From Sulfurospirillum cavolei (lineage in GTDB: Bacteria > Campylobacterota > Campylobacteria > Campylobacterales > Sulfurospirillaceae), in the NCBI RefSeq assembly GCF_001548055.1, contig NZ_AP014724.1, positions 1,984,001-2,048,000 of the forward strand: 64,000 nucleotides of DNA, written 5' to 3'. The notes below the pieces were generated by a model, which saw only the letters and a program-made list of their open reading frames with translations, had not been told where the DNA came from and did not search any database. Every line of letters starts with the position of its first letter. Position 1 is the stretch's first letter. Positions 1 through 64,000 of the stretch are shown piece by piece. The position numbers and the translations under genes were made by a program.

Positions 1-421
1 TGGCGTGTAGGGAGACTTCCAACATCATACGCGTATCGATACGGTAATTTCCGGTAAAAAGTCCTTCGATAAAAGGGCTAATCTCTTCGGTTTGAATATC
101 CGTCAAAAAGCCCAGTTGTCCGGCGTAAATGCCTAACACGGGCTTGTGATACGCAAAGCTACGACGACACAACGAAATTAGCGTACCGTCTCCACCGAGC
201 GAAATGAGAAAATCGCTTCGAGCGCACATCGTATCAAAAGGCGTTCCTTCCAATCCGAGCGTTTGCGCGCTCACTTCGTCGATCAGTAACGAAACACCTC
301 GTCGGTGCAATGCCCCGCGAATTTCGTCGACGAAAATACGAAGCGACGCGTCATTAGGTTTGCTTGTCAGTCCGACGCACGTAATAGCCGATAAAAGTTG
401 ATTGTGTTGTGTTATCTTCAT
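1..421 (-). CDS. nadK: NAD kinase, N-terminal 140 residues (cut by window edge)
   Basis: ATP-dependent phosphorylation of NAD to NADP in the cytoplasm. The reading frame is open from an ATG at 421 to the left edge of the window. Residues 76-80 are GGDGT, the nucleotide-binding signature of the family, followed at 95-108 by PVLGIYAGQLGFLTD-like sequence, where most members have GINxGxLGFLT; the Tyr/Gln changes are mild. About half of a normal ~290-residue enzyme is visible. It is divergent from the lipoprotein at 498. In C. jejuni nadK also lies beside aspS and adk. The identification is firm; the C-terminal half is not in the window. Confidence 0.93.
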   Translation of the reverse strand, partial: MKITQHNQLLSAITCVGLTSKPNDASLRIFVDEIRGALHRRGVSLLIDEVSAQTLGLEGTPFDTMCARSDFLISLGGDGTLISLCRRSFAYHKPVLGIYAGQLGFLTDIQTEEISPFIEGLFTGNYRIDTRMMLEVSLHA

Positions 422-464
422 GGAAACTCATTCTACCTTGTATTTTATTAATCATCGATTATGT

Positions 465-470
465 TATAAT
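465..470 (+). promoter_or_regulatory. -10 box of the YajG-like lipoprotein gene
   Basis: A perfect TATAAT hexamer lies 28 bases before the ATG at 498. Campylobacterotal sigma-70 promoters depend mainly on the -10 box and usually lack a recognisable -35. It falls in the short gap between divergent nadK and the lipoprotein gene. Confidence 0.6.
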
Positions 471-497
471 TCGCGCCAAATATCACTAGGAGAAAAC

Positions 498-1067
498 ATG
501 AAAACCTTACTGTTTTTTATGGGTATGATGCTCTTGCTTTTGAGCGGTTGTACGTATAAAAATGAAGCTTTGAACCTCGAATCGTATAAAGCCGAGTACA
601 AAGGCCCTGTTAGCAAAGAGAAAAAAACGGTCTATGTCAGACTCGTTAAAGACCTTCGAGCCGATAAAAAAGTCATCGGTTACGTCGAACAAAAAGGCGA
701 CACTTTAACCCAATTTTACAGCAACGTCAACTTTGAAGATCGCTATAAAGAAGGTCTTGGCTACGCGTTGAACCTTGCGGGTTTCAACACCGACGCTTCC
801 GCACAAGCGGCATCTTTGGTCGCGGAAATTTATCTTAAAAATATCCAACTCGTTTATAACGACAAAAATTTCGATGCGAATTTATACGGCGAAATTGAAA
901 TCGAAGTTATCGTAAGACGCGGTGACGAAGTGATCACGCAAAACTTTAAACAAAAAGGGAGCAAATGGATCGCGCCTTCGTACAACTCTAAAGACTTGGA
1001 GCCCTTTTTATACGGTCTCTTTTCCGATAGTATCGATCAAATCGTAACGCGCTTAACACGGATGTAA
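498..1067 (+). CDS. YajG-like outer-membrane lipoprotein
   Basis: Predicted lipoprotein of 189 residues. I start it at the ATG at 498, which has an AGGAGAA ribosome site and begins with a typical lipoprotein signal (hydrophobic residues 4-16, then LSGC with Cys18 as the lipidated residue); an upstream in-frame start at 402 would bury the signal peptide. The mature part is a single alpha/beta domain, with a basic strand (VRLVKDLRAD) followed by alternating strands and a C-terminal helix ending DSIDQIVTRL. Length and layout resemble E. coli YajG, whose role is unknown. The assignment to that family is by pattern only; the lipoprotein prediction is strong. Confidence 0.7.
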   Translation: MKTLLFFMGMMLLLLSGCTYKNEALNLESYKAEYKGPVSKEKKTVYVRLVKDLRADKKVIGYVEQKGDTLTQFYSNVNFEDRYKEGLGYALNLAGFNTDASAQAASLVAEIYLKNIQLVYNDKNFDANLYGEIEIEVIVRRGDEVITQNFKQKGSKWIAPSYNSKDLEPFLYGLFSDSIDQIVTRLTRM

Positions 1068-1082
1068 CGGTAGGAAATTTTC

Positions 1083-1922
1083 CTACCAACTGCTGATAGA
1101 GACGCGATTTCGTCCGTATTTTTTTGCTAAATAAAGGGCTTGATCGGTCTCTTCAAGTAGTGCTTCTTTATCTAAAATCACATGACTCAAGGCGCAAACA
1201 CCTAAACTAATCGTCGCTTGTACAACCTCTTGTGTCGTCTCGACGGTTGCCATCACGGTTTTTTCAACTTTCTCGCGTAATCTCTCCGCCAAAAGCGACG
1301 CCTCTTTTTTATCGGTATTGGGCGTAATAATGACGATTTCCTCACCGCCGTAGCGAGCTACAACGTCGCTATCGCGTACGGTTTCCATGATAATATTCGA
1401 CAGGTTTTTCAATACTTCGTCTCCGACCGTGTGCCCGTAAACGTCGTTGATTTTTTTAAAATAATCCACATCGACGAGAATCAGGCTCAAAGGAAGTTTA
1501 TAACGCTTGGAAAGAGCGACTTCTTCGGAGAGACGTTGATCGAAGTAGCGTCTATTTTTAAGCCTTGTTAAACCGTCGGTAATGCTTTCTTGCTGCAAAA
1601 GAGCCAAATGTTTCATATCGTTCGCGGTATAAAGTGCCAACTGTCCGACTAAAAAGGCAAACGTACCACCTAAGAAAAGCACCAAAGCGATCATAACCGA
1701 GATAAACGAAGAGGTGTCTTTGTGTACCCAAAGATCGTATCCTAAAACCAGATAGCCGATTAAAAAAGAGAGAATCAAAACACTCAAAGTTTTCCACTGA
1801 CGAATCAGCTTTTGATCCGTCAAATCTAAAATTAACTGATTAATAGGTCGAAGAGATCGTATTAAAAAGAAAGCTCCTACGGCTAAAAGCGTTAGCTCTA
1901 GGCAAATCATTACATTGTTCAT
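1083..1922 (-). CDS. Membrane-anchored diguanylate cyclase (GGDEF)
   Basis: Synthesises the second messenger c-di-GMP from two GTP. The N-terminal third holds several hydrophobic segments and no known sensor domain. The C-terminal ~165 residues are a GGDEF domain with DVDYFKKINDVYGH (metal and base contacts) and an active GGEEI signature. An RDSD motif five residues upstream matches the RxxD allosteric inhibitory site. I prefer the ATG at 1922: a GTG at 1940 lacks a ribosome site, whereas GAGGA lies 11 bases before 1922. The gene is convergent with the lipoprotein gene and divergent from aspS. Its input signal cannot be read from the sequence. Confidence 0.88.
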   Translation of the reverse strand: MNNVMICLELTLLAVGAFFLIRSLRPINQLILDLTDQKLIRQWKTLSVLILSFLIGYLVLGYDLWVHKDTSSFISVMIALVLFLGGTFAFLVGQLALYTANDMKHLALLQQESITDGLTRLKNRRYFDQRLSEEVALSKRYKLPLSLILVDVDYFKKINDVYGHTVGDEVLKNLSNIIMETVRDSDVVARYGGEEIVIITPNTDKKEASLLAERLREKVEKTVMATVETTQEVVQATISLGVCALSHVILDKEALLEETDQALYLAKKYGRNRVSISSW

Positions 1923-2024
1923 GCTACCCCGAATCCTCACAAATTAAAAACCATATGCTCAAGGATTGTACCACAAAAAAGAGTAATCGCCTCTAAAATA
2001 AACTAAAGACAAGTTACTTTTAGC

Positions 2025-2030
2025 TATACT
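2025..2030 (+). promoter_or_regulatory. -10 box of aspS
   Basis: TATACT lies 38 bases before the TTG start of aspS, preceded by an AT-rich stretch. It probably serves the aspS-adk-cinA-like run, which has gaps of only 13 and 1 bases. Confidence 0.45.
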
Positions 2031-2067
2031 AAGAGCTTTAAAAAACGACCTATGTTAGGAAGAAAAA

Positions 2068-3816
2068 TTGAGAAGTCATTATTGTACGGATTTAGATGTC
2101 GCCAATATCGGCGAAATCGTAGAAGTTTGCGGATGGGCCAACAGTAATAGAGATCACGGAGGCGTTATATTTATCGACCTTCGCGATAAATCGGGATTGG
2201 TACAATTGGTGTGCGACCCTGCCGACAGCGTTCGCGCTCACGACATTGCCGCACGCGTCAGAGACGAGTTTGTGCTCAAAGCAAAAGGTAAAGTACGCGC
2301 CAGAGGCGAAGGGCTTGAAAATCCACGCCTTAAAACGGGCAAAATCGAAATCGTCGTCGATGAATTAATCATCGAAAATGTGAGCGAAACCGTTCCGTTT
2401 GTTATCGGCGACAACAACGTCGGAGAAGACGTACGTCTGAAATACCGCTACCTCGACTTGCGCAATCCTAAAGCGTATGAGATTTTCAAACTCCGAAGCA
2501 AGGCAACCGTTGCGGTACGTAATTCGTTAGATGCTCAAGGCTTTTTGGAAGTCGAAACACCGATTTTGACCAAATCGACGCCGGAGGGTGCGCGCGATTA
2601 TCTTGTACCCAGTCGCGTTCACAACGGTGAATTTTACGCACTCCCGCAATCTCCCCAACTTTTTAAACAATTATTGATGTGTGCGGGATTTGATCGTTAT
2701 TTTCAAGTCGCCAAATGTTTCCGCGACGAAGATTTACGCGCAGATCGCCAACCCGAATTTACCCAAATCGACATCGAAATGAGCTTTTGTACGCAAGAAG
2801 ACGTTATGCGCGTGACGGAGAACCTTCTCAAAGACGTCTTTCATGCTTGCGGATACGAGATTTCCATTCCGTTTAACCGCATTCGCTACAAAGAAGCGAT
2901 GGAGCGATACGGTTCCGACAAGCCCGATCTTCGTTACGATCTCTCCATGATCGACGTCATCGATATTTTTGCACGATGCAAAAACGAAATTTTCAGTTCT
3001 ATCGCTAAAGACACGAAGAAGAACCGTATCAAAGCACTTAAAGTTCCAAACGGCGATACCATCTTTTCCAAACGACAAATGCAAGGATTTGAAGAGTACG
3101 TGAAAAAATTCGGCGCGCAAGGCTTGGGTTATTTTCAGATGAAAGAAGACGGACTCAAAGGACCTTTAACGAAGTTTTTCGATGAAGCGGATCTTCAAGC
3201 GATTGTCGACGCGGCAGACTTACATGTAGGGGATGCGATCTTCTTCGGTGCCGGCGATAAAAAAGTCGTACTCGATTATATGGGTCGATTCCGTATTTTT
3301 CTTGCCGAACAAATGGGCATTATTCCTAAAGATACGTTTGAATTCGTTTGGGTCGTCGATTTTGAGATGTTCGAAGTTGAAAACGGTCAAGCCAAAGCCT
3401 TACACCACCCTTTTACGATGCCAAAAGACATCGATAATACGCCGATCGACGAAATGGAATCCATCGCATACGACGTTGTTCTAAACGGCGTGGAACTCGG
3501 AGGCGGAAGTATTAGGATTCATAAAAAAGAGATTCAACAAAAAGTCTTTAATCTTTTGGGTATCAGCGACGAAGAGGCGCACGAGAAGTTTGAATTTTTA
3601 CTCGACGCGCTCAAATTTGGAGCACCGCCTCACGGCGGCTTAGCGATCGGTCTTGATCGTATGATGATGTTGATTACGCGAAGCGAGAGTATTCGCGACG
3701 TTATCGCATTCCCGAAAACACAAAAAGCCCAATGCCTTCTAACGCGTGCTCCAAGTGCGGTTGAAAACGATCAATTGCGCGACTTGGGTATTCGCCTTCG
3801 TGAAAAAATCAAATAA
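2068..3816 (+). CDS. aspS: Aspartyl-tRNA synthetase
   Basis: Class II synthetase charging tRNA-Asp; 582 residues, the usual size of the bacterial type with an inserted GAD domain. An N-terminal OB-fold anticodon-binding domain ([19 protein letters not shown], ~22-40) is followed by class II motif 2 ([14 protein letters not shown], ~218-231) and motif 3 ([12 protein letters not shown], ~524-535). The start is TTG with AGGA eight bases upstream. Campylobacterota generally lack asparaginyl-tRNA synthetase, so the enzyme is probably non-discriminating and feeds the GatCAB amidotransferase; that part is family knowledge, not visible here. First gene of a run with adk and the CinA-type gene. Confidence 0.97.
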
Positions 3817-3829
3817 AGGAGATGTGCCA

Positions 3830-4402
3830 GTGAAGAGACTGTTTTTAATTATCGGAGCTCCCGGAAGCGGCAAAACGACCGATGCAAGCCTTATCGCCGA
3901 AAAGAATAGCGAGAGTATTGCGCATTATTCCACGGGAGAACTTCTCCGCGACGAAGTGGCAAAAGGAAGCGAGCTTGGAAAAACCATCGACGCTTTTGTC
4001 AGTGCGGGCAATCTTGTTCCGCTCGATATCGTCATTAACACTATCGTCGGCGCGATTAAAAATAGCCCGAAAGACGTTATCTTAATCGACGGTTTCCCGC
4101 GTTCGGACGAACAAATGAAAGCACTTGACGCTATTTTGGCAAAAGAGACGACGGTGAAACTTGTCAATGTTATCGAAGTTGAAGTCAGCGAACAAGTCGC
4201 ATGCGATCGCGTTTTAGGGCGTGCACGCGGTGCAGACGACAACGTGCAAGTCTTTCAAAACCGAATGAAAGTATATACCGAGCCTTTAGCCGGTATTCAA
4301 GCTTTTTACGGTGCTAAAAATCTGTTACATACGATTAACGGCGAACGTACGATCGAAGAGATCGTCAACGAAATGGAAAACTTCGTTAAAAGCCGTATCT
4401 AA
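3830..4402 (+). CDS. adk: Adenylate kinase, short form
   Basis: Catalyses ATP + AMP = 2 ADP. The start is a GTG at 3830 with AGGAG about eight bases upstream, giving 190 residues; longer in-frame extensions overlap aspS and have no ribosome site. The P-loop GAPGSGKTT is at 9-17, the AMP-binding [10 protein letters not shown] region near 42-51, and DGFPRS near 88-93. The protein lacks the long zinc-type LID insertion and has only a short loop at RARGADD, so it belongs to the small-LID form. aspS ends 13 bases upstream and the next gene starts one base after the stop. Confidence 0.95.
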
Positions 4403-4403
4403 A

Positions 4404-5165
4404 ATGCTTCGTTTCTACTCTGTGATCATCGGTACCGAGTTACTGAATGCTCGCAGAGTAGACAAACACTTCACCTTTATCAATCAAGAATTACGTAACC
4501 GAGGACTTCTTCACTATGCTAGCTTCGTCATTCGTGACGAAGAATCATTGATTCGCAATTGTTTCGAGACTGTTTTACGCGATACCAAGAGCGTTCTTTT
4601 TTGTTTTGGTGGTATCGGTGCGACGCCTGATGATTTAACGCGTTCTATTGCCGCAGAAGTCTTTACGCAAGAGCCATTATGCTTACATGTCAAAGCAAAA
4701 GAATGTATCGAAAAGCAGTTCAAAGAAGAGGCGTATCCGCATCGTATCGCTATGGCGATGCTTCCAAAAGGGGCTGAACTTCTACACAACGTCGTCAATA
4801 ACGTACCGGGTTTTTCACTCTCTCACCGCTTCTTTTTCACTCCTGGATTTCCATCAATGGCATGGCCGATGGTGCAAGAAGCTCTCAATACCCATTTCCC
4901 GCATCAGCCGCAACCTTATAGCGAAACGTTTATCGTCGAAGCCGCCGAAAATGATTTAATCGACATAATGCAAGCCCTACCGCCGGAGTTAGATTTCTCT
5001 TCGCTACCGCGATTTGTCGGTGAAAAACGTATCGTAGAAATCTATCTTGCACACGCAAATCAAGCCCTTGTTCAACAGTGGTCGGACTATTTTCAACGCG
5101 AAGCTGTACAAAGAGGTAAAGTCGTCACGGATTGTTCGCATAATAGCGATCAATACCGTTGCTAA
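4404..5165 (+). CDS. CinA/MoaB-type molybdopterin-binding domain protein
   Basis: 253 residues starting at the ATG one base after the adk stop, so probably translated by coupling. The N-terminal ~165 residues match the MoCF/MoaB fold found in CinA: IGTELLNARRVDKHF near 9-23 and the binding loop GGIGATPDD at 69-77, followed by PGFPSM. There is no C-terminal CinA deamidase domain, so this is a CinA-N-only protein. In CinA that domain hydrolyses ADP-ribose-type substrates; whether it does so here is unknown. The last 41 bases overlap the 3' end of the convergent amidase gene. Confidence 0.82.
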   Translation: MLRFYSVIIGTELLNARRVDKHFTFINQELRNRGLLHYASFVIRDEESLIRNCFETVLRDTKSVLFCFGGIGATPDDLTRSIAAEVFTQEPLCLHVKAKECIEKQFKEEAYPHRIAMAMLPKGAELLHNVVNNVPGFSLSHRFFFTPGFPSMAWPMVQEALNTHFPHQPQPYSETFIVEAAENDLIDIMQALPPELDFSSLPRFVGEKRIVEIYLAHANQALVQQWSDYFQREAVQRGKVVTDCSHNSDQYRC

Positions 5166-6795
5166 TACCTTCCACTAAGTGCTTTTGGTACTGAGGATTG
5201 AACATGTTATCGCATTCGTCAGGATTGCTGATATAGCCTAATTCTATCAACACGGAAGGCATCGTCGCTCCGACCAAAACCCAAAACGGTGCTTCTCTGA
5301 CGCCGCCGTCTTCGACACTGTATTTTTTTCGAACGCTTTTTAACATTCCCGATTGCACATCGATCGCAACTTTATTGGATAAAATGATCTTTTCGCGATT
5401 GAGAACGTTCAAAAACGTCTCTTTCGAATAAAAGTCCATCTCTTCCATATCCGATTGGTTCTCCAAAGCGGCAACGTTTTTAGATCGCTCGGAACGATCG
5501 GGGGAGAGGAAAAACGTTTCTAACCCTTTCATCGAGAGTTTTTTTGCCTCGTTCGGCGCGGCATTGGCATGCAGCGAAATAAACAAATCGGCATTTTTAT
5601 CGTTCGCGACTTTCGTACGATCTCGAAGGTTGATAAACTCGTCGCTTTGACGTGTAAAATAGATTTTATATCCGCGGGATTTGAGCTCTTGGCCTAATTG
5701 CAGTGCCATATCTAAAACCAGATGTTTTTCCATACGTTGCTTATAGCCGATAGCACCCGCATCTTTACCGCCGTGCCCCGCATCAATGACAATTGTTTTA
5801 TTGCGTTTGTTGGTTTTAGCCGTTGTTTTACTCGCTAAAGGCTCCGTCGTCGTTACCGTCGGTGCTTTTTGAGGCGTTTCTTTTTCCTTCACGTTTGCGC
5901 TAGGGTTTTTTTGCGAAGGTAAAGGCGTCGCTTCGGCACTTTTGCTTGTCGGTGGAGGCGTTATCTTTTTTTGCGTCAAAATCGGTTGTTTTCCAAGCGA
6001 AAAAATCAACTGATTGGAAAGCACGCTCACGTAAGTTTCAAGCGATTGATCGACGTCTAAAACAATACGAATCGTATCGTCGCTAAACTGGCTAATTTTT
6101 AATCCTTGTAGCGTTGAAGGCGTTTTGATCGCAATTGGAGCATTGAGGACGACTCCCGGAACATCGATGATTTTTTTATAGGTAGGCGATGTTTTAAGTA
6201 CAAAGACCTTGATGCTCTTTTCCGCTACTTCCTCCCCGAATTCGAGTACGATTTCATCGTTATCGCTGTTGACATGTTGTAAAACGTTTTTACCGCGATA
6301 GGTTTTGGGTAACGAAGAGACATGCGTCGTTGATGCAAAAGAGGGTTTACTCTCCGGCTCGCTTTTAAAAGAGCTTGCCGATTTCGGCGAGGCAGTTTCT
6401 ACTTTAGGCGATTCGCCGACCAAACTCTCTTCTGCCGCCGGAGGAGGAGGCGTCGGTTTGGAAGATTTTGACGTCGTCGTAGCGGAAGAAGTGTTTTTCG
6501 TCTCTTTTCCCATCGTCGCAAGTTCGGACTCGTACTTTGAAGCGTCGAGTTTGAGAATCTTGGCCGTTTTGATCAAACGCTCCAATGTCTCTTTTTTCAA
6601 TGCATTATCCCCTGAGATAATCGCTTGAATGTAAACAGCCTTGAGTCCGTGAAAAACCCTTAAAAGTTCGTCGTTTCCGGTTTGCTGATTGATCTTTGAG
6701 TCATAACTTTCCAACTGTTGCATGTAATTGGGTGCTGCGTAAAGCGTTACACACGTCAACAGAAAAAAGAAAAAAGTTTTAATGTGTTTCCCCAT
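5125..6795 (-). CDS. amiC: Periplasmic N-acetylmuramoyl-L-alanine amidase (AmiC-like)
   Basis: Zinc amidase that removes stem peptides from peptidoglycan, needed for daughter-cell separation. The ATG at 6795 begins a clear signal peptide (KTFFFFLLTCVTLYAA); upstream in-frame codons lie inside the preceding gene. After a coiled and Ser/Thr/Pro-rich segment (~80-165) comes an AMIN-type domain (~180-270), a second low-complexity linker, then the Amidase_3 domain (~330-550) with DAGHGGKDAG, SLHANA and VLIELGYISN, which carry the zinc ligands and catalytic Glu. It overlaps the upstream nitronate monooxygenase-like gene by 17 bases and the convergent CinA-type gene by 41. FtsE, FtsX and an EnvC-like protein lie in the same block. 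Confidence 0.93.
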   Translation of the reverse strand: MGKHIKTFFFFLLTCVTLYAAPNYMQQLESYDSKINQQTGNDELLRVFHGLKAVYIQAIISGDNALKKETLERLIKTAKILKLDASKYESELATMGKETKNTSSATTTSKSSKPTPPPPAAEESLVGESPKVETASPKSASSFKSEPESKPSFASTTHVSSLPKTYRGKNVLQHVNSDNDEIVLEFGEEVAEKSIKVFVLKTSPTYKKIIDVPGVVLNAPIAIKTPSTLQGLKISQFSDDTIRIVLDVDQSLETYVSVLSNQLIFSLGKQPILTQKKITPPPTSKSAEATPLPSQKNPSANVKEKETPQKAPTVTTTEPLASKTTAKTNKRNKTIVIDAGHGGKDAGAIGYKQRMEKHLVLDMALQLGQELKSRGYKIYFTRQSDEFINLRDRTKVANDKNADLFISLHANAAPNEAKKLSMKGLETFFLSPDRSERSKNVAALENQSDMEEMDFYSKETFLNVLNREKIILSNKVAIDVQSGMLKSVRKKYSVEDGGVREAPFWVLVGATMPSVLIELGYISNPDECDNMFNPQYQKHLVEGISNGIDRYYANNP

Positions 6796-7876
6796 ACACC
6801 AACTTTGCCATAAGCTCTTTGACGCTGATAATTTCATGCAGTTTGTAACCGTTTGCTCCGGTAAAGAAAAGTCCCGTCTCTTTTTTACCCGCGTATGCAT
6901 CGAACAAACGATCGGCAATACAATACCCGACCGCCTTGGCTTCTTGACCGCGATGGCACGGGCTCACGCAATTGCTAACGCAACGAATCGCAGGTCCTTC
7001 TCTTTTCTCTACCATTTGAATCAAATTACTTCGAATACCGCGCGCAGGATACCCGACGGGAGATTTAAAGAGTTGAATATCTTCTTGGCGTGCATCTACC
7101 AGCATCTCTTTAAAAACCAAATCGGCATCACACTCATGCGTACCGATAAAGCGTGTTCCCATCTGAACGCCGCTTGCTCCCAAATCCATCATTTTTTGAA
7201 TATCGTCGTGATCCCAAATACCGCCTGCGGCAATCAACGGAAAATCGCCCCATGCTTTAATCTCTTCTAGAATCGGAGCAATTAAATTTTCCAATTGGTA
7301 CTCTTCCATAGCGCATTGCTCATAGGTAAAGCCTTGATGTCCTCCGCTAAGCGGCCCTTCGACGATGATAGCGTCGGGAAGGCGATTGTAACGTTGCGTC
7401 CAACGTTTACAGATAATTTTAAGTGCTTTAGCCGAAGAGACGATAGGAATTAAAGCGACATCGGGATAATCTGCAGTAAATTCCGGTAAATTGGTCGGAA
7501 GCCCTGCCCCCGTAATAATCATATTTGCTCCGGCTTCACAGGCGTCTTTTACCACGCGATCATAATCGTTAATCGCATACAAAATATTGACCGCCAACGC
7601 TTTCTCGCCGCAAATTTTACGGGCATTGCGAATAATGGCACTCAAGCCCTCTTTGGAATAAAAATTTTCGGTATCAAACGGACGCGCATTGATCGTTTTC
7701 TTAGTGTACGCCGTATTTTCGTAATACCCCGTACCGATGGAGCTAATCACACCCAAGCCCCCTTCGGCGCTCACGCTTCCGGCTAACTTATCCCAGCTGA
7801 TTCCCAACCCCATACCGCCTTGAACGATAGGATATTGTAAGGTATATTTGCCGATTGTAAGAGGTTGAAATGCCAT
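6779..7876 (-). CDS. Nitronate monooxygenase / 2-nitropropane dioxygenase-like flavoprotein
   Basis: FMN-dependent TIM-barrel protein of 365 residues. Visible family features are the N-terminal YPIVQGGMGLGIS, VEGPLSGGHQG (the phosphate loop with the catalytic-type His) and LIAAGGIWDHDDIQKMMDLGASGVQMGTRFI. The C-terminal region has four cysteines in the arrangement Cx3Cx3Cx11C (RCVSNCVSPCHRGQ... GYC), present in a subset of this family, which might bind metal. The family covers true nitronate monooxygenases and FabK-type enoyl reductases, so the substrate is open. The ATG overlaps the tyrS stop (TGATG). Confidence 0.85.
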   Translation of the reverse strand: MAFQPLTIGKYTLQYPIVQGGMGLGISWDKLAGSVSAEGGLGVISSIGTGYYENTAYTKKTINARPFDTENFYSKEGLSAIIRNARKICGEKALAVNILYAINDYDRVVKDACEAGANMIITGAGLPTNLPEFTADYPDVALIPIVSSAKALKIICKRWTQRYNRLPDAIIVEGPLSGGHQGFTYEQCAMEEYQLENLIAPILEEIKAWGDFPLIAAGGIWDHDDIQKMMDLGASGVQMGTRFIGTHECDADLVFKEMLVDARQEDIQLFKSPVGYPARGIRSNLIQMVEKREGPAIRCVSNCVSPCHRGQEAKAVGYCIADRLFDAYAGKKETGLFFTGANGYKLHEIISVKELMAKLVYGETH

Positions 7877-9087
7877 CACTGCACCTTTAATTTTACAAAT
7901 TTACGCTTTCCTACCTGTACGACGTATTCACCGCTGGCGAGTTGAAGTTGCTCGTCTTCGACACGGGCTTGATCGAGTTTGATTGCCCCTTGCTTAATGT
8001 CGCGTCTGGCTTGTGACGTCGAAGTTTCGAGTCCGCAGTCGACAAGGGCTTTCGCAATCCATATCGGCGATTCGTTACATGTAAACGTTTCGATATCCTC
8101 CGGAATCTCGTGTTGTGCGTGAACGCGGTTAAACGACTCCAAAGCCGCTTGCGCCGCATCGCACCCGTGATAACGCGTGACAATCTCTTGCGCTAAAGCC
8201 TCTTTAGCATGTTTGGGATGAACCGAACCATCTAAAACTCCCGCTTTTAATTGCGCGATTTCTTCAAGCGTTTTCGTACTCAAAAGCTCATAATAACGCC
8301 ACATTAACGTATCGCTAATGCTAAGCATTTTTCCGAACATATCCGAAGGCTCGTCCGTAACGCCGATGTAATTCCCTAAAGATTTACTCATTTTATTGAC
8401 ACCGTCCAAGCCCTCTAAAAGAGGCATCATAATTACGGCTTGCTCTTTTCCGATGTTGTAAGCGCGTTGCAAATGGCGTCCCATCAAAAGATTGAACTTT
8501 TGATCGGTTCCGCCCATTTCGATGTCGCATTTCATCGCAACGCTGTCGTAACCTTGCAATAAAGGGTATAAAAATTCGCTAATCGAAATCGGTGCTTGCG
8601 ATTTGTAACGTTTTTCAAAATCTTCGCGCTCTAGCATACGTGCTACGTTAAACGTCGTCGTCAATTCCACAAGTCCTGCCGAACCTAACGCTTCGATCCA
8701 TTTCGAGTTAAACATAACGTTGGTTTTTTCGGGATCTAAAATCTTAAAAACTTGTTCTTTATACGTTTGAGCATTCGCAAGAACGACTTCACGCGTCAAT
8801 TTTTTACGTGTTTCGTTTTTACCGGTCGGATCACCGATCATGCCCGTAAAATCGCCGATTAGAAATTGAATCGTCGCGCCGAATTTTTGAAGTAGTGCCA
8901 TTTTCTGTAAAAGGACGGTATGCCCTAAATGCAAATCCGGAGCTGTCGGATCAAAGCCGACTTTAACCAAGAATCGTTCGCCTTTTTCAAAATAATTTTT
9001 AACTAAGCTAACCACGCGCTCTTCATCAATAATCTCGCTGATTCCTCGTTTAATCTCGTTGAGCGCATTTTCTACGTGATGATTCAT
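7876..9087 (-). CDS. tyrS: Tyrosyl-tRNA synthetase
   Basis: Class I synthetase, 403 residues. HLGH at 53-56 within DPTAPDLHLGHT and KMSKS near 231-235 are the ATP-binding signatures. A C-terminal S4 RNA-binding domain (~340-403) recognises tRNA-Tyr. Sequence and length point to the TyrZ-like bacterial form. It lies 15 bases downstream of the RSH gene and is coupled to the next flavoprotein gene. A TTACATGTAA decamer lies in the coding region at 8075-8084, where it is read as F-T-C-N on this strand. Confidence 0.97.
   Translation of the reverse strand: MNHHVENALNEIKRGISEIIDEERVVSLVKNYFEKGERFLVKVGFDPTAPDLHLGHTVLLQKMALLQKFGATIQFLIGDFTGMIGDPTGKNETRKKLTREVVLANAQTYKEQVFKILDPEKTNVMFNSKWIEALGSAGLVELTTTFNVARMLEREDFEKRYKSQAPISISEFLYPLLQGYDSVAMKCDIEMGGTDQKFNLLMGRHLQRAYNIGKEQAVIMMPLLEGLDGVNKMSKSLGNYIGVTDEPSDMFGKMLSISDTLMWRYYELLSTKTLEEIAQLKAGVLDGSVHPKHAKEALAQEIVTRYHGCDAAQAALESFNRVHAQHEIPEDIETFTCNESPIWIAKALVDCGLETSTSQARRDIKQGAIKLDQARVEDEQLQLASGEYVVQVGKRKFVKLKVQ
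8075..8084. repeat. TTACATGTAA palindromic decamer inside tyrS
   Basis: Perfect copy of the over-represented palindrome described in the findings. On the coding (minus) strand it spans a Phe-Thr-Cys-Asn frame, not the more common Leu-His-Val frame, and is extended by AACG on the plus strand. Confidence 0.6.
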
Positions 9088-9102
9088 ACTTTTCCTTCTT
9101 CG

Positions 9103-11259
9103 TTATTTATAAGCGTCGTTGACCGAAACAAACTCGATAACGCGATACTTTCCTCTTAAATTATCGCGTACGGTACCGACGTTTTTATCGGGCAGCTCTA
9201 AGATCATTTCAAAATAATCCGCATGCCCTTCGTCTTCGCTTTTTCCAAGCTCGATGGTGACTAAGTTAATCTGCATTTTAGCCAAATAAGCTAAAAAGGC
9301 GGCTAAAGAGCCTTTTTTGTTTTCGAGGCTGACGATCAGTTTATAGCGATCGGGGGCTTCGCGCGTCCATTTCACAAAAACCATCGGCTCGTTGTCTTCC
9401 ATCAAGCCGGCGGCACGTTCGCACAATTTATGGTGTACGAAAACATCGTTTCCGCGTTTAAAGCCTAAAATATCGTCTCCGCGTTTAGGATGGCAACAGT
9501 AATCAAAATAGACGTTTGAAATATGATGATTGGAATAAATCACGATATTTTCAAACTTCTGTTTACGGATATGGTAGCGATCTTTTTTCAAAAGCGGAAA
9601 CAACAGCGTATCTTGTAACGCATACAGTTTCAACGTATTGGCAACGTCTTGGAGAAAAATCGAATCGGTCGCAATCTTAAAAATTTTCTTCGTTGCATGC
9701 TCTTGTTCGACCCATGCTTCGACCTTGTTTTCCGTAACCCCGAAGACGTTGGAGAGAATTTTAATCGCCGCTTTATGGTTAATTTCTTTGATTTTTTGTC
9801 GACAATTGGCTTGTATCGTGCTTTTGGCTTTGCCCGTTTTAACGCTATTGATCCAACTGCAACGAAATTTCGGTTCACTCGAAGTCACGATACGAACGAT
9901 ATCCCCGTTTTTTAGTTCGGTTAAAAGAGGAACCTTTTGTTTATTGACGTACGCTTCATCGGCGTACGTACCGACTTCCGTGTGAACTTCATACGCAAAA
10001 TCCAAGACCGTAGCACCCCTCGGTAAGGTAAAGATATCGCCCTTGGGCGAAAAAACGGCAATATCTTCGCTGTAAAGGTTATCTTTTGCGATGGCATAAA
10101 AGTCCTCGATATTGTCGATCTCTTCGTTTTGATTGTTCAGTTCGTTTAGCCAGTCGAGTTTTGGGTTAAGCCCGCCCGATTTATATTTCCAATGTGCCGC
10201 AACGCCGTATTCGGCCGTTTTGTTCATATCGTACGTTCTAATTTGCGATTCAACGATCGATTTGTCGTCGAAAACGGTCGTATGAATCGTTTGGTAACCG
10301 TTCTCTTTGGGAATAGCGATATAATCTTTAAATCGTGAAATCAACGGTTTAAAATGTTGATGAACGATGCCTAAGGCACGGTAACAATCGATTGGCGTTC
10401 GCACGATAATACGAATTGCCAAAAGATCGAGCACTTCTTCGATCGTTACGCCTTTTCGTTGCATTTTCAAGTAAATAGAGTAATAATGCTTAACGCGTTT
10501 TTGAATCGTAAAGTCGCTTTCGATAAAGCCCTCTTGAAGCATATGATTTTTAATTTTAGAAATAAAATGGTTCAAGCGGAGTTGGAGTTGCTGTCCGTGC
10601 TCTTTAATGTAACCGTCGATTTTAGCGTATTCGTTAGGCATCACGTAATAAAAGCTCAGATCTTCCAAAAGGTTTTTAATCGACGAAATACCCAAACGAT
10701 GCGCAATCGGCGCATAAACGACCAAAGTCTCTTCGGCGATACGTCGTTGTTTTAACGGATCAAGTGCGCCGAGCGTTAACATGTTATGCAAACGATCGCA
10801 CAATTTAACGACCAAAACCCGCACGTCCCGAATCGAAGCAATCAACATTTTGCGAAACGTTAGAGCCGATGCAATCATTTTTTCATTGGAAGACGAAGGG
10901 ATCAACTCCACGTCACGAATTTCGACGATTTTCGTCAAGCCGTCGACGAGATGGCGAACTTCTTCGCCAAACATCGCTTTGACGTCCTCGGTCGAACATG
11001 AGGTGTCTTCTACGACATCGTGTAAAAGCCCTGCGACGATCATCGATTCGTCACCGCCGAGATAGGCAACGAATACACATACTAAAATAGGATGAATCAC
11101 ATATTCTTCGCCGCTTTTACGGTATTGACCTTTGTGCTTTTCTATCGTAAACGCAACGGCTTTTTCGATATCGGGCGTCGGCTTGATGTACTTGTACAAC
11201 AGCTCTATCGCGGGATCGGCGGCCTTACACTCTTTAACGATTTCAATTAACTCTTCCAA
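9103..11259 (-). CDS. spoT: Bifunctional (p)ppGpp synthetase/hydrolase (RSH family)
   Basis: Makes and degrades the stringent-response alarmone. Order in 718 residues: HD hydrolase domain with HKGQYRKSGEEYVIHP and the metal-binding HD pair in LLHDVVEDT; synthetase domain with RFKDYIAIPKENGYQTIHT; TGS domain (VFSPKGDIFTLPRGATVLDFAY); a CC/zinc-finger-like region with YCCHPKRGDDI; and a C-terminal ACT domain. Both catalytic halves look intact. Campylobacterota usually have this single long RSH. The start is TTG with GAGG ten bases upstream. It precedes tyrS and follows rpoZ by 22 bases. Confidence 0.95.
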   Translation of the reverse strand: MEELIEIVKECKAADPAIELLYKYIKPTPDIEKAVAFTIEKHKGQYRKSGEEYVIHPILVCVFVAYLGGDESMIVAGLLHDVVEDTSCSTEDVKAMFGEEVRHLVDGLTKIVEIRDVELIPSSSNEKMIASALTFRKMLIASIRDVRVLVVKLCDRLHNMLTLGALDPLKQRRIAEETLVVYAPIAHRLGISSIKNLLEDLSFYYVMPNEYAKIDGYIKEHGQQLQLRLNHFISKIKNHMLQEGFIESDFTIQKRVKHYYSIYLKMQRKGVTIEEVLDLLAIRIIVRTPIDCYRALGIVHQHFKPLISRFKDYIAIPKENGYQTIHTTVFDDKSIVESQIRTYDMNKTAEYGVAAHWKYKSGGLNPKLDWLNELNNQNEEIDNIEDFYAIAKDNLYSEDIAVFSPKGDIFTLPRGATVLDFAYEVHTEVGTYADEAYVNKQKVPLLTELKNGDIVRIVTSSEPKFRCSWINSVKTGKAKSTIQANCRQKIKEINHKAAIKILSNVFGVTENKVEAWVEQEHATKKIFKIATDSIFLQDVANTLKLYALQDTLLFPLLKKDRYHIRKQKFENIVIYSNHHISNVYFDYCCHPKRGDDILGFKRGNDVFVHHKLCERAAGLMEDNEPMVFVKWTREAPDRYKLIVSLENKKGSLAAFLAYLAKMQINLVTIELGKSEDEGHADYFEMILELPDKNVGTVRDNLRGKYRVIEFVSVNDAYK

Positions 11260-11281
11260 AAGAGATTTACCTCACTTACGA

Positions 11282-11494
11282 TTAGTCGATAATCGCATCT
11301 AATTTAACTTTCCCCTCGGCAATTTCCATAAGGGCGATGTCCGTAAATTTTTGCTTATTTTTATCCGCTTTGATTAAAGGTTCGGCACCGTTAGCCAATT
11401 GATCGGCTCTTTTTGCCGTTAATAAAACCAGCTTATAGCGATCTTGTCCTACGAACTGTAAGGCTTTTGCCGTAATCTCTTCCATTCTTTGCAT
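11282..11494 (-). CDS. rpoZ: RNA polymerase omega subunit
   Basis: 70 residues, the normal size in Campylobacterota. The N-terminal MQRMEEITAKAL and the conserved LVLLTAKRADQLANGAEPLI helix match omega, which binds the beta-prime C-terminus and assists core assembly. It lies between pyrH (20 bases upstream) and the RSH gene, the same neighbourhood as in many proteobacteria, where rpoZ precedes spoT. In E. coli omega also forms part of a ppGpp site. Confidence 0.93.
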   Translation of the reverse strand: MQRMEEITAKALQFVGQDRYKLVLLTAKRADQLANGAEPLIKADKNKQKFTDIALMEIAEGKVKLDAIID

Positions 11495-11514
11495 TCGTTT
11501 TCCTTGGTATTAAT

Positions 11515-12279
<765 letters not shown>

Positions 12280-12317
12280 TCATTTTAGCAAAAAAGAGCT
12301 AGAAGCCTTCTTAAACG

Positions 12318-13550
12318 TTATTTGGCACCGATGAGTTCCAATGGATCGATGTGGAAATTTTTCTGCGTAACTTCGAACGTTAAGTCGTTATCAACCCGAC
12401 CGATAATATAGCCTTTTTTGATTTTTTGTCCGACTTCGATCGTCGGAGCGATTTTCGATAAATGGGCATAAATGGTATGAATATCGTCGCCGTTTTCAAT
12501 GATAACGACTTTTTCCATCGAAGCGGTATCTTTTGCGAAAATCACCTTACCGTTTAAAACACTTTTGACCGTCGCATCGGGCGTATTGGAGCTTAACACG
12601 ACCGATTCGTTAAAAATTTTAATCTTATAAATCGGATCGACGTAATCGCCGAAGCGTCGTTTGACACTAAAACTATCTAAAGGCGCAATGGTCTTTTCTC
12701 CGACGTATTTCTTAACGTTACTGTTTTGATACGACGATCCGATTTGCTTAATGCCCGTATCGCCGACGGCAGCGGTTTGCGGTGCCTTATCGCGTTTGGC
12801 GGCGGCATTTTTCTCGGCTAATCGTTGATTCTCTTCTTGAACTTGAATAATTTTGAGTTTTTCCAGGGTCGCACGCAATTCGTCACGCTCTTTTTGAATA
12901 TCGTCTAGCTGTTTTTTATAGTCTTCTTTCTTTGCGTTCAAAGCGACGATAGAACTTTCACGTTTTTTTTCCAAAGCGACCAATTCGTCTTTTTTACTTT
13001 TTGCGCTTTGAATTTCACCGTGAATCGTTTTAATCTCTTGGCTTTGCGAATAAATTTGATCGTTGATGAGTTTGTAATCGCTCGCAAGTTTACTAAACTC
13101 TTTACGCATAATCGTATCCATTTTCTGCAAAACTTCATCCACCAATATACCGTCTTCGTTATCAAGATAATCGCTATCGGAAACTAAATAAAACGAAAAA
13201 TCTTCGGCAATGATTTTAATAATTTTCTGTTCCAAATCTTTCTTTAAAGAGGAGAGCTGTTGCGTATCTTTAGTCAGCTTATCAAGGTATTCGTACTTGC
13301 GCTGAACCGCTTCTTGCGACTCGCTGATATTTTGGCTTAAATCGGCGATTTTGTCCTTAATCTTCTCGATATTTTTTTCTTCGTTCATAATATCGTTAGC
13401 AATGTCTTGAAGCTTTCCGTGAAGCTGCTTTTCCGTTTGCATCTTTTCTTCAAGCGTTTTCGATTTCTCGGTAATCTTTTGCGTCGTGTTCGGTGCGCCG
13501 ATGCATGCTAAAGGAAGAACGAGAGCAAGAACGATGGAACAAAGTCTCAT
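12318..13550 (-). CDS. EnvC-like amidase activator with degenerate LytM domain
   Basis: 410 residues: signal peptide (1-18), long coiled coil (~25-240) and a C-terminal M23/LytM fold (~285-410). Active M23 peptidases need HxxxD and HxH zinc ligands. Here the first His/Asp site reads NESVVLSS, HTIYAHL keeps its His pair only in part, and the final His position is LTFEV where active enzymes have LHFE. With most ligands missing it cannot be a normal endopeptidase. E. coli EnvC is built the same way and activates amidases under FtsEX control, so I infer that role; ftsX lies directly upstream with a 4-base overlap. Confidence 0.85.
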   Translation of the reverse strand: MRLCSIVLALVLPLACIGAPNTTQKITEKSKTLEEKMQTEKQLHGKLQDIANDIMNEEKNIEKIKDKIADLSQNISESQEAVQRKYEYLDKLTKDTQQLSSLKKDLEQKIIKIIAEDFSFYLVSDSDYLDNEDGILVDEVLQKMDTIMRKEFSKLASDYKLINDQIYSQSQEIKTIHGEIQSAKSKKDELVALEKKRESSIVALNAKKEDYKKQLDDIQKERDELRATLEKLKIIQVQEENQRLAEKNAAAKRDKAPQTAAVGDTGIKQIGSSYQNSNVKKYVGEKTIAPLDSFSVKRRFGDYVDPIYKIKIFNESVVLSSNTPDATVKSVLNGKVIFAKDTASMEKVVIIENGDDIHTIYAHLSKIAPTIEVGQKIKKGYIIGRVDNDLTFEVTQKNFHIDPLELIGAK

Positions 13551-14356
13551 ACACGTCCTATCTTGCGCGCGACGATACTGACCGCAATCAGAGCAAATAC
13601 GAACGACGCTCCCACCAAAACCGACCCTTCGTACAGCCAGTTAAATGACGGTAAAACAACGTCGAGTTCCGCGGCATAGGCTTGGGCAAGCGGAAGTCTG
13701 GGAACGATGTCGTAAAACGCACAAACGCAAAGTGCACTTAAAAGCGTATCGACAAGCGTCATACGATACAACATGGCACTTTTCATAAAAAAAGACGCTC
13801 CAAAAAGCGCCATAATCGCCATACGCCGTTGATGTTCGTAAATCCAAATACGGATCTGCTTTAAGATCAATAAAACGGCGATACATGCAACAAAAAAGGT
13901 AAAAATATAGACCATCGCCTGAAGCAATAAAAACATCTTAAACATTTTTTCATGCGTTTTTGCAAAAGTCTCTACACGCGAAATAGTCGTAATAGACGAG
14001 AGCTTTTGCTTAATCGTTTCGATGCGTTTTTTATCGGGTAAGCTCCCGAGTTTTAACGAGTAAAATTTGGGGAGAGCTACTTGAAGTAAGGCAAGATTTT
14101 TGGATGACATCTCATTTTTCAATCGGTCTAAAATCTTTTTACTGCTAATTTCCGAAATCGACTCAATCTCCGGAATCTGTTTTTGCAACTCTTCTTCTTT
14201 CAATTCGGAGGACGAAACGACGACAATAGCATAATCGTTGACGATTTTAGAAGCATAATCGTTGACGATACTTTTAATAACGTTCGTAAATTGAAACGAA
14301 AAAAGCAGAACAAAGCTTGAGATAAAAATGGAAAAATGGCTGCTAATTGACTTCAT
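13547..14356 (-). CDS. ftsX: FtsX-like division permease-domain protein
   Basis: 269 residues with an N-terminal transmembrane helix, a periplasmic loop of ~120 residues and three C-terminal transmembrane helices, the FtsX topology. The segment LLILKQIRIWIYEHQRRMAI is the cytoplasmic coupling helix that contacts FtsE. FtsEX does not transport a substrate; it uses ATP to switch septal peptidoglycan hydrolases on. It overlaps ftsE by 14 bases and the EnvC-like gene by 4, which supports a co-translated FtsE-FtsX-EnvC set. Sequence is weakly conserved, so the identity rests on topology and context. Confidence 0.85.
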   Translation of the reverse strand: MKSISSHFSIFISSFVLLFSFQFTNVIKSIVNDYASKIVNDYAIVVVSSSELKEEELQKQIPEIESISEISSKKILDRLKNEMSSKNLALLQVALPKFYSLKLGSLPDKKRIETIKQKLSSITTISRVETFAKTHEKMFKMFLLLQAMVYIFTFFVACIAVLLILKQIRIWIYEHQRRMAIMALFGASFFMKSAMLYRMTLVDTLLSALCVCAFYDIVPRLPLAQAYAAELDVVLPSFNWLYEGSVLVGASFVFALIAVSIVARKIGRV

Positions 14357-15014
14357 GTAAAACGCCGCCTTCTAAAAAGTAGTGTTTATAGTCAATCCCC
14401 AAAGTTGAAGGAATATTGTGCGTTACCACGACAACCGTCGTACCTAAATGCTCTTTGGCACCTTTTAATAAATTCCAAATGACTTCACTGGAGTAGCTAT
14501 CCAGATTTCCGGTCGGCTCATCCGCCAAAATTAAAATCGGATTGTGCGCTAAGGCGCGCGCCATTGCAACGCGTTGTTGCTCCCCGCCGCTCAACTCGTA
14601 GGGATATTTATTAATTTTATGCAGCAATTTGACATGTTTGAGCAATTTATGTGCTTGTTTAATGCAAACGCTTTTGGAAAATCCTCCGATAATCAAAGGA
14701 AGCATCACGTTTTGTTCCACCGTCCATTCGTCGATCAGTTTATAATCTTGAAAAACGACACCTAAATACCGTCTTAAAAGATTGAGCTTCGAACTGCCGA
14801 TATTTCTAAAATCGACGCCGCACACGTTCAACTCGCCGTGATTGGGTAAAAGTTCGCCGTAAAGCGATTTGATAATCGTCGATTTTCCGCTACCGCTTTT
14901 ACCGGTAATAAAAACAAATTCTTGCGCTTTAATCGCCATATTGGCATCGGTAATAACGGGCTCGTCGCGTTCATAACCGATGTTTAACCCGCTTGCTTTA
15001 ATGACGTATTCCAT
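14343..15014 (-). CDS. ftsE: FtsE-like ABC ATPase
   Basis: 223-residue ATPase. Walker [10 protein letters not shown] is at 38-46, then VVFQDYKL (Q-loop), [15 protein letters not shown] (signature), [11 protein letters not shown] (Walker B) and VTHN (H-loop). I take the ATG at 15014, preceded by GAAGAG; a TTG at 15029 is possible but lies further inside trmB. It overlaps trmB by 17 bases. Its partner FtsX follows immediately. Confidence 0.92.
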
Positions 15015-16176
15015 GGAACCACTCTTCAATTAAGGTATGTGCGGCACGATTGCTTTTCGTATCCAACACCCGCTCGGGTAAATAACGCATTGTAGCGTGA
15101 TCGATAAAAATATAGCACTTTTCGTTCCGCTCGTTCGCACCGAACGAAAGACGTATCAATCCGCTGTGCTCGTCGATTGTAAATAGTTCTTCGAAATGAA
15201 CAAAAAAGCCTTCGCCTCTTCGTAAAATTTCTTCGAATGCCTCACGCACTTTGGCAAAATCGACATGAAAATCAAATGCCAATCTACCGATGCGCTCTTT
15301 GTCGGGAGAAGCTTGTTCGTTACGCAAAATCACGTCGTAAATGTCTTTATCCATTTTGCGCCAACGATCTTCGTACTTGCTCGTAATTTCCAAAGCCGCA
15401 TTTTTTTTAACGTGAACATCCGCACGCGAAAGGTGCATCATCTGTTCAAACACAAAAGAAAAATAAGCGTCGCTGTCCGTTCGAAGCTCCAACGTAGCAT
15501 TGACATGTAAGACGCGAAGTGCCTCTTCGATAAAGGCTGCGGAAAAAACACGCCGATGCGGTTTTTTATCCCAAGGGACGGGAAAATGCACGAAAATACG
15601 CCCGACACTGTTCGAAGACAAAAACTCCATAAACTGTCTCGCATCATAATCAATGACGAAAATATTATCTATCGATTGCAATTCGCATTGCTTCAAAACC
15701 TGCTCGATAGAGGGCTTGTGAATCTCCAATCCGATAAACTGTACGTGCGGATTTTTTTTGGCTTGATGCAGTAAATGCCTTCCGCTTCCAAATCCGATCT
15801 CAACCCAAATCTCTTTTTGCGTATCGAAAGCATCGGCAAAAAAATCGATCTCTTTGAGATACGCCGAACATCTCACGTCTAAAAACTTTTTCGGTTCGAT
15901 GTTGGAATGACTAACATGTGCATCGCTCGCATCTCGAAAATCGATCAACGCTTTTTGTAAAAAAGAGGCTTGCGTCGGACGGGTAACTTTATCGCCTTTC
16001 ACTAAAAAACCACTTGCTTCTTTAGGCAAAACGCGGAGCATGAACGTTTCACCGCGGCATGTCGCTAGCACCAAAACGTTGCCCTTTTGGGACCTCGCTT
16101 GCCAATGAAACGTCGTATCGTGATAGGTACACGGGTAGTGCAAAGGCTTTAACGATCGGGTATGAAAATTCGGCAT
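14998..16176 (-). CDS. trmB: tRNA (guanine-N7-)-methyltransferase, long form
   Basis: SAM-dependent enzyme making m7G46 in the variable loop of tRNAs. The core has WVEIGFGSGRHLLHQAKKNP (SAM loop), FIGLEIHKPSIEQVL, IFVHFPVPWDKKPHRRVF (the conserved PDPWxKxxHxxRR-type motif, here FPVPWDKKPHRR) and TDSDAYFSF. At 392 residues it is much longer than the ~240-residue E. coli enzyme, with extra domains at both ends; Campylobacterota have this long version. The lipoprotein gene ends nine bases upstream and ftsE begins inside its last codons. Confidence 0.92.
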   Translation of the reverse strand: MPNFHTRSLKPLHYPCTYHDTTFHWQARSQKGNVLVLATCRGETFMLRVLPKEASGFLVKGDKVTRPTQASFLQKALIDFRDASDAHVSHSNIEPKKFLDVRCSAYLKEIDFFADAFDTQKEIWVEIGFGSGRHLLHQAKKNPHVQFIGLEIHKPSIEQVLKQCELQSIDNIFVIDYDARQFMEFLSSNSVGRIFVHFPVPWDKKPHRRVFSAAFIEEALRVLHVNATLELRTDSDAYFSFVFEQMMHLSRADVHVKKNAALEITSKYEDRWRKMDKDIYDVILRNEQASPDKERIGRLAFDFHVDFAKVREAFEEILRRGEGFFVHFEELFTIDEHSGLIRLSFGANERNEKCYIFIDHATMRYLPERVLDTKSNRAAHTLIEEWFHGIRH

Positions 16177-16184
16177 ATCCTCGT

Positions 16185-17444
16185 TTAATCCTTCGGTATC
16201 GTAACGACGACGGCATCGGACGGATTAGAAGCGATACCGTATTTGTCGATGGCGATAATATGGTAAACGTATTCAACGCCGGTAGAGACTTCCATATCTT
16301 GATAATTAGGTTCAAAGATACCCGTAAAGTTTTGTTTTCGCGTCTCTCCGTTTAATTTATACTCTTTAATAATCGTATATTTGACCGTATTTCGATCCCC
16401 TACCCATGAAAGGCGAACGCTTCTTCCGTCATATTTGACCGCATTAGCAACCGGTGCGGCAAGAGAAGGCATCGTCATGCCCGCAATCGGGCTCTCTTGT
16501 TGCTTAGATTCTAACCCGTCTTTATCGACGGCAACGACTTTATAGTAATAAATTTTGCCGTTTTCGTTAACGTAGTCTTCAAACTCCGTGTTGGTCGTTT
16601 TACCGTAGTAGCTGTACAACAACGACGTTGTAGGGGAACGGTAAATTTTATAATGGGTAAAGTCGCTCGTCGTCGAAGGGTTCCATGTTAAAATAACTTT
16701 TTTAGGAAGATCGCTCGTTGCGCGTAGTCCCGTAATCATATCGGGAAGAGCTTTGGTTTGCGCCTCTACGACTTCGCTGGGTCTAGAAACAACGTCGTCA
16801 AACGTCTTGACTCTCACACGGTAACGATAGACGTAATTATCGCGTAAGCCTTTATCCATGTATTCGGCGTTCAAGCGGCCTTTCACTTTACCGACCTCTT
16901 CCCAATCTGTTGATTTGAACTCGTTACGCTCGATAATATAAGACTCGACGTTTTCGGAGGCATGCGGTCTCCAAATAAGCTTCACGCGGCTTGGAAGCGC
17001 ACCGATAGCTTTAACGTAAGAAACCGGCTCGATTCCGCCTATAGTCGGCGTTTTCGCAACGGCGGCCGTCGTCGTTACCACGGCAATTGCACTCAGTTCC
17101 GATTCGTGTTTGTCGGAGGAATAAGTACTGATACGATAAGCGTACGTCGTATTGGGTGCTAATTTCGTATCGACGTAATGGGAAACGTATTTGTCTTTAA
17201 TCGTTGCGATTTTTTTCAACGAATTCCCTTCGACGCGATACAAATAGTATCCTTCTACTTGATCGTCGTAAAGGGGAGTCCATTCAAATCCGACTTCCGT
17301 AGAACCCGGAAGCGTTCGAAGAGCGTCAACGCGTGCCAAAGAGGCATCGACGACCGGCTCTTTAGGTGTTTCAAGCGTTTTTTCGCATCCAGTGATCATG
17401 AGAGCTAAAGCAACTAACGATGCCGTCCAAAGTGATTTTTTCAT
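16185..17444 (-). CDS. Fibronectin type III repeat lipoprotein
   Basis: 419 residues. A lipoprotein signal ends LMITGC with Cys20 as the lipidation site. The rest is four FN3-like domains, visible as repeats of VxLxWxP...YxIYR...YxDxxL...YxYxVxAxDxxG. Such proteins are surface or periplasmic adhesion or scaffold modules; no enzyme motif is seen. The equivalent position in C. jejuni also holds an FN3 lipoprotein, reported there as a fibronectin-binding factor, but I cannot tell whether that activity applies here. The first 74 bases overlap rluD in another frame; AAGGA ten bases upstream supports the ATG at 17444. Confidence 0.85.
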   Translation of the reverse strand: MKKSLWTASLVALALMITGCEKTLETPKEPVVDASLARVDALRTLPGSTEVGFEWTPLYDDQVEGYYLYRVEGNSLKKIATIKDKYVSHYVDTKLAPNTTYAYRISTYSSDKHESELSAIAVVTTTAAVAKTPTIGGIEPVSYVKAIGALPSRVKLIWRPHASENVESYIIERNEFKSTDWEEVGKVKGRLNAEYMDKGLRDNYVYRYRVRVKTFDDVVSRPSEVVEAQTKALPDMITGLRATSDLPKKVILTWNPSTTSDFTHYKIYRSPTTSLLYSYYGKTTNTEFEDYVNENGKIYYYKVVAVDKDGLESKQQESPIAGMTMPSLAAPVANAVKYDGRSVRLSWVGDRNTVKYTIIKEYKLNGETRKQNFTGIFEPNYQDMEVSTGVEYVYHIIAIDKYGIASNPSDAVVVTIPKD

Positions 17445-18351
17445 TAATCTCGTCCTTCATGAAATGATCTGTTAAATATGCGTTCATATCGTCCCATAAC
17501 GGTGCTTGAATCGACACGGGTTGTCCGCTACGAGGGTGTATGAGATAGACACAATACGCATGGAGCATAATTCTAGGGATTGTACCATTTTGGCTCTTAA
17601 AGCCGTATAAACTATCCCCTAAAATATGGCGCGAAAGCGCGCTTAAATGCACGCGAATTTGGTGTGTTCGTCCCGTAAAAAGCTTGGCGGCGATCAATTC
17701 GCACTTAGCATTTTTGGAAAGAGCAAGCTTGGCAAACGCACTTTTAGCATAACGTCCTTCTTTCAGCACACCCATTTTTAGGCGATGGTTTAAATGACGT
17801 CCGATCGGAAGTTCGACAATCGTGTTTTCTTTGAGCGGAACATCGATTAAAGCGATATAGTAGCGTCCCATGCTTTTATCTTCCAACTGCGACGCCAATG
17901 CGACGTGCGCTTCGTTATTTTTGGCGACGACCAAAGCACCGCTGGTCTCCTTATCAATGCGATGCACGATACCGTGACGCTCTTCGCCGCTAATGCTGGA
18001 GAGTGAGATACCTTTATGTTTTAACCAATCGACCAACGTGGCTTCTTTGACGCTCGGTGCTCCGTGAACCGTTAAAAACGGCGGTTTATTGACGACCAAA
18101 ATATCGTCGTCTTCGTATAAAATCGGTACTTCAAAATCAACGGGATACTCAGGTGCGCTAGGCGTCGCTTCGATAAAATCGTACTCGATCGTATCGCCTA
18201 CATGTACTTTTAAACCGCTCTTAAAAACGCGCACCCCGTTCAGAGTAACGCCGACGGTTTTAATAAGCTTTTCCACTTGATTCCGAGGGAGATTCAATAC
18301 TTCGCTCATGACGGCATCTAAACGTCCCGCATTTTGACATGTTTGTTTCAT
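17371..18351 (-). CDS. RluD/RluA-family 23S rRNA pseudouridine synthase
   Basis: 326 residues. An S4 domain (~8-60) is followed by the catalytic domain with HRIDKETSGALVVAK (catalytic Asp133), YIALIDV and the late motif GRTHQIRVHLSAL. The family isomerises uridines in 23S rRNA; RluD-type positions are likely but cannot be fixed by eye. The C-terminal tail (ITLDGIVSCFSSHDHWMRKNA) is not typical and is encoded across the first 74 bases of the downstream lipoprotein gene. rodA is divergent, 57 bases away. Confidence 0.9.
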   Translation of the reverse strand: MKQTCQNAGRLDAVMSEVLNLPRNQVEKLIKTVGVTLNGVRVFKSGLKVHVGDTIEYDFIEATPSAPEYPVDFEVPILYEDDDILVVNKPPFLTVHGAPSVKEATLVDWLKHKGISLSSISGEERHGIVHRIDKETSGALVVAKNNEAHVALASQLEDKSMGRYYIALIDVPLKENTIVELPIGRHLNHRLKMGVLKEGRYAKSAFAKLALSKNAKCELIAAKLFTGRTHQIRVHLSALSRHILGDSLYGFKSQNGTIPRIMLHAYCVYLIHPRSGQPVSIQAPLWDDMNAYLTDHFMKDEINEKITLDGIVSCFSSHDHWMRKNA

Positions 18352-18377
18352 GATCGGCTACTTTCAACTATTTTTGC

Positions 18378-18383
18378 TATACT
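18378..18383 (+). promoter_or_regulatory. -10 box of rodA
   Basis: TATACT preceded by TTTTTGC (an extended, T-rich -10), 26 bases before the GTG start of rodA, in the 57-base gap between divergent rluD and rodA. Confidence 0.5.
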
Positions 18384-18408
18384 TTTAAAAACGTTCCAAA
18401 GGGATTGT

Positions 18409-19515
18409 GTGTTTCAAATCGATAGGCGCATCTTAACACATTTTGATTTTTTAATTCCTATTTTGGTTTTACCCATTATCGTTCTTTCATACTATCTGGT
18501 CTCCGAAGCCAACGACATGTTAGCTACGAAACAGATCGTCTACTACGGTGTCGGGTTCGCGACTTTTTTGGTTTTTTTTATCATTCCGATTAAAAAAATC
18601 GAGTGGGTCATCCCTTTTTTTTACTGGATTACGATTTTTCTCCTCTTAAGCGTCGATTTCTTCGGCGTCGCCAAATTGGGGGCCAGACGATGGCTTGAAA
18701 TTCCCTTTGTCCACTTTACGATTCAACCGTCCGAAATTTTTAAACCCGCCTTTATCTTAATGCTTGCCTATCTTATCAAAAACAATCCGCCCGACGAAAA
18801 AGGCTACGGTTGGAAATCTTTTTTTAAACTCAGCTTCTATATCATCCTTCCGTTTCTTTTGATCGCCAAAGAACCCGACTTGGGTACGGCGATGATTTTA
18901 CTTTTGCTCGGATACGGAACACTCTTCGTCATCGGCGTTCACAGAAAAATCTGGATCACGCTAGCCATCGTCGTGGGACTTAGCAGTCCCGTTTTGTACA
19001 ACCATCTCCACGATTATCAGAAACAACGTATTTCGGATTTTCTTTCCGAACAACCAAGCTATCACGTCAAACAATCCATTATTGCCATCGGTTCGGGAGG
19101 ATTGACGGGCAAAGAGCGTAGCGAAGCGACGCAAACGCATTACAAGTTTTTACCGATTGCAACAAGTGATTTTATTTTCGCGTATACGGTTGAGAGGCTT
19201 GGATTTTGGGGTGCTTTCGGACTCATTTCATGTTACGCGCTTTTGGTATTTCATTTGACGACGCTCAATTTTATGCTCAAAGAAGACCACTTCGCACAAG
19301 TGATTACGAGCGGTATCGCTTTGCTCATTTTCTTTTACATGAGCATTAATATCGCAATGACGATCGGCTTAGCACCGGTGGTCGGCGTTCCGCTTCCGTT
19401 TTACAGTTATGGAGGCAGTAGTTTTATTACGTTTTTTGCGCTTTTCGGTATTTTAGAAAACCTTTTGGCGTTTCGTTTCGATCCAACGTACCGATCCATT
19501 CGATACTCGCTCTAG
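18409..19515 (+). CDS. rodA: Rod-shape peptidoglycan glycosyltransferase RodA (SEDS)
   Basis: Integral membrane polymerase of lipid II for side-wall elongation. 368 residues from the GTG at 18409, preceded by AAAGGG; this length matches RodA, and an upstream in-frame ATG at 18334 lies within the start region of rluD. About ten hydrophobic segments. SEDS signatures are RRWLEIPFVHFTIQPSEIFKPAFI, AKEPDLGTAMILLLLG (with the essential Asp), ATSDFIFAYTVERLGF and GVPLPFYSYGGSSF. No PBP2 partner gene is adjacent. Confidence 0.94.
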   Translation: MFQIDRRILTHFDFLIPILVLPIIVLSYYLVSEANDMLATKQIVYYGVGFATFLVFFIIPIKKIEWVIPFFYWITIFLLLSVDFFGVAKLGARRWLEIPFVHFTIQPSEIFKPAFILMLAYLIKNNPPDEKGYGWKSFFKLSFYIILPFLLIAKEPDLGTAMILLLLGYGTLFVIGVHRKIWITLAIVVGLSSPVLYNHLHDYQKQRISDFLSEQPSYHVKQSIIAIGSGGLTGKERSEATQTHYKFLPIATSDFIFAYTVERLGFWGAFGLISCYALLVFHLTTLNFMLKEDHFAQVITSGIALLIFFYMSINIAMTIGLAPVVGVPLPFYSYGGSSFITFFALFGILENLLAFRFDPTYRSIRYSL

Positions 19516-19595
19516 TCCCCTATTTTAGGGTTATACCGAAGAGTTTTTAGCTTTATTTAACAATAAAAAGAGTAGAATCTCAACTCTTTAAATTC

Positions 19596-19672
19596 GGGTC
19601 CTTAGCTCAGTTGGTTAGAGCATCCCGCTCATAACGGGATGGTCGAGTGTTCGAGCCACTCAGGACCCACCA
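19596..19672 (+). tRNA. tRNA with CAU anticodon, probably elongator tRNA-Met
   Basis: 77 bases fold as a complete cloverleaf. Acceptor GGGTCCT pairs with AGGACCC, the anticodon arm is TCCCG / CTCATAA / CGGGA with anticodon CAT, the T-arm contains GTTCGAG, and CCA is encoded. A CAU anticodon can be Met, initiator Met or lysidine-modified Ile2. The initiator C1-A72 mismatch is absent. The D-loop AGTTGGTTAGAGCA resembles elongator tRNA-Met more than tRNA-Ile2, but Ile2 is not excluded. Confidence 0.9.
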
Positions 19673-19719
19673 TATCCGATCGAACATCCGGTTTTCAACC
19701 GAACCATAAAGGGCACATG

Positions 19720-20190
19720 ATGAAAAAAATCGTATTAACGTTGGCACTTCTCTCCCAAGTAGCACTTTTTGCGGGCTTTTTGGACGATCTCATCGGCAAA
19801 GATAAAGCTTTTTTGGAAGCAAACGGCTTTAAATGTACCGAATTTTCATGCGTAACAAAAGATCAAAACTACTTCAACATCAAGCTTCTCGACAACGCCG
19901 TAGAGTATGTCGAGGTTTACAGTAACGAAAAAGACGAAGTCTACAAAGTCGCATTTTACCTTTACCAAAACGATAAGCTTAAAAATAAAGAGCTTGACGA
20001 TGCTTTTTTCAAAGCTTTACAAAAAATCAACGAAAAATCAAAGTGGACGTATGAGTTAAACAAAATCAGCGATAAATTCGGCAACGAGGCCTTGATTACA
20101 ATGACGGATACCAAACGAGCCAATGCTTTTGTCGCCGCAATGCGCGATACGTACATGGAAAGCATGAAACAATTTAGCGATAAAAAGTAG
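19720..20190 (+). CDS. Small exported protein of unknown function
   Basis: 156 residues, not recognised. The ATG at 19720 (AAAGGG six bases upstream; an ATG at 19717 is equally in frame) starts a signal peptide MKKIVLTLALLSQVALFAG. The mature protein has two cysteines close together (GFKCTEFSCVTKD) that could form a disulfide, and then charged alpha/beta sequence ending in a helix. It lies between the tRNA and trkA with its own space on both sides. No family assigned. Confidence 0.75.
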   Translation: MKKIVLTLALLSQVALFAGFLDDLIGKDKAFLEANGFKCTEFSCVTKDQNYFNIKLLDNAVEYVEVYSNEKDEVYKVAFYLYQNDKLKNKELDDAFFKALQKINEKSKWTYELNKISDKFGNEALITMTDTKRANAFVAAMRDTYMESMKQFSDKK

Positions 20191-20283
20191 CCTTCTCGCT
20201 TGCAGAAGACTCCTTTTTCCGAGCTTTTCTCTTCTTGTTTTTTCCGTCAATGCAATGACTCGTGTTTTTTACAAGAATGTGAT

Positions 20284-20289
20284 ACAATA
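20284..20289 (+). promoter_or_regulatory. -10 box of trkA
   Basis: TACAAT within GTGATACAATAC, 40 bases before the trkA ATG; GAGAGAATAG precedes the start. Confidence 0.4.
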
Positions 20290-20328
20290 CATTTCTAACG
20301 ACAAATTATTGAGAGAATAGAAACGTAT

Positions 20329-21672
20329 ATGCAAGTAATCATCGCGGGAGCCGGAAGAGTCGGCTACAACATTGCTAAACACCTGATGCACAATAACAGC
20401 GTAACCGTTATCGATCAAAACGAATACGCCATTCACAATATCCAAGAAAATCTAGACGTTTTAGGTATTTGCGGAAATATCGAAAATCCGCATACGTATC
20501 TTGGAATCAATCCTCAAGTCGATCTTTTTATCGCCGTAACCGATTCGGACGAAGTGAACCTCCTTTCCTCGTTAATTATCGATAATATCGCGACGGTTAA
20601 ACGTAAAATTATCCGTTTAAAAAATACGTTTTTCGCCAGCGACCAAGTCAAAGCTAAACTCAATATTAACGAAACGATCGTACCCTCTTTCGAAGCGGCA
20701 CAACCGTTTAAATATTTAGTCGATTTTTCACATGCGCACAACGCCAAAGCGTTTAAAGAGACGAAAGCATTGTTAATTTCGATACGCTTGAAAGAAGATT
20801 TCACGCCGCGCATGATCTCAACGTTTATCGGTGAAATCAGCGGTGAAGTCGCCGTGGCAGGAATCGAGCGGCAAAAAAATTTCTTTGTTCCCAAACCCGT
20901 CGAAACGCTTCTTCCGAACGACTTAGTCTATTTTTTTGCCTTCCCCAACGCCATTCTTTCAATTCGAACGACCGTATGCGACTATAACGAAAATGCGACG
21001 CCGATCAAAAATTGCGTGATATTCGGAGCCGATGCTTTGGGTGTGGAAATTGCCAAAGTATTGCTCAAAAAAGGTATCGACGTTCAAATTATGGATAAAA
21101 ATATCGAACTTTGCCGCAAAGCCAATATCGAACTCAAAAACAAAGCCACTGTTTTGAAGACGACTTACGATGCCGATCATATTAACACGACGCGTTTTGA
21201 TACCGACATGTTTATCGCAGCAACCAAAAACGACGAATACAATATCACGAAATGCATCGAAGCAAAACAACGAGGCATTAAAAAAATCATCGGTATCAAT
21301 AACGATATTGCCTACTCATCACTCATGAGAAATCTGAATATCGAAGTCGTACGCGGTGAAAAAATCAACGCGTATTACTCTATTTTGGAACGTATTCAAG
21401 CCAACGACGTATTCAATCAAAAAAAATTCTGCGGCGGAGAGGGTGCGGTGTTGCTACGTAAAATTGAAGCAACCTCTTCGTTAATTTCCGAGAAAGTGCC
21501 GCTTCCCGATCGCGTGGACGATAAAGGGCATTTTATTATTTTGAGAGATAACGATATTTTTGAGTATCGCCTTGCCGGAGCTTTCCAAAAAGAGGATATC
21601 GTCGTCGCATTTACCAAAGAGTGTGATTTTGAAGTCGTAGCCAAATGGTTCCAACAAAACCTCGCGTATTGA
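20329..21672 (+). CDS. trkA: Trk potassium uptake regulatory subunit TrkA
   Basis: Cytoplasmic gating ring subunit that binds NAD(H) and controls the TrkH channel. 447 residues with two RCK repeats: the first Rossmann domain begins IIAGAGRVGYNIAKHL with VIDQN, the second begins NCVIFGADALGVEIAKVL. Each is followed by a TrkA-C segment. trkH starts seven bases after the stop. In C. jejuni the Ktr/Trk pair also follows rodA. Confidence 0.93.
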   Translation: MQVIIAGAGRVGYNIAKHLMHNNSVTVIDQNEYAIHNIQENLDVLGICGNIENPHTYLGINPQVDLFIAVTDSDEVNLLSSLIIDNIATVKRKIIRLKNTFFASDQVKAKLNINETIVPSFEAAQPFKYLVDFSHAHNAKAFKETKALLISIRLKEDFTPRMISTFIGEISGEVAVAGIERQKNFFVPKPVETLLPNDLVYFFAFPNAILSIRTTVCDYNENATPIKNCVIFGADALGVEIAKVLLKKGIDVQIMDKNIELCRKANIELKNKATVLKTTYDADHINTTRFDTDMFIAATKNDEYNITKCIEAKQRGIKKIIGINNDIAYSSLMRNLNIEVVRGEKINAYYSILERIQANDVFNQKKFCGGEGAVLLRKIEATSSLISEKVPLPDRVDDKGHFIILRDNDIFEYRLAGAFQKEDIVVAFTKECDFEVVAKWFQQNLAY

Positions 21673-21679
21673 GTGTTCG

Positions 21680-23119
21680 ATGAGCATAACAAGCGTTTTA
21701 AAATTTGTCTCCGCCGTCGGCTTGGTCGTCTTTTTCCTGTTTCTCATTCCGCCTTTGATCGGTTTTTTCTATCGTGAAGACGTCTTTATTTATGCTCTTT
21801 CGATGTTTTCGCTCTTTATCATCAATCTTTCCGTTTTTTTAATCCTCAAAAATAACCCGATGCATTTGGGCATTAAAGAGAGTATCGTTTCGGTTAATTT
21901 TATCTGGATTTTACTCGGTATCGGCGGTGCTATTCCTTTAGTTTTGTACAGCAAAATCGATCCGGCAGGTGCTTTTTTCGAAGCGATCAGCGGTTTTACG
22001 ACAACGGGTGCTAGCGTTTATACCGACGTGGAAATTCTTCCAAAATCAATCCTATTTCATCGAAGCCTGATGCATTGGATCGGAGGTATCGGAATTATCG
22101 TGATGGGTGTGGGGCTTTTACCGCTCATTAATCCCAGCGGATCGCTCTCCTTATTTAAAGCCGAATCCACAGGAATTTCAATCGATAAAATCACGCCGAA
22201 GATTAAAGATACGGCTAAACGCATTTGGGGTGTTTATATTCTTTTTACCGCTCTCAATTTTGCCTTATTGATGCTCTTCGGTATGAACTGGTTTGATGCA
22301 ATCAATCATGCGTTTGCGACGATTTCAACGGGTGGTTTTTCGACAAAAAATAGTTCCATAGGAGCTTTTAGCGACGGTGTTATTTGGACGACGACTTTTT
22401 TTATGATCATTTCGGGTATTAACTTTTTGGCGCATATACGATTTTTCAGCGGTGAAAAATTTGCATTTAACACGGAAGAAATTAAGTGGTATATTGCACT
22501 CATACTTTTTTTGTCGATTGTGATGGCCGTTGAACATAATCACAACTCCCAAGACTCACTTTATTATTCGCTAATGCATGCAAGCTTTACCGTCTCAACG
22601 CTTGCTTCTACGACGGGATTTGCTTCTTTAGACTATGAAAAATGGGGGCAATTTGCGATGATGATCGCCATCGTTTCCATGCTGATGAGTGCCAATGCCG
22701 GATCGACTGCCGGCGGTATCAAAATCATACGCTATATCCTCTTTTTTAAAAATATCGGATTGGAGATCAAACGTTCGATTCAACCCGATGTCATTACCTC
22801 GATTTTTGTTGACGGTAAACAGATTAAAAGCTCTATCATTAACTCGATTTTCGGCTTCTTTGCCCTTTTTATTTTAACGGCATTTTTAACAACGATGTAT
22901 TTGTTTGCGCGAGGATTTGACTTTTTAACGGCATTTAGCACCTCTATCGCTATGCTCGGCAATATTGGACCTGGGCTCAATCTTACGGGTCCATCGCAAA
23001 ATTACGCCTTTTTTTCATGGTACGATAAAATCGTTTTATCGTTCGTGATGATTATCGGAAGACTTGAGTGCTACACCGTTTTTATGATGCTAGGGCGTAC
23101 TTTCTGGAAGAAATTTTAA
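21680..23119 (+). CDS. trkH: Trk/Ktr potassium channel subunit TrkH
   Basis: Membrane K+ translocating subunit, 479 residues. Four pseudo-repeated M1-P-M2 units each have a pore loop: FTTTGAS, ISTGGFS, STTGFAS and LGNIGPG, whose central glycines form the selectivity filter. SANAGSTAGGIKIIR is the conserved intramembrane-gate region. Co-transcribed with trkA. Confidence 0.93.
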   Translation: MSITSVLKFVSAVGLVVFFLFLIPPLIGFFYREDVFIYALSMFSLFIINLSVFLILKNNPMHLGIKESIVSVNFIWILLGIGGAIPLVLYSKIDPAGAFFEAISGFTTTGASVYTDVEILPKSILFHRSLMHWIGGIGIIVMGVGLLPLINPSGSLSLFKAESTGISIDKITPKIKDTAKRIWGVYILFTALNFALLMLFGMNWFDAINHAFATISTGGFSTKNSSIGAFSDGVIWTTTFFMIISGINFLAHIRFFSGEKFAFNTEEIKWYIALILFLSIVMAVEHNHNSQDSLYYSLMHASFTVSTLASTTGFASLDYEKWGQFAMMIAIVSMLMSANAGSTAGGIKIIRYILFFKNIGLEIKRSIQPDVITSIFVDGKQIKSSIINSIFGFFALFILTAFLTTMYLFARGFDFLTAFSTSIAMLGNIGPGLNLTGPSQNYAFFSWYDKIVLSFVMIIGRLECYTVFMMLGRTFWKKF

Positions 23120-23151
23120 GCACTTTATCTTTGGGTTAATGCAAATCGGAG

Positions 23152-23157
23152 TATAAT
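23152..23157 (+). promoter_or_regulatory. -10 box upstream of the CidA/LrgA-like gene
   Basis: Perfect TATAAT with TTGGGT 15 bases upstream as a weak -35. It would give an untranslated leader of about 120 bases before the ATG at 23287, which I cannot explain otherwise. Confidence 0.5.
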
Positions 23158-23286
23158 TCGTCAAATTTTATTTTGGTTATTCGATGCATTCTTGTCTTTT
23201 CTCGTGTGAATTTTTTTTAGTGCGTTTCTCCCAACGAATTCGATTGAGTCACGCTATCAACGCTTTTAGGTAAAAAGTCTCTCATC

Positions 23287-23715
23287 ATGCTTTCTTATAC
23301 GTTTAAAAAAACTTCGATTCTTATCAAACGGACTTTCCATAAAAGTCGTATTTTACAAATAGCCCTCATCACGGTTTTATGGTTTATTGCGCAAGAAATA
23401 TCGCTTTTAACCCGTATGCCGATTCCCGGAGGCGTTATCGGATTGGTCTTGGTACTTGCATTGTTGTATTTCGATCTTTTAAGCATTCGCTCTTTAGCAC
23501 TCGGAGCGGAATGGTTTTTAGCCGAAATGCTGCTTTTTTTTATTCCTGCGGTTCCTGCCGTTCTCAACCACCAAGAGTTCTTCGGCTGGACGGGATTAAA
23601 AATACTCGCGATTATTATTGTCGGAACGATGATCGTCATTATCGGAACGGCGATCGTCGTCGATTTTAGTTTTTATAAACTGGAAAAACAACCTCAACCC
23701 GAGAACAAACAATGA
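23287..23715 (+). CDS. CidA/LrgA family membrane protein
   Basis: 142 residues, four predicted transmembrane helices. RMPIPGGVIGLVLVLALLY and EMLLFFIPAVPAVLNH are hallmarks of the CidA/LrgA family, holin-like proteins that with LrgB/CidB modulate murein hydrolase activity or metabolite (for example pyruvate) export. The ribosome site is weak (AGGT about 15 bases upstream), so the start is somewhat uncertain. The next gene overlaps by four bases. Confidence 0.88.
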   Translation: MLSYTFKKTSILIKRTFHKSRILQIALITVLWFIAQEISLLTRMPIPGGVIGLVLVLALLYFDLLSIRSLALGAEWFLAEMLLFFIPAVPAVLNHQEFFGWTGLKILAIIIVGTMIVIIGTAIVVDFSFYKLEKQPQPENKQ

Positions 23716-24437
23716 ATTTTGAACTTTTTTTACATTATCGCCCTTGGTTAATGGCGGCAGAAGTCACGCTCATATGGTCGTTTGTCACCATCGGGCTTTA
23801 TTGGCTTTCCAAACGTTTCCATCGTCGTTATAAAAAGTGGTGGACGACGCCGATCATTATTACGCCGATTTTGCTCATCGTCATTACGCTTTTATCGCAT
23901 ACCAATTATAACGTCTATATTCGAGGCACCCACTGGCTGATGGCTCTTTTAGGTCCGGCAACGGTTGCGTTTGCGATACCGATCTATCGAAGAAGAAATA
24001 TCATCGTTTTATATTGGAAAACGCTTAGTATCGGCGTCGTTTTCGGCTCAATCCTCTCAATCGCTTCGGCATGGTTTTTAGCATCGGCGGTAGGAATTGA
24101 CGACACGATACGCCTAAGCTTGCTTCCACGCTCTATCAGTACGCCTTTTGCGATGGTGATTTCAGGAGAGATCGGCGGCGTTCCGGAACTAACGGCTCTT
24201 TTTGTTATTTTAACGGGAATTTTCGGTGCGTCGTTTGGACAATTGGCACTTTATTGGCTACCGCTCAAATCCAAACTCTCCATGGGAGCTTCGTTTGGCT
24301 TAGCCGCACATGTTGCGGGTTCAAGTAAGGCTTACGAACTGGATAACGAAGTCGGAACCATCGCCGCATTGGTCATGGTTTTAACCGGTATTTTTAATGT
24401 CTTGATCGCGCCCCTACTCGAAGCCGTTTTAAGCTAA
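23712..24437 (+). CDS. LrgB/CidB family membrane protein
   Basis: 241 residues with about seven hydrophobic segments. LLPRSISTPFAMVISGEIGGVPELTA and SFGLAAHVAGSSKAYE are the strongly conserved LrgB signatures. Coupled to the CidA/LrgA gene by an ATGA overlap, so the two form one functional unit. The adjacent K+ uptake genes may or may not be related. The stop lies one base from the end of the convergent aminotransferase gene. Confidence 0.9.
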   Translation: MNFELFLHYRPWLMAAEVTLIWSFVTIGLYWLSKRFHRRYKKWWTTPIIITPILLIVITLLSHTNYNVYIRGTHWLMALLGPATVAFAIPIYRRRNIIVLYWKTLSIGVVFGSILSIASAWFLASAVGIDDTIRLSLLPRSISTPFAMVISGEIGGVPELTALFVILTGIFGASFGQLALYWLPLKSKLSMGASFGLAAHVAGSSKAYELDNEVGTIAALVMVLTGIFNVLIAPLLEAVLS

Positions 24438-24438
24438 C

Positions 24439-25698
24439 TTATGGGCGTAACGCTTTAAGCGTTTTTTGAATCGCCGCTAACAGGAAATCGATCTCTTTTT
24501 TTGTATGCGTAAAATGAATGGAGATACGTAACCAACCCGGTTTTTCTTCAAAGCTTTGACCGTCGCTCAAGTGGAGCAAATCGTGTCCGTAAGGTCCGGC
24601 ACAAGAGCATCCGGCTCGGGTTTGAATCCCAAAATGCTCGGAGAGATATTGGGAAATCGCATAGGGATTAATGCCTTCAAAATTCAGTGAAAAAATCGGT
24701 AATTTCTCTTGCGAATACTTACAATAAAGTTTGACTCCCTCAATTGCTCTTAAACGTGAACCGAAATAAAACTTTAACTCCTCTTCGATCGCGTGAATCT
24801 TGGCAAGTCCAATTTCATTGCGCAGATTGTATGCTAGCGAAGCTTTAATCAATTGTAAAATCGCCGGTGTTCCCGCATCTTCGATCACTTCGATATCGCT
24901 TAGAAAATCATGCGAAACGCGTGAAACGTACGCGACCGTTCCGCCTCCGGCAAAAGTCGGCACGGTTTCGGTACAGAGCTCCTTTTTCATGACCAAAAGG
25001 CCGCAAGAGCCCACGCCACCTAAAAGTTTATGCGGCGAGAGAAACAAGGCGTCGTAGTAGTCGCAATCGATATTAACGTACGGTGAAGCCGCCGCCGCAT
25101 CCAAGCAAACGATGCCTTTATAGCGTTTGACGAGCGTATATATCGTGCGATAATCGCTCATAATACCCGTCACGTTGGAAGCCACCGAAAACGAAGCGAT
25201 AATCTCGCGTTTTTTGTGGCGTTCCAACTGTGCTTCGAGGTATTCGATATCGATCTTTTCGTCTGCATCGAGGGGAATGCGTATGACTTCGCACACGCCT
25301 TCGCGGAAGCTAAGTTCATTGGAGTGATGTTCGTACGGGCCGACAAACACGACGGGAAGATTTTTCGGCTTTGTTCCGTATCGTTTTAAGGTACGCGGAG
25401 GTATATAAAGTCCCATCAGCTCTTGAAATTTTTTGATTGCTCCGGTCGCACCCGTTCCGCATGGAAAGAGGTAAAATCGTTCATCGATTGCCAACGCTTT
25501 TTTCAAATCGCTTCTGGCTTTGGCATAATACTCGGCGGTTTTAAGAGCACTTGAAGAGACTTCCGAGTGGGTATTGGCATAGGTTTTAAGGATTTCTTGC
25601 ATCTTTTGTTCAATCGGTTTATACGCTTGCCCCGATGCGGTGTAATCAAAATAGAGAATATGTTTATCGCAAATAATATTTTTACGTATCGCTTGCAC
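24439..25698 (-). CDS. Class V PLP aminotransferase / cysteine desulfurase-like
   Basis: Fold-type I PLP enzyme of ~419 residues. The pyridoxal lysine is in SPHKLLGG near 223, a Cys-containing loop near 361-370 (RAGCSCAGPYG) resembles the cysteine desulfurase/CsdA active-site loop, and the N-terminal YFDYTASGQAY is the substrate region. Start choice: GTG at 25698 or TTG at 25710; longer versions would cross the -10 box at 25724-25729. In C. jejuni an aminotransferase gene likewise lies beside flgS. The natural substrate is unknown. Confidence 0.82.
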   Translation of the reverse strand: MQAIRKNIICDKHILYFDYTASGQAYKPIEQKMQEILKTYANTHSEVSSSALKTAEYYAKARSDLKKALAIDERFYLFPCGTGATGAIKKFQELMGLYIPPRTLKRYGTKPKNLPVVFVGPYEHHSNELSFREGVCEVIRIPLDADEKIDIEYLEAQLERHKKREIIASFSVASNVTGIMSDYRTIYTLVKRYKGIVCLDAAAASPYVNIDCDYYDALFLSPHKLLGGVGSCGLLVMKKELCTETVPTFAGGGTVAYVSRVSHDFLSDIEVIEDAGTPAILQLIKASLAYNLRNEIGLAKIHAIEEELKFYFGSRLRAIEGVKLYCKYSQEKLPIFSLNFEGINPYAISQYLSEHFGIQTRAGCSCAGPYGHDLLHLSDGQSFEEKPGWLRISIHFTHTKKEIDFLLAAIQKTLKALRP

Positions 25699-25722
25699 GG
25701 CTTTTTCCAAAACTTTTTTGGG

Positions 25723-25729
25723 TATTATA
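25723..25729. promoter_or_regulatory. Overlapping divergent -10 boxes (aminotransferase / flgS)
   Basis: The same seven bases read TATTATA: on the minus strand they give TATAAT (25729-25724) ahead of the aminotransferase gene, on the plus strand TATTAT (25723-25728) ahead of flgS. RNA polymerase could occupy only one orientation at a time. Confidence 0.45.
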
Positions 25730-25768
25730 GCGTTTAAAATCTCTATGCATCTTAATGGATCGGACGAA

Positions 25769-26788
25769 ATGATAGACGAAACCCTACTCAATAGCCTAAG
25801 TGCGAAAGAAAAAGAGCTTTTTAAACAAGGCTTGGAAGACCTCATCAACCAAACGTACGTTATCGAAGAGGAGTATAAAAAGCTCGGCGATTCCTACAAT
25901 GCGTTACAAGAGATGATTTTACAAATTATCGAAGTACAACCCAACGCTTTATGGGTTTTCGATCAAAACGGTACGCTCTTTTTGCAAAACAGCGAAGCTA
26001 AAAACGTGGAACATCTGTTGGAGAAATTTAGCGATCTACATGTCAGCGAGGAGATCGAATCTGAGGGGAAAAACTACCTGATCAAAAGCGTGCGTCAAGG
26101 CGATAAAAAAATTATCACGGCAACGGATATTACGGAAGGAAAACGTCAAGAGCGTTTGGTTTCCATGGGGCAAGTCGCCGCCCACCTCTCCCATGAGATC
26201 CGAAATCCGATAGGTTCTGTCTCCTTGCTTGCCTCGACCTTGCTTAAAAAAGTCGATCCGAGCGTAAAACCGCTGGTTAGTGAAATCAAAAAAGCGATTT
26301 GGCGCGTCGAGCGCATTATCAAAGCGACACTTTTGTTTACCAAAGGGGTGCAAATCAACCCCAGCGCTTTTTACCTCGATCGTCTCGTTAAAGAGTGCGA
26401 ACAAGCCATTTCCCACTATTCGTATACGAAAGAAGTCGTGTTTCACTACGCCTTGGAACATATCGAGGTAAAAGCCGATTTCGAGCTTTTGAACTTGGTC
26501 GTACAGAACTTTATTTTCAATGCGATCGATGCAATCGAAGAGAACGATCAAGAAAACGGTAACGTCGTTCTTTCGTTTATGCAAGAAGAAGCGTTTAACG
26601 TTCTTGTTGTTCAAGACGACGGCAAAGCCGTTGAAAATAAAAATATTCTTTTCGAGCCTTTTAAAACAACGAAAACGAAAGGTAACGGCTTGGGGCTTGC
26701 TCTTTCATTGCAAATCGTGCAAGCCCACGGCGGTAAGATCGAGCTCCTTGAAGAACCCAAACGATTTTTAATTAAACTCCCGAAATAA
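25769..26788 (+). CDS. flgS: Flagellar sensor histidine kinase FlgS (NtrB-like)
   Basis: Soluble kinase of 339 residues. An N-terminal helical region contains LINQTYVIEEEYKKL, a small PAS-like domain follows (~55-125), then the HisKA box LSHEIRNPIGSVSLLAS with phospho-acceptor His142, and an HATPase domain with NFIFNAIDAI (N-box) and GNGLGLALSLQIVQAHGG (G-box). In Campylobacter FlgS phosphorylates FlgR to switch on sigma-54 middle flagellar genes in response to the export apparatus. No flgR is in the window. The start could also be the ATG at 25745. Identification rests on architecture, length and the aminotransferase neighbour. Confidence 0.82.
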   Translation: MIDETLLNSLSAKEKELFKQGLEDLINQTYVIEEEYKKLGDSYNALQEMILQIIEVQPNALWVFDQNGTLFLQNSEAKNVEHLLEKFSDLHVSEEIESEGKNYLIKSVRQGDKKIITATDITEGKRQERLVSMGQVAAHLSHEIRNPIGSVSLLASTLLKKVDPSVKPLVSEIKKAIWRVERIIKATLLFTKGVQINPSAFYLDRLVKECEQAISHYSYTKEVVFHYALEHIEVKADFELLNLVVQNFIFNAIDAIEENDQENGNVVLSFMQEEAFNVLVVQDDGKAVENKNILFEPFKTTKTKGNGLGLALSLQIVQAHGGKIELLEEPKRFLIKLPK

Positions 26789-26791
26789 GTC

Positions 26792-29700
26792 TTAGCCGAT
26801 GATGCGAACGTGCGGCATCGAGGCAATTTTTTCATCCAAACTATCATCTACGCCGAACGTCGTTTCGATGTAGACGTCTTGCAGTTTTGAGGTAATCACC
26901 AGATGCAACGCTCTTCTTCCTCCGCTTTCACGCACCGCTCGGTAGAGATGTTCAAGAACGTCTTCGTCATCGCACAAATCGACGGCGACGACTTTGGGCT
27001 CTAAAGGGATTTCGATGACTTTTGTTTCGACTTTCTCTTTTTTAGCCTCATTCAAATCCATAATCTTTAAAACGCGGGTCTTGACGCCTTGCTCGTCGTT
27101 GGAGATTTCGACCTTAAAACACAACGGCGCGTCTAAATCCATTTTATTCAAAATCTCGAGTTGTTTTTCAAAAACGGTCAATTCCATACTTCCGTGAAAA
27201 TCCATCAACGAAACGATGCCGAATTTGTTGCCTTTTTTGCTGATTTTTTCGGTAATACCCTCTACTTTACCGATCAAAAGGGCTTTACTTGCATTTTCGA
27301 TCTGATCGATATGGCTCGAAAGCGTATAGTTCATTTCGTCGATCTGCGCACGAAACGCATCGAGCGGGTGTCCCGAAATGTAAAAACCGATGGTCTCTTT
27401 TTCCAAATCCAACAACACTTTTGAATCAAATTCCGCGGAATTTTCAATGTTTACCTGTACCGAAACCATCTCTTCGGCATCTCCGAACAAGGAGTATTCC
27501 GCCATTTTTTTCGCACGATTGCACTCCGCGCTCGCATCGATAATAGCGTCGATATTTTCCAAAAGAGCACGCCTTGAATAGCCAAAGCTATCAAAACTTC
27601 CCGATTTGATAAACGACTCTAAGACTTTTTTATTGACTTTGGAACTGTCGATGCGTGAGATAAAATCGCTCATATCCGCAAACAACGATTGTTCTCTGGC
27701 TTCTAAAATTTTGCCGATGGCGGCATTGCCTACCCCTTTAATCGCTCCCAAGCCGAATAAAATCGCCTCTTTCCCATCAGTGTCGGTAATCGCGCTAAAT
27801 TCAACCAAAGAGTGTTGAATGGAGGGTGGCAGAAGTTTGAGTCCCAAGCGTTTAACCTCATCGATGTACTTGACGATCTTATCGGTGTTGTCCTGCTCCG
27901 AAGTTAAAAGTGCCGCCATAAACTCTTGCGGATAGTAGTATTTTAAATACGCCGTTTGGAATGTAACGAGAGCATACGCTGCCGAGTGGGATTTGTTAAA
28001 ACCGTATCCCGCAAACTTTTCGATCAATCCGAAAAGCTCGATCGCATGGTCGCGTCCTAAGCCTTGCTTGACCGCACCGTCGGCAAACTCTTCGGCTTTT
28101 TGTTTCATATAGTCGATCTTTTTCTTACCCATCGCACGACGAATCAAATCCGCTTCGCCGAGGCTAAAACCCCCTATCGCTTGAACGATCTGCATAACCT
28201 GTTCTTGATAGACGATAACGCCGTAAGTGGGTTCCAAAATCGGTTGTAAGGGTTTGGTAAACTCGTCAAAAAAGTACGTGACCTCTTTACGCCCGTGTTT
28301 ACGATCGATAAAGTCGTCCAACATACCCGATTCCATCGGCCCTGGACGATAGAGTGCCAACACCGCGATCAAATCTTCAAACGTACTCGGTTTAAGACGG
28401 GCATTGAGAGATTGCATACCGTCCGATTCGATCTGAAAAAGTCCTACCGTTTCACCGCTTTGAATCAAATCGTACACGTTAGGATCGTTCAGGTCGATCG
28501 CGTTAAAGTTGATCTCTTGATTGTAACGCGCTTTGATGAGTTTGAGCGCATTGTCGATGACGGTCAGGGTCTTCAGACCCAAAAAGTCGAACTTGATCAG
28601 ATCGACGTCTTCAAGGTAGTTGAGCGAATATTGCGTGACCAGATGGTCTTCGCCGGAGGGTTGATACAAAGGGGTTTTATGCCACAACTCTTCGTCGCTG
28701 ATGACCACACCCGCCGCGTGCATGCCCGAATTTCTATTTAAACCCTCCAGTGCCAGCGCAAACTTCCATACCCGCTTCATTCGCGGATCTCTTTCGATCA
28801 GTTCACGAAGTTTAGGCTCTTTTTGGTATGCGCCCGCTTTATAGCCCTCTTCGCCCTCCACGCCTTTGCCGTTTAAGGTAATGCCTAATTCATCGGGGAT
28901 CAATTTTGCCATCGCATCCGCTTCGGCGTAGGGAATCGCAAGAACGCGCGCAACGTCGCGAATAACGCCTTTGGCTAACAGTTTACCGAACGTAATGACT
29001 TGCGCGACGTTATAGCGTCCGTATTTTTCGACGACGTAATCGATAATTTCGCCGCGCCTGCTTTGGCAAAAGTCGACGTCGATATCCGGCATGCTGATAC
29101 GTTCCGGATTCAAAAATCGCTCGAAAAGCAAGTTGTAAGGCATGGGGTCAAGATCGGTAATAAAAAGACTAAACGCAACCAAACTTCCTGCCGCCGAGCC
29201 CCGTCCGGGTCCCACCGGAACGCCTCTGCTTTTGGCCTCGCGGATAAAATCCCAAACGATAAGCATATAGCCCGGGAATTTCATACTGCAAATAACGCCG
29301 ATTTCGCGCTCCAAGCGCGCGCGATACGCTTCATGTTTGCTCTCATCGACGTAGACGAGTCTTTTTTCAAGTCCTTCACGGCATTTGTAGGCAAAGAACT
29401 CATCGTCGGTTTCAAAATTCAATCCTTCGCGCGCCGCGTACTCTTTGGTAAATTTAAATTTCGGAGGCGTCGGATTGCCCAGCTTGATCTCTAGATTGCA
29501 CTTTTCGACGATCTCTTGCGTGTTGGAGATCGCTTCGGGAATATCGGCAAACAGATCGCTCATTTGTGCGGGAGATTTGACGTAAAACTCATGCACGGAA
29601 TGGCGAAGACGGTTGGGATCGTCAAACTCTTTGTTCATCGCGATACACATAAACGCTTCGTGCGCTTCGGCGTCGTCTGACTCTAAATAGTGCGTATCGT

Positions 29701-30340
29701 TGGTAGCGATCAGCTTAATACCCGTCTCTTTAGCGATACGTAAAATCGCATCGTCGATAAAGAGCTGATCGGTAATACCGTGGCGCATGATCTCAAGGTA
29801 AAAATCCTCGCCAAAAATGTCTTTGTATTCCAAAGCGATCTCTTTGGCTTTTTCATAGCCTTTCGCACCGAATTGCACGTTGCGTTTATTGTTTAGGTTG
29901 AGATGCCAGTTGACTTCACCTTGTAAACACGCACCCGAGCAGATCAACCCTTCGGAGTGTTCGCGTAAGAGTTGTTTATTGATGCGCGGATAGTAGTAAA
30001 AGCCTTTGATGTAGCTCATCGAAGAGAGGTACATCAAGTTTTTGTAACCGACTTCGTTTTTGGCGTACAAGCAGAGGTGAAAACGCTGTTTGGTGGATTT
30101 GTCGCCGATGTCGTCTTGGTTGTGAATATATGCTTCCATACCGATGATAGGCTTGATGCCCTCTTTGCGCATGGTTTGGTAAAAATCAATGGCACCGAAC
30201 ATATTGCCGTGATCGGTAATCGCCGCCGAAGTTACGCCTTGGGATTTGAGTTTTTTGGCAAGTTTGCCTATTTTATTGGCACCGTCTAGCAAAGAATATT
30301 CGGTGTGTAAATGGAGATGGGTATACGCTATTTCGCTCAT
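26792..30340 (-). CDS. dnaE: DNA polymerase III alpha subunit
   Basis: Replicative polymerase, 1182 residues, of the DnaE1 type. The N-terminal PHP domain has HLHTEYSLLDG and ITDHGNMFGAIDFY; the C-family palm has GPGRGSAAGSLVAFSL and PDIDVDF (catalytic aspartates); YQEQVMQIVQAIGGFSLGEAD and FNKSHSAAYALVTFQTAYLKYYYP mark the fingers; a HhH and an OB-fold (IGKVEGITEKISKKGNKFGIVSLMD) follow. No gaps or frameshifts. Convergent with flgS, three bases apart. Confidence 0.97.
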   Translation of the reverse strand: MSEIAYTHLHLHTEYSLLDGANKIGKLAKKLKSQGVTSAAITDHGNMFGAIDFYQTMRKEGIKPIIGMEAYIHNQDDIGDKSTKQRFHLCLYAKNEVGYKNLMYLSSMSYIKGFYYYPRINKQLLREHSEGLICSGACLQGEVNWHLNLNNKRNVQFGAKGYEKAKEIALEYKDIFGEDFYLEIMRHGITDQLFIDDAILRIAKETGIKLIATNDTHYLESDDAEAHEAFMCIAMNKEFDDPNRLRHSVHEFYVKSPAQMSDLFADIPEAISNTQEIVEKCNLEIKLGNPTPPKFKFTKEYAAREGLNFETDDEFFAYKCREGLEKRLVYVDESKHEAYRARLEREIGVICSMKFPGYMLIVWDFIREAKSRGVPVGPGRGSAAGSLVAFSLFITDLDPMPYNLLFERFLNPERISMPDIDVDFCQSRRGEIIDYVVEKYGRYNVAQVITFGKLLAKGVIRDVARVLAIPYAEADAMAKLIPDELGITLNGKGVEGEEGYKAGAYQKEPKLRELIERDPRMKRVWKFALALEGLNRNSGMHAAGVVISDEELWHKTPLYQPSGEDHLVTQYSLNYLEDVDLIKFDFLGLKTLTVIDNALKLIKARYNQEINFNAIDLNDPNVYDLIQSGETVGLFQIESDGMQSLNARLKPSTFEDLIAVLALYRPGPMESGMLDDFIDRKHGRKEVTYFFDEFTKPLQPILEPTYGVIVYQEQVMQIVQAIGGFSLGEADLIRRAMGKKKIDYMKQKAEEFADGAVKQGLGRDHAIELFGLIEKFAGYGFNKSHSAAYALVTFQTAYLKYYYPQEFMAALLTSEQDNTDKIVKYIDEVKRLGLKLLPPSIQHSLVEFSAITDTDGKEAILFGLGAIKGVGNAAIGKILEAREQSLFADMSDFISRIDSSKVNKKVLESFIKSGSFDSFGYSRRALLENIDAIIDASAECNRAKKMAEYSLFGDAEEMVSVQVNIENSAEFDSKVLLDLEKETIGFYISGHPLDAFRAQIDEMNYTLSSHIDQIENASKALLIGKVEGITEKISKKGNKFGIVSLMDFHGSMELTVFEKQLEILNKMDLDAPLCFKVEISNDEQGVKTRVLKIMDLNEAKKEKVETKVIEIPLEPKVVAVDLCDDEDVLEHLYRAVRESGGRRALHLVITSKLQDVYIETTFGVDDSLDEKIASMPHVRIIG

Positions 30341-30410
30341 GTCGTCTTCTGTTCATAGGTTTTCTTTGATTGTAACAAAAACGGACTTAAGAGGGTGTAA
30401 GAAGTACCTT

Positions 30411-30446
30411 TAACGCTTTACATGTAAGCTTACATGTAAAGCGTTA
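30411..30446. terminator. 36-bp perfect palindrome built from two TTACATGTAA units
   Basis: Every base of 30411-30446 pairs symmetrically. As RNA it gives a 16-bp stem with an AGCT loop. It contains TTACATGTAA at 30418-30427 and 30430-30439, each flanked outward by AAAGCGTTA or its complement. It lies 18 bases after the stop of the FlxA-like gene and before dnaE, so it is placed as a terminator or attenuator, though no U-run follows on the minus strand. Confidence 0.7.
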
Positions 30447-30464
30447 CCCCAAGCCAAAAAGGAG

Positions 30465-30950
30465 TTAGGCAGATGTTTTCGCAGCTTGTGCTTCCAATGC
30501 AACCAGTTGCGCTTGATACGAGACGAGCATTGCTTGCTTAGTCTGTACTTCTTGAGCATTTTGAGCATCGTCGCTCGACTTTTTCTCGGCTGCGGCGATC
30601 TCTTTTTCCAAGGCGGCAATCTTTTCTTTTAACGCTTCAATTTGGTTTTGAATGCTATCGCTGCTACTCGTTCCGGAAGCGGCACTTGAGCCCCCGCTTT
30701 GGGTGCTACCACTAGAACTCGTATCGTCAGACGAACTAGACTCCGAATCGGTATTGGACGTACTATTGCTTTGGCTTGTTGCCGCCAAAGCTTTCGCTTC
30801 ATCCGAAATTTCGACGGTATCGACCGGCGTGCTAGACGTCGTATCGGTCGTATCGCTACTTGCCGTACTACTACTTTTCGTAGTAGATGAACTCGTTTGG
30901 CTTTGTGTCGCCGCGAGTTGGGATGCATACGATGTGTCGATGGTACTCAT
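30465..30950 (-). CDS. FlxA-like Ser/Thr-rich coiled-coil protein
   Basis: 161 residues in two parts. Residues ~15-98 are extremely rich in Ser, Thr, Asp and Gly, interrupted only by PVDTVEISDEAKALA, a peptide seen in small flagellum-associated proteins. Residues ~100-150 form an amphipathic coiled coil (IEALKEKIAALEKEIAAAEKK). This matches the FlxA-like layout; E. coli flxA is transcribed by sigma-28. No signal peptide, no cysteines. AAGGAG precedes the ATG, and a sigma-28-type promoter lies upstream. Function unknown; a secreted or flagellar-associated role is an inference. Confidence 0.6.
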   Translation of the reverse strand: MSTIDTSYASQLAATQSQTSSSTTKSSSTASSDTTDTTSSTPVDTVEISDEAKALAATSQSNSTSNTDSESSSSDDTSSSGSTQSGGSSAASGTSSSDSIQNQIEALKEKIAALEKEIAAAEKKSSDDAQNAQEVQTKQAMLVSYQAQLVALEAQAAKTSA

Positions 30951-30985
30951 GTTCCATCTCCTTGCAAAAATTTACCCCTTGAACC

Positions 30986-31012
30986 ATATCGGAACAATCT
31001 TCGAAAAATTAA
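30986..31012 (-). promoter_or_regulatory. Sigma-28 (FliA)-type promoter of the FlxA-like gene
   Basis: On the minus strand TTAA is followed after 15 bases by TCCGATAT, against the enterobacterial consensus TAAA-N15-GCCGATAA and the CGATWT -10 reported for Campylobacterota. It ends 36 bases before the ATG at 30950, and its -35 half overlaps the stop codon of the upstream chemoreceptor gene. Confidence 0.55.
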
Positions 31013-32712
31013 CTCAATTGCCCCATAATTTTTAAAATATCGCCTGTTTTTTCTTCGATTTCTTCGACGTCGTGCGTTAAAGAACTCATTTCATCGGCAT
31101 TCGTGCCCATTTTGGCAGAACTATCGACGATACCGCCGACAATGACGTTGATCGTGGCTTGAATTTGAGAGAGCGAACGGTTGGTTTTATCGGCAAGTTC
31201 ACGAATATTGTCGGCAACGACCGCGAAACCGCGCCCGTGTTCACCCGCACGTGCCGCTTCGATAGCGGCATTGAGTGCCAATAAATTGGTTTGGTCGGCA
31301 ATATCTCCGATCAGATTTAAAATATCGCTCGCCTCCTTAGCATTGTGCGTCAAGGTTGTGAGCGTTTCCGCCAAATGCTGTTGGATACTTCCCATTTGCT
31401 GCATCGACGCCGTCGTTTTTTGAACGATGCGGTTCAAATCGCTAAGCGGTTCGTTTTTAATCGTCGCAACCGAGTCGGAAAGCTTTTGAGCATTGGCTTG
31501 AATTTTGCCGCTTTGCTCTTCGTTTTCACGAATCATCTGCGATAACGCATTTCCAAGGGCATTGACACCCTCAACCAACTCTTTAAGATCTCCGTCCGTT
31601 GCGATGGAAATCGGTCGGCTAAAATCGCCGTTTTGGAAATTTTTTAACGACGCCAACGTCGCGTTCATCACTTCGTTAACTTTAGCGATCATCGCATCGA
31701 TCTCGTAAGAGAGACGATTGGTTAGAAAGTTCGATGAAACGTACGACGTTTTATTTTCCATAAAACCGTTAGACATCTTGGAACAAATAATCAACACCTC
31801 GCCTACAACGCGTATATCGTCCAATCGTAATTTTTCAAACTCTTTAAACGTCGTATCGATGACTTTGACCGTGGAGCCGATTTCATCATCCGTATCCTCG
31901 TCCAAACGATAGTCGATCATATTTTTCTTATTCGTCACGTAGAGGGCAAAATCCTCAACGTAATGTTTAAGATTTCGCATACGCTTTCCGATCAGCTTTT
32001 CGCTCAAAAAGCGCGTTAAAAACGAAAAAAGTACGACGATTGCAATGAGAATAAGGCTATTTTGTAAAACCATCGCTCTTAGCGCTTCGTCTAAGACCTT
32101 TTTTTCTTTCGTAACGAGTAGATCAATGTCGTCGGCATATACGCCGGTTCCGATAATCCACTGCCACGGTGCAAATAACTCGACGAAAGAAATCTTAGCT
32201 TGAGGTTTGTTAAAGCCCGGTTTTTCCCACATGTAATGAACAACGCCTTTGCCCTCTTTTTTTGCGGCTTCGACCATTTCGTTAAATAAAAATTTGCCCG
32301 TAGGGTCTTTGGATTGGCTCAAATCGCTCCCGTCTAATGCCGGCTTAATCGGATGCATCACCATTTTAGGCGTAAAATCGTTAATCCAAAAATAACCGTC
32401 TTCCCCGAAACGCAACTGCTTAATCGCTTCTTTTGCTTTGGCTTGATACGCTGCAATGACGCTTGGATCGTCTTTGTTCGCTTCCTTTTGAAGTTCTTGA
32501 TAGACGATGTTGATCACCTGATAGGCAATCTTGGTTTTGTCGCTAAGGGCTTCGACTTTGTCACGCGTCATAATCGAACGGGTACTTTCAAGGCGCGCCC
32601 CCTCTTCTTTGTACATCAAAAAAGCACTCACACAGGTTGAAACGACGGCGGTAACGAGTAAAGCGGCAATGACCAGAAGCGTTACTTTAAACTGAATACT
32701 AAACTTTTTCAT
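31009..32712 (-). CDS. Methyl-accepting chemotaxis protein with single Cache domain
   Basis: 567 residues. Transmembrane helix 1 (~9-31), a periplasmic sCache_2 domain (~40-200) with [20 protein letters not shown] and [16 protein letters not shown], transmembrane helix 2 (~215-235), a HAMP-like region, then the signalling hairpin with tip [25 protein letters not shown]. The C-terminal arm after the tip is short (about 60 residues against ~145 in the receptor at 53223) and there is no CheR-binding pentapeptide. sCache_2 receptors often sense small carboxylates, but the ligand is unknown. It overlaps the PAS gene by four bases. Confidence 0.9.
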
Positions 32713-33107
32713 GCTCTTTGCTCCTGCTCTCGCATCTTTCGATACACCGCTTCGTATTTTTCGATCTCCTCGGGAAAGGCTTTTTTACGTACGGAAAGAT
32801 AATGCTCTTTCTCAAACGGAAAGATTGTCGCATACACCCAATAATGTTGTCCGCTTTTAGAACTGTTTTTCACAAATCCTTGCCATACTTTTCCCTGTTT
32901 GATCGTCTCCCAAAGCTCTTTAAATGCGGCTTTTGGCATATCGGGGTGGCGAATGATGTTGTGCGGTTGTCCGATCAGTTCTTCCAAAGAGTAACCCGAA
33001 ACGTGCACAAACGCTTTGTCGGCAAATACGATATGTCCCTTTGCGTCCGTTTCGGAGACCAACAAGGTCGTATCGTCCAATACGATTTCATTTCCTTTCG
33101 TCTGCAT
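32709..33107 (-). CDS. Aer-type PAS domain protein
   Basis: 132-residue free-standing PAS domain. The string [18 protein letters not shown] and the later VWQGFVKN...[10 protein letters not shown] are the classical Aer/CetB pattern, in which FAD is bound and redox state is sensed. There is no membrane or signalling domain, so it must act through a partner; the chemoreceptor gene starts inside its stop codon. C. jejuni CetB/CetA is a comparable two-protein energy-taxis receptor. I start at 33107, where AAAGGA lies nine bases upstream; a TTG at 33125 is in frame. Confidence 0.85.
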
Positions 33108-33246
33108 CGTGAAAAATCCTTTCAATCCACATAATTCTAAATGAGCATTGTAACATTTTCTTTTGCGAAGCAGGTAACGTTTTTTTAATTGTCGTCTTCG
33201 TCCACGCTTTTTAGCTGAATTTACGCTTCATTAACCGTCTCTACGC

Positions 33247-33252
33247 TACAAT
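33247..33252 (+). promoter_or_regulatory. -10 box of the efflux adaptor run
   Basis: TACAAT, 44 bases before the ATG at 33296, in the gap between the divergent PAS gene and the adaptor gene. It may serve the whole run to 39 kb, whose gaps are at most 24 bases. Confidence 0.45.
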
Positions 33253-33295
33253 AATAGAACATGTCACATCTTTTAAAACGCACTAAGGATTCTTC

Positions 33296-34435
33296 ATGAC
33301 GTTTTTCGATTTCCGTCGACGACTTTTTTTCGTTCTGTTTTACCTCGTCGCCCCGCTGATCGCCCAAGAAGCAAAAATACCCGATGCCAATGCCGCATCG
33401 CCTTTGGTAGACGTTTATCGCATTTTTAAACCCCAAGAAGAAGTAATTACGTTGATCTATCCCGCCAAAACGATCAGTGCTCAAAGCGTGACGCTCAAAG
33501 CCAGAGCCAACGGACTTTTACTCAAAAAGTTTTTTAACGAAGGCGATTTTGTCAAAGAAGGCGACGTTCTTTACAAAATCGAATCGGATACCTACGAAGC
33601 CGCTTTAAATCAAGCCAAAGCCAACGTCGCAAACGCAAACGTGCAAGAGCATAAAACGCGCAAAGATTGGGAGCGCATTCAAACGCTTTTTGAAACGGGT
33701 GCTTCGAGCGAACAAGAAAAAGACGCCGCTTATTTTGCTTTTGAAAGTGCCAAAGCCGCGCTTAAAAGTGCCGAGGCTAGTCTTCAAAACGCGATGATTG
33801 CCCTTGATCGTACGACGATCAAAGCTCCTATCGGCGGCATGACGGGACTTAAATTGATCGACGTAGGCTCTTTGGTAACGGAGGGAACGCCTTTAGTCGA
33901 CATCACGCAAATAGCTCCCTTACATGTCGAATTTTCCATTCCCGATAGCGACGTTATGCGTCAAAAATATGCTATTAAAAACGGCTCGTGGGCAAAACCC
34001 GCCGACGGAAAGATCAAAGCTTCGCTGATGGTAGGCGAACACCCGTTAAAAGAGATCGGCACGGTCGATTTTTTCGACAGCTCGCTCAATGCCAAAACCG
34101 GTTCGCTCAAAGCCAGAGCCACCTTTAAAAACGAGCATAAAGAGTTGCTTCCCAATCAGTTTGTAAAAATTTCGCTGATCGGTTTGGTGCGCACAAACGT
34201 CATTAAAGTACCGCAAAAAGCCGTTCTTCAAACGCCTCTGGGCGCAAGCGTTTTTGTCGTTCAAAACGGCAAAGCGTCCACACGCGCTATTACCGTTGCG
34301 GAAAACAGCGGCAACGACGCTATCGTCGAAAGCGGTCTTCAAGAAGGCGACCTCGTCGTCGTCAACAATTTTTTCCGCATCAAAAACGATATGCCCGTTA
34401 AAATCGAGCGCGTTATCAACGAGGCGGCACGCTAA
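33296..34435 (+). CDS. RND-type efflux periplasmic adaptor (membrane fusion protein)
   Basis: 379 residues. A signal peptide (ending near APLIAQ) is followed by the split lipoyl domain (LKARANGLLLKKFFNEGDFVKEGDVLYKI and IKAPIGGMTGLKLIDVGSLV), an alpha-hairpin between them (~95-170), a beta-barrel (LHVEFSIPDSDV) and a membrane-proximal domain ending in VVVNNFFRIKNDMPVKIE. This is the AcrA/MexA build. An inner-membrane pump gene would normally follow, but the next gene, overlapping at the TAATG junction, is the outer-membrane factor. Confidence 0.93.
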   Translation: MTFFDFRRRLFFVLFYLVAPLIAQEAKIPDANAASPLVDVYRIFKPQEEVITLIYPAKTISAQSVTLKARANGLLLKKFFNEGDFVKEGDVLYKIESDTYEAALNQAKANVANANVQEHKTRKDWERIQTLFETGASSEQEKDAAYFAFESAKAALKSAEASLQNAMIALDRTTIKAPIGGMTGLKLIDVGSLVTEGTPLVDITQIAPLHVEFSIPDSDVMRQKYAIKNGSWAKPADGKIKASLMVGEHPLKEIGTVDFFDSSLNAKTGSLKARATFKNEHKELLPNQFVKISLIGLVRTNVIKVPQKAVLQTPLGASVFVVQNGKASTRAITVAENSGNDAIVESGLQEGDLVVVNNFFRIKNDMPVKIERVINEAAR

Positions 34436-35838
34436 TGCGTTTCGTTCCCTTAAGTTTCACGCTCCTCGTGATACTATTCGACGGTTGTTCGTTGGCTCCC
34501 GAACTCAACGTTCCTGCGATTGAAGAGCCTCAAAACATACGCGAAGAAAACGTACATGTCGATAAAACCTGGTGGAAAGCGTTCAACGATGATGCGTTAA
34601 ACGCCTTGATCGAGCAAGCTTTAACACAAAGCGACGACCTCAAACTCTCTGCCCTTAAAGTCCTCAAAGCACGTCAAACCTTGGGCTTAAGCGAAGCAAA
34701 CGAAATGCCGAGCGTCAATGCTAACGCAAGCGTTTCGCGCCAAAAAACGAGCGACGAAACCTATCAGCACAACCGCGCGCGTTACGACGAAAAAGCTTTC
34801 AATGCCACCCTCTCTTACGAAATCGACCTATGGGGCAAACTTTCTTCTCAAAACGAGGCAAATTGGTCGAGTTATTTGGCAAGCAAGGCCGCACGCGAAA
34901 CCATACGCAATACGCTGATTCACGACGTTTTTAGCGCATACGTCACGCTTGTTTCGCTTCGCATACGTTTAGATATTTTAGAGCAAACCGTGCAATCCTA
35001 CCAAGCGGCATACGATCTTCGCGCCAAACAATCCCGCGCAGGTACGATCAGCGACGTACTCGCCCATCAAACTTTAGCGCAATGGCATAATACCCAAGCC
35101 GCATACGAAGCACTCAAACAAAGTTACGCTTTACAGCAAAACGCGCTTGGTATCTTAATCGGTGCTTCGCCAAAAGCGATGCAAGAGCCCTATGCCTTAT
35201 CATCCGCACTTCCCAAAGCCCTCACGATTCCACAAGGGGTTCCCTCTTCGCTTTTAGAACACCGTCCCGATATTACAGAAGCGCTGCAAACGCTTCACGG
35301 TAAAAATGCGCTGATCGGCGTTGAAAAAAGTGCTTATTTCCCGAGTTTTAGCTTAACCGGAAGCCTCGGGCAACAAAGCGAAAGCCTCGATGCGATCGTG
35401 CACTCTTCCGCCAATAAATGGAGCCTTGCCCCAGGACTTAGCGTTCCTATTTTTGATTTCGGGCGTATCGAACAACGCGTTGCGATCTCGAAAACCGATC
35501 TTCAAACCGCACTCGTCGGATACGAACAAACCGTCAAAAAAGCCTATAAAGAGGTCTACGACGCTTTGGCAAAAACGCAAACGCTTCGCCGCCAATATAC
35601 CCTTCAAGAAGAAGAATTAAACGCCTATCGCAACGTTTTATCCCTCACGCAAAAACGCTTTGATCGCGGCGTGGCAAACCCGCTCGAAGTCATTGATGCG
35701 CGCAAAAACGTTTTAAGCGGATCGCTTGCATTGGTCGTTACCGAGCAAGCCCTTCTCATCGCCCAATCCGAACTCTTTAAGGCGTTGGGCGGCGGTTGGA
35801 ACGCCAAAGAGCTTATCTTATCCAAGGAGTCGTTATGA
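34435..35838 (+). CDS. Outer-membrane efflux factor (NodT/OprM family lipoprotein)
   Basis: 467 residues. Lipoprotein signal ending LFDGC (Cys18), then WWKAFNDDALNALIEQAL typical of the NodT family, and two pseudo-repeats of long helices with YEIDLWGKLSSQNEA, RPDITEALQTL and GLSVPIFDFGRIEQRV at the strand regions. It forms the trimeric exit duct of a tripartite pump with the adaptor encoded just upstream. Its stop overlaps the start of the flavin oxidoreductase gene by four bases. Confidence 0.93.
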   Translation: MRFVPLSFTLLVILFDGCSLAPELNVPAIEEPQNIREENVHVDKTWWKAFNDDALNALIEQALTQSDDLKLSALKVLKARQTLGLSEANEMPSVNANASVSRQKTSDETYQHNRARYDEKAFNATLSYEIDLWGKLSSQNEANWSSYLASKAARETIRNTLIHDVFSAYVTLVSLRIRLDILEQTVQSYQAAYDLRAKQSRAGTISDVLAHQTLAQWHNTQAAYEALKQSYALQQNALGILIGASPKAMQEPYALSSALPKALTIPQGVPSSLLEHRPDITEALQTLHGKNALIGVEKSAYFPSFSLTGSLGQQSESLDAIVHSSANKWSLAPGLSVPIFDFGRIEQRVAISKTDLQTALVGYEQTVKKAYKEVYDALAKTQTLRRQYTLQEEELNAYRNVLSLTQKRFDRGVANPLEVIDARKNVLSGSLALVVTEQALLIAQSELFKALGGGWNAKELILSKESL

Positions 35839-36863
35839 GCCGATTATTGAGTGCGTATCGTTTAGGTGCGCTTACGCTTAAAAACCGCGTCGTTATGCCG
35901 CCGATGTGCATGTACAAAGCCGACATCGACGCCTGCGTGAACGATTTTCATCTCGCCCATTACGCCGCACGCGCCATCGGAGGCGTCGGTCTGATCATCG
36001 TCGAAGCGACCGCGGTGGAATCCAGAGGTCGTATTAGCATGCACGATTTGGGATTGTGGGACGACGCACATATCGCAGGGCATGTGGCATTGGTCAAACA
36101 GTGCCATGCATACGGTGCAAAAGCGGCGGTGCAACTTGCCCACGCCGGACGTAAAAGTACGTGCGCCGTTTCGATTCCCGTCGCGCCCTCCGCGCTTGCG
36201 TTTAGCCCCAACGCTCCCTTTCAACGTCCGCACGCCCTCAGCCTCGATGAAATCGCAGAGATACAAGCCCGTTTCGTGCAAGCCGCCCTTCGCGCCGAAA
36301 AAGCCGGATACGATATGGTAGAACTCCACGCCGCTCACGGGTATTTGCTCTTTGAATTTCTCTCGCCGCTGAGCAATACGCGAAGCGACGCTTACGGCGG
36401 AAGTTTCGAGAAACGATGCACGATGGTTTGCGAAATTGCGCAAGCGATTCTTCAAGCGACGCACATAGGGCTGATCGTACGCCTCTCCGCCGAAGAGTGG
36501 GTTCAGGGAGGTTGGACGATTCGCGATAGCGAAGCATTGGCACAAAAACTCGCCTCCATCGGCGTCTCGATGATCCACGTCTCCGCCGGAGGCAATCACG
36601 AAATCCAACCTTTAATGCCCAATCTCATGCCTTTGTATCAAGCCGCTTATGCGAAAGAGATTCGCACGAAAGCCTCGATTCCGACGATTGCGGTCGGATT
36701 GATTACGCGTGCCGAAGAGGGCGAAATGCTTTTGGAAGAAGGGTTTTGCGATTTGGTCGCTTACGGCAGAGAACTCTTGCGCAATCCCAACTTTCTCTTT
36801 TACGCCGCAAAAGCGCAAGGCGAAACGTCGCTGATCGAACCGTCGTATTTACGAGCCTTTTAA
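35835..36863 (+). CDS. Old Yellow Enzyme family NADH:flavin oxidoreductase (YqjM/NamA-like)
   Basis: 342 residues. LTLKNRVVMPPMCMYKAD is the YqjM-type FMN region with its redox-tuning Cys. HLAHYAARAIGGVGLIIVEATAV, VQLAHAGRK, VELHAAHGYLLFEFLSPLSN (catalytic His/Tyr region), VRLSAEEW and VAYGRELLRNPNF are standard. The family reduces activated C=C bonds (enones, nitro compounds). AAGGAG precedes the ATG at 35835, which overlaps the upstream stop. Position behind efflux genes suggests handling of reactive or xenobiotic compounds, an inference. Confidence 0.93.
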   Translation: MSRLLSAYRLGALTLKNRVVMPPMCMYKADIDACVNDFHLAHYAARAIGGVGLIIVEATAVESRGRISMHDLGLWDDAHIAGHVALVKQCHAYGAKAAVQLAHAGRKSTCAVSIPVAPSALAFSPNAPFQRPHALSLDEIAEIQARFVQAALRAEKAGYDMVELHAAHGYLLFEFLSPLSNTRSDAYGGSFEKRCTMVCEIAQAILQATHIGLIVRLSAEEWVQGGWTIRDSEALAQKLASIGVSMIHVSAGGNHEIQPLMPNLMPLYQAAYAKEIRTKASIPTIAVGLITRAEEGEMLLEEGFCDLVAYGRELLRNPNFLFYAAKAQGETSLIEPSYLRAF

Positions 36864-36887
36864 CCCCATTTTACTAAGGAGTCGAAG

Positions 36888-37775
36888 ATGATACGTATCT
36901 ACTGCATTGCGTGCATGCTGTTTGCAAGCCTTTGGGCAGGTATTTTACACGATCGTACGGATTTGGAGGGAGAAGATGAAAGAGGCGCGCGCATCTCTTC
37001 ACATGTCACGTTGGTTTCCAACGTCGCTTACGGCAAACACCCCAAAGAGCGTTTCGACGTCTATGCCCCGCAACATACGACGCCCTTAGCTTCTTTACCC
37101 GTGATTTTTATGGTACACGGCGGCGCGTGGATGATCGGAGATAAAACCTACCAAAACGTAATCGAAAATAAAGTCGCTTATTGGGTCGAGCAAAAAGGCT
37201 ACCTCTTTGTTTCGATTAACTATCCGATGCTTCCGACGACGCCCGTGAGCGATCAGCTCAAATCCGTCGCCAAAGCCTTAGGCTATTTTCAAGCCAATGC
37301 CGAAAAATACGGCGGCGATAAAAACAAAGTCGTCCTCATGGGGCACTCCGCCGGAGCCCATCTCATCGCCATGCTCGCCTCTAGCGACGCACTGTATAAA
37401 ACCTATGCGATTACGCCGCCTAAAGCTGCCGTTTCGCTCGATAGTGCCGTGCTCGATACGCCTAGTTTAATGAGCGCGAAACACTTGCGCCTCTACGATC
37501 GTGCGTTCGGCGATAATCCCGCCTATTGGCAAACGCTCTCTCCTTACCATCAACTCTCAACGAAACGGATGCCCTTTGCGGCGGTTTGCTCAACCAAACG
37601 CGACGACTCTTGCCCGCAAGCTAAAGCCTTTTTGGAAAAAGCCGCTTCTTTAGGAACCGTCGTCGCACTCGTGGAAGAACCGATGAGTCACAAAGACATT
37701 AACGCGCTTTTGGGAAAAGAGTTGATTTACACTAAACGCGTCGACGATTTTATCGCGACTTCGCTCGCACGCTAA
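36888..37775 (+). CDS. Exported alpha/beta-hydrolase (esterase/lipase, HSL-like)
   Basis: 295 residues. Signal peptide of about 17 residues (MIRIYCIACMLFASLWAG). HGGAW at 77-81 is the oxyanion hole and GHSAG at 152-156 carries nucleophile Ser154; PMSHKDINALLG near the C-terminus supplies the His. This is the hormone-sensitive-lipase/kynurenine formamidase branch. The substrate is unknown. AAGGAG precedes the ATG; the gene lies 24 bases after the OYE gene and 13 before the GGDEF/EAL gene. Confidence 0.87.
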   Translation: MIRIYCIACMLFASLWAGILHDRTDLEGEDERGARISSHVTLVSNVAYGKHPKERFDVYAPQHTTPLASLPVIFMVHGGAWMIGDKTYQNVIENKVAYWVEQKGYLFVSINYPMLPTTPVSDQLKSVAKALGYFQANAEKYGGDKNKVVLMGHSAGAHLIAMLASSDALYKTYAITPPKAAVSLDSAVLDTPSLMSAKHLRLYDRAFGDNPAYWQTLSPYHQLSTKRMPFAAVCSTKRDDSCPQAKAFLEKAASLGTVVALVEEPMSHKDINALLGKELIYTKRVDDFIATSLAR

Positions 37776-37788
37776 AAAGTAACGTCCG

Positions 37789-39039
37789 ATGCAAAACAAA
37801 GAGATTCGATACGAATTGCGCTACGGTCGCGTCCATCCGTTGACGCAACTCCCCGATCGCAGGCGTTTCATCAATACGCTTGCCAACTCGACCGCCAATA
37901 AACTCGCCCTTTTAAACGTCAACGGATTTTGGAACTTCAACCACTCGTTCGGCTATACCGTGGGCGACCAAATCCTCAAAACGATCTCGCAAAGAATCCA
38001 AAAACGCTTCGCACATGCCGGCGTTTTTCATCTCGGCGGCGACGAATTTGCGATTTTAGCGGGAAAAGAGATCGAAAAAGAGCAGTTTATCCAAACGATC
38101 GAATCGTGTTTGTGGTATTTTGGCTATTCGCCCATCAACGTCGAGAACGAAAAAATTTACGCACCGCTTCGCATCGGCGTTGCTATCGGCTATGACGATC
38201 TCTTTTTGCATGCCGAATTTGCCATCAAGCAAGCTAAACGCATCGGAAAAGATTTGATGGTGTACGACGCCGCCTCTCCCACGCTTTGCAACCCGCAATC
38301 CACGGCTCGAAGCGAAATAGCATGGGAAAAAACGATCCGCGACGCCTTAAAGAAAGATCGCTTCGAAGTCTTTACCCAAAGTATCGTCGGCGGTAAAATA
38401 CCCAAAGTCGAGTGCTTGGTACGCCTTAAGCTTCCCAATGCGGAAATTGTTTCGCCGTTTTTGTTTTTGCACCATGCCAAACGTGCCAACCTTTACGAGG
38501 CCATCACGAAAATCGTCATCCAAAAGGCGTTTGCTTTTTTTGCCGATAAACCGACGGAATTTTCGATCAACCTCACGCTTGACGATATTTTAGATCAAAG
38601 CAGGGTCGATTTTTTACTGGAAAAGATGTACGAATTCGGTGTCGCCGAACGTTTGATCGTCGAAATTACCGAAGGCGAAGGCATCGAAAACCACTCCGAA
38701 GTCCTTTCGTTTTTAAGCCTTCTCAAAAGCCAAGGCGTCAAAATCGCCATCGATGACTTCGGAACGGGCTATTCCAATTTCGAATACCTCGTCAAACTCA
38801 AAGCCGACTTCGTCAAAATCGACGGTTCGCTGATTAAGAATATTCACAAAGACGCCACGCACAAAGCCGTCGTCGAAGCCATGATCGCTTTCGCACAAAA
38901 AGTCGGCATGAAAACCGTCGCCGAATTCGTTGCAAACGAACCGATTTACCTTACATGTAAAGAGTTGGGCATCGACTACTTTCAAGGCTACTTTTTCGAC
39001 GAACCCTTGCCGATTGAAGCAAAAAAAAGTTCATTTTGA
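37789..39039 (+). CDS. GGDEF-EAL protein, probably a c-di-GMP phosphodiesterase
   Basis: 416 residues, no membrane segment or sensor domain. In the GGDEF half the signature GGDEF is intact, but the metal-binding DxD before it is NVN (LALLNVNGFW) and there is no RxxD inhibitory site, so cyclase activity is doubtful. In the EAL half the motif reads ECL, and the other catalytic positions are kept: INLT, IVEITE, IDDFGTGYS, VKIDGS, TVAEF and YFQGYFF. I therefore read it as a phosphodiesterase with a GTP-binding or inactive GGDEF. TTACATGTAA lies in it at 38951. Confidence 0.88.
   Translation: MQNKEIRYELRYGRVHPLTQLPDRRRFINTLANSTANKLALLNVNGFWNFNHSFGYTVGDQILKTISQRIQKRFAHAGVFHLGGDEFAILAGKEIEKEQFIQTIESCLWYFGYSPINVENEKIYAPLRIGVAIGYDDLFLHAEFAIKQAKRIGKDLMVYDAASPTLCNPQSTARSEIAWEKTIRDALKKDRFEVFTQSIVGGKIPKVECLVRLKLPNAEIVSPFLFLHHAKRANLYEAITKIVIQKAFAFFADKPTEFSINLTLDDILDQSRVDFLLEKMYEFGVAERLIVEITEGEGIENHSEVLSFLSLLKSQGVKIAIDDFGTGYSNFEYLVKLKADFVKIDGSLIKNIHKDATHKAVVEAMIAFAQKVGMKTVAEFVANEPIYLTCKELGIDYFQGYFFDEPLPIEAKKSSF
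38951..38960. repeat. TTACATGTAA decamer inside the GGDEF-EAL gene
   Basis: Perfect copy, read on the coding strand as the end of Leu, Thr, Cys and Lys (frame different from the usual Leu-His-Val reading). Confidence 0.6.
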
Positions 39040-39050
39040 CCGTGTAGCTC

Positions 39051-39698
39051 TTAAAAGTGCAATGTTTTTTCGAGATATTTCGAGACTAACGTCACGCAGT
39101 ACGTCATCATAAAATAACAGACTCCGAGCGTTAAATAAATTTCAAACGGTTCGTAAGTTCGTACGTAAATCAGCTGTCCCGCACGCGTCAGTTCGGTAAT
39201 AGAAAGGACGGAGACCAAAGAGCTGTCTTTCAAAATCGCAGCATACGTATTGGTTAAAGGCGGAAGCATAATGCGAAGTGCTTGAGGATATAAAATATAA
39301 AATAACATCGTATAGGTCGTCATACCGAGCGATTTTGCCGCTTCGTGTTGCCCTTGATCGATCGCACTCATACCGGAACGAACTATTTCCGAAATATATG
39401 CTCCAAAATTTAACGATAAACCCAAAATAGCGGCTTGATGGCTCGAAAATGCAATACCGACTTGCGGTAATCCATAATAAATAAAAAACAGTTGGATCAG
39501 TAACGGCGTTCCTCGAAAAATTTCAACATAAACGACAAAAAGCTTATCTAAAACAAACGGAATACGAAAACTCCGTAGCGTACCGACAATAATACCTATC
39601 GCCAAAGCAACTGCGAATGAGATAAACGAAAGGTAAATCGTAAGCCAAGAGGCTTCCAAAAGGAAGCCGGTATTACTAATGACGGCACTGAAATTCAC
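39051..39698 (-). CDS. Polar amino-acid ABC transporter permease
   Basis: 215 residues, five transmembrane helices, of the HisMQ type. The N-terminal LLEASWLTIYLSF and the EAA loop AAKSLGMTTYTMLFYILYPQALRIMLPPLTN, which docks the ATPase, are typical. It lies one base after the binding-protein gene. No ATPase gene is adjacent on either side, so a shared or distant ATPase must power it. Confidence 0.92.
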   Translation of the reverse strand: MNFSAVISNTGFLLEASWLTIYLSFISFAVALAIGIIVGTLRSFRIPFVLDKLFVVYVEIFRGTPLLIQLFFIYYGLPQVGIAFSSHQAAILGLSLNFGAYISEIVRSGMSAIDQGQHEAAKSLGMTTYTMLFYILYPQALRIMLPPLTNTYAAILKDSSLVSVLSITELTRAGQLIYVRTYEPFEIYLTLGVCYFMMTYCVTLVSKYLEKTLHF

Positions 39699-39699
39699 G

Positions 39700-40431
39700 T
39701 TAATTGACTGCTAGCCATTTTTTAACGAGAGCATCGTATACTCCGTTTTGTTTAAGTGTCGCTAAGGCTTGATTGACGCTCAAGCTTAAATCATCACGCC
39801 CTTTTTTCATAACGACAACCAGCTCGGAAGGTGCAATTTCATCGACGATTTTGTACTCGGATTTAAACTCTTTTTGATTGGCGGCATACGCATAGCCTAC
39901 GACAACGGCATCAATACGTCCGTGTTTCAGATCTAAAAATGCTTCGGGGTTATAGTTGTAACGCGCAATTTTACCGAGCCCTTTTAACGCATCCACAACT
40001 TGTTCGCTACCGCTACCTAATTGAACACCGACGGTTTTTCCTTGAAGTTCTTTCGCACTCGTAATGGTTGTATTTGCTTTTTTAACGACAATCACGTCAT
40101 TGAGTAAATAATACGTATCGGAAAGATTTACATTTTCCGCACCTGCCTCCTGACGACTCATAGCACTTAAAATCATATCGTATTGTCCGCTTTTCAGTCC
40201 ACCCAAAAGCGCTTGCCATTCGGCATCTTTAATTTCAATTTGTTTTCCGAGTAATTTTCCGATTTCCATTGCCAAATCCACGTCGAAGCCGACAATCTTA
40301 CCGCTTTTTTCATCGCGAGATTCAAAAGGCGGATAAGCCGCGCAAAGCCCGATGATTAAACGATCTTGTGCGGCATACGCCCCAAGAGCATATACCCATA
40401 ATAAAAGTGCAGCAAAAAGTTTCTTCATCAT
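39700..40431 (-). CDS. Amino-acid ABC transporter substrate-binding protein
   Basis: 243 residues, periplasmic. The signal peptide ends LGAYA-A. The SBP_bac_3 fold is seen in LIIGLCAAYPPFESRDEKSGKIVGFDVDLAMEIGKLLG, LKSGQYDMILSAMSRQ and GKTVGVQLGSGSEQVV. The ligand is a polar amino acid or related compound; it cannot be specified. AAGGAG precedes a double ATG (40431 or 40428). Gene order TudS-like, binding protein, permease on the minus strand with abutting ends suggests one operon. Confidence 0.92.
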   Translation of the reverse strand: MMKKLFAALLLWVYALGAYAAQDRLIIGLCAAYPPFESRDEKSGKIVGFDVDLAMEIGKLLGKQIEIKDAEWQALLGGLKSGQYDMILSAMSRQEAGAENVNLSDTYYLLNDVIVVKKANTTITSAKELQGKTVGVQLGSGSEQVVDALKGLGKIARYNYNPEAFLDLKHGRIDAVVVGYAYAANQKEFKSEYKIVDEIAPSELVVVMKKGRDDLSLSVNQALATLKQNGVYDALVKKWLAVN

Positions 40432-40980
40432 TTATAACTCCTTTAAAATATGTTGTACCGAAGCGGTAGGGTTAGATTCATCAATTGCGTAAAATGATAA
40501 ATCAACGCCGTTTTTTTCCAAAAGTGCCTCGAAAATTTGCATAAAAACGCCTTGCCCATCACTCGATTCGACTGAATCTATCGTCGCTTGCAAATCAAAA
40601 TTGCCGCTTAATTCTCCACCCCATTTTCCTTGACATGTCTTTACGATACCGCAACTTGGGCTTCCGTCCACACCGATACATCCTATAATTTCATATCCAT
40701 GTGTTCGGTAGTCGATGATTTGATCGAGAATCGGCATTAAAAGAGCCTCGCAATGACGTCTAAAAAAAGGAGTGTCGTACTGCTCTTTCACTTGCCCCCA
40801 ACGTGCCATACCTCCATAGAGCATTTCGGGACACGGAAGTTGCAAAAAGCCGTAACCGCGTTCGATTAAGGGAACAATTAAAGCAGAAAGCGCACCTTGA
40901 TATAAGGCGATCCGCTCGACTTTTGCATTAGCGTTTAAGAGACAATGGCTGAGAAGGAGAATTTTTTTACTTCGTTGCAC
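40432..40980 (-). CDS. TudS-related (DUF523-like) putative desulfidase
   Basis: 182 residues, cytoplasmic. SHCLLN (Cys13), LPCPE (Cys50) and GSPSCG (Cys110) match the three cysteines that hold the [4Fe-4S] cluster in TudS/DUF523 proteins, of which TudS removes sulfur from thiouracil. Additional cysteines are at 77, 101 and 116. The layout fits the CD3072-like branch of the family as I remember it. It abuts the amino-acid binding-protein gene, so the imported ligand may be a sulfur compound; that is an inference. Confidence 0.72.
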   Translation of the reverse strand: MQRSKKILLLSHCLLNANAKVERIALYQGALSALIVPLIERGYGFLQLPCPEMLYGGMARWGQVKEQYDTPFFRRHCEALLMPILDQIIDYRTHGYEIIGCIGVDGSPSCGIVKTCQGKWGGELSGNFDLQATIDSVESSDGQGVFMQIFEALLEKNGVDLSFYAIDESNPTASVQHILKEL

Positions 40981-41139
40981 AAAAAACCTTTAACGGGATT
41001 TTTCCACAAGCAGCATAACATTAGTGCACTAAGAGCCGTTTTGTCGTCCCTTTCCAAGGGAATATGCTTTAAGAGAAGGAATTTATTATAAGTATTCTTG
41101 TCTAAATATTTGCTTCAAAAGACACCTTAATCACACCGA

Positions 41140-41157
41140 TGTTACGACATCGTAACA
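41140..41157. promoter_or_regulatory. Perfect dyad before cowN, CRP/FNR-family type
   Basis: TGTTACG and CGTAACA flank ACAT. Read as GTTAC-N6-GTAAC it has the 5-6-5 layout of CRP/FNR-superfamily operators. Its centre is 74 bases before the cowN ATG. No sigma-54 -24/-12 element was found in the same gap. Confidence 0.5.
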
Positions 41158-41193
41158 CCCTTTGAGTTCAATCTTGTTTTTAAGGAACGCAAT

Positions 41194-41226
41194 ATGCAAA
41201 AGTGCGCTAAAAAGGCGAAAAAATGA
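41194..41226 (+). other. Possible 10-residue leader ORF overlapping cowN
   Basis: ATG with AAGGA upstream, ten codons (MQKCAKKAKK), and a TGA stop overlapping the cowN start as ATGA. It could couple translation to cowN, or be accidental: if transcription starts near 41190 the leader ribosome site would not be transcribed. Too short to judge by coding statistics. Confidence 0.3.
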
Positions 41227-41528
41227 CCGAAGAAGTTCGCGATCGGTATGTCAGTTTTCACAACATCGACTGTTACGAAAACGCGGTGTTTGTTTTAGAT
41301 GCGATGTATGAGCTTTTTGCTTTGCATCCTGAAGCTAAAAATGAGTTATGGGTGCGTTTTGAAACGTTGATCCCTAAAGACTATAAAGCCGTGTTTGCTA
41401 AAAAAGACTCTAAAGATATTTTGTACCATATTTGCTCCCACGTCTTTTATCTTTCGGCGTTGTTTGAAGAGTACGATTTTGAAAAAGGAATCGTTTTGAT
41501 GGAGCAAGCCGAGCTGGAGTGCTGTTAA
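41223..41528 (+). CDS. cowN: CowN-like N2-fixation sustaining protein
   Basis: 101 residues, acidic, no membrane segment. DRYVSFHNIDCYENA near the N-terminus and the C-terminal MEQAELECC match the CowN family as I remember it from Rhodospirillum rubrum and Rhodobacter capsulatus. CowN protects nitrogenase from carbon monoxide. Size and the terminal Cys pair fit. No nif genes are in the window, so the link to nitrogenase is through the family only; many Sulfurospirillum are diazotrophs. hemJ follows with its own promoter. A weak ribosome site (AAAAAGG) precedes the ATG. Confidence 0.72.
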   Translation: MTEEVRDRYVSFHNIDCYENAVFVLDAMYELFALHPEAKNELWVRFETLIPKDYKAVFAKKDSKDILYHICSHVFYLSALFEEYDFEKGIVLMEQAELECC

Positions 41529-41556
41529 AAATCCCTGAAAAGCCTTCGTTTCTTGT

Positions 41557-41562
41557 TATAAT
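41557..41562 (+). promoter_or_regulatory. -10 box of hemJ
   Basis: Perfect TATAAT in CTTGTTATAATG, 29 bases before the ATG at 41591, so hemJ can be expressed independently of cowN. Confidence 0.55.
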
Positions 41563-41590
41563 GTCCTTATGTTTTTTAAGGAGCATTCGC

Positions 41591-42106
41591 ATGGAATATT
41601 ACAGTTGGATTTTAACGTTTCACGTTATGTCGTTTATGTCGTGGATGGCGATGTTGTTTTACCTACCGCGCCTTTTTGTCTACCACGTCGAGCATTTTCA
41701 TAAAAAAGAGTTCGTCGAAGTCGTCAAAATTCAAGAGTATAAAGTCTACAAGTACATCGGTCTTCCGGCATTTTGGGCAACGATTTTCAGCGGAGCGGCG
41801 ATGCTGATCGTTAATCCCGTTTTATTTGAATCGGGAGCATGGATTTACGCCAAAATCGTGGTCGCGCTTATTTTAAGTGCCTATTCGTTTTCGCTTGAGT
41901 ACTACCGCGTCGCGCTCGAAAAAGAGACATGTCAACGAAGCGGTAAGTTTTTCCGCGCCTACAACGAAGTGCCTACGCTACTCTCGATCCTCATCGTCGC
42001 TTACGTCGTCGTTAAAACGTTTTCATGGCTCTTTACGCTCATCACGATTGCGTTGTTTGCATTTATTATCTACATGATTATGAAGCAACCCGAACATAAG
42101 GATTGA
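41591..42106 (+). CDS. hemJ: HemJ protoporphyrinogen IX oxidase
   Basis: 171 residues, four transmembrane helices; oxidises protoporphyrinogen to protoporphyrin in haem synthesis in organisms without HemG/HemY. SWILTFHVMSFMSWMAMLFYLPRLFVYH carries the conserved His11 and Arg, and IYAKIVVALILSAYSF the conserved Lys. The ATG at 41591 has AAGGAG upstream; an in-frame codon at 41519 would add a non-homologous tail and overlap cowN. Confidence 0.9.
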   Translation: MEYYSWILTFHVMSFMSWMAMLFYLPRLFVYHVEHFHKKEFVEVVKIQEYKVYKYIGLPAFWATIFSGAAMLIVNPVLFESGAWIYAKIVVALILSAYSFSLEYYRVALEKETCQRSGKFFRAYNEVPTLLSILIVAYVVVKTFSWLFTLITIALFAFIIYMIMKQPEHKD

Positions 42107-42118
42107 TTGTTTGTAACA

Positions 42119-42197
42119 TGCCCCTTTGTCGTAATGAAACGGTAATACTCTTTTTTTAGGATTATCGGTAAAAATCATTCGATCACGCAAAGGGGCA
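42119..42197 (+). promoter_or_regulatory. Inverted repeat able to hide the autotransporter ribosome site
   Basis: TGCCCCTTTG (42119-42128) and CAAAGGGGCA (42188-42197) are perfect 10-base complements 59 bases apart. The right arm contains the Shine-Dalgarno AAAGGGG, seven bases before the ATG at 42203. If transcribed from upstream of 42119, the pairing would block initiation. No clear -10 was found upstream of the left arm other than read-through from hemJ. Confidence 0.45.
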
Positions 42198-42202
42198 CTT
42201 TT

Positions 42203-45079
42203 ATGATTCGTTACAGTCACTACGCTTTACTCTCACTTACGCTTTCCGTCAATCTGGTCGCAGCGGTTGTTGCTAGCAGTTTTTCTATCGACGACTCTAA
42301 CGTCACTTCGGCTAAAACACTCACCGACGCTCAAACGGGAACGTTGACGTCCACGGGTATTTTAAGGGTTTCAGGTTCTAGCGTTGCCGTGACGATTATA
42401 GGCGATGCAACGATTAGCAATAACGGCTTAATCGCGCAAACGGGAACGGGAAGAGCCATTTACGATAATACCTCCGGTGCGATTTTAACGCTTAACAACT
42501 ACGGAACGATCACTTCGGTTGGCGATGACGTGATTAAAGTCGGCAAAGGAACGGCCGGCATTATCCTCAACAATCAAGGCACGATTTGGCAAACGGGGAC
42601 GAGTGCGGGTAGTGGGCAAGCCTTGGATTTAACTTCTATTACCGCAAGCGGTAGTAGCATTATCAACGGCTCTGCGACCAACATATCAGCTCTTATTCGA
42701 GCTGACGGAGACGATGCGCTTCGCCCCGGAGATAACATGAGCATTACCAACTACGGAACGATTATCTCAACGGGAACCGTCAACACCAAATGTACCGGTA
42801 CCTGCACCAATGACGCCAAAGCCCAAGACGGTATCGACGTGCAAGACAGTACGGGTGTTTCGGTTTACAACTACGGACTGATTAGCGGTCCAAGACACGG
42901 CATTACCGCCGATACGGAAGTCAGCGTTACCAACTATGAAGGCGGCACGATTATCGGCAATAACGGCTCAGGCATAGGCAGTGACGGTACGGGCAGCGTC
43001 ATCAACTACGGTACGATTACGGGAGCTTATGCGGGAGCGGGTAACGCTTATGATCACTCGGCAAGTAACGGCGGAACCTCAACGGCCGATAACGGCGACG
43101 GTGACGGTGTCGACATTGACGGTATCGCTACGATCGTGAACTACGGAACGATTCAAGGATTGGGTGCGGGCGGCGTGGACTCGAGCGGAAATCCTAACGG
43201 CGCGGAGGGAATCGCGGCAGGCGGCGGAACGATCGTTAATCACGAAGGCGCTCTGATTTACGGAGAATCGGTCGGTATTCTCATCGACGACGGTGCTAAC
43301 GGCACGGTGATGAGTTCGGGCAGAGGAACGTCAACCGCAACGGGCGGAGTAGCTACCATTACCAATAGCGGTACGATTCAAGGAGCAACCAAAGCGGCGA
43401 TCGGGTTGGTTGGAGATTACGATGACGTCATTGTGAACAACGCTACGGGTGTGATTATCGGCGGAAGCAGCGCCGTTTTAGTCGACGAGCTCTCAAGTAC
43501 AACAGCAGGTGCGGCGATTCAGATGGGTGCCGGTAACGATACCCTTACCAACTACGGCACGATTACGGGACAAAACGGACTGGCGATCGATATGGGAAGC
43601 GGCGACGATACGCTTTCGCTTTTAGGCGGAACGATTAACGGCACTATCGTAGGCGGAACGGGAAACGATACGGTGGTCTTAGGCAGTGCCCAAACCCTAA
43701 GTGCGCGTACGACTATCAGCGGATTTGAAAATCTCACCACGCAAAGCGGCGCGATTCTTGAAACCCGATTAAGCGGAACGAGTGCCGAGATGCTCAGCTT
43801 TTTGGGTACGGTTACGTTAGCGGACAGTACTATCATCAAGCCTGTCATCGTAGGTAGCGTCGCCAACGGCTTACAATCGACGATTCTAACGGCAGGTACC
43901 CTGAGTACGGATGTTTCGAAGCTTAGTATACTCGACACTTCGGCTCTTGTTAATTTTTCGCTGAGTCAAACAGAAAACGATCTCATCTTAACCTCACGTT
44001 ACGACTCCTCGCTCGTCGGTACGATGAGTACAAACGACAAAGCGTTGCTTAACGCTCTCGACACGCAAAATTCTTCATCTCTTCTCACAAGCCTTTATGC
44101 GCTCTCTTCGTCCGAAGCGATTGAAGGAGCCATCAAACAACTGAGCCCCGCAACCAATAATAGCCTTTTACAAACGGTTAACGTTGCGCAAAATACCCTT
44201 TTCGGAGCATTTACGCACCGTATGAACGGGATCTCCTCACCGACGCAAAGCGGACTCTCCGCGGGAGATGAAACGGAAGGAACTTATTGGATGGAGCTTT
44301 TAGGCAATACCGCCAAACAAAAAAGCTATAAAGGTTCCGACGGATACCGCATCGATGCGGCGGGTGTTGCCATCGGGTATGAACGTGAGCTCTCTACCAA
44401 CGAACTTTTGGGATTTTCGGGAGGGTATACGGGAGCGAAAAGCTACGGAAAAGACGATAGCCAAGGCGACAATACGACGATCAACTCGTTTCATGTAGGC
44501 GTCTATTACAATCAAAACCAAAAGGCCTACACGTTAAACAGCGCATTAATCGGAACGTTTAACCATTATAACGCAAAACGTGTCGTCTCGTACTCCGGAT
44601 TTGACGAAAGCGAAAAAAGCTCCTACGACGGCTATGCTTTAGGCACGTTGGTGGAAGTCGGATTTCCCTTACAAGGGGGGTTTAAGCCTCTGATCGGAGC
44701 GCAATATACCTACAATCAAACGCAAAGCTATGATGAAAAAGGAGGTTCGGGAGCCTTACATGTAGCTTCCGGCGATGCCTCATCGCTTAAAAGTATCGTC
44801 GGTACCGAATACGCATACCGCGATGCTCAAAATGCCAACTACCTTGTCGGACTGCGTTACTTGCATGAATTTGCCGACGAAGCAACCACGACGGCAGGAT
44901 TTCTCAATAGCGCGTCAACGTTTAGCCTGACAAATGCACAAGCCCCCAAAGACGCTCTCCAACTCGATCTTGCATACGAGTTTTTACGCGATACGCAAAA
45001 CACGATGCGCATCGGTTACACGCTTGAAGTTAAAGAGGATTACCTCGCGCATCAATTGAGTTTAAAAATGACGTTCTAA
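42203..45079 (+). CDS. Autotransporter (type Va) with beta-helix passenger
   Basis: 958 residues. Signal peptide MIRYSHYALLSLTLSVNLVAAVVA. The passenger (~30-640) consists of beta-helix turns recognisable by a repeated NYGTI motif (about ten copies, with variants NSGTI, NQGTI), rich in Gly, Thr, Ser and Asn. A linker (~600-690) precedes the C-terminal 12-strand barrel (~690-958), which contains YWMELLGNTAKQK, GYERELSTNELLGFSGGYTG and ends in Phe (LSLKMTF), as required for BamA insertion. No protease or lipase motif is visible. The last 50 bases overlap the convergent lipoprotein hydrolase gene. Confidence 0.92.
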   Translation: MIRYSHYALLSLTLSVNLVAAVVASSFSIDDSNVTSAKTLTDAQTGTLTSTGILRVSGSSVAVTIIGDATISNNGLIAQTGTGRAIYDNTSGAILTLNNYGTITSVGDDVIKVGKGTAGIILNNQGTIWQTGTSAGSGQALDLTSITASGSSIINGSATNISALIRADGDDALRPGDNMSITNYGTIISTGTVNTKCTGTCTNDAKAQDGIDVQDSTGVSVYNYGLISGPRHGITADTEVSVTNYEGGTIIGNNGSGIGSDGTGSVINYGTITGAYAGAGNAYDHSASNGGTSTADNGDGDGVDIDGIATIVNYGTIQGLGAGGVDSSGNPNGAEGIAAGGGTIVNHEGALIYGESVGILIDDGANGTVMSSGRGTSTATGGVATITNSGTIQGATKAAIGLVGDYDDVIVNNATGVIIGGSSAVLVDELSSTTAGAAIQMGAGNDTLTNYGTITGQNGLAIDMGSGDDTLSLLGGTINGTIVGGTGNDTVVLGSAQTLSARTTISGFENLTTQSGAILETRLSGTSAEMLSFLGTVTLADSTIIKPVIVGSVANGLQSTILTAGTLSTDVSKLSILDTSALVNFSLSQTENDLILTSRYDSSLVGTMSTNDKALLNALDTQNSSSLLTSLYALSSSEAIEGAIKQLSPATNNSLLQTVNVAQNTLFGAFTHRMNGISSPTQSGLSAGDETEGTYWMELLGNTAKQKSYKGSDGYRIDAAGVAIGYERELSTNELLGFSGGYTGAKSYGKDDSQGDNTTINSFHVGVYYNQNQKAYTLNSALIGTFNHYNAKRVVSYSGFDESEKSSYDGYALGTLVEVGFPLQGGFKPLIGAQYTYNQTQSYDEKGGSGALHVASGDASSLKSIVGTEYAYRDAQNANYLVGLRYLHEFADEATTTAGFLNSASTFSLTNAQAPKDALQLDLAYEFLRDTQNTMRIGYTLEVKEDYLAHQLSLKMTF

Positions 45080-45872
45080 TTGCCGCAAGATCCAAAGGCA
45101 GACGCATCGTATGGTCTGCCTCCACTTCGATGATACGCACGAAAGAAGAATTGTCGTACGACGCCGCAAAATCGCGAATTAAAAAAGGCGGTACGACCGT
45201 ATCGTTTTTTCCCATAATATAGATTTGAGGTATGAAAGAGAGTTTGGCTTGTTCGTTTTTAGGATTAAGCGATTGCGTCAGCGGCGAAACGCGATGGTAG
45301 GAGCTCCACGCATGAATATCCAAAGGCGATGCGATGCCGATCAGCATGCTAACGTCGCTTCGTCTTGCGGCGATCAATGCCGCCATCGTCCCGCCGCCTG
45401 AATACCCTGCAAGAATGATTTCACGATCACCGCCGCGCATTTTAAACGAATCGATCGCATCGTTCATCGTCTCGACCCATTTTGGAGCAAATCTTCCCTC
45501 CGTCCAATCGCCGAGCCGACAGACCTTGCGCTCTTCATCGTCTAAATACTGACACGGACGTGCTAAGTACAGAACGTTTTGTGCACGGATTTGCGTTGCG
45601 ATTTTCCAGCCGATAGGATCGTGCGGCGTAGGATTGATCGAAGGGGTCAACGCATTTTTCCAAGCATGCCCGTCGCCTTCTATGACCACCCAAAGAGGCT
45701 CGCTAGCACTCAAGTCGTCATGACGATAGAGTGCTTTCAGCGGTACGTGCTTTGAAACAAAGGTCTCGGGTCTGAAGGAAGGAGTTTGAAGCGAACTTAT
45801 CAACGTCGGGGTTGTCGCGCAACCTCCCAAAACGATGATTCCAGAAGCGATGAAAAAATCTTTTAGACGCAT
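45030..45872 (-). CDS. Alpha/beta-hydrolase lipoprotein
   Basis: 280 residues. Lipoprotein signal ending VLGGC (Cys18). The nucleophile elbow is GYSGGG in IILAGYSGGGTMAALIAAR, an Asp is in MGKNDTVVPP, and a His in EADHTMRLP, giving a plausible catalytic triad. PCQYLDDEERKVC probably forms a disulfide near the active site. AAAGGAG precedes the ATG at 45872; an in-frame start at 45923 would bury the signal peptide. Substrate unknown. Confidence 0.83.
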   Translation of the reverse strand: MRLKDFFIASGIIVLGGCATTPTLISSLQTPSFRPETFVSKHVPLKALYRHDDLSASEPLWVVIEGDGHAWKNALTPSINPTPHDPIGWKIATQIRAQNVLYLARPCQYLDDEERKVCRLGDWTEGRFAPKWVETMNDAIDSFKMRGGDREIILAGYSGGGTMAALIAARRSDVSMLIGIASPLDIHAWSSYHRVSPLTQSLNPKNEQAKLSFIPQIYIMGKNDTVVPPFLIRDFAASYDNSSFVRIIEVEADHTMRLPLDLAAIRTSFLNSIDARGNPL

Positions 45873-45912
45873 AATACGCTCCTTTTGATGCCGATACTTT
45901 CTTATTGCGGCG

Positions 45913-47523
45913 TCAATCGACACTCGATTTTTTTTTCATTTGGTACATTTTCGTATCCGCCTCGACCATCATCGCATCCAGCGTACTTGCTTTATCGCCG
46001 AGTGCCATACCGATCGAAACGCCCAAAATTTTGGCATTTCCTTTGAAAACAAAAGGCGTTTTTAACGCTTCGATGCATTGAGTCGCAACAAAATTGGCGG
46101 CATTGCTCGCCGATGCGACGTCGCTATCGAGATCACAGAGTAAAATCACAAACTCGTCGCCGCCGATTCGCGCTAACGTGTCGCTTTTGCGTATCAATGC
46201 GGAAAAACGTTTTGCGACTTCCACCAAGGCCTGATCGCCCGCATCGTGTCCCAACGTATCGTTAATCTCTTTGAAGCCGTCCAAATCCATAAAAAGTAAC
46301 GCTAATCGCGTATCGTTTCGCGCACATCGCAAAAGGGCTCTTTCCAGTCGATCGAGCATTAAAAGACGATTGGGAAGTTTGGTAAGATAGTCGTAATGAG
46401 CAATCTCTTTGAGCTCCTTTTGGCTGGCTAAAAGCATCGACATCAAGCGATTGAACGCCGCCGTCAAATACCCGACTTCGTCCATTCGAGCGATCGGTAA
46501 AGGCGTGAGAGGCACTTCGCCCAAAGACATTTTATCGGCGAGCGAAGCAGATGTCCGTAAAGGCTTGAAAAAGAAAAACAAAAAGGCAAACAGTATCGCG
46601 GGCACAACGACAAGGCTGATCGACTGAGCCCAAATCAAGGTCTTTTGAATGTTCGATTCCATCGCAAAGGCCTCTTGGGTTTGAATACGAGAGACGACAA
46701 ACCAGTCCGTATTCGGAATCGAAACGACGGCGGACAACTCTTCCACGCCGTTCGTATTGACCGTGATGCCGCTTCCTCTAAACCCTTCTATTGCCCGATC
46801 GTGCAAACTATTTTTACCTTTTGAAGGCGTGGGTTTGAGAATTAACGCTTTTTGCGTCGCCGCGATAAACACATGACGTTTTGCATCAATCAGCAAAAAA
46901 TCACCCGTTTGCCCGATATGCCCGTTCAAAACGCGATCGAACACATCAGAACCCTCATAGTACGTGAGTCCCGTCATAAAAGCACGTATTTTCCCCGTCT
47001 CGTCTTTGATCGGTAACGACATAGGAAAGATCACCTTTTTGGAAAGCGGACTTATAAAAGGCATTTCTATCAGCTTCCCGTCTTCAAGAACGCTTTTAAA
47101 AAAAGCCTCTTGGGCATAAGCGCGCTCGCCCGTTTGATATTCCGTACCGCTTTTTGCTATCAGTGTTCCCGAGGGATCGATAATGACCAAAGCGGCCGAA
47201 AAAAGGGGGTTAAACGTATGCATATCGTGAAGCCGCTTTTCCAGATTTGTGGGATCTTCAAGCAAGGCTAAGGGAATAGAAGCAACCGCTTTTTCGAGAA
47301 ACTGCTTTCGAACGTCCAAATCATGCACGATCTCTTTTGCGGCTTCCTTGGCAAGTGCTTCTTGGTGAATCGAAACGATATTAAACAGATGCGAATGGAT
47401 GAGATGATAGGAAAAATAGTAGCGTATGCATCCCCCGATAACGATCATGACGCAAATAAAAAGAACCACTCGGGTCAAGATACTGTTTTTGATTTTACGG
47501 AAACGATTGTCGTCGTGTATCAC
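45913..47523 (-). CDS. Membrane diguanylate cyclase with Cache sensor
   Basis: 536 residues. Transmembrane helix ~14-36, a periplasmic double-Cache-like domain (~60-290) with LIDAKRHVFIAATQ and NTDWFVVSRI, a second transmembrane helix (~296-316), HAMP (~320-370), and a GGDEF domain (~385-536) with LLFMDLDGFKEINDTLGHDAGDQ, active GGDEF, and an RKSD inhibitory site five residues before it. It should make c-di-GMP in response to a periplasmic ligand and could oppose the phosphodiesterase at 37789. Confidence 0.92.
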   Translation of the reverse strand: MIHDDNRFRKIKNSILTRVVLFICVMIVIGGCIRYYFSYHLIHSHLFNIVSIHQEALAKEAAKEIVHDLDVRKQFLEKAVASIPLALLEDPTNLEKRLHDMHTFNPLFSAALVIIDPSGTLIAKSGTEYQTGERAYAQEAFFKSVLEDGKLIEMPFISPLSKKVIFPMSLPIKDETGKIRAFMTGLTYYEGSDVFDRVLNGHIGQTGDFLLIDAKRHVFIAATQKALILKPTPSKGKNSLHDRAIEGFRGSGITVNTNGVEELSAVVSIPNTDWFVVSRIQTQEAFAMESNIQKTLIWAQSISLVVVPAILFAFLFFFFKPLRTSASLADKMSLGEVPLTPLPIARMDEVGYLTAAFNRLMSMLLASQKELKEIAHYDYLTKLPNRLLMLDRLERALLRCARNDTRLALLFMDLDGFKEINDTLGHDAGDQALVEVAKRFSALIRKSDTLARIGGDEFVILLCDLDSDVASASNAANFVATQCIEALKTPFVFKGNAKILGVSIGMALGDKASTLDAMMVEADTKMYQMKKKSSVD

Positions 47524-47678
47524 TAAGAGGCCTCTTTTTATACCGTCGATGAACGCTCAATAGAGTGCTTTTACGGCTGTTATTGTACTTACCGGAGCTT
47601 AAGGTAAAAAGAAAAAAAGAAGCTACTTTAAGCAAAAGGCTTTCACTTTTTTTCTCAAAATGTTCCATGCCAATACGC

Positions 47679-48893
47679 TTAGAGACTCTGCCCTACAAGA
47701 TACCCCGAAGCCCACGCAAAGTGAAGGTTAAAACCTCCGCAATCGCCGTCGATGTCCAACACTTCGCCGCAAAAATAGAGATTGGCTATTGTTTTTGACA
47801 TCAGATTTTTTGCCTCTAGTTCGCGTACGTCCACGCCGCCAGCGCACACTTCCGCACTTTCAAATCCCTTGGTCGCCTTTACATGTAAACGCAAAGCCTT
47901 CAACGCAAAGACGATCTTTTTGATCTCTTTGGCTCCGAGTGTCGAGGCTTCTTTGATGTGCGTTAGGCGCGTGTTTTCGATGATAAAATGGGCTAATTTT
48001 TTAGGAATCATCCCCTCCAACCACAACGAAAGCGATTTGTCTTTGGCGACACTCAGCCTTTTTTGAAGCAAAGAGGTCAGTGCTTCACGCGAAAGTGTCG
48101 GCAAAAGATCGAGCACGACATACACGGGTTCATCGTGAACCAACGCATGCGACGCTTTGCGACTCAAATCTAAAATCGCCGAACCGGAAAGCCCGTACGC
48201 GGTAAAAAGCAGATCGCCCTGCACGCTTTGGCATTTTTGATTGTCGATGTAAAGCTCGACAATGGCGTCCATCTTCACGCCGCCGACCTCTTTAAGATGC
48301 GGCTCGTCGCACACAAACTGCACCAACGAAGGGTACGGCTCAATGACGCTATGCCCCAAGGTTTTCGCAAACGCATAGCCGCTTCCGGAACTTCCAAGGG
48401 TTGGCATTGCAACACTTCCCGTGGCAATCACGCAGGCATCAAAAGTATGCGTTTGCGCGTTGACATGTAAAATAAATTCCACACCTTTTTGCTCGATTTT
48501 GGTCACTTCCGATTCCAGCAAAACGTTGACATGTAAAGCTCTGACTTCATGCAACAGCATATCGACCACACTGGAGGCTTGATGGCTCATCGGGTAAAGA
48601 CGGCCTTCTTCGCCTTCGCGCATTTCCAACCCCAAAGAGCGAAAAAACGCTTTACATGTAAGCGTATCAAAACGTCGTAACGCCTCTTTGGCAAAGCTGG
48701 GAGATGCGCCATGGTAACGCTCAAGGCTGATTTTTTCATTGGAGATATTGCATTTACCGTTCCCCGTAGCTAAGATTTTGCGCCCGACTTTACCGTTTTT
48801 TTCAAAGAGCGTGACATGTAAGCCTTTTCGCGCCGCTTCGATCGCGCAGACAAGCCCCGACGCTCCTGCTCCAATGATGGCAACACGACTCAT
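47679..48893 (-). CDS. HI0933/BaiN-family flavoprotein
   Basis: 404 residues. The N-terminal VAIIGAGASGLVCAIEAARKG is the FAD Rossmann motif; LATGNGKCNISN, ATGSVAMPTLGSSGSGYAFAKTLGHS, AGGVDVRELEAKNLMSKTIANLYFCGEVLDIDGDCGGFNLHFAWASG are diagnostic of the YhiN/HI0933 family of NAD(P)/FAD oxidoreductases, whose physiological reaction is mostly unknown. Unusual: five copies of ACATGTAA (or its complement) lie within this one gene at 47881, 48463, 48529, 48652-48661 and 48814. Confidence 0.9.
   Translation of the reverse strand: MSRVAIIGAGASGLVCAIEAARKGLHVTLFEKNGKVGRKILATGNGKCNISNEKISLERYHGASPSFAKEALRRFDTLTCKAFFRSLGLEMREGEEGRLYPMSHQASSVVDMLLHEVRALHVNVLLESEVTKIEQKGVEFILHVNAQTHTFDACVIATGSVAMPTLGSSGSGYAFAKTLGHSVIEPYPSLVQFVCDEPHLKEVGGVKMDAIVELYIDNQKCQSVQGDLLFTAYGLSGSAILDLSRKASHALVHDEPVYVVLDLLPTLSREALTSLLQKRLSVAKDKSLSLWLEGMIPKKLAHFIIENTRLTHIKEASTLGAKEIKKIVFALKALRLHVKATKGFESAEVCAGGVDVRELEAKNLMSKTIANLYFCGEVLDIDGDCGGFNLHFAWASGYLVGQSL
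47879..47888. repeat. TTACATGTAA decamer inside the HI0933-family gene (copy 1)
   Basis: Perfect copy, read as Leu-His-Val-Lys on the coding strand. Partial copies (ACATGTAA) in the same gene are at 48463-48470, 48529-48536 and 48814-48821. Confidence 0.6.
48652..48661. repeat. TTACATGTAA decamer inside the HI0933-family gene (copy 2)
   Basis: Perfect copy flanked by CGCT and GCG, read as Leu-Thr-Cys-Lys on the coding strand, a different frame from copy 1. Confidence 0.6.
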
Positions 48894-49729
48894 AAAAGCT
48901 TCATGCCTTCGTCGTTGACTTCAAGTTTTTTCGCCTCAATCAGTTTGGTGAGGGCGCGTTTATACGCCTTACGGCTTAAGCCGAAACGTTGTGAAATCTC
49001 CTCGGGCGTACTTTTATAATTCATTTCGCATGCTCCGCCGCTTGCACCTAAAATCTCTACGATCTTCGCCGCGGCAACCTCGTCGCTTTTATCGCCGATG
49101 GGACGCAATACGATGTCGAGTTTACCGTCTTTGCGAAGGGTTTTGACGTAACCTTTTTTTTCATCGCCCACCTCAACGGTCTCAAAAATTTCATTGTGAA
49201 AGATGAGCCCGTCGTAAAGATTGTTGACGATCACTTTAAAACCAAGGGGGGTTCGCTCACGTACCAAAAGGCTGACTTCTTGTTTGAGCTTCAAGGCACT
49301 CAAATCCTTTTTGAAAAAGTCATGGTACTTTTGCGTTCCGATGATGCGTCCCGTCTCATCGTCCAAGCTAACCTGAACGATCACCTTCATGCCCACATAA
49401 AACGGAAATTTTTGCAACGCTTTGGGAACCAAAAGATCTTTGGGCAAACCCCAGTCCAAAAAAGCACCAAAGGGCGTTACGTCGACCACTTCAAAACAGC
49501 CAAATTGATCCAACATCGCCTTGGGAAACGTGGTACTTGCCACGATGCGATCTTCCGAGTCAAAATAGACAAACACATCGATCTCATCGCCCTCTTTCAT
49601 CGCGTAACTCACGTATTGGTTGGGCATGAGGACTTCGTCTTTGTCTTCACAGATCAGGTAAACGCCGTTGTCGGTATAACGGTTGATTTTGAGACGATTC
49701 TTTTCGCCTACAAGCAAGTATCGGTTCAT
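48890..49729 (-). CDS. CvfB-like S1-domain RNA-binding protein
   Basis: 279 residues. Several S1-like beta-barrels, seen in DEIDVFVYFDSEDRIVAST, FEVVDVTPFGAFLDWGLPKDLLVP and GLIFHNEIFETVEVGDEKKGYVK, followed by a C-terminal winged helix (EEISQRFGLSRKAYKRALTKLIEAKKL). This is the order found in CvfB, an RNA-binding virulence-related factor in staphylococci. Its role here is unknown. The stop overlaps the flavoprotein start by four bases, and its own start overlaps the DUF2721 gene by four. Confidence 0.88.
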   Translation of the reverse strand: MNRYLLVGEKNRLKINRYTDNGVYLICEDKDEVLMPNQYVSYAMKEGDEIDVFVYFDSEDRIVASTTFPKAMLDQFGCFEVVDVTPFGAFLDWGLPKDLLVPKALQKFPFYVGMKVIVQVSLDDETGRIIGTQKYHDFFKKDLSALKLKQEVSLLVRERTPLGFKVIVNNLYDGLIFHNEIFETVEVGDEKKGYVKTLRKDGKLDIVLRPIGDKSDEVAAAKIVEILGASGGACEMNYKSTPEEISQRFGLSRKAYKRALTKLIEAKKLEVNDEGMKLL

Positions 49730-50139
49730 TTGTCCTCGATTATTTTACAGCGATCGTGCATATCGCTGAGTTCCATATTTAAAGCGCGCGTCGAGATCAT
49801 CACTTCCCAAAGGGAGATAAACAGCGAAATGCACATCGCAATCAAACTGAGTCCAAAAATTTTTTTCCCTAACTCTAAAATGCCCAAGAAAAGGTCAAAC
49901 ATCGAGAAAGTACAGAGCAAAATGGAAAGTACGCCGAAAAATTGCATCCATTTAGTCAGTTCCAAACGGTGTTTGAGGCTTTGGATTTGTTTGTACTCTT
50001 CACAATTTTCGCGCTCGCTGGATTGTCGATGCAACATCCGTACAAGTTGCGCAACGGCTAAGAAACGGTTGGTGTACGCCAATAAAAGAAGCGAAACGGC
50101 GGGGAATAAAAGTGCGGGGGTTGAAATTTCAATCTCCAT
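49726..50139 (-). CDS. DUF2721 membrane protein
   Basis: 137 residues with three hydrophobic helices (~5-30, ~64-84, ~93-113). ISTPALLFPAVSLLLLAYTNRFLAVAQLVR and a cytoplasmic helix rich in Arg/Glu fit the DUF2721 family of unknown function. First gene of a three-gene coupled run with the CvfB-like and flavoprotein genes, divergent from the mutS7-like gene. Confidence 0.8.
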   Translation of the reverse strand: MEIEISTPALLFPAVSLLLLAYTNRFLAVAQLVRMLHRQSSERENCEEYKQIQSLKHRLELTKWMQFFGVLSILLCTFSMFDLFLGILELGKKIFGLSLIAMCISLFISLWEVMISTRALNMELSDMHDRCKIIEDK

Positions 50140-50216
50140 GGTTATCCTTTACAAAATGTCCTTTTATTGTACCTTAAAACGGCTTGCGGCAAACCAAACT
50201 TTATGCTTTCCTGCGC

Positions 50217-50222
50217 TATAAT
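50217..50222 (+). promoter_or_regulatory. -10 box of the mutS7-like gene
   Basis: Perfect TATAAT in CGCTATAATCTAG, 33 bases before the ATG at 50255. Confidence 0.55.
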
Positions 50223-50254
50223 CTAGTCATTCTAAAGAGACGGAAACGATACGA

Positions 50255-53191
50255 ATGCTTGAAAATATTGCACAAATGCTTTGCTCCAAAGAGAAGTTAT
50301 TGACCGAAATTTATTTTGATCTTCAGCTCTTTTTTGAGGAAAAATACGGCAAAAATACGATTGTCTTTATGGAAATCGGCTCTTTTTTCGAAACCTACGA
50401 AGTCAACAACGAAACCCACCAAATCGGCAAAGCCAAAGAGGTAAGCGAGCTTCTCAACATCCAACTCACGCGTAAAAACAAATCCATTTTAGAAAACTCC
50501 GTGCAAAATCCTCTGCTTGCGGGCATCCCCGCCGTTTCGCTCGATCGCTATTTGAGTCGTTTGGTACAGGCGAAAAAATACACGATCGTCTTAGTGCGTC
50601 AAAAAGGCGAACCGCCTCACGTCAAACGCTACATCTCCAATATCATTAGCCCCGGAACCAATTTCGATTACGTCATCGAATCGAGCGAAAACTATCTCGT
50701 CTCCTTACTGATCGACTGTAACCATCACATTTATTCCGTCGGCTACAGTGCCATCGACGTCAGTACGGGCAAAACCGTTATTAACGAAGTTCACGGCACA
50801 AGGGAAGATAAAACCTACGCGCTCGATGAAATTTTCAACCTTTTACAAACCTACAAAACGAGTGAGATCGTGCTCACGTTTAACACCGAAAGCATCGATA
50901 AAGAGTGGGTGCAAAACTACCTTGAAATCACGCCGAGCGTCTCGCACAGCTTCAACACAGAACGCCTTAAAGTCGCCTACCAAAACGAACTGTTCGGACG
51001 CATTTACGCCATTCGCTCTTTGCTCTCTCCCATCGAATACCTCGACATCGAACGCTATCCTTACGCCAGCGAATCGTTGGCGATTTTGTGCGATTTCATC
51101 ATCGAGCACGATGCCGGCATTATCGAAAAGATGAGCCGACCGATCCTTCTTGGAAACAGCCGTTACCTCTACATCGGCAATAACGCGCTCGAACAACTGG
51201 GGATCATTTCGCGTAATCCTTCCGAAATGACCCTACTGAACCTCATCGACCAAACCTCCACCGCTATCGGCAAACGGCTTTTAAAAGAACGCCTTTTAAA
51301 CCCTATTTGCGACCTTAAAACGCTTCAAGAGCGTTTCGATCTAAGCGCGCAACTGATGAATGATTATAAAAAATTTGAAATTGCGCTCAAACAAGTGTAT
51401 GATTTGGAGCGCATTTTAAGACGCATCGCACTCAAAAAACTGCACCCTTTGGAGCTCGATTACCTCGCTACGTCGCTCGAATCGCTTTTGAGCATTTTGC
51501 GCGAAGCGGAACTGAAACAAATGGCGATTCCGAAAAATCTTTTTGACGAAAGCGAAGCCCTGCTTTGCATGCTTCAAAAAACGTTCGTGTTGGACGTGTG
51601 CGCGAAATTTCGTAAAGACCAGATCAACGAAAACCTTTTTCAAAGCGGCATCTTTCCGCAAATCGATAAAATCGAACACGCTAAAAGCGAGCGTATGAAG
51701 GCACTCGAACGCATTGCCGAACATATCGAAAGCTTTTTCGACGAGAGCCAACGCACGACGCTCAGCATCGAATGGTTAGAAAGCGAGGGGCATTATATTT
51801 CGATCAGCAAAAACCGTTTTGCCCTCATCGAAGACAAACTGATGCAAAGTTTTATCACGATAGGCGAGCAACACTATTTTTTCAAAGATTTTACGTTTCG
51901 ACGACTGAAAAACAGCGTCAAGATCTCCGCCTCTTTGATCGAAGAAATCTCCCACGAAATCACGCTAAACAACGTTCACATGATCGCCTTGGTTAAACAA
52001 CGCTATGATGAAATACTCGAAAAGATCGAGACCCATTACGCCTTAAGTTTGGAGCATCTCATCTCTTTTGTCGGAACCCTCGACGTCGCGCTCAGTAATG
52101 CCAAATGTGCCGTTTTATACAACTACGTGCGTCCCGAAGTATTGCCGATGCAAGAGAAAAACCGCTTTATCGAAGTCGTGGGGCTTCGCCATCCGTTGAT
52201 CGAATCGCGCGAAGAAAACGGCATCTACATTCCCAACGATCTTTTTTTAGGCTCGATCACCCCTTCGATCACGCACGATCACGTCACGATCGAAGCATGT
52301 TCGGGCGATACGGTTCAGGGCATTTTACTCTACGGCATTAATTCTAGCGGTAAATCATCCTTGATGAAAAGCCTTGGCATTGCGGTCATTATGGCGCAAT
52401 CGGGTTTTTTCGTTCCCTGCGCTTCGATGCGTTTTAATGTTTTTGATAAGATTTTTACGCGCATTATGAGCCACGACAACCTCTATAAAGGGCTTTCGAC
52501 GTTTACGGTGGAAATGTTGGAACTCAAAAATATTTTCAATCGCGCCACGCCCTACTCGCTTGTTTTGGGTGATGAAATCAGTCACGGAACCGAAACCGAA
52601 TCGGCCCTCGCCATCGTGGCAAGCAGTATTCAAAAAATGCACGTGCTCGGTCCTGCGTTCGTATTTGCCACGCATTTGCATCAACTCACTCGACTAACAA
52701 TCATCGGTGCACTTCAAAACGTGATTGCCCTGCATTTAGGCGTGAGTTACGACGAAGAACACGATACGCTTCTGTACAACCGTAAGTTAGAAATCGGCAG
52801 CGGTAGCTCGCTCTACGGCTTGGAATTTGCCAAATCGCTTCATATGGATGCCGAGTTTATTAAAACCGCTTACGAAATTCGCAACCGATTGGCAAACGAA
52901 TTGGGCGAAGTCGAACTGTTAAAACAGAAAAAACGTAGCAAATACAACAAAAACCTCTATCTGTCAAAATGCGCGCTCTGTGACGAATATGTTGAAGAGG
53001 TACACCACATCAAAGCCCAAGAGAGTGCCGATGAACATGGCAACATCGAGCATTTTCACCAAAATCACCGCTATAACCTCATCCCGCTTTGCGCCAAACA
53101 TCATAAAATGGTGCATGAGGGCAAAATCGTTATCGAAGGTTTCGTGATGAGCAGCGAGGGATTAAAACTCCACTACAAAGAGAAGACGTAA
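50255..53191 (+). CDS. MutS7-type MutS homologue fused to a C-terminal HNH nuclease
   Basis: 978 residues. Domain I is present with [12 protein letters not shown], retaining the Phe-x-Glu mismatch-reading motif of MutS1 (FYE there, FFE here). Connector, lever and clamp regions follow (~120-600). The ATPase has Walker [11 protein letters not shown] (~694-703), Walker [12 protein letters not shown] (~770) and THLHQL. After a basic linker, residues ~906-960 form an HNH endonuclease: [26 protein letters not shown]. The combination occurs in MutS7 proteins of Campylobacterota, some viruses and the octocoral mitochondrial MutS. It could recognise mismatches and cut DNA without MutL/MutH, which Campylobacterota usually lack. 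Confidence 0.9.
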
Positions 53192-53212
53192 GAAGCGGCA
53201 AGCACTTCTTAC
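53188..53212. terminator. Stem-loop between convergent mutS7-like and MCP genes
   Basis: GTAAGAAG (53188-53195) pairs with CTTCTTAC (53205-53212) around a nine-base loop. The mutS7 stop codon lies in the left arm, and TTACATGTAA (53209-53218) begins in the right arm. It sits in the 31-base gap between convergent genes and could terminate in both directions. Confidence 0.5.
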
Positions 53213-53222
53213 ATGTAAAAAC

Positions 53223-54833
53223 TTACGCGGTTTTAAACTCGGCAAGCGTCGCGCTGAGATTCTCGGATAAACGCGCCAAATGTTCTGCTGCCGAAGCGAT
53301 TTCCTCGACGCTTCTGGCATTGGAGCTTGAAAGAGCGTTAATGGTTTCGATTTTTTGAATAATCACGCTTTGAATACGCTCGACGTTTTGTTTGGACTTC
53401 ACGACCACGCGATCGGTCGCTTCCACGCTTTGCCCCAAAAGCGATACCGCATCTACCGTTTGCGTGCTCACGTTGTTGGAGTAGGTACTGAGCGTTCCGA
53501 TGCGCTCGGCATTATGGTTCATCTGACCGCTAATGTCGCCGATCGCTTGAACGATAACGTTAATCGTTGCATTGGTCTCGATCAAGCTTTTTTGCGTACG
53601 TTCGGCCAGTTTTCGAACCTCATCGGCTACGACGGCAAAACCGCGTCCGTGCTCACCCGCACGTGCGGCTTCAATTGCGGCATTGAGGGCTAGAAGGTTG
53701 GTTTGATCGGCAATATCGCCGATGACGTCTAAGACGCTTTTGACTTGTCCGGCGTCTTGAGAGAGTTGATTGAGTCGATCGTTGATCTGCATTTCGGCTT
53801 GAACCGTTTGCTCTAAATGCCCTAACGTTTCTTGCAATACGGACTGTACTTTCAAAAGACTGTTTTGTGCCGTCGTCGTTACGTTTTTCACGGTCTGAAC
53901 GTCGTCGTTGGTTTCAACGATTTCCCTTGCCACTTTTTGCGCTTCAAAAACCGCCTCTTTAAGAGCACTCGCCTCTTCTTCCGCACGTTTACCGATCTGC
54001 AAACTCGTGCTGGAGAGCTCCTCGGCAACCGAAGCGTTTTCAAGAGCGTTCGTTTTCGCGTTGTTAATCGCGGCGTTAATGTCTGAAAGGAGTTCGTTTT
54101 GCATCTGCGCAATATCGTTCATCTCGTCTTGATTGCCGCTATCGATGCGCGAAACGAGCGATTTGTTCGTACGAATGAACCCGATACCCTCTTTGGTTTT
54201 TTCGATCGATTGATTGATCGAGCGGATAATAAAAAAACAAAGTCCTAACGCAAAGAGCGAAACGGCAACCAACGTGACTTCCGAGAAAATTTTCGTACTG
54301 TCCAAACGTTCAAAATTGGCTTGAAGAACCCCTTCTTCCAGACTGTTCGCATCTTTACTAATACCTTCAAATAAAACGGCAGACTCTTTGGTTAAGCGCG
54401 TTAGCATCGTATACTCTTCCGCGTGTTCTTGGCTAAAATGCGGATCGTTGACTTGCGTGCCGTATTTTTTAAGGATTCCCAAACGCGGAGCATTTAAAGC
54501 ATACCATTTTTGAATATCCGCTTCGAGTTTAATCAATGCTTCTTTATTATGAACCGATAGCAAAATCGTTTTAAGGTACGAAAGGCTCTCTAAAAGCTCT
54601 TTATAATTGCTCTCCAAACTCTTCAATTGTTCTTCTTTCCCCAAGAGTTGAAAACCGCGTAATTCCATCATACAGGTTACAAGCGACGTTTCGGCGTTAG
54701 CGAGTGTCGAAAGGCGAATTGCCGTCATTTTTCCGTCGTTGTTAGACTTAATAATTTGATAACCTAAAATAATAAATCCTACGGTCAGAACAACCAGCAA
54801 GATCACCAATTTGCTTCGAATCGTCGCAAACAT
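53223..54833 (-). CDS. Methyl-accepting chemotaxis protein with helical-bundle sensor
   Basis: 536 residues. Transmembrane helix 1 (~9-29), a periplasmic region (~30-180) that is all-helical with no Cache motif, so a four-helix-bundle (4HB/HBM-like) sensor; transmembrane helix 2 (~185-205); a HAMP-like linker; and a full signalling domain with tip [30 protein letters not shown] and a C-terminal arm of ~145 residues. No C-terminal CheR pentapeptide. Ligand unknown. TAAGGAG precedes the ATG. Confidence 0.92.
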
Positions 54834-54959
54834 CTTTTCTCCTTAGCCCGATAAAATGAGCAATCTTATAATCCTAATACTTAAAATCTGCTTGTTAAAG
54901 GCTCTATACGATGGGGTTTTTACTAATTTGATACGTTATATTTTGAAAGAAATAATCAA

Positions 54960-54991
54960 CAACGAGATACGCAAAAAATGTAATCTCGTTG
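54960..54991 (-). terminator. Hairpin after the DJ-1/PfpI gene
   Basis: CAACGAGAT and ATCTCGTTG, perfect nine-base arms with a 14-base loop, 15 bases beyond the stop at 55006. On the minus strand it is followed by TTGATTATTTCTTT, a loose U-rich tract, consistent with an intrinsic terminator. Confidence 0.5.
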
Positions 54992-55005
54992 CCTTGAAAG
55001 ATATA

Positions 55006-55557
55006 CTATGCGAGCAATAACGCTTCGCGAAGTTCGTCTACGACTCTTTTTGAACGGAGTTTTTCTACCAGCGTAAGTGCAAAGTCCATAGCGGTAGAGG
55101 GACCTTGAGAAGTCGTAACGTTCATACTCTGAACAACTTTTTCCGTCGCATCGTACCCTTTTTGAGGAATGTGGGAGTGAAAATCGGGATAACATGTAAA
55201 GCGTTCTTTTAAAACGCCGGCGGTATACAGTGCATACGGAGCGGCGCATATGGCGGCAATCTCTTTACCTTGCGCGTCAAACGTTTGAAGCCAATGCTGA
55301 ACGGTTGCGTCGGCGGCTAAATTGGTAGCTCCCGGAAGGCCGCCTGGTAAAACGATCATATCGAAATATTCGGGATTTTGTTCGCTTAAAAAAGCATCCG
55401 CAACCACGCTAATTGCGTGCGCACCTTTGACATGTAAGCTTGTATGCAATGAGACCGTTACGACGTTAACGTCGGCTCTACGTAAAATATCGACGAGGGT
55501 AACGGCTTCTATTTCTTCGAAACCTTCGGCTAAGGGAATTAAAACATTTTTGCGCAT
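55006..55557 (-). CDS. DJ-1/PfpI family protein (YajL/ThiJ-like)
   Basis: 183 residues, flavodoxin-like fold. EGFEEIEAVTLVDILRRADV (conserved Glu near 15), VLPGGLPGATNL and AAICAAPYAL with the reactive Cys104 are the DJ-1 signatures; a His follows later in the chain. Family members act as chaperones, deglycase/glyoxalase-type enzymes or oxidative sensors; which applies is open. AGGAG precedes the ATG. The gene contains two core motif copies (55195 and 55433 region). Confidence 0.9.
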   Translation of the reverse strand: MRKNVLIPLAEGFEEIEAVTLVDILRRADVNVVTVSLHTSLHVKGAHAISVVADAFLSEQNPEYFDMIVLPGGLPGATNLAADATVQHWLQTFDAQGKEIAAICAAPYALYTAGVLKERFTCYPDFHSHIPQKGYDATEKVVQSMNVTTSQGPSTAMDFALTLVEKLRSKRVVDELREALLLA

Positions 55558-55640
55558 CTTTTTCTCCTAATGGGTCTTGGGAAAAATTATAGCACGAAAA
55601 GAGGAGGCATAACGCCGATGACGCTATGCCGATGGAGAAG

Positions 55641-56204
55641 TTATTTGACTTTTTCTAAGTATTCGCCGCGTACGGTGTCAACTTTGATGACGTCACCCTC
55701 AACGACGTGGAAAGGTACTTGAACGACCGCGCCGCTCTCAAGCGTTGCCGGTTTTTTACCGCCTTGCGTATCGCCTTTAAAGTTCGGCGGCGTCTCTACG
55801 ATTTTAAGTTCAACAAATTGCGGAGCTTCCACGCTGATGGGTTTGCCGTTGTGATACAACATATCCACGTTCATTCCGTCGATAATCCAATCTGCCGCAT
55901 CGCCGACTTGGTCGTGCGTTAACGCGATTTGCTCGTAACTGACGCTGTCCATAAACTGTAAAAACTCGCCGTCGTCGTATAAAAACTGCATAATTTTATC
56001 TTCCAAGTGAGGCGTTTCGCATTTATCGCCCGCATGAAACGTTTTTTCAATCACTTTGCCGTCTAAAAACGATTTAATTTTGCAACGAACGAACGCCGCG
56101 CCTTTGCCCGGCTTGACGTGTTGGTACTCCACAATTTTGTAAGGAACACCGTTAATTTCGATCTTCAATCCTTTTTTTAAGTCGCCCATAGAGATAGAGG
56201 CCAT
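55641..56204 (-). CDS. efp: Elongation factor P
   Basis: 187 residues. Relieves ribosome stalling at polyproline. Three OB-like domains. The tip loop is [10 protein letters not shown] with Lys34 at the position beta-lysylated in E. coli, so this is the lysine type, not the arginine type rhamnosylated by EarP. The C-terminal YxxR-like EYLEKVK tail is normal. Whether EpmA/EpmB modification enzymes exist is not visible here. AGGAGAATG-type ribosome site. Confidence 0.95.
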
Positions 56205-56424
56205 ACATTCTCCTAATTTTTAGTTTTTGCCATTATAGCGAAAAAAAGCACGACTACAAAATCGTTAATTTTTATACATTATATTGTATATAAATTTCTT
56301 TTTTATGTATTTTTTATTTGTTTTAAAGAATTAAATATCTATTATTTTGATTAAATAATAAATTAAATAGTATGTTTTATATATTTTAATGAATATTTAA
56401 TACGTTAATTTGTATTATAATAAG
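56205..56424. other. Very AT-rich intergenic segment
   Basis: About 160 bases (56255-56424) consist almost only of A and T, the most AT-rich stretch of the window, while neighbours are over 40 percent GC. It contains several TATAAT-like strings, including 56416-56421 only four bases before the HTH gene ATG. It could be a UP-element or H-NS-like-protein target, or the edge of an inserted cassette. No gene seen in it. Confidence 0.6.
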
Positions 56425-56673
56425 ATGAAAACAAGCGATATCATCAATCTTTTGCACAATGCCGTCGAAGCCGAAAATATGGGGAAGAAAATTTCTCAGA
56501 AAAAAATGGCGGAAACATGCGGCATTTCCATGCGCACCTATCAGGAGTGGAGACTCGGAAGTAGCGCGCCCCTTGGGATTCCCGTCGTATTTAATATGCT
56601 CGGGATGCTAAAGGATGAAGATATTATTAGACTGGTTCGGAAAATTAACGACGGGCAAAAAGGAACGGTATGA
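56425..56673 (+). CDS. Small HTH (Xre-like) DNA-binding protein
   Basis: 82 residues. The segment KKISQKKMAETCGISMRTYQEWRLGSSAPLG is a helix-turn-helix of the Cro/Xre kind, with a short N-terminal helix and a C-terminal helical tail. No other domain. The ATG at 56425 follows an AT-rich region; a TTG at 56410 is in frame. Ribosome site is poor (AATAAG). It overlaps the next small gene by four bases. Such a small regulator plus small basic protein could be a toxin-antitoxin-like or prophage-remnant pair, but no such family is recognised. Confidence 0.65.
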   Translation: MKTSDIINLLHNAVEAENMGKKISQKKMAETCGISMRTYQEWRLGSSAPLGIPVVFNMLGMLKDEDIIRLVRKINDGQKGTV

Positions 56674-56837
56674 CAAACTTGACGGTCAGCGAGAAAGTGG
56701 CTCTTGAAGAAGTATTTGAATGTTTACGCGATACGCGTTGCCGTAAAATCGGACTCATGAATAAACGACTGTTCGTCTATCGCCTTTTGCGCCTGATTGC
56801 CTCGACACGAAAAAGAGTCTTACATGTAAAACGCTAA
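56670..56837 (+). CDS. Small basic 55-residue protein, unknown
   Basis: Starts ATG at 56670, overlapping the HTH gene stop (ATGA), with AAGGAA upstream. Residues 1-20 are acidic and helical (VSEKVALEEVFECLRD), residues 21-55 strongly basic (RLFVYRLLRLIASTRKR) and amphipathic. It has two cysteines (18, 24). The last codons (VLHVKR and stop) lie inside the 56819-56857 stem-loop, so the C-terminus is contributed by the repeat. No family recognised; the overlap and ribosome site make it a credible gene. Confidence 0.55.
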   Translation: MTNLTVSEKVALEEVFECLRDTRCRKIGLMNKRLFVYRLLRLIASTRKRVLHVKR

Positions 56838-56857
56838 AATCCCGTTTTACATGTAAG
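56819..56857. terminator. 15-bp perfect stem-loop carrying two TTACATGTAA units
   Basis: CTTACATGTAAAACG (56819-56833) and its exact complement (56843-56857) enclose a nine-base loop. It lies between the convergent 55-residue ORF, whose stop is in the loop edge, and the RND gene, whose stop is three bases away. Probable bidirectional terminator. TTACATGTAA copies at 56820 and 56847. Confidence 0.7.
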
Positions 56858-56859
56858 CA

Positions 56860-58518
56860 TTAAAGAGAATTCGTATTATCCAATAAAACCGGAACGACGA
56901 TCAACGAAGCGACGACAGCCGCAATCGTTCCGAAAATCAACGCAACGCCCAATCCACCGAAAATCGGATCCGCCGCCAGCAACGTACTCGCCAAAATAAT
57001 CGCCGCCGCTGTGAGCATGATCGGTTTGGCACGCGTAGCACTTGCATGGGCGATCGCCTCTTTTTTTGCCATACCGTGTGCGATCATCGCTTGCGAAAAA
57101 TCGATCAGCAACAATGCGTTACGCGAACTAATCCCCATCAACGAAATAAAACCTATTAACGACGTCGCCGTTAAGAAGAACGTCCCGTGCGAAAAGAGAT
57201 CCATAATCCAATGCCCGACGATCACGCCGATAATGGAAAGAAAACTCCCTAAAAGTACGATTCCCGAAAGCGCAAAGCTTTTATAATACACGACCATCAG
57301 CAAAAAGATTAAAACCAATGCCGCGATAAACGCACCGCCTAAATCGCGAAACGTATCCATCGTCACTTTCATTTCCCCGTCCCACACCAGATCGTAAATC
57401 TCGCCGCTTTGCTTATCCTTAAGCCGTAAATCGAACAGGTGTGTACCGCTAATGTCGTAACGCGCTTGAAAATGTTCTTTGATCGCACTTCGCGCTTGTA
57501 AAAGCGGATAGACTTGCGACACCAAATCCGCTTCCGCGACGATACTGACCATTTTTTGAAGATTTTTCGACAAAATCGTCGGCGTAGAGAGCACTTCTTC
57601 AACGCGAACGACTTCACTCAAAGGCACGCTCAAGCCCTCATCGTTCATCAGCACTAAAGATGCGAGTTTCGCACTTAACGCCTCTTTGCTCATCTTCTCT
57701 AAGCTTTTGGACGCATCGCTAAAAACAAGAAAAAGCGGGATTTGCGTCGGAGAATCGGAACGATTTTTATACGTCACGTTCATACCTTCAAAGCCCAAAT
57801 AAAGCAAACGGTGAATCCGCTCGATGCTCAGTTTCGCACGTGCAGCTTTGTCATGGTCGATTCGAAGCGAGAGTTTAGGGTAAATATCGTCATGCATAAT
57901 ATCCACGTCTTTGAGATCGCTCGTCTTCGCCAAAATCGTCTTAATCTCTTCGGCAAGCGCGCTTAAACGCTCGGTATTTTCGCCGTAAAGCTCAACGACG
58001 ATCGCCGCTTGCGTCGGAGGCCCTGCGGGTTGTTCGACCATCTTAATCGACGTTTGCGCTACCAAAGGCTCACAGGTACGTTGAATCGCTCCGCGTAAAC
58101 GATGCACCATCATGTAAGACTTTTCCTCTCTTTGGTGCGTATCGGTCAAATTGACCACAATCTCGCTGACATGTTCGCCGTTTTTAAAGCTCGATCCTTT
58201 GACAAGACCGGCATAATCCAACGGCGAGCCCATGCCGTTAAAAACTTCGATATCCGTAATCTCTTTTTCCTTTTGCAAAATCGAAACGATGCATTGATTG
58301 ACGTTTTGCGTCTGCACGTACGAACTCCCGTTGGGCAAATCGACGTAGATCGAAAAAGTATTGGTACTTTTCCCCGGTAGCATTTTTGCCAAAACGATTT
58401 TACTCGGAAACATCAACACCGAGAGGATAAATGCCAATAACGTCAACACCAGCACCAAACGTTTTTTTCGAGGCACTAGCAAGATACCGTAAACAAACTG
58501 CTCAAAGCGTCGCATCAT
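56860..58518 (-). CDS. RND efflux permease, C-terminal half-protein
   Basis: 552 residues corresponding to TM7-TM12 and the second porter loop of an RND pump. TM7 near 18-40 is followed by KMLPGKSTNTFSIYVDLPNGSSY, the porter subdomains (~60-370), then TM8-12 with SLIGFISLMGISSRNALLLIDF and a final IFGTIAAVVASLIVVPVLL. The start is ATGATG at 58518/58515 with GAAGGGG seven bases upstream and a 17-base overlap with the N-half gene. A TAG at 58533-58531 closes this frame upstream. An intact pump is one chain of ~1030 residues, so this is a split permease. Confidence 0.85.
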   Translation of the reverse strand: MMRRFEQFVYGILLVPRKKRLVLVLTLLAFILSVLMFPSKIVLAKMLPGKSTNTFSIYVDLPNGSSYVQTQNVNQCIVSILQKEKEITDIEVFNGMGSPLDYAGLVKGSSFKNGEHVSEIVVNLTDTHQREEKSYMMVHRLRGAIQRTCEPLVAQTSIKMVEQPAGPPTQAAIVVELYGENTERLSALAEEIKTILAKTSDLKDVDIMHDDIYPKLSLRIDHDKAARAKLSIERIHRLLYLGFEGMNVTYKNRSDSPTQIPLFLVFSDASKSLEKMSKEALSAKLASLVLMNDEGLSVPLSEVVRVEEVLSTPTILSKNLQKMVSIVAEADLVSQVYPLLQARSAIKEHFQARYDISGTHLFDLRLKDKQSGEIYDLVWDGEMKVTMDTFRDLGGAFIAALVLIFLLMVVYYKSFALSGIVLLGSFLSIIGVIVGHWIMDLFSHGTFFLTATSLIGFISLMGISSRNALLLIDFSQAMIAHGMAKKEAIAHASATRAKPIMLTAAAIILASTLLAADPIFGGLGVALIFGTIAAVVASLIVVPVLLDNTNSL

Positions 58519-60100
58519 GATTTGCCCCTTCTATCACCTCTTTTTTCTTCAAAAATCTACGCGCTAAAAAAGGTGTAAAGATATAAGCGATTAAGAGCGA
58601 AGCACTCATGGCAACGGGCACGTTCAGCGGTATGGGCTTCATAAACTCTCCCATCATCTGCCCGACAAACGCCATCGGAACCATCGTCAAAATAATCGCA
58701 ATCGTCGCTAAATTGGTCGGTGCTCCGATCTCGTCGGTCGCTTCCACCAACAGATCGTCCATCGGTTTGTCTTTCGCGAATTTATCGTGCAAATGGCGAT
58801 GGATGTTTTCGATGACGACGATCACGTCGTCAACCAAAAGTCCAAGACTCAGTAAAAAGGCAAAAAGCGTAATCCGATTGATGGTTTGACCGCTGACGTA
58901 TGCGATAAAAATCGTAATCGACAAAATTGCCGGAACCGTCAAAATGACGATAAGCCCTTCCCTCCAGCCCAAAATAAAAATGAGCAAAAAAGCGATGATC
59001 ACGATAGAGATAAACAAGTGAAACACCAACTCGTTAACCGCGTCGTTGGCACGTTCTCCGTAATTTCGAGTTAACGTATAACCGATGCCCTCTTTGTCCA
59101 ACATAGGTTTTTGCGCTTCAAGACGCGCTAAAACGTCTTTGGCAATCAACACGGCGTTGGAACCTTTGAGTTTGGAAACGCTTAGCGTCACTTGTTCTTG
59201 CAGCGGGCTTAACGTCCCGTCACTTTGCCTAACGCTAATCAAGGCACTTTTTTTATTTTGAACGTCATATCCTAAGCCAACCGTTGCCACGTCTTTGAGG
59301 TAAATCGCCGAAGCCCCGTAGTGTGCAACGATCAGGTTTTGAATATCTTCGACATTTTCTAAGACGTTTTTAACGCCGAAAACGACGAGCTTGCTATCTG
59401 TCGTATGGTTTGTCACTTCCGGTAAACGCATGCTAAGCCCGTTAAGTGCGCCGACGATTTGCTCCATGCTCAAGCGATAACCCGCCAATTTACGCAAATC
59501 GACTTCAATGTTAAATTGCTCTTTATGTTCGCCTTTAATCTCGGTTTTAGCGACGTTAGGGACGTCGCCCAAACCGTTGCGGATCGCTTCGACTTTTTGA
59601 TACAAACGTACAGGATCGATTTTGTGTCCCGCTTTGGCATAAAACGCAACCGATAAAATCGGAATATCGATGTCGATGTCTAAGGGTCTCACCAACGGAG
59701 AAGAAGCACCGCTTGGAAGCTGATCAAGGTTTTGCATCACTTTATCGTAGAGTTTGAGATTGGAAGCTTCACGGTTTTCTCCGATATAGTACATTACGTT
59801 GACGATACCCACGTTGTCGCTGGCGATACCGTATATATGCTCGACGCCTTTGATCTCTTTAATGCGTCGCTCCAAAGGGCGAACGACGACTTGCTCGACT
59901 TCCGCGGCACTTGCACCCGGAAGCGTTACGATCACGACGCCGCCGCTAATCGATATTTGAGGGTCTTCTTCTCTGGGCATCATCAAAAGAGCGATAATGC
60001 CTAAAACGATCAGCGTAATGCCCAAAATCATCGTCAGCGGATTGTGTAAAAAAAGGCGCGCCAAAAAACCGGCAAGGTATTTTTCTTTGTACGTACGCAT
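58502..60100 (-). CDS. RND efflux permease, N-terminal half-protein
   Basis: 532 residues: TM1 (~20-42), first porter loop (MMPREEDPQISISGGVVIVTLPGASAAEVEQVV onward), and TM2-TM6 with GLLVDDVIVVIENIHRH, which holds the intramembrane Asp-Asp proton relay, and ATDEIGAPTNLATIAIILTMVPMAF. It ends at the cytoplasmic linker after TM6 (RRFLKKKEVIEGANHDATL). Start at ATG 60100, coupled to the adaptor gene. Together with the next ORF it equals one full RND permease; the proton relay is entirely in this half. Confidence 0.87.
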   Translation of the reverse strand: MRTYKEKYLAGFLARLFLHNPLTMILGITLIVLGIIALLMMPREEDPQISISGGVVIVTLPGASAAEVEQVVVRPLERRIKEIKGVEHIYGIASDNVGIVNVMYYIGENREASNLKLYDKVMQNLDQLPSGASSPLVRPLDIDIDIPILSVAFYAKAGHKIDPVRLYQKVEAIRNGLGDVPNVAKTEIKGEHKEQFNIEVDLRKLAGYRLSMEQIVGALNGLSMRLPEVTNHTTDSKLVVFGVKNVLENVEDIQNLIVAHYGASAIYLKDVATVGLGYDVQNKKSALISVRQSDGTLSPLQEQVTLSVSKLKGSNAVLIAKDVLARLEAQKPMLDKEGIGYTLTRNYGERANDAVNELVFHLFISIVIIAFLLIFILGWREGLIVILTVPAILSITIFIAYVSGQTINRITLFAFLLSLGLLVDDVIVVIENIHRHLHDKFAKDKPMDDLLVEATDEIGAPTNLATIAIILTMVPMAFVGQMMGEFMKPIPLNVPVAMSASLLIAYIFTPFLARRFLKKKEVIEGANHDATL

Positions 60101-60912
60101 TAGCGCTCACCGACGACAACCGTCGCATACATTCCCGGATACGCGCGCGCTTCATGACATGTAAACGATGTTTTGAGTTTAAACGCGTGCGTCATAGGAT
60201 TGGAACTCGGTACGATGGCTTCGATTTTTCCTTCGCTTTTGCATCCGATAGAAGGAATATCCACGCGAACGTTTTGTCCGATTTGAATCGTACCTAAATA
60301 ACTCTCGGCGATCTCCGCGACGATTTTTAAATGCGTTATATCCGAAAGCACCAAAGCCGGAACACCCGCTAACGCCATTTCTCCCGCTTCGATATGTTTT
60401 GCGATCACGACGCCGTCGTTGGGAGCTTTAATATCAAGATAGCGGTACTGATTGGAAACCTCTTGGCGTTTTTGTTTGGCTTGCGCGATCTGCTTTTGGG
60501 CGATCTCGCTCATTGCTTTGAGATTGGAAGCGGAAAGCTCCAAGTTTTCCACGTCCGCTTTGGAAACCATATCTTTGGCAAAAAGGCGTTGATGCCGCTC
60601 AACGTTGAGCTTGGCGTTGGCATATTGACTTTGATACATCTGATACGACAATTCCGCTTGTGCGATCGCCAAATCGCTTTGCGCCAATGCCGTATCGATC
60701 TCTTTGGAATCGATACTGTAAAGTAAATCGCCTTTTTTGACCACATCGCCCTCTTTCACGCGCACCTCTTTAACGTAGCCCATGTAGCGGCTGGTGATAC
60801 TTTTTTCGTTATCCGATACCACGCTGGCACTCAACGTTAAATCCGCACTCGACGCACTTATCGAAAACGCTAAAAAAGGCAATACCCAATATCCTAAACG
60901 TATGGTTTTCAC
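60100..60912 (-). CDS. RND efflux periplasmic adaptor, short form
   Basis: 270 residues. Signal peptide ending SASSA. Lipoyl halves YMGYVKEVRVKEGDVVKKGDLLYSID and IKAPNDGVVIAKHIEAGEMAL flank a coiled-coil hairpin (~75-150); a beta-barrel follows (LKIVAEIAESYLGTI), and the protein ends at YPGMYATVVVGER without the usual membrane-proximal domain. Shorter than AcrA-type adaptors (~370). The start overlaps the outer-membrane factor gene by four bases and the stop meets the permease start. ACATGTAA occurs at 60158. Confidence 0.9.
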   Translation of the reverse strand: MKTIRLGYWVLPFLAFSISASSADLTLSASVVSDNEKSITSRYMGYVKEVRVKEGDVVKKGDLLYSIDSKEIDTALAQSDLAIAQAELSYQMYQSQYANAKLNVERHQRLFAKDMVSKADVENLELSASNLKAMSEIAQKQIAQAKQKRQEVSNQYRYLDIKAPNDGVVIAKHIEAGEMALAGVPALVLSDITHLKIVAEIAESYLGTIQIGQNVRVDIPSIGCKSEGKIEAIVPSSNPMTHAFKLKTSFTCHEARAYPGMYATVVVGER

Positions 60913-62261
60913 TGAAGTTCCTTTGCGGCAATTTTTTCCAATTCGAAGATGACGTCGTTACGTGCGTTTTGTGCTTCTTGAAGCTTCATAACCGCACGCA
61001 ACGCATCGGATTGCTTCACAATCACCTCGCTCATCGAAGCGAGTTTTTGCTCATACCGACCGGTGTAATTTTCATAAACCGTTTGGGAGAGTTCAACCTC
61101 TTTTTTGAGACTTGCGATTTCGTATTCGTACATGTGCATTTGCGTCTGCAAGCGTCGAATATGCCACACTATCGTCTCTTTTGCCAAGCGCGCTTCGCTA
61201 GCCGCCTTCAAATTGCCCACACGCGCTTTTTCGAGTCCCGCTTTATCTGCACCGCCGTTAAAGAGATTCCATTTCATCTGTAAGCCTACGGTATACGCGT
61301 CGTGACTCGAAAAATCGTTCATCAAACGATCGTCGCTACTGCCGTATTGCACGAAAGCTCCGATTTGAGGCAAGAAATTGCTCTCTTGTAACGATACGTT
61401 CATTTTGGAAACCGCTTCACTTTGCTCTGCCTTCTTAATCGCACGATTTTCGTTGAGCATGGTCTCTAAAGGTATATCCAGATGCAACTCGGCTTCGTAA
61501 TTTCCGACAATCGATTCGACGTTTTCGTTGAGAAGAAACGAAAGGTAATGGTACAAAAGGGTTTCGTTGGCTTTGGCTTGTTCGACGAGGCGCTCCACAT
61601 CGGCACGCTTGGTTTGCACCTCCAAAATATCCACTTTTTTCGCATAGCCCTCCTCATGCATAGCGACTGCTCTTTGCTCGAGTTTTTCAATATTGTGAGC
61701 GATCAAGCCGAGGCGATAGAGGTGATTTTTCAACAAACTCAGCGCATAAAAACTTTTTTTGACCTCTGCAATCTTTTGAACCGTGAGCTCCTCGCGCGAA
61801 AGCGTACTTAATGCCTTCAAAGCTTGTGCCATTTTACGATACTGCTCGATTTTACCGCCCGTATACAGTGGAATCGTATACGTTACGTTGGTCGAAAAGA
61901 GATTGCGGTCTTTGGGATTGTTCAAATCATCGGAGCGTATATCCACGACATTGGGATCGCTTTGGTTTTTAATAAAATCTTTAAATCCGAAATCCGCAAA
62001 CGAAGCTTCTCTGGATTGTAATTTATAGCCGAAAACATTCAAGGCATCGTTACTGCGAAGAGCGTATTGATTGAGATCCAAAGAGCCGTAAGCTGCCGAA
62101 GAAGCGATTTGGTATTCAAGCTCCTTGATCTGCTCGTCCATTTTCGCCGCATCGATTTCAAGGTTATTATGTTTTACTTTTTCGATAGCCGCATCAAGGC
62201 TTAAAGCAGCAGCACCGAAAGCATACGCTAGTAAGGCACACATGATCACGATAATTTTCAT
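60909..62261 (-). CDS. TolC-family outer-membrane efflux protein
   Basis: 450 residues, signal peptide ending AYAFGAAA, no lipobox. Two repeats of long helices (AAIEKVKHNNLEIDAAKMDEQIKELEYQIA; QTVYENYTGRYEQKLASMSEVIVKQSDALRAVM) alternate with short strands (VTYTIPLYTGGKIEQYRKM, LQMKWNLFNGGADKAGLEKARVG). First gene of a four-gene operon: outer-membrane factor, adaptor, permease N-half, permease C-half. Confidence 0.92.
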   Translation of the reverse strand: MKIIVIMCALLAYAFGAAALSLDAAIEKVKHNNLEIDAAKMDEQIKELEYQIASSAAYGSLDLNQYALRSNDALNVFGYKLQSREASFADFGFKDFIKNQSDPNVVDIRSDDLNNPKDRNLFSTNVTYTIPLYTGGKIEQYRKMAQALKALSTLSREELTVQKIAEVKKSFYALSLLKNHLYRLGLIAHNIEKLEQRAVAMHEEGYAKKVDILEVQTKRADVERLVEQAKANETLLYHYLSFLLNENVESIVGNYEAELHLDIPLETMLNENRAIKKAEQSEAVSKMNVSLQESNFLPQIGAFVQYGSSDDRLMNDFSSHDAYTVGLQMKWNLFNGGADKAGLEKARVGNLKAASEARLAKETIVWHIRRLQTQMHMYEYEIASLKKEVELSQTVYENYTGRYEQKLASMSEVIVKQSDALRAVMKLQEAQNARNDVIFELEKIAAKELQ

Positions 62262-62391
62262 ATAAGGTTTCTCCCTAAATCGATCTGTAAGACGATAGCG
62301 TGGATAGTATCACATTTTATTTGCCTCTTTATTGATCGAAAAAAATTAAGCAAACTATTTTAGAAACAAATAATAATCGAGCAGAAAGTTT

Positions 62392-62417
62392 CGTATAGCA
62401 TGCCTTGATGCTATACG
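62392..62417 (-). terminator. Hairpin after the TsoY-like gene
   Basis: CGTATAGCAT and ATGCTATACG, perfect ten-base arms with a six-base loop, 15 bases beyond the stop at 62433. On the minus strand only a short AAACTTTCT follows, so the terminator call rests on position and stem strength. Confidence 0.55.
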
Positions 62418-62432
62418 TTTAACGGGTGTTTT

Positions 62433-63593
62433 TTAAGAAAAAAACTTCTTTTTGAGTTTAAAAAAGTAGACGATCGTTTTCATTTGGACGAAAATAAAAG
62501 GCATCATCACGATAAAATAGGCGATGGAGTTTTGTTCGACGACATTATTGGCGACCAATCCCGTATGCAAAAAAAACATTCCGAATACCATAAACGCGAC
62601 TCCGGGGCAAATCAGCGCAAAACTGCTCGGAGAGAGCGTATGGGATGCGATATAGGTTTCAAAATAACCGATGCTTTTCATCACTTTATAGCCGATCAAC
62701 CCGAAAATGATTTGTAACGATACGACAAAGCTCGTAAACGTAAACATAGAAGCGTTGGCGATTTTTTGGTCGAAATGATGATCAAGCCCAAAACTAATAC
62801 GTACAAACGTAATCCCCAATAGCGTCAAAATAGGAATCATAATCCACAAAGAAGGACTTGCTTCGGCTGAGATTCCTTTTTCAAACATCGTTTGAAAGCC
62901 GAAAATCATTTTAATTAAAAGCAGCAAAAGCGCAATCGCACTGAAAAAAATCGAACAAAAAATACCGATCGCGTTAATCGTCAAATGATGGCTCATTGCT
63001 CCGGGTGCCGCAAAACCGACGGCAACCATTGCAAACGCAAAAATAGAGATCATTTGAGACAGACTATTGTTTTGAGTAAAATCGAAGTCGCCTTTAATGA
63101 TAAGACGCGTGAAGTAGTCGATAAAAAATTTTAAGGCAAAATAACCCGATATTGCAAAGCCTAAAAGGGCAAACGGAAAAAGATACTCTACGACGCTCCA
63201 CAATCCAGGGACAAAAAGCGCACCCAAAACAAAACAGACGTTAATGGTCATCGTAAACGTTAAAGGGAGCGTCATCAACGTCACTTCCGCATTGGAACCG
63301 AGCAATGTTTGATACCGTTCACTTTGTTTAAAGAGGCGGTACTGTTTGATATTCCATACTAAAAGTTTAAAATGAAGCCCCGCAAAAAATACGATACCTA
63401 AAGCGGCGACTCCCGCTACAAACGAGAGCCAGTCGCCTTTGATTAACGCCGGATAAAAAAACTCAAAGGTCGTCATCGCAACGCCTTTGTGCGGGATCAT
63501 GAACATTAAGTAAATAAAAAACGAAACGGAAAGTCCACCGGCACCTAAAGCGGATAAAAAGCAAATCGGCGTAAATTTCTCTCGTAATACCAT
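62433..63593 (-). CDS. Polytopic membrane protein, TsoY family-like
   Basis: 386 residues, about ten transmembrane helices, no signal peptide. The N-terminal CFLSALGAGGLSVSFFIYLMFMIPHKG and the late SSFALICPGVAFMVFGMFF resemble what I remember of the TsoY family, a campylobacterotal membrane family in which some members are selenoproteins. Here a Cys would occupy the possible selenocysteine position (ICPGVAF); the frame ends in TAA, not TGA. Function unknown. It lies 18 bases downstream of serA on the same strand and is followed by a hairpin. An alternative is a TDT/SLAC1-type transporter, which has a similar helix count. Confidence 0.5.
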   Translation of the reverse strand: MVLREKFTPICFLSALGAGGLSVSFFIYLMFMIPHKGVAMTTFEFFYPALIKGDWLSFVAGVAALGIVFFAGLHFKLLVWNIKQYRLFKQSERYQTLLGSNAEVTLMTLPLTFTMTINVCFVLGALFVPGLWSVVEYLFPFALLGFAISGYFALKFFIDYFTRLIIKGDFDFTQNNSLSQMISIFAFAMVAVGFAAPGAMSHHLTINAIGIFCSIFFSAIALLLLLIKMIFGFQTMFEKGISAEASPSLWIMIPILTLLGITFVRISFGLDHHFDQKIANASMFTFTSFVVSLQIIFGLIGYKVMKSIGYFETYIASHTLSPSSFALICPGVAFMVFGMFFLHTGLVANNVVEQNSIAYFIVMMPFIFVQMKTIVYFFKLKKKFFS

Positions 63594-63611
63594 TGTTCTA
63601 TCCCCTTCGTG

Positions 63612-64000
63612 TTATAAAACCGCGTATTCAACCCACACGCATGTCGGCAGATTGTTCAGCTCGGCAATAATTTTTTTATCGATATCGGTATCGACCAAGA
63701 TCGCCGCCATTGCAAACTGATTGGCACCGCGTCCGAGTCTAAAGTCGGCAATATTGATTTTTTCTTGCGCCAAAATAGCCGCAATTTCGGCAATAACACC
63801 CGGTACGTCGTGATTTTTAAATATAATCATTTTCCCTTTCGGTTTAAAATCAAATTTAAAGCCGTTAATACCGGTAATGCGTTGTTCATCGTCTCCGAAA
63901 ACCGTTCCGTCGATACGAATCGAATCTTTTTCGGTCGTTAAAATCAATGATACTCTATTTTTGTAACCGCTCGTATTGCCGACCGCTTCGAAGGTACTCT
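63612..64000 (-). CDS. serA: D-3-phosphoglycerate dehydrogenase, C-terminal part (cut by window edge)
   Basis: The frame is open to the right edge without a start or stop; 128 residues to the stop are visible. The sequence GYKNRVSLILTTEKDSIRIDGTVFG is the intervening domain end of long-form SerA, and IIFKNHDVPGVIAEIAAILAQEKINIADFRLGR is the C-terminal ACT domain, which binds serine in feedback-inhibited members. First enzyme of serine synthesis. An internal TTG at 63947 could be mistaken for a start. Confidence 0.9.
   Translation of the reverse strand, partial: STFEAVGNTSGYKNRVSLILTTEKDSIRIDGTVFGDDEQRITGINGFKFDFKPKGKMIIFKNHDVPGVIAEIAAILAQEKINIADFRLGRGANQFAMAAILVDTDIDKKIIAELNNLPTCVWVEYAVL

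Follow-up and report, generated by a model that had tools for sequence, protein, structure and literature searches.

A conserved HTH regulator and small-protein gene pair in Sulfurospirillum and related Campylobacterales, with a predicted leaderless transcript and helically phased candidate operators

The window, by which we mean the whole 64,000-nt stretch of Sulfurospirillum cavolei DNA that was analysed (contig NZ_AP014724.1, positions 1,984,001 to 2,048,000), contains two small overlapping genes set between efp and an efflux gene. The order is efp (55641-56204, minus strand), an AT-rich leader, a gene for a helix-turn-helix (HTH) protein, an ORF of 55 aa and an AcrB-family RND gene (56860-58518, minus strand). 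The flanking genes were identified by Pfam as EF-P on one side and an AcrB-family RND transporter on the other. The features are as follows.

56205-56424, no strand: AT-rich leader with the candidate operator array, between efp and the HTH gene (from GC windows, alignments and site scoring)
56232-56237, minus strand: TATAAT, a candidate -10 box for efp some 36 bp away from the distal operator (from the sequence; presumed role)
56273-56290, no strand: putative distal operator at -152, exact TATAC-N8-GTATA, 10/10, 105 bp from the proximal position
56357-56374, no strand: candidate operator at -68, AATAAATTAAATAGTATG, 7/10, the second-best-scoring position in the efp-linked set
56378-56395, no strand: proximal candidate operator at -47, TATATATTTTAATGAATA, 8/10, at the -35 region, conserved across families
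56399-56416, no strand: candidate operator at -26, AATACGTTAATTTGTATT, 8/10, overlapping the -10 box, in the 21-bp register
56413-56418, plus strand: predicted -10 box TATTAT, 6 nt before the HTH ATG, its aligned position conserved in relatives
56425-56673, plus strand: HTH (Xre/Cro-like) regulator gene, 82 aa, predicted leaderless (from the ORF, homologues, HTH_3, model and dN/dS)
56670-56837, plus strand: gene for the small basic protein, 55 aa, overlapping the HTH gene by ATGA (from the ORF, conservation, dN/dS and predicted fold)
56819-56857, no strand: perfect inverted repeat, with arms of 15 bp and a loop of 9 nt, where the small ORF ends (from the sequence)

The AT-rich stretch ahead of two overlapping small genes, first remarked on in the first-pass annotation, is real. 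The leader (56200-56399) has a GC content of 0.165 against about 0.41-0.55 for efp and the efflux gene in 200-base windows, so the sharp break in composition claimed for the whole cassette stands for the leader. It does not stand for the HTH gene and the small ORF, whose GC content of 0.41-0.47 is ordinary; the AT-richness is confined to the leader. As an AT-rich leader recurs in all seven family sets examined (mean GC 0.14-0.25 per set over 200 nt), the low GC is part of the unit and no sign of foreign DNA. No integrase, transposase or repeats were recognised among the ORFs of 54500-58500, which were read by eye with the neighbours identified by Pfam.

The inverted repeat, CTTACATGTAAAACG/CGTTTTACATGTAAG, overlaps the final codons of the small ORF and is likely to be a bidirectional terminator between convergent transcripts; related repeats are found in most of the genus members displayed. 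The RND transporter beyond it (56860-60100, minus strand) is itself divided into two overlapping ORFs of 532 and 552 aa. Two RND ORFs of similar size occur at six of the seven relatives' loci checked, one complete genome included, and the split is possibly natural; at one locus in a sister genus (L077) the RND gene is a single frame of 1076 aa.

The HTH protein is a Cro/Xre-type regulator, as had been supposed. HTH_3 is matched by 49 of 49 aligned members of its family at E <= 0.1, although the window protein alone scores under the Pfam cut-off. Its predicted structure (AlphaFold, pLDDT 90.2) has five helices, and its fold neighbours are generic Xre proteins only, including HigA antitoxins, DdrO, 434 Cro and P22 C2, with VIA Z of about 5 across 50-64 residues. 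C.Kpn2I is a weak Foldseek match (E 0.38), and no other controller (C) protein is among the fold matches listed. The amino-acid sequence is strongly conserved in alignment; the efp-linked alignments include 20 of 24 loci, and the remaining loci were read separately. Proteins 77-100% identical to that of the window come from 14 named loci, recorded as Sulfurospirillum, Sulfurospirillaceae or vaguer metagenome-assembled genomes. The median dN/dS of the HTH gene is 0.044 (53 of 66 pairs usable, the rest saturated or unusable), in a sample of 13 chosen loci limited to pairs of the same length.

The partner had been called basic and novel. The small protein has a net charge of +9 (K+R-D-E), and the 55-aa sequence has no match to any family, toxin families included, in Pfam, NCBIfam, PHROGs or PADLOC. 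A sequence comparison with the PDB gave nothing usable (best E 1.7). Its model consists of two helices (pLDDT 73.9, pTM 0.33) and found no usable fold match with Foldseek, the single match being at E 10. Strong conservation in the alignment covers the first 20 residues, which carry the motif L-[ST]-x-x-E-[RK]-x-x-L-x-x-x-F; the C-terminal part varies widely, and the proteins of relatives range from about 38 to 84 aa. The median dN/dS in the same sample is 0.090 (23 of 34 pairs usable, the others again saturated or unusable), with 0.060 for the first 21 codons and 0.118 for the remainder. These low values make it very likely that the small ORF is genuine. It is under purifying selection and conserved in close relatives, the opposite of what would have counted against the first-pass annotation.

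Within the genus Sulfurospirillum, 23 of 24 genomes have an efp-type copy of both genes, the exception (G030) being a genome that is 77% complete. The RND gene is present at all 23 of these loci and efp at 20; the other three stop at a contig edge. Across the family, the HTH protein in either of its two copies occurs in 41 of 44 genomes and the small protein, searched with a single sequence, in 32 of 44. The second copy is a paralogous pair, found in the same genome at 1090754, directly behind rpsO. Its HTH protein is 57% identical to that of the window, and a related ORF of 57 aa follows with an identical overlap. A search of a sample of the order Campylobacterales with alignments of both copies found the HTH protein in 93 of 248 genomes (24 of 72 genera) and the small ORF in 70 of 248 (16 of 72 genera). 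The 123 HTH rows recovered are 117 distinct loci, one locus at a contig edge (L030) being left out as it has no start. A motif-bearing small ORF follows at 110 of the 117, most commonly with a 4-nt overlap (60 of 110). A small ORF was accepted here by an L/I-[ST]-...-[ED]-[RK] motif and a start at most 60 nt from the HTH stop, a rule that favours motif-bearing ORFs.

The neighbours of the pair vary from family to family, as identified by Pfam at one locus of each. The efp-linked pair was seen in family f1 only. Several of the loci listed for family f16 have HU after the pair, and family f3 has a cyclophilin; in family f6, grpE-dnaK comes next in four of the five loci listed. Four f6 loci (L124, L125, L127 and L151) place the pair immediately ahead of grpE-dnaK, an adjacency that hints at a possible link to heat-shock control. 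Three f1 loci (L148, L149 and L153) have rpsO upstream, and grpE and dnaK downstream of an intervening gene that we take to be hrcA-like, which has no Pfam match at 1e-5. We do not claim control of heat-shock genes for the canonical unit: the gene order varies by family, and genes other than grpE and dnaK lie downstream of the rpsO-linked pair in the window's own genome.

The small ORF can also be found alone. In two sister genera (g4 and g5), all six loci read (L060-L065) have the small ORF beside efp and no HTH gene, and most genomes with such a locus keep the rpsO-linked HTH copy. At one f3 locus (L150), the small ORF stands before a PPIase-like gene in a genome (G064) that has no HTH match at E <= 1e-5.

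Given the fixed position in the genus and the paralogue found across the order, the comparison of genomes identifies the pair as an old, vertically inherited chromosomal unit. Conservation, gene order and overlap are read directly from that comparison. Most simply, the window (efp-linked) copy would be a duplicate of the rpsO-linked unit, a direction that we infer.

The promoter of the HTH gene appears to lie immediately against its start codon. The first-pass annotation placed a TATAAT four bases before the HTH ATG; the distance is actually three (56416-56421). This hexamer overlaps the TATTAT at 56413-56418 and matches the -10 consensus better, and it is the TATTAT whose position is conserved. 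Among 104 distinct upstream sequences of 60 nt, the best -10 hexamer lies 6-7 nt before the HTH ATG in 90, and a control region shifted 70 nt upstream shows no preferred -10 spacing. A Shine-Dalgarno (SD) core precedes only 1 of 116 distinct HTH genes, compared with 106 of 110 small ORFs; counted per row with repeats kept, the figures are 1 of 122 and 112 of 116. The prediction is therefore that the HTH transcript is leaderless, starting at its own ATG, and that the small ORF is translated from its own ribosome-binding site. The earlier suggestion of a leaderless HTH transcript is thus supported, as a prediction, by the -10 spacing and the missing SD across relatives. It extends to six of the seven sets examined, the exception being family f9, which is without the 6-7-nt spacing.

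The leader contains an 18-bp palindrome, TATAC-N8-GTATA. Exact half-sites, searched with spacers of 4 to 12, occur in 15 of 21 efp-linked rows, 28 of 36 rpsO-linked, 9 of 13 in f10, 11 of 25 in f16, 3 of 5 in f9, 4 of 12 in f6 and 0 of 7 in f3, against shuffle means below 0.6 per set. The spacer is eight in 67 rows, seven in two and ten in three, and other lengths from 3 to 15 are absent. The inverse order, GTATA-N3-TATAC, is present in 13 rows, as expected where neighbouring 18-bp sites stand 21 bp apart.

Beyond -65, sites with at least 9 of the 10 half-site letters number 114 in 113 distinct upstream sequences, compared with 5.3 expected from dinucleotide shuffles. The best -10 out of four positions fixed the register, except in f9, where the family's own proximal site was used. 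In that register, 111 of the 114 strong sites lie within 1 bp of 21, 42, 63, 84, 105 or 126 bp, and the exceptions are at 61 (one) and 123 (two). The related genomes behind the 114 sites are not independent, and collapsing them to 24 genus-by-locus units leaves at least one strong site in 22. The multiple varies with the genus: 84 bp in f10.g14, 104-105 bp in f16.g20 and the efp-linked set, 125-126 bp in f6 and most of the rpsO-linked set, and 42 bp in f9. Most loci have one to three strong sites, the intermediate ones being weak. The weaker in-phase positions score higher than out-of-phase positions in five of six sets (5.97 against 3.57, 4.60 against 3.51, 4.23 against 3.37, 4.95 against 3.58 and 5.43 against 3.49). 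In f3 the intermediate in-phase positions score lower (2.68 against 3.49), and a strong distal site is present in three of seven upstream sequences.

The loci of g4 and g5 with the small ORF alone retain much of this arrangement, the promoter and distal palindrome leading directly into the small ORF. A strong distal palindrome is present at all six, five in register with the assigned -10 and the sixth 3 bp off. The small ORF has its SD, and many of these loci have a weak proximal position (1 to 9 of 10). No array was found at the f3 locus with the small ORF alone (L150). Since the g4 and g5 loci keep both the distal palindrome and the SD, it seems to be the small gene on which the control acts, and the HTH protein from the rpsO-linked copy could exert that control in trans.

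Within genomes the palindrome is distinguished by its placement. The exact sequence is found at three places in the 2.7-Mb genome, two of which are the leaders of the two HTH copies. The third, at 2609330, is apparently unrelated, in a region that we take to be amino-acid-ABC-transporter-like, and looks like chance. In the 24 genus genomes, 34 of 65 sites are found upstream of an HTH copy (46 copies in all), no more than 200 bp away. Among the other 31, eight are a single repeated sequence in one genome (G014), where scattered copies of TATACCTCCTAGCGTATA or its complement probably belong to a repeated or mobile element. Across these 24 genomes the palindrome is no more frequent than its reversed control (65 sites against 70); its placement alone is special. 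A wider regulon defined by the proximal element TTTATGTATAATTAA was considered and rejected. This element has one exact match in the genome and one with a single mismatch, the latter probably due to chance and lying between genes that we presume to be feoA-like and carbon-nitrogen-hydrolase-like; allowing up to two mismatches gives 21 sites against 15 in the reversed control.

More distant relatives of the HTH protein connect it with restriction-modification (R-M). Two of them, L131 and L143, are 38 and 35% identical to the window protein, with E of about 1e-20 in the search with the first alignment. L131 (G236) directly precedes a C5 methylase and a HaeII-like restriction enzyme, and L143 (G018) and L142 (G182) each precede a D12 methylase. 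In Burkholderiaceae relatives, the HTH gene is followed either by an Eco57I-type methylase accompanied by a BsuBI/PstI-type enzyme or by an annotated SAM-dependent methyltransferase. Upstream of the G018 copy the palindrome is exact and lies at -122; upstream of the G236 copy it scores 9/10 and lies at -136. Neither is in the 21-bp register, and no strong palindrome was found upstream of the R-M-linked relatives L142, L156 and L157. When seven proteins were tested against the PADLOC 'Control_protein' model, only two R-M-linked members matched (E 0.007 and 0.009). No R-M genes lie beside the window copy, and none were recognised among the neighbours listed for the rpsO-, grpE-, HU- and PPIase-linked copies.

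C proteins such as C.PvuII and C.Kpn2I are likewise small Xre/HTH proteins, that of the window having 82 aa, and the resemblance extends to the organization of the operon. According to a passage on pvuII (PMC2997769), the C-dependent transcript is leaderless from the C initiator codon, the next gene overlaps and has an obvious ribosome-binding site, and the two overlapping genes are translated independently. The pair described here has the same layout, with the regulator predicted leaderless, and the independence of translation in pvuII means that overlap alone is no proof of translational coupling. As summarized in part of PMC6237814, C-protein dimers occupy pairs of sites that lie upstream of the promoter and extend partly into it. 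There are also differences. The half-site here is TATAC/GTATA, whereas the C-box core is given as AGTC in a section of PMC5282649; the sites here are spread over 84-126 bp in 21-bp steps, whereas C proteins use two adjacent dimer sites. The same section reports other types of C box in Mollicutes, including one that has three repeats, so that both the core and the number of repeats can vary. Finally, the gene downstream in C-protein operons is the restriction enzyme, and here it is the small basic protein. The chromosomal unit is thus similar to an R-M controller operon whose enzyme has been replaced by a small basic protein.

We consider it probable, from the comparisons above, that the pair forms a vertically inherited chromosomal operon of a controller-protein-like kind, which regulates itself through the HTH protein acting on phased operators and has the small protein as its output. 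HTH dimers would probably bind the 18-bp TATAC-N8-GTATA palindromes along the leader of their own gene. As sites at multiples of 21 bp are separated by multiples of two helical turns, the dimers would lie on one face of the DNA and may fill the array cooperatively. Occupancy of the -47 site at the -35 region and the -26 site at the -10 region would set or shut off the HTH promoter. The autoregulation would be negative, perhaps after a positive phase. The earlier suggestion that the HTH protein could repress itself agrees, as far as sequence can tell, with the palindromes at its own promoter. The transcript would start at the HTH ATG, with the small ORF served by its own ribosome-binding site. 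Most likely the circuit has the small basic protein as its output, a role that the restriction enzyme plays in C-protein operons; that analogy and the retention of the small ORF without the HTH gene suggest it. As the efp promoter would lie on the far side of the array, efp expression could also be affected.

The small protein could instead be a modulator of the HTH protein, a corepressor or antagonist of the SinI/SinR kind through which the circuit reads a signal. We regard this as a tentative possibility. The two genes overlap and are closely co-conserved, and in SinR and SinI, too, an HTH regulator is paired with a protein of about 55 aa, although the gene order and overlap of sinI and sinR differ from those of the pair here. 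The reported length of SinI, 57 aa (in an excerpt of PMC5864091), is near that of the small protein. SinI and SinR, however, share conserved interface residues, as described in part of PMC3163267, and no such sequence relation was detected here. A profile comparison of the small protein with the HTH protein gave no similarity (E 0.074 over 15 columns), which speaks against a SinI-like mimicry of the HTH protein. The small protein also persists without a linked HTH gene, although the rpsO copy could act on it in trans.

It is unlikely that a nucleoid protein simply binds the leader as DNA that is curved or rich in promoters, with the 21-bp spacing a consequence of curvature. Helical phasing is a property of curved DNA as well, so that the spacing alone would fit this explanation, as would the very low GC of all sets. 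What recurs, however, is one specific palindrome whose spacer is fixed at 8 bp; it is rare in the genome and situated at HTH genes.

A toxin-antitoxin-like pair had been suggested at the outset. A type II toxin-antitoxin system, in which the HTH protein would be both antitoxin and operon repressor and the small basic protein the toxin, now appears very unlikely. The overlapping two-gene operon, the probable autoregulation by the HTH protein and the HigA antitoxins among its fold neighbours would all be consistent with it. The likeness to HigA-type antitoxins, as to Xre repressors such as DdrO, 434 Cro and P22 C2, is generic for the HTH fold, though, and HigA-type antitoxins have a toxin partner whereas the small protein belongs to no toxin family in the four collections searched. 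The wide variation of its C-terminal part also tells against such a role, and the inheritance of the pair is vertical and syntenic (23 of 24 genus genomes at the same locus, with the rpsO paralogue spread through the order) rather than patchy or mobile. Both sister genera keep the small ORF beside efp without its linked HTH gene, though the rpsO-linked HTH copy remains, and G064 keeps the small ORF with no HTH match at all at the threshold used.

The other early suggestion, the remnant of a mobile element, has the AT-rich break in its favour, as well as the distant HTH relatives in R-M loci, a number of which lie on plasmids classed as conjugative, but is scarcely credible given the constant efp/RND position throughout the genus and the rpsO paralogue through the order, the low dN/dS, a phage search that gave one partial match only (E 0.05, 38% of the query) and the lack of any HTH relative in the viral contigs.

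The self-regulating, controller-like operon is thus composed of parts of a known kind, an Xre autoregulator in a controller-like arrangement. What is new, as far as the literature searched shows, is a widely kept leaderless design with operators in 21-bp steps; no study of the HTH/small-ORF pair was among the matches listed from open-licence PMC papers. In the Campylobacter jejuni group, leaderless mRNAs have the same -10 directly before the ATG and no ribosome-binding site. They are reported to be poorly conserved: of 23 genes compared, 1 is leaderless in every species that possesses it (from a portion of PMC3847290). The HTH gene, in contrast, keeps its leaderless prediction in six of the seven sets, within a group reported to be poor in such conservation.

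What appeared to be an AT-rich oddity is therefore better seen as a compact regulatory design, open to testing, which several families of one order have retained: a predicted leaderless HTH gene, an overlapping small partner gene and candidate operators quantised by two helical turns. The placement of the distal strong site at 84, 105 or 126 bp, depending on the family, amounts to a natural experiment in helical phasing. A further and rather doubtful reading is that the operon is a former R-M controller circuit that lost its R-M genes and became resident in Campylobacterales, leaderless and autoregulated, with the small basic protein replacing the enzyme and with an enlarged phased array. As two R-M-linked relatives carry the same palindrome (exact in G018, 9/10 in G236), the resident HTH protein could then govern incoming R-M systems of that type and, if this is true, could influence which of them establish. 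Apart from this reading, the pair offers a link from the controllers of restriction-modification to ordinary chromosomal regulation.
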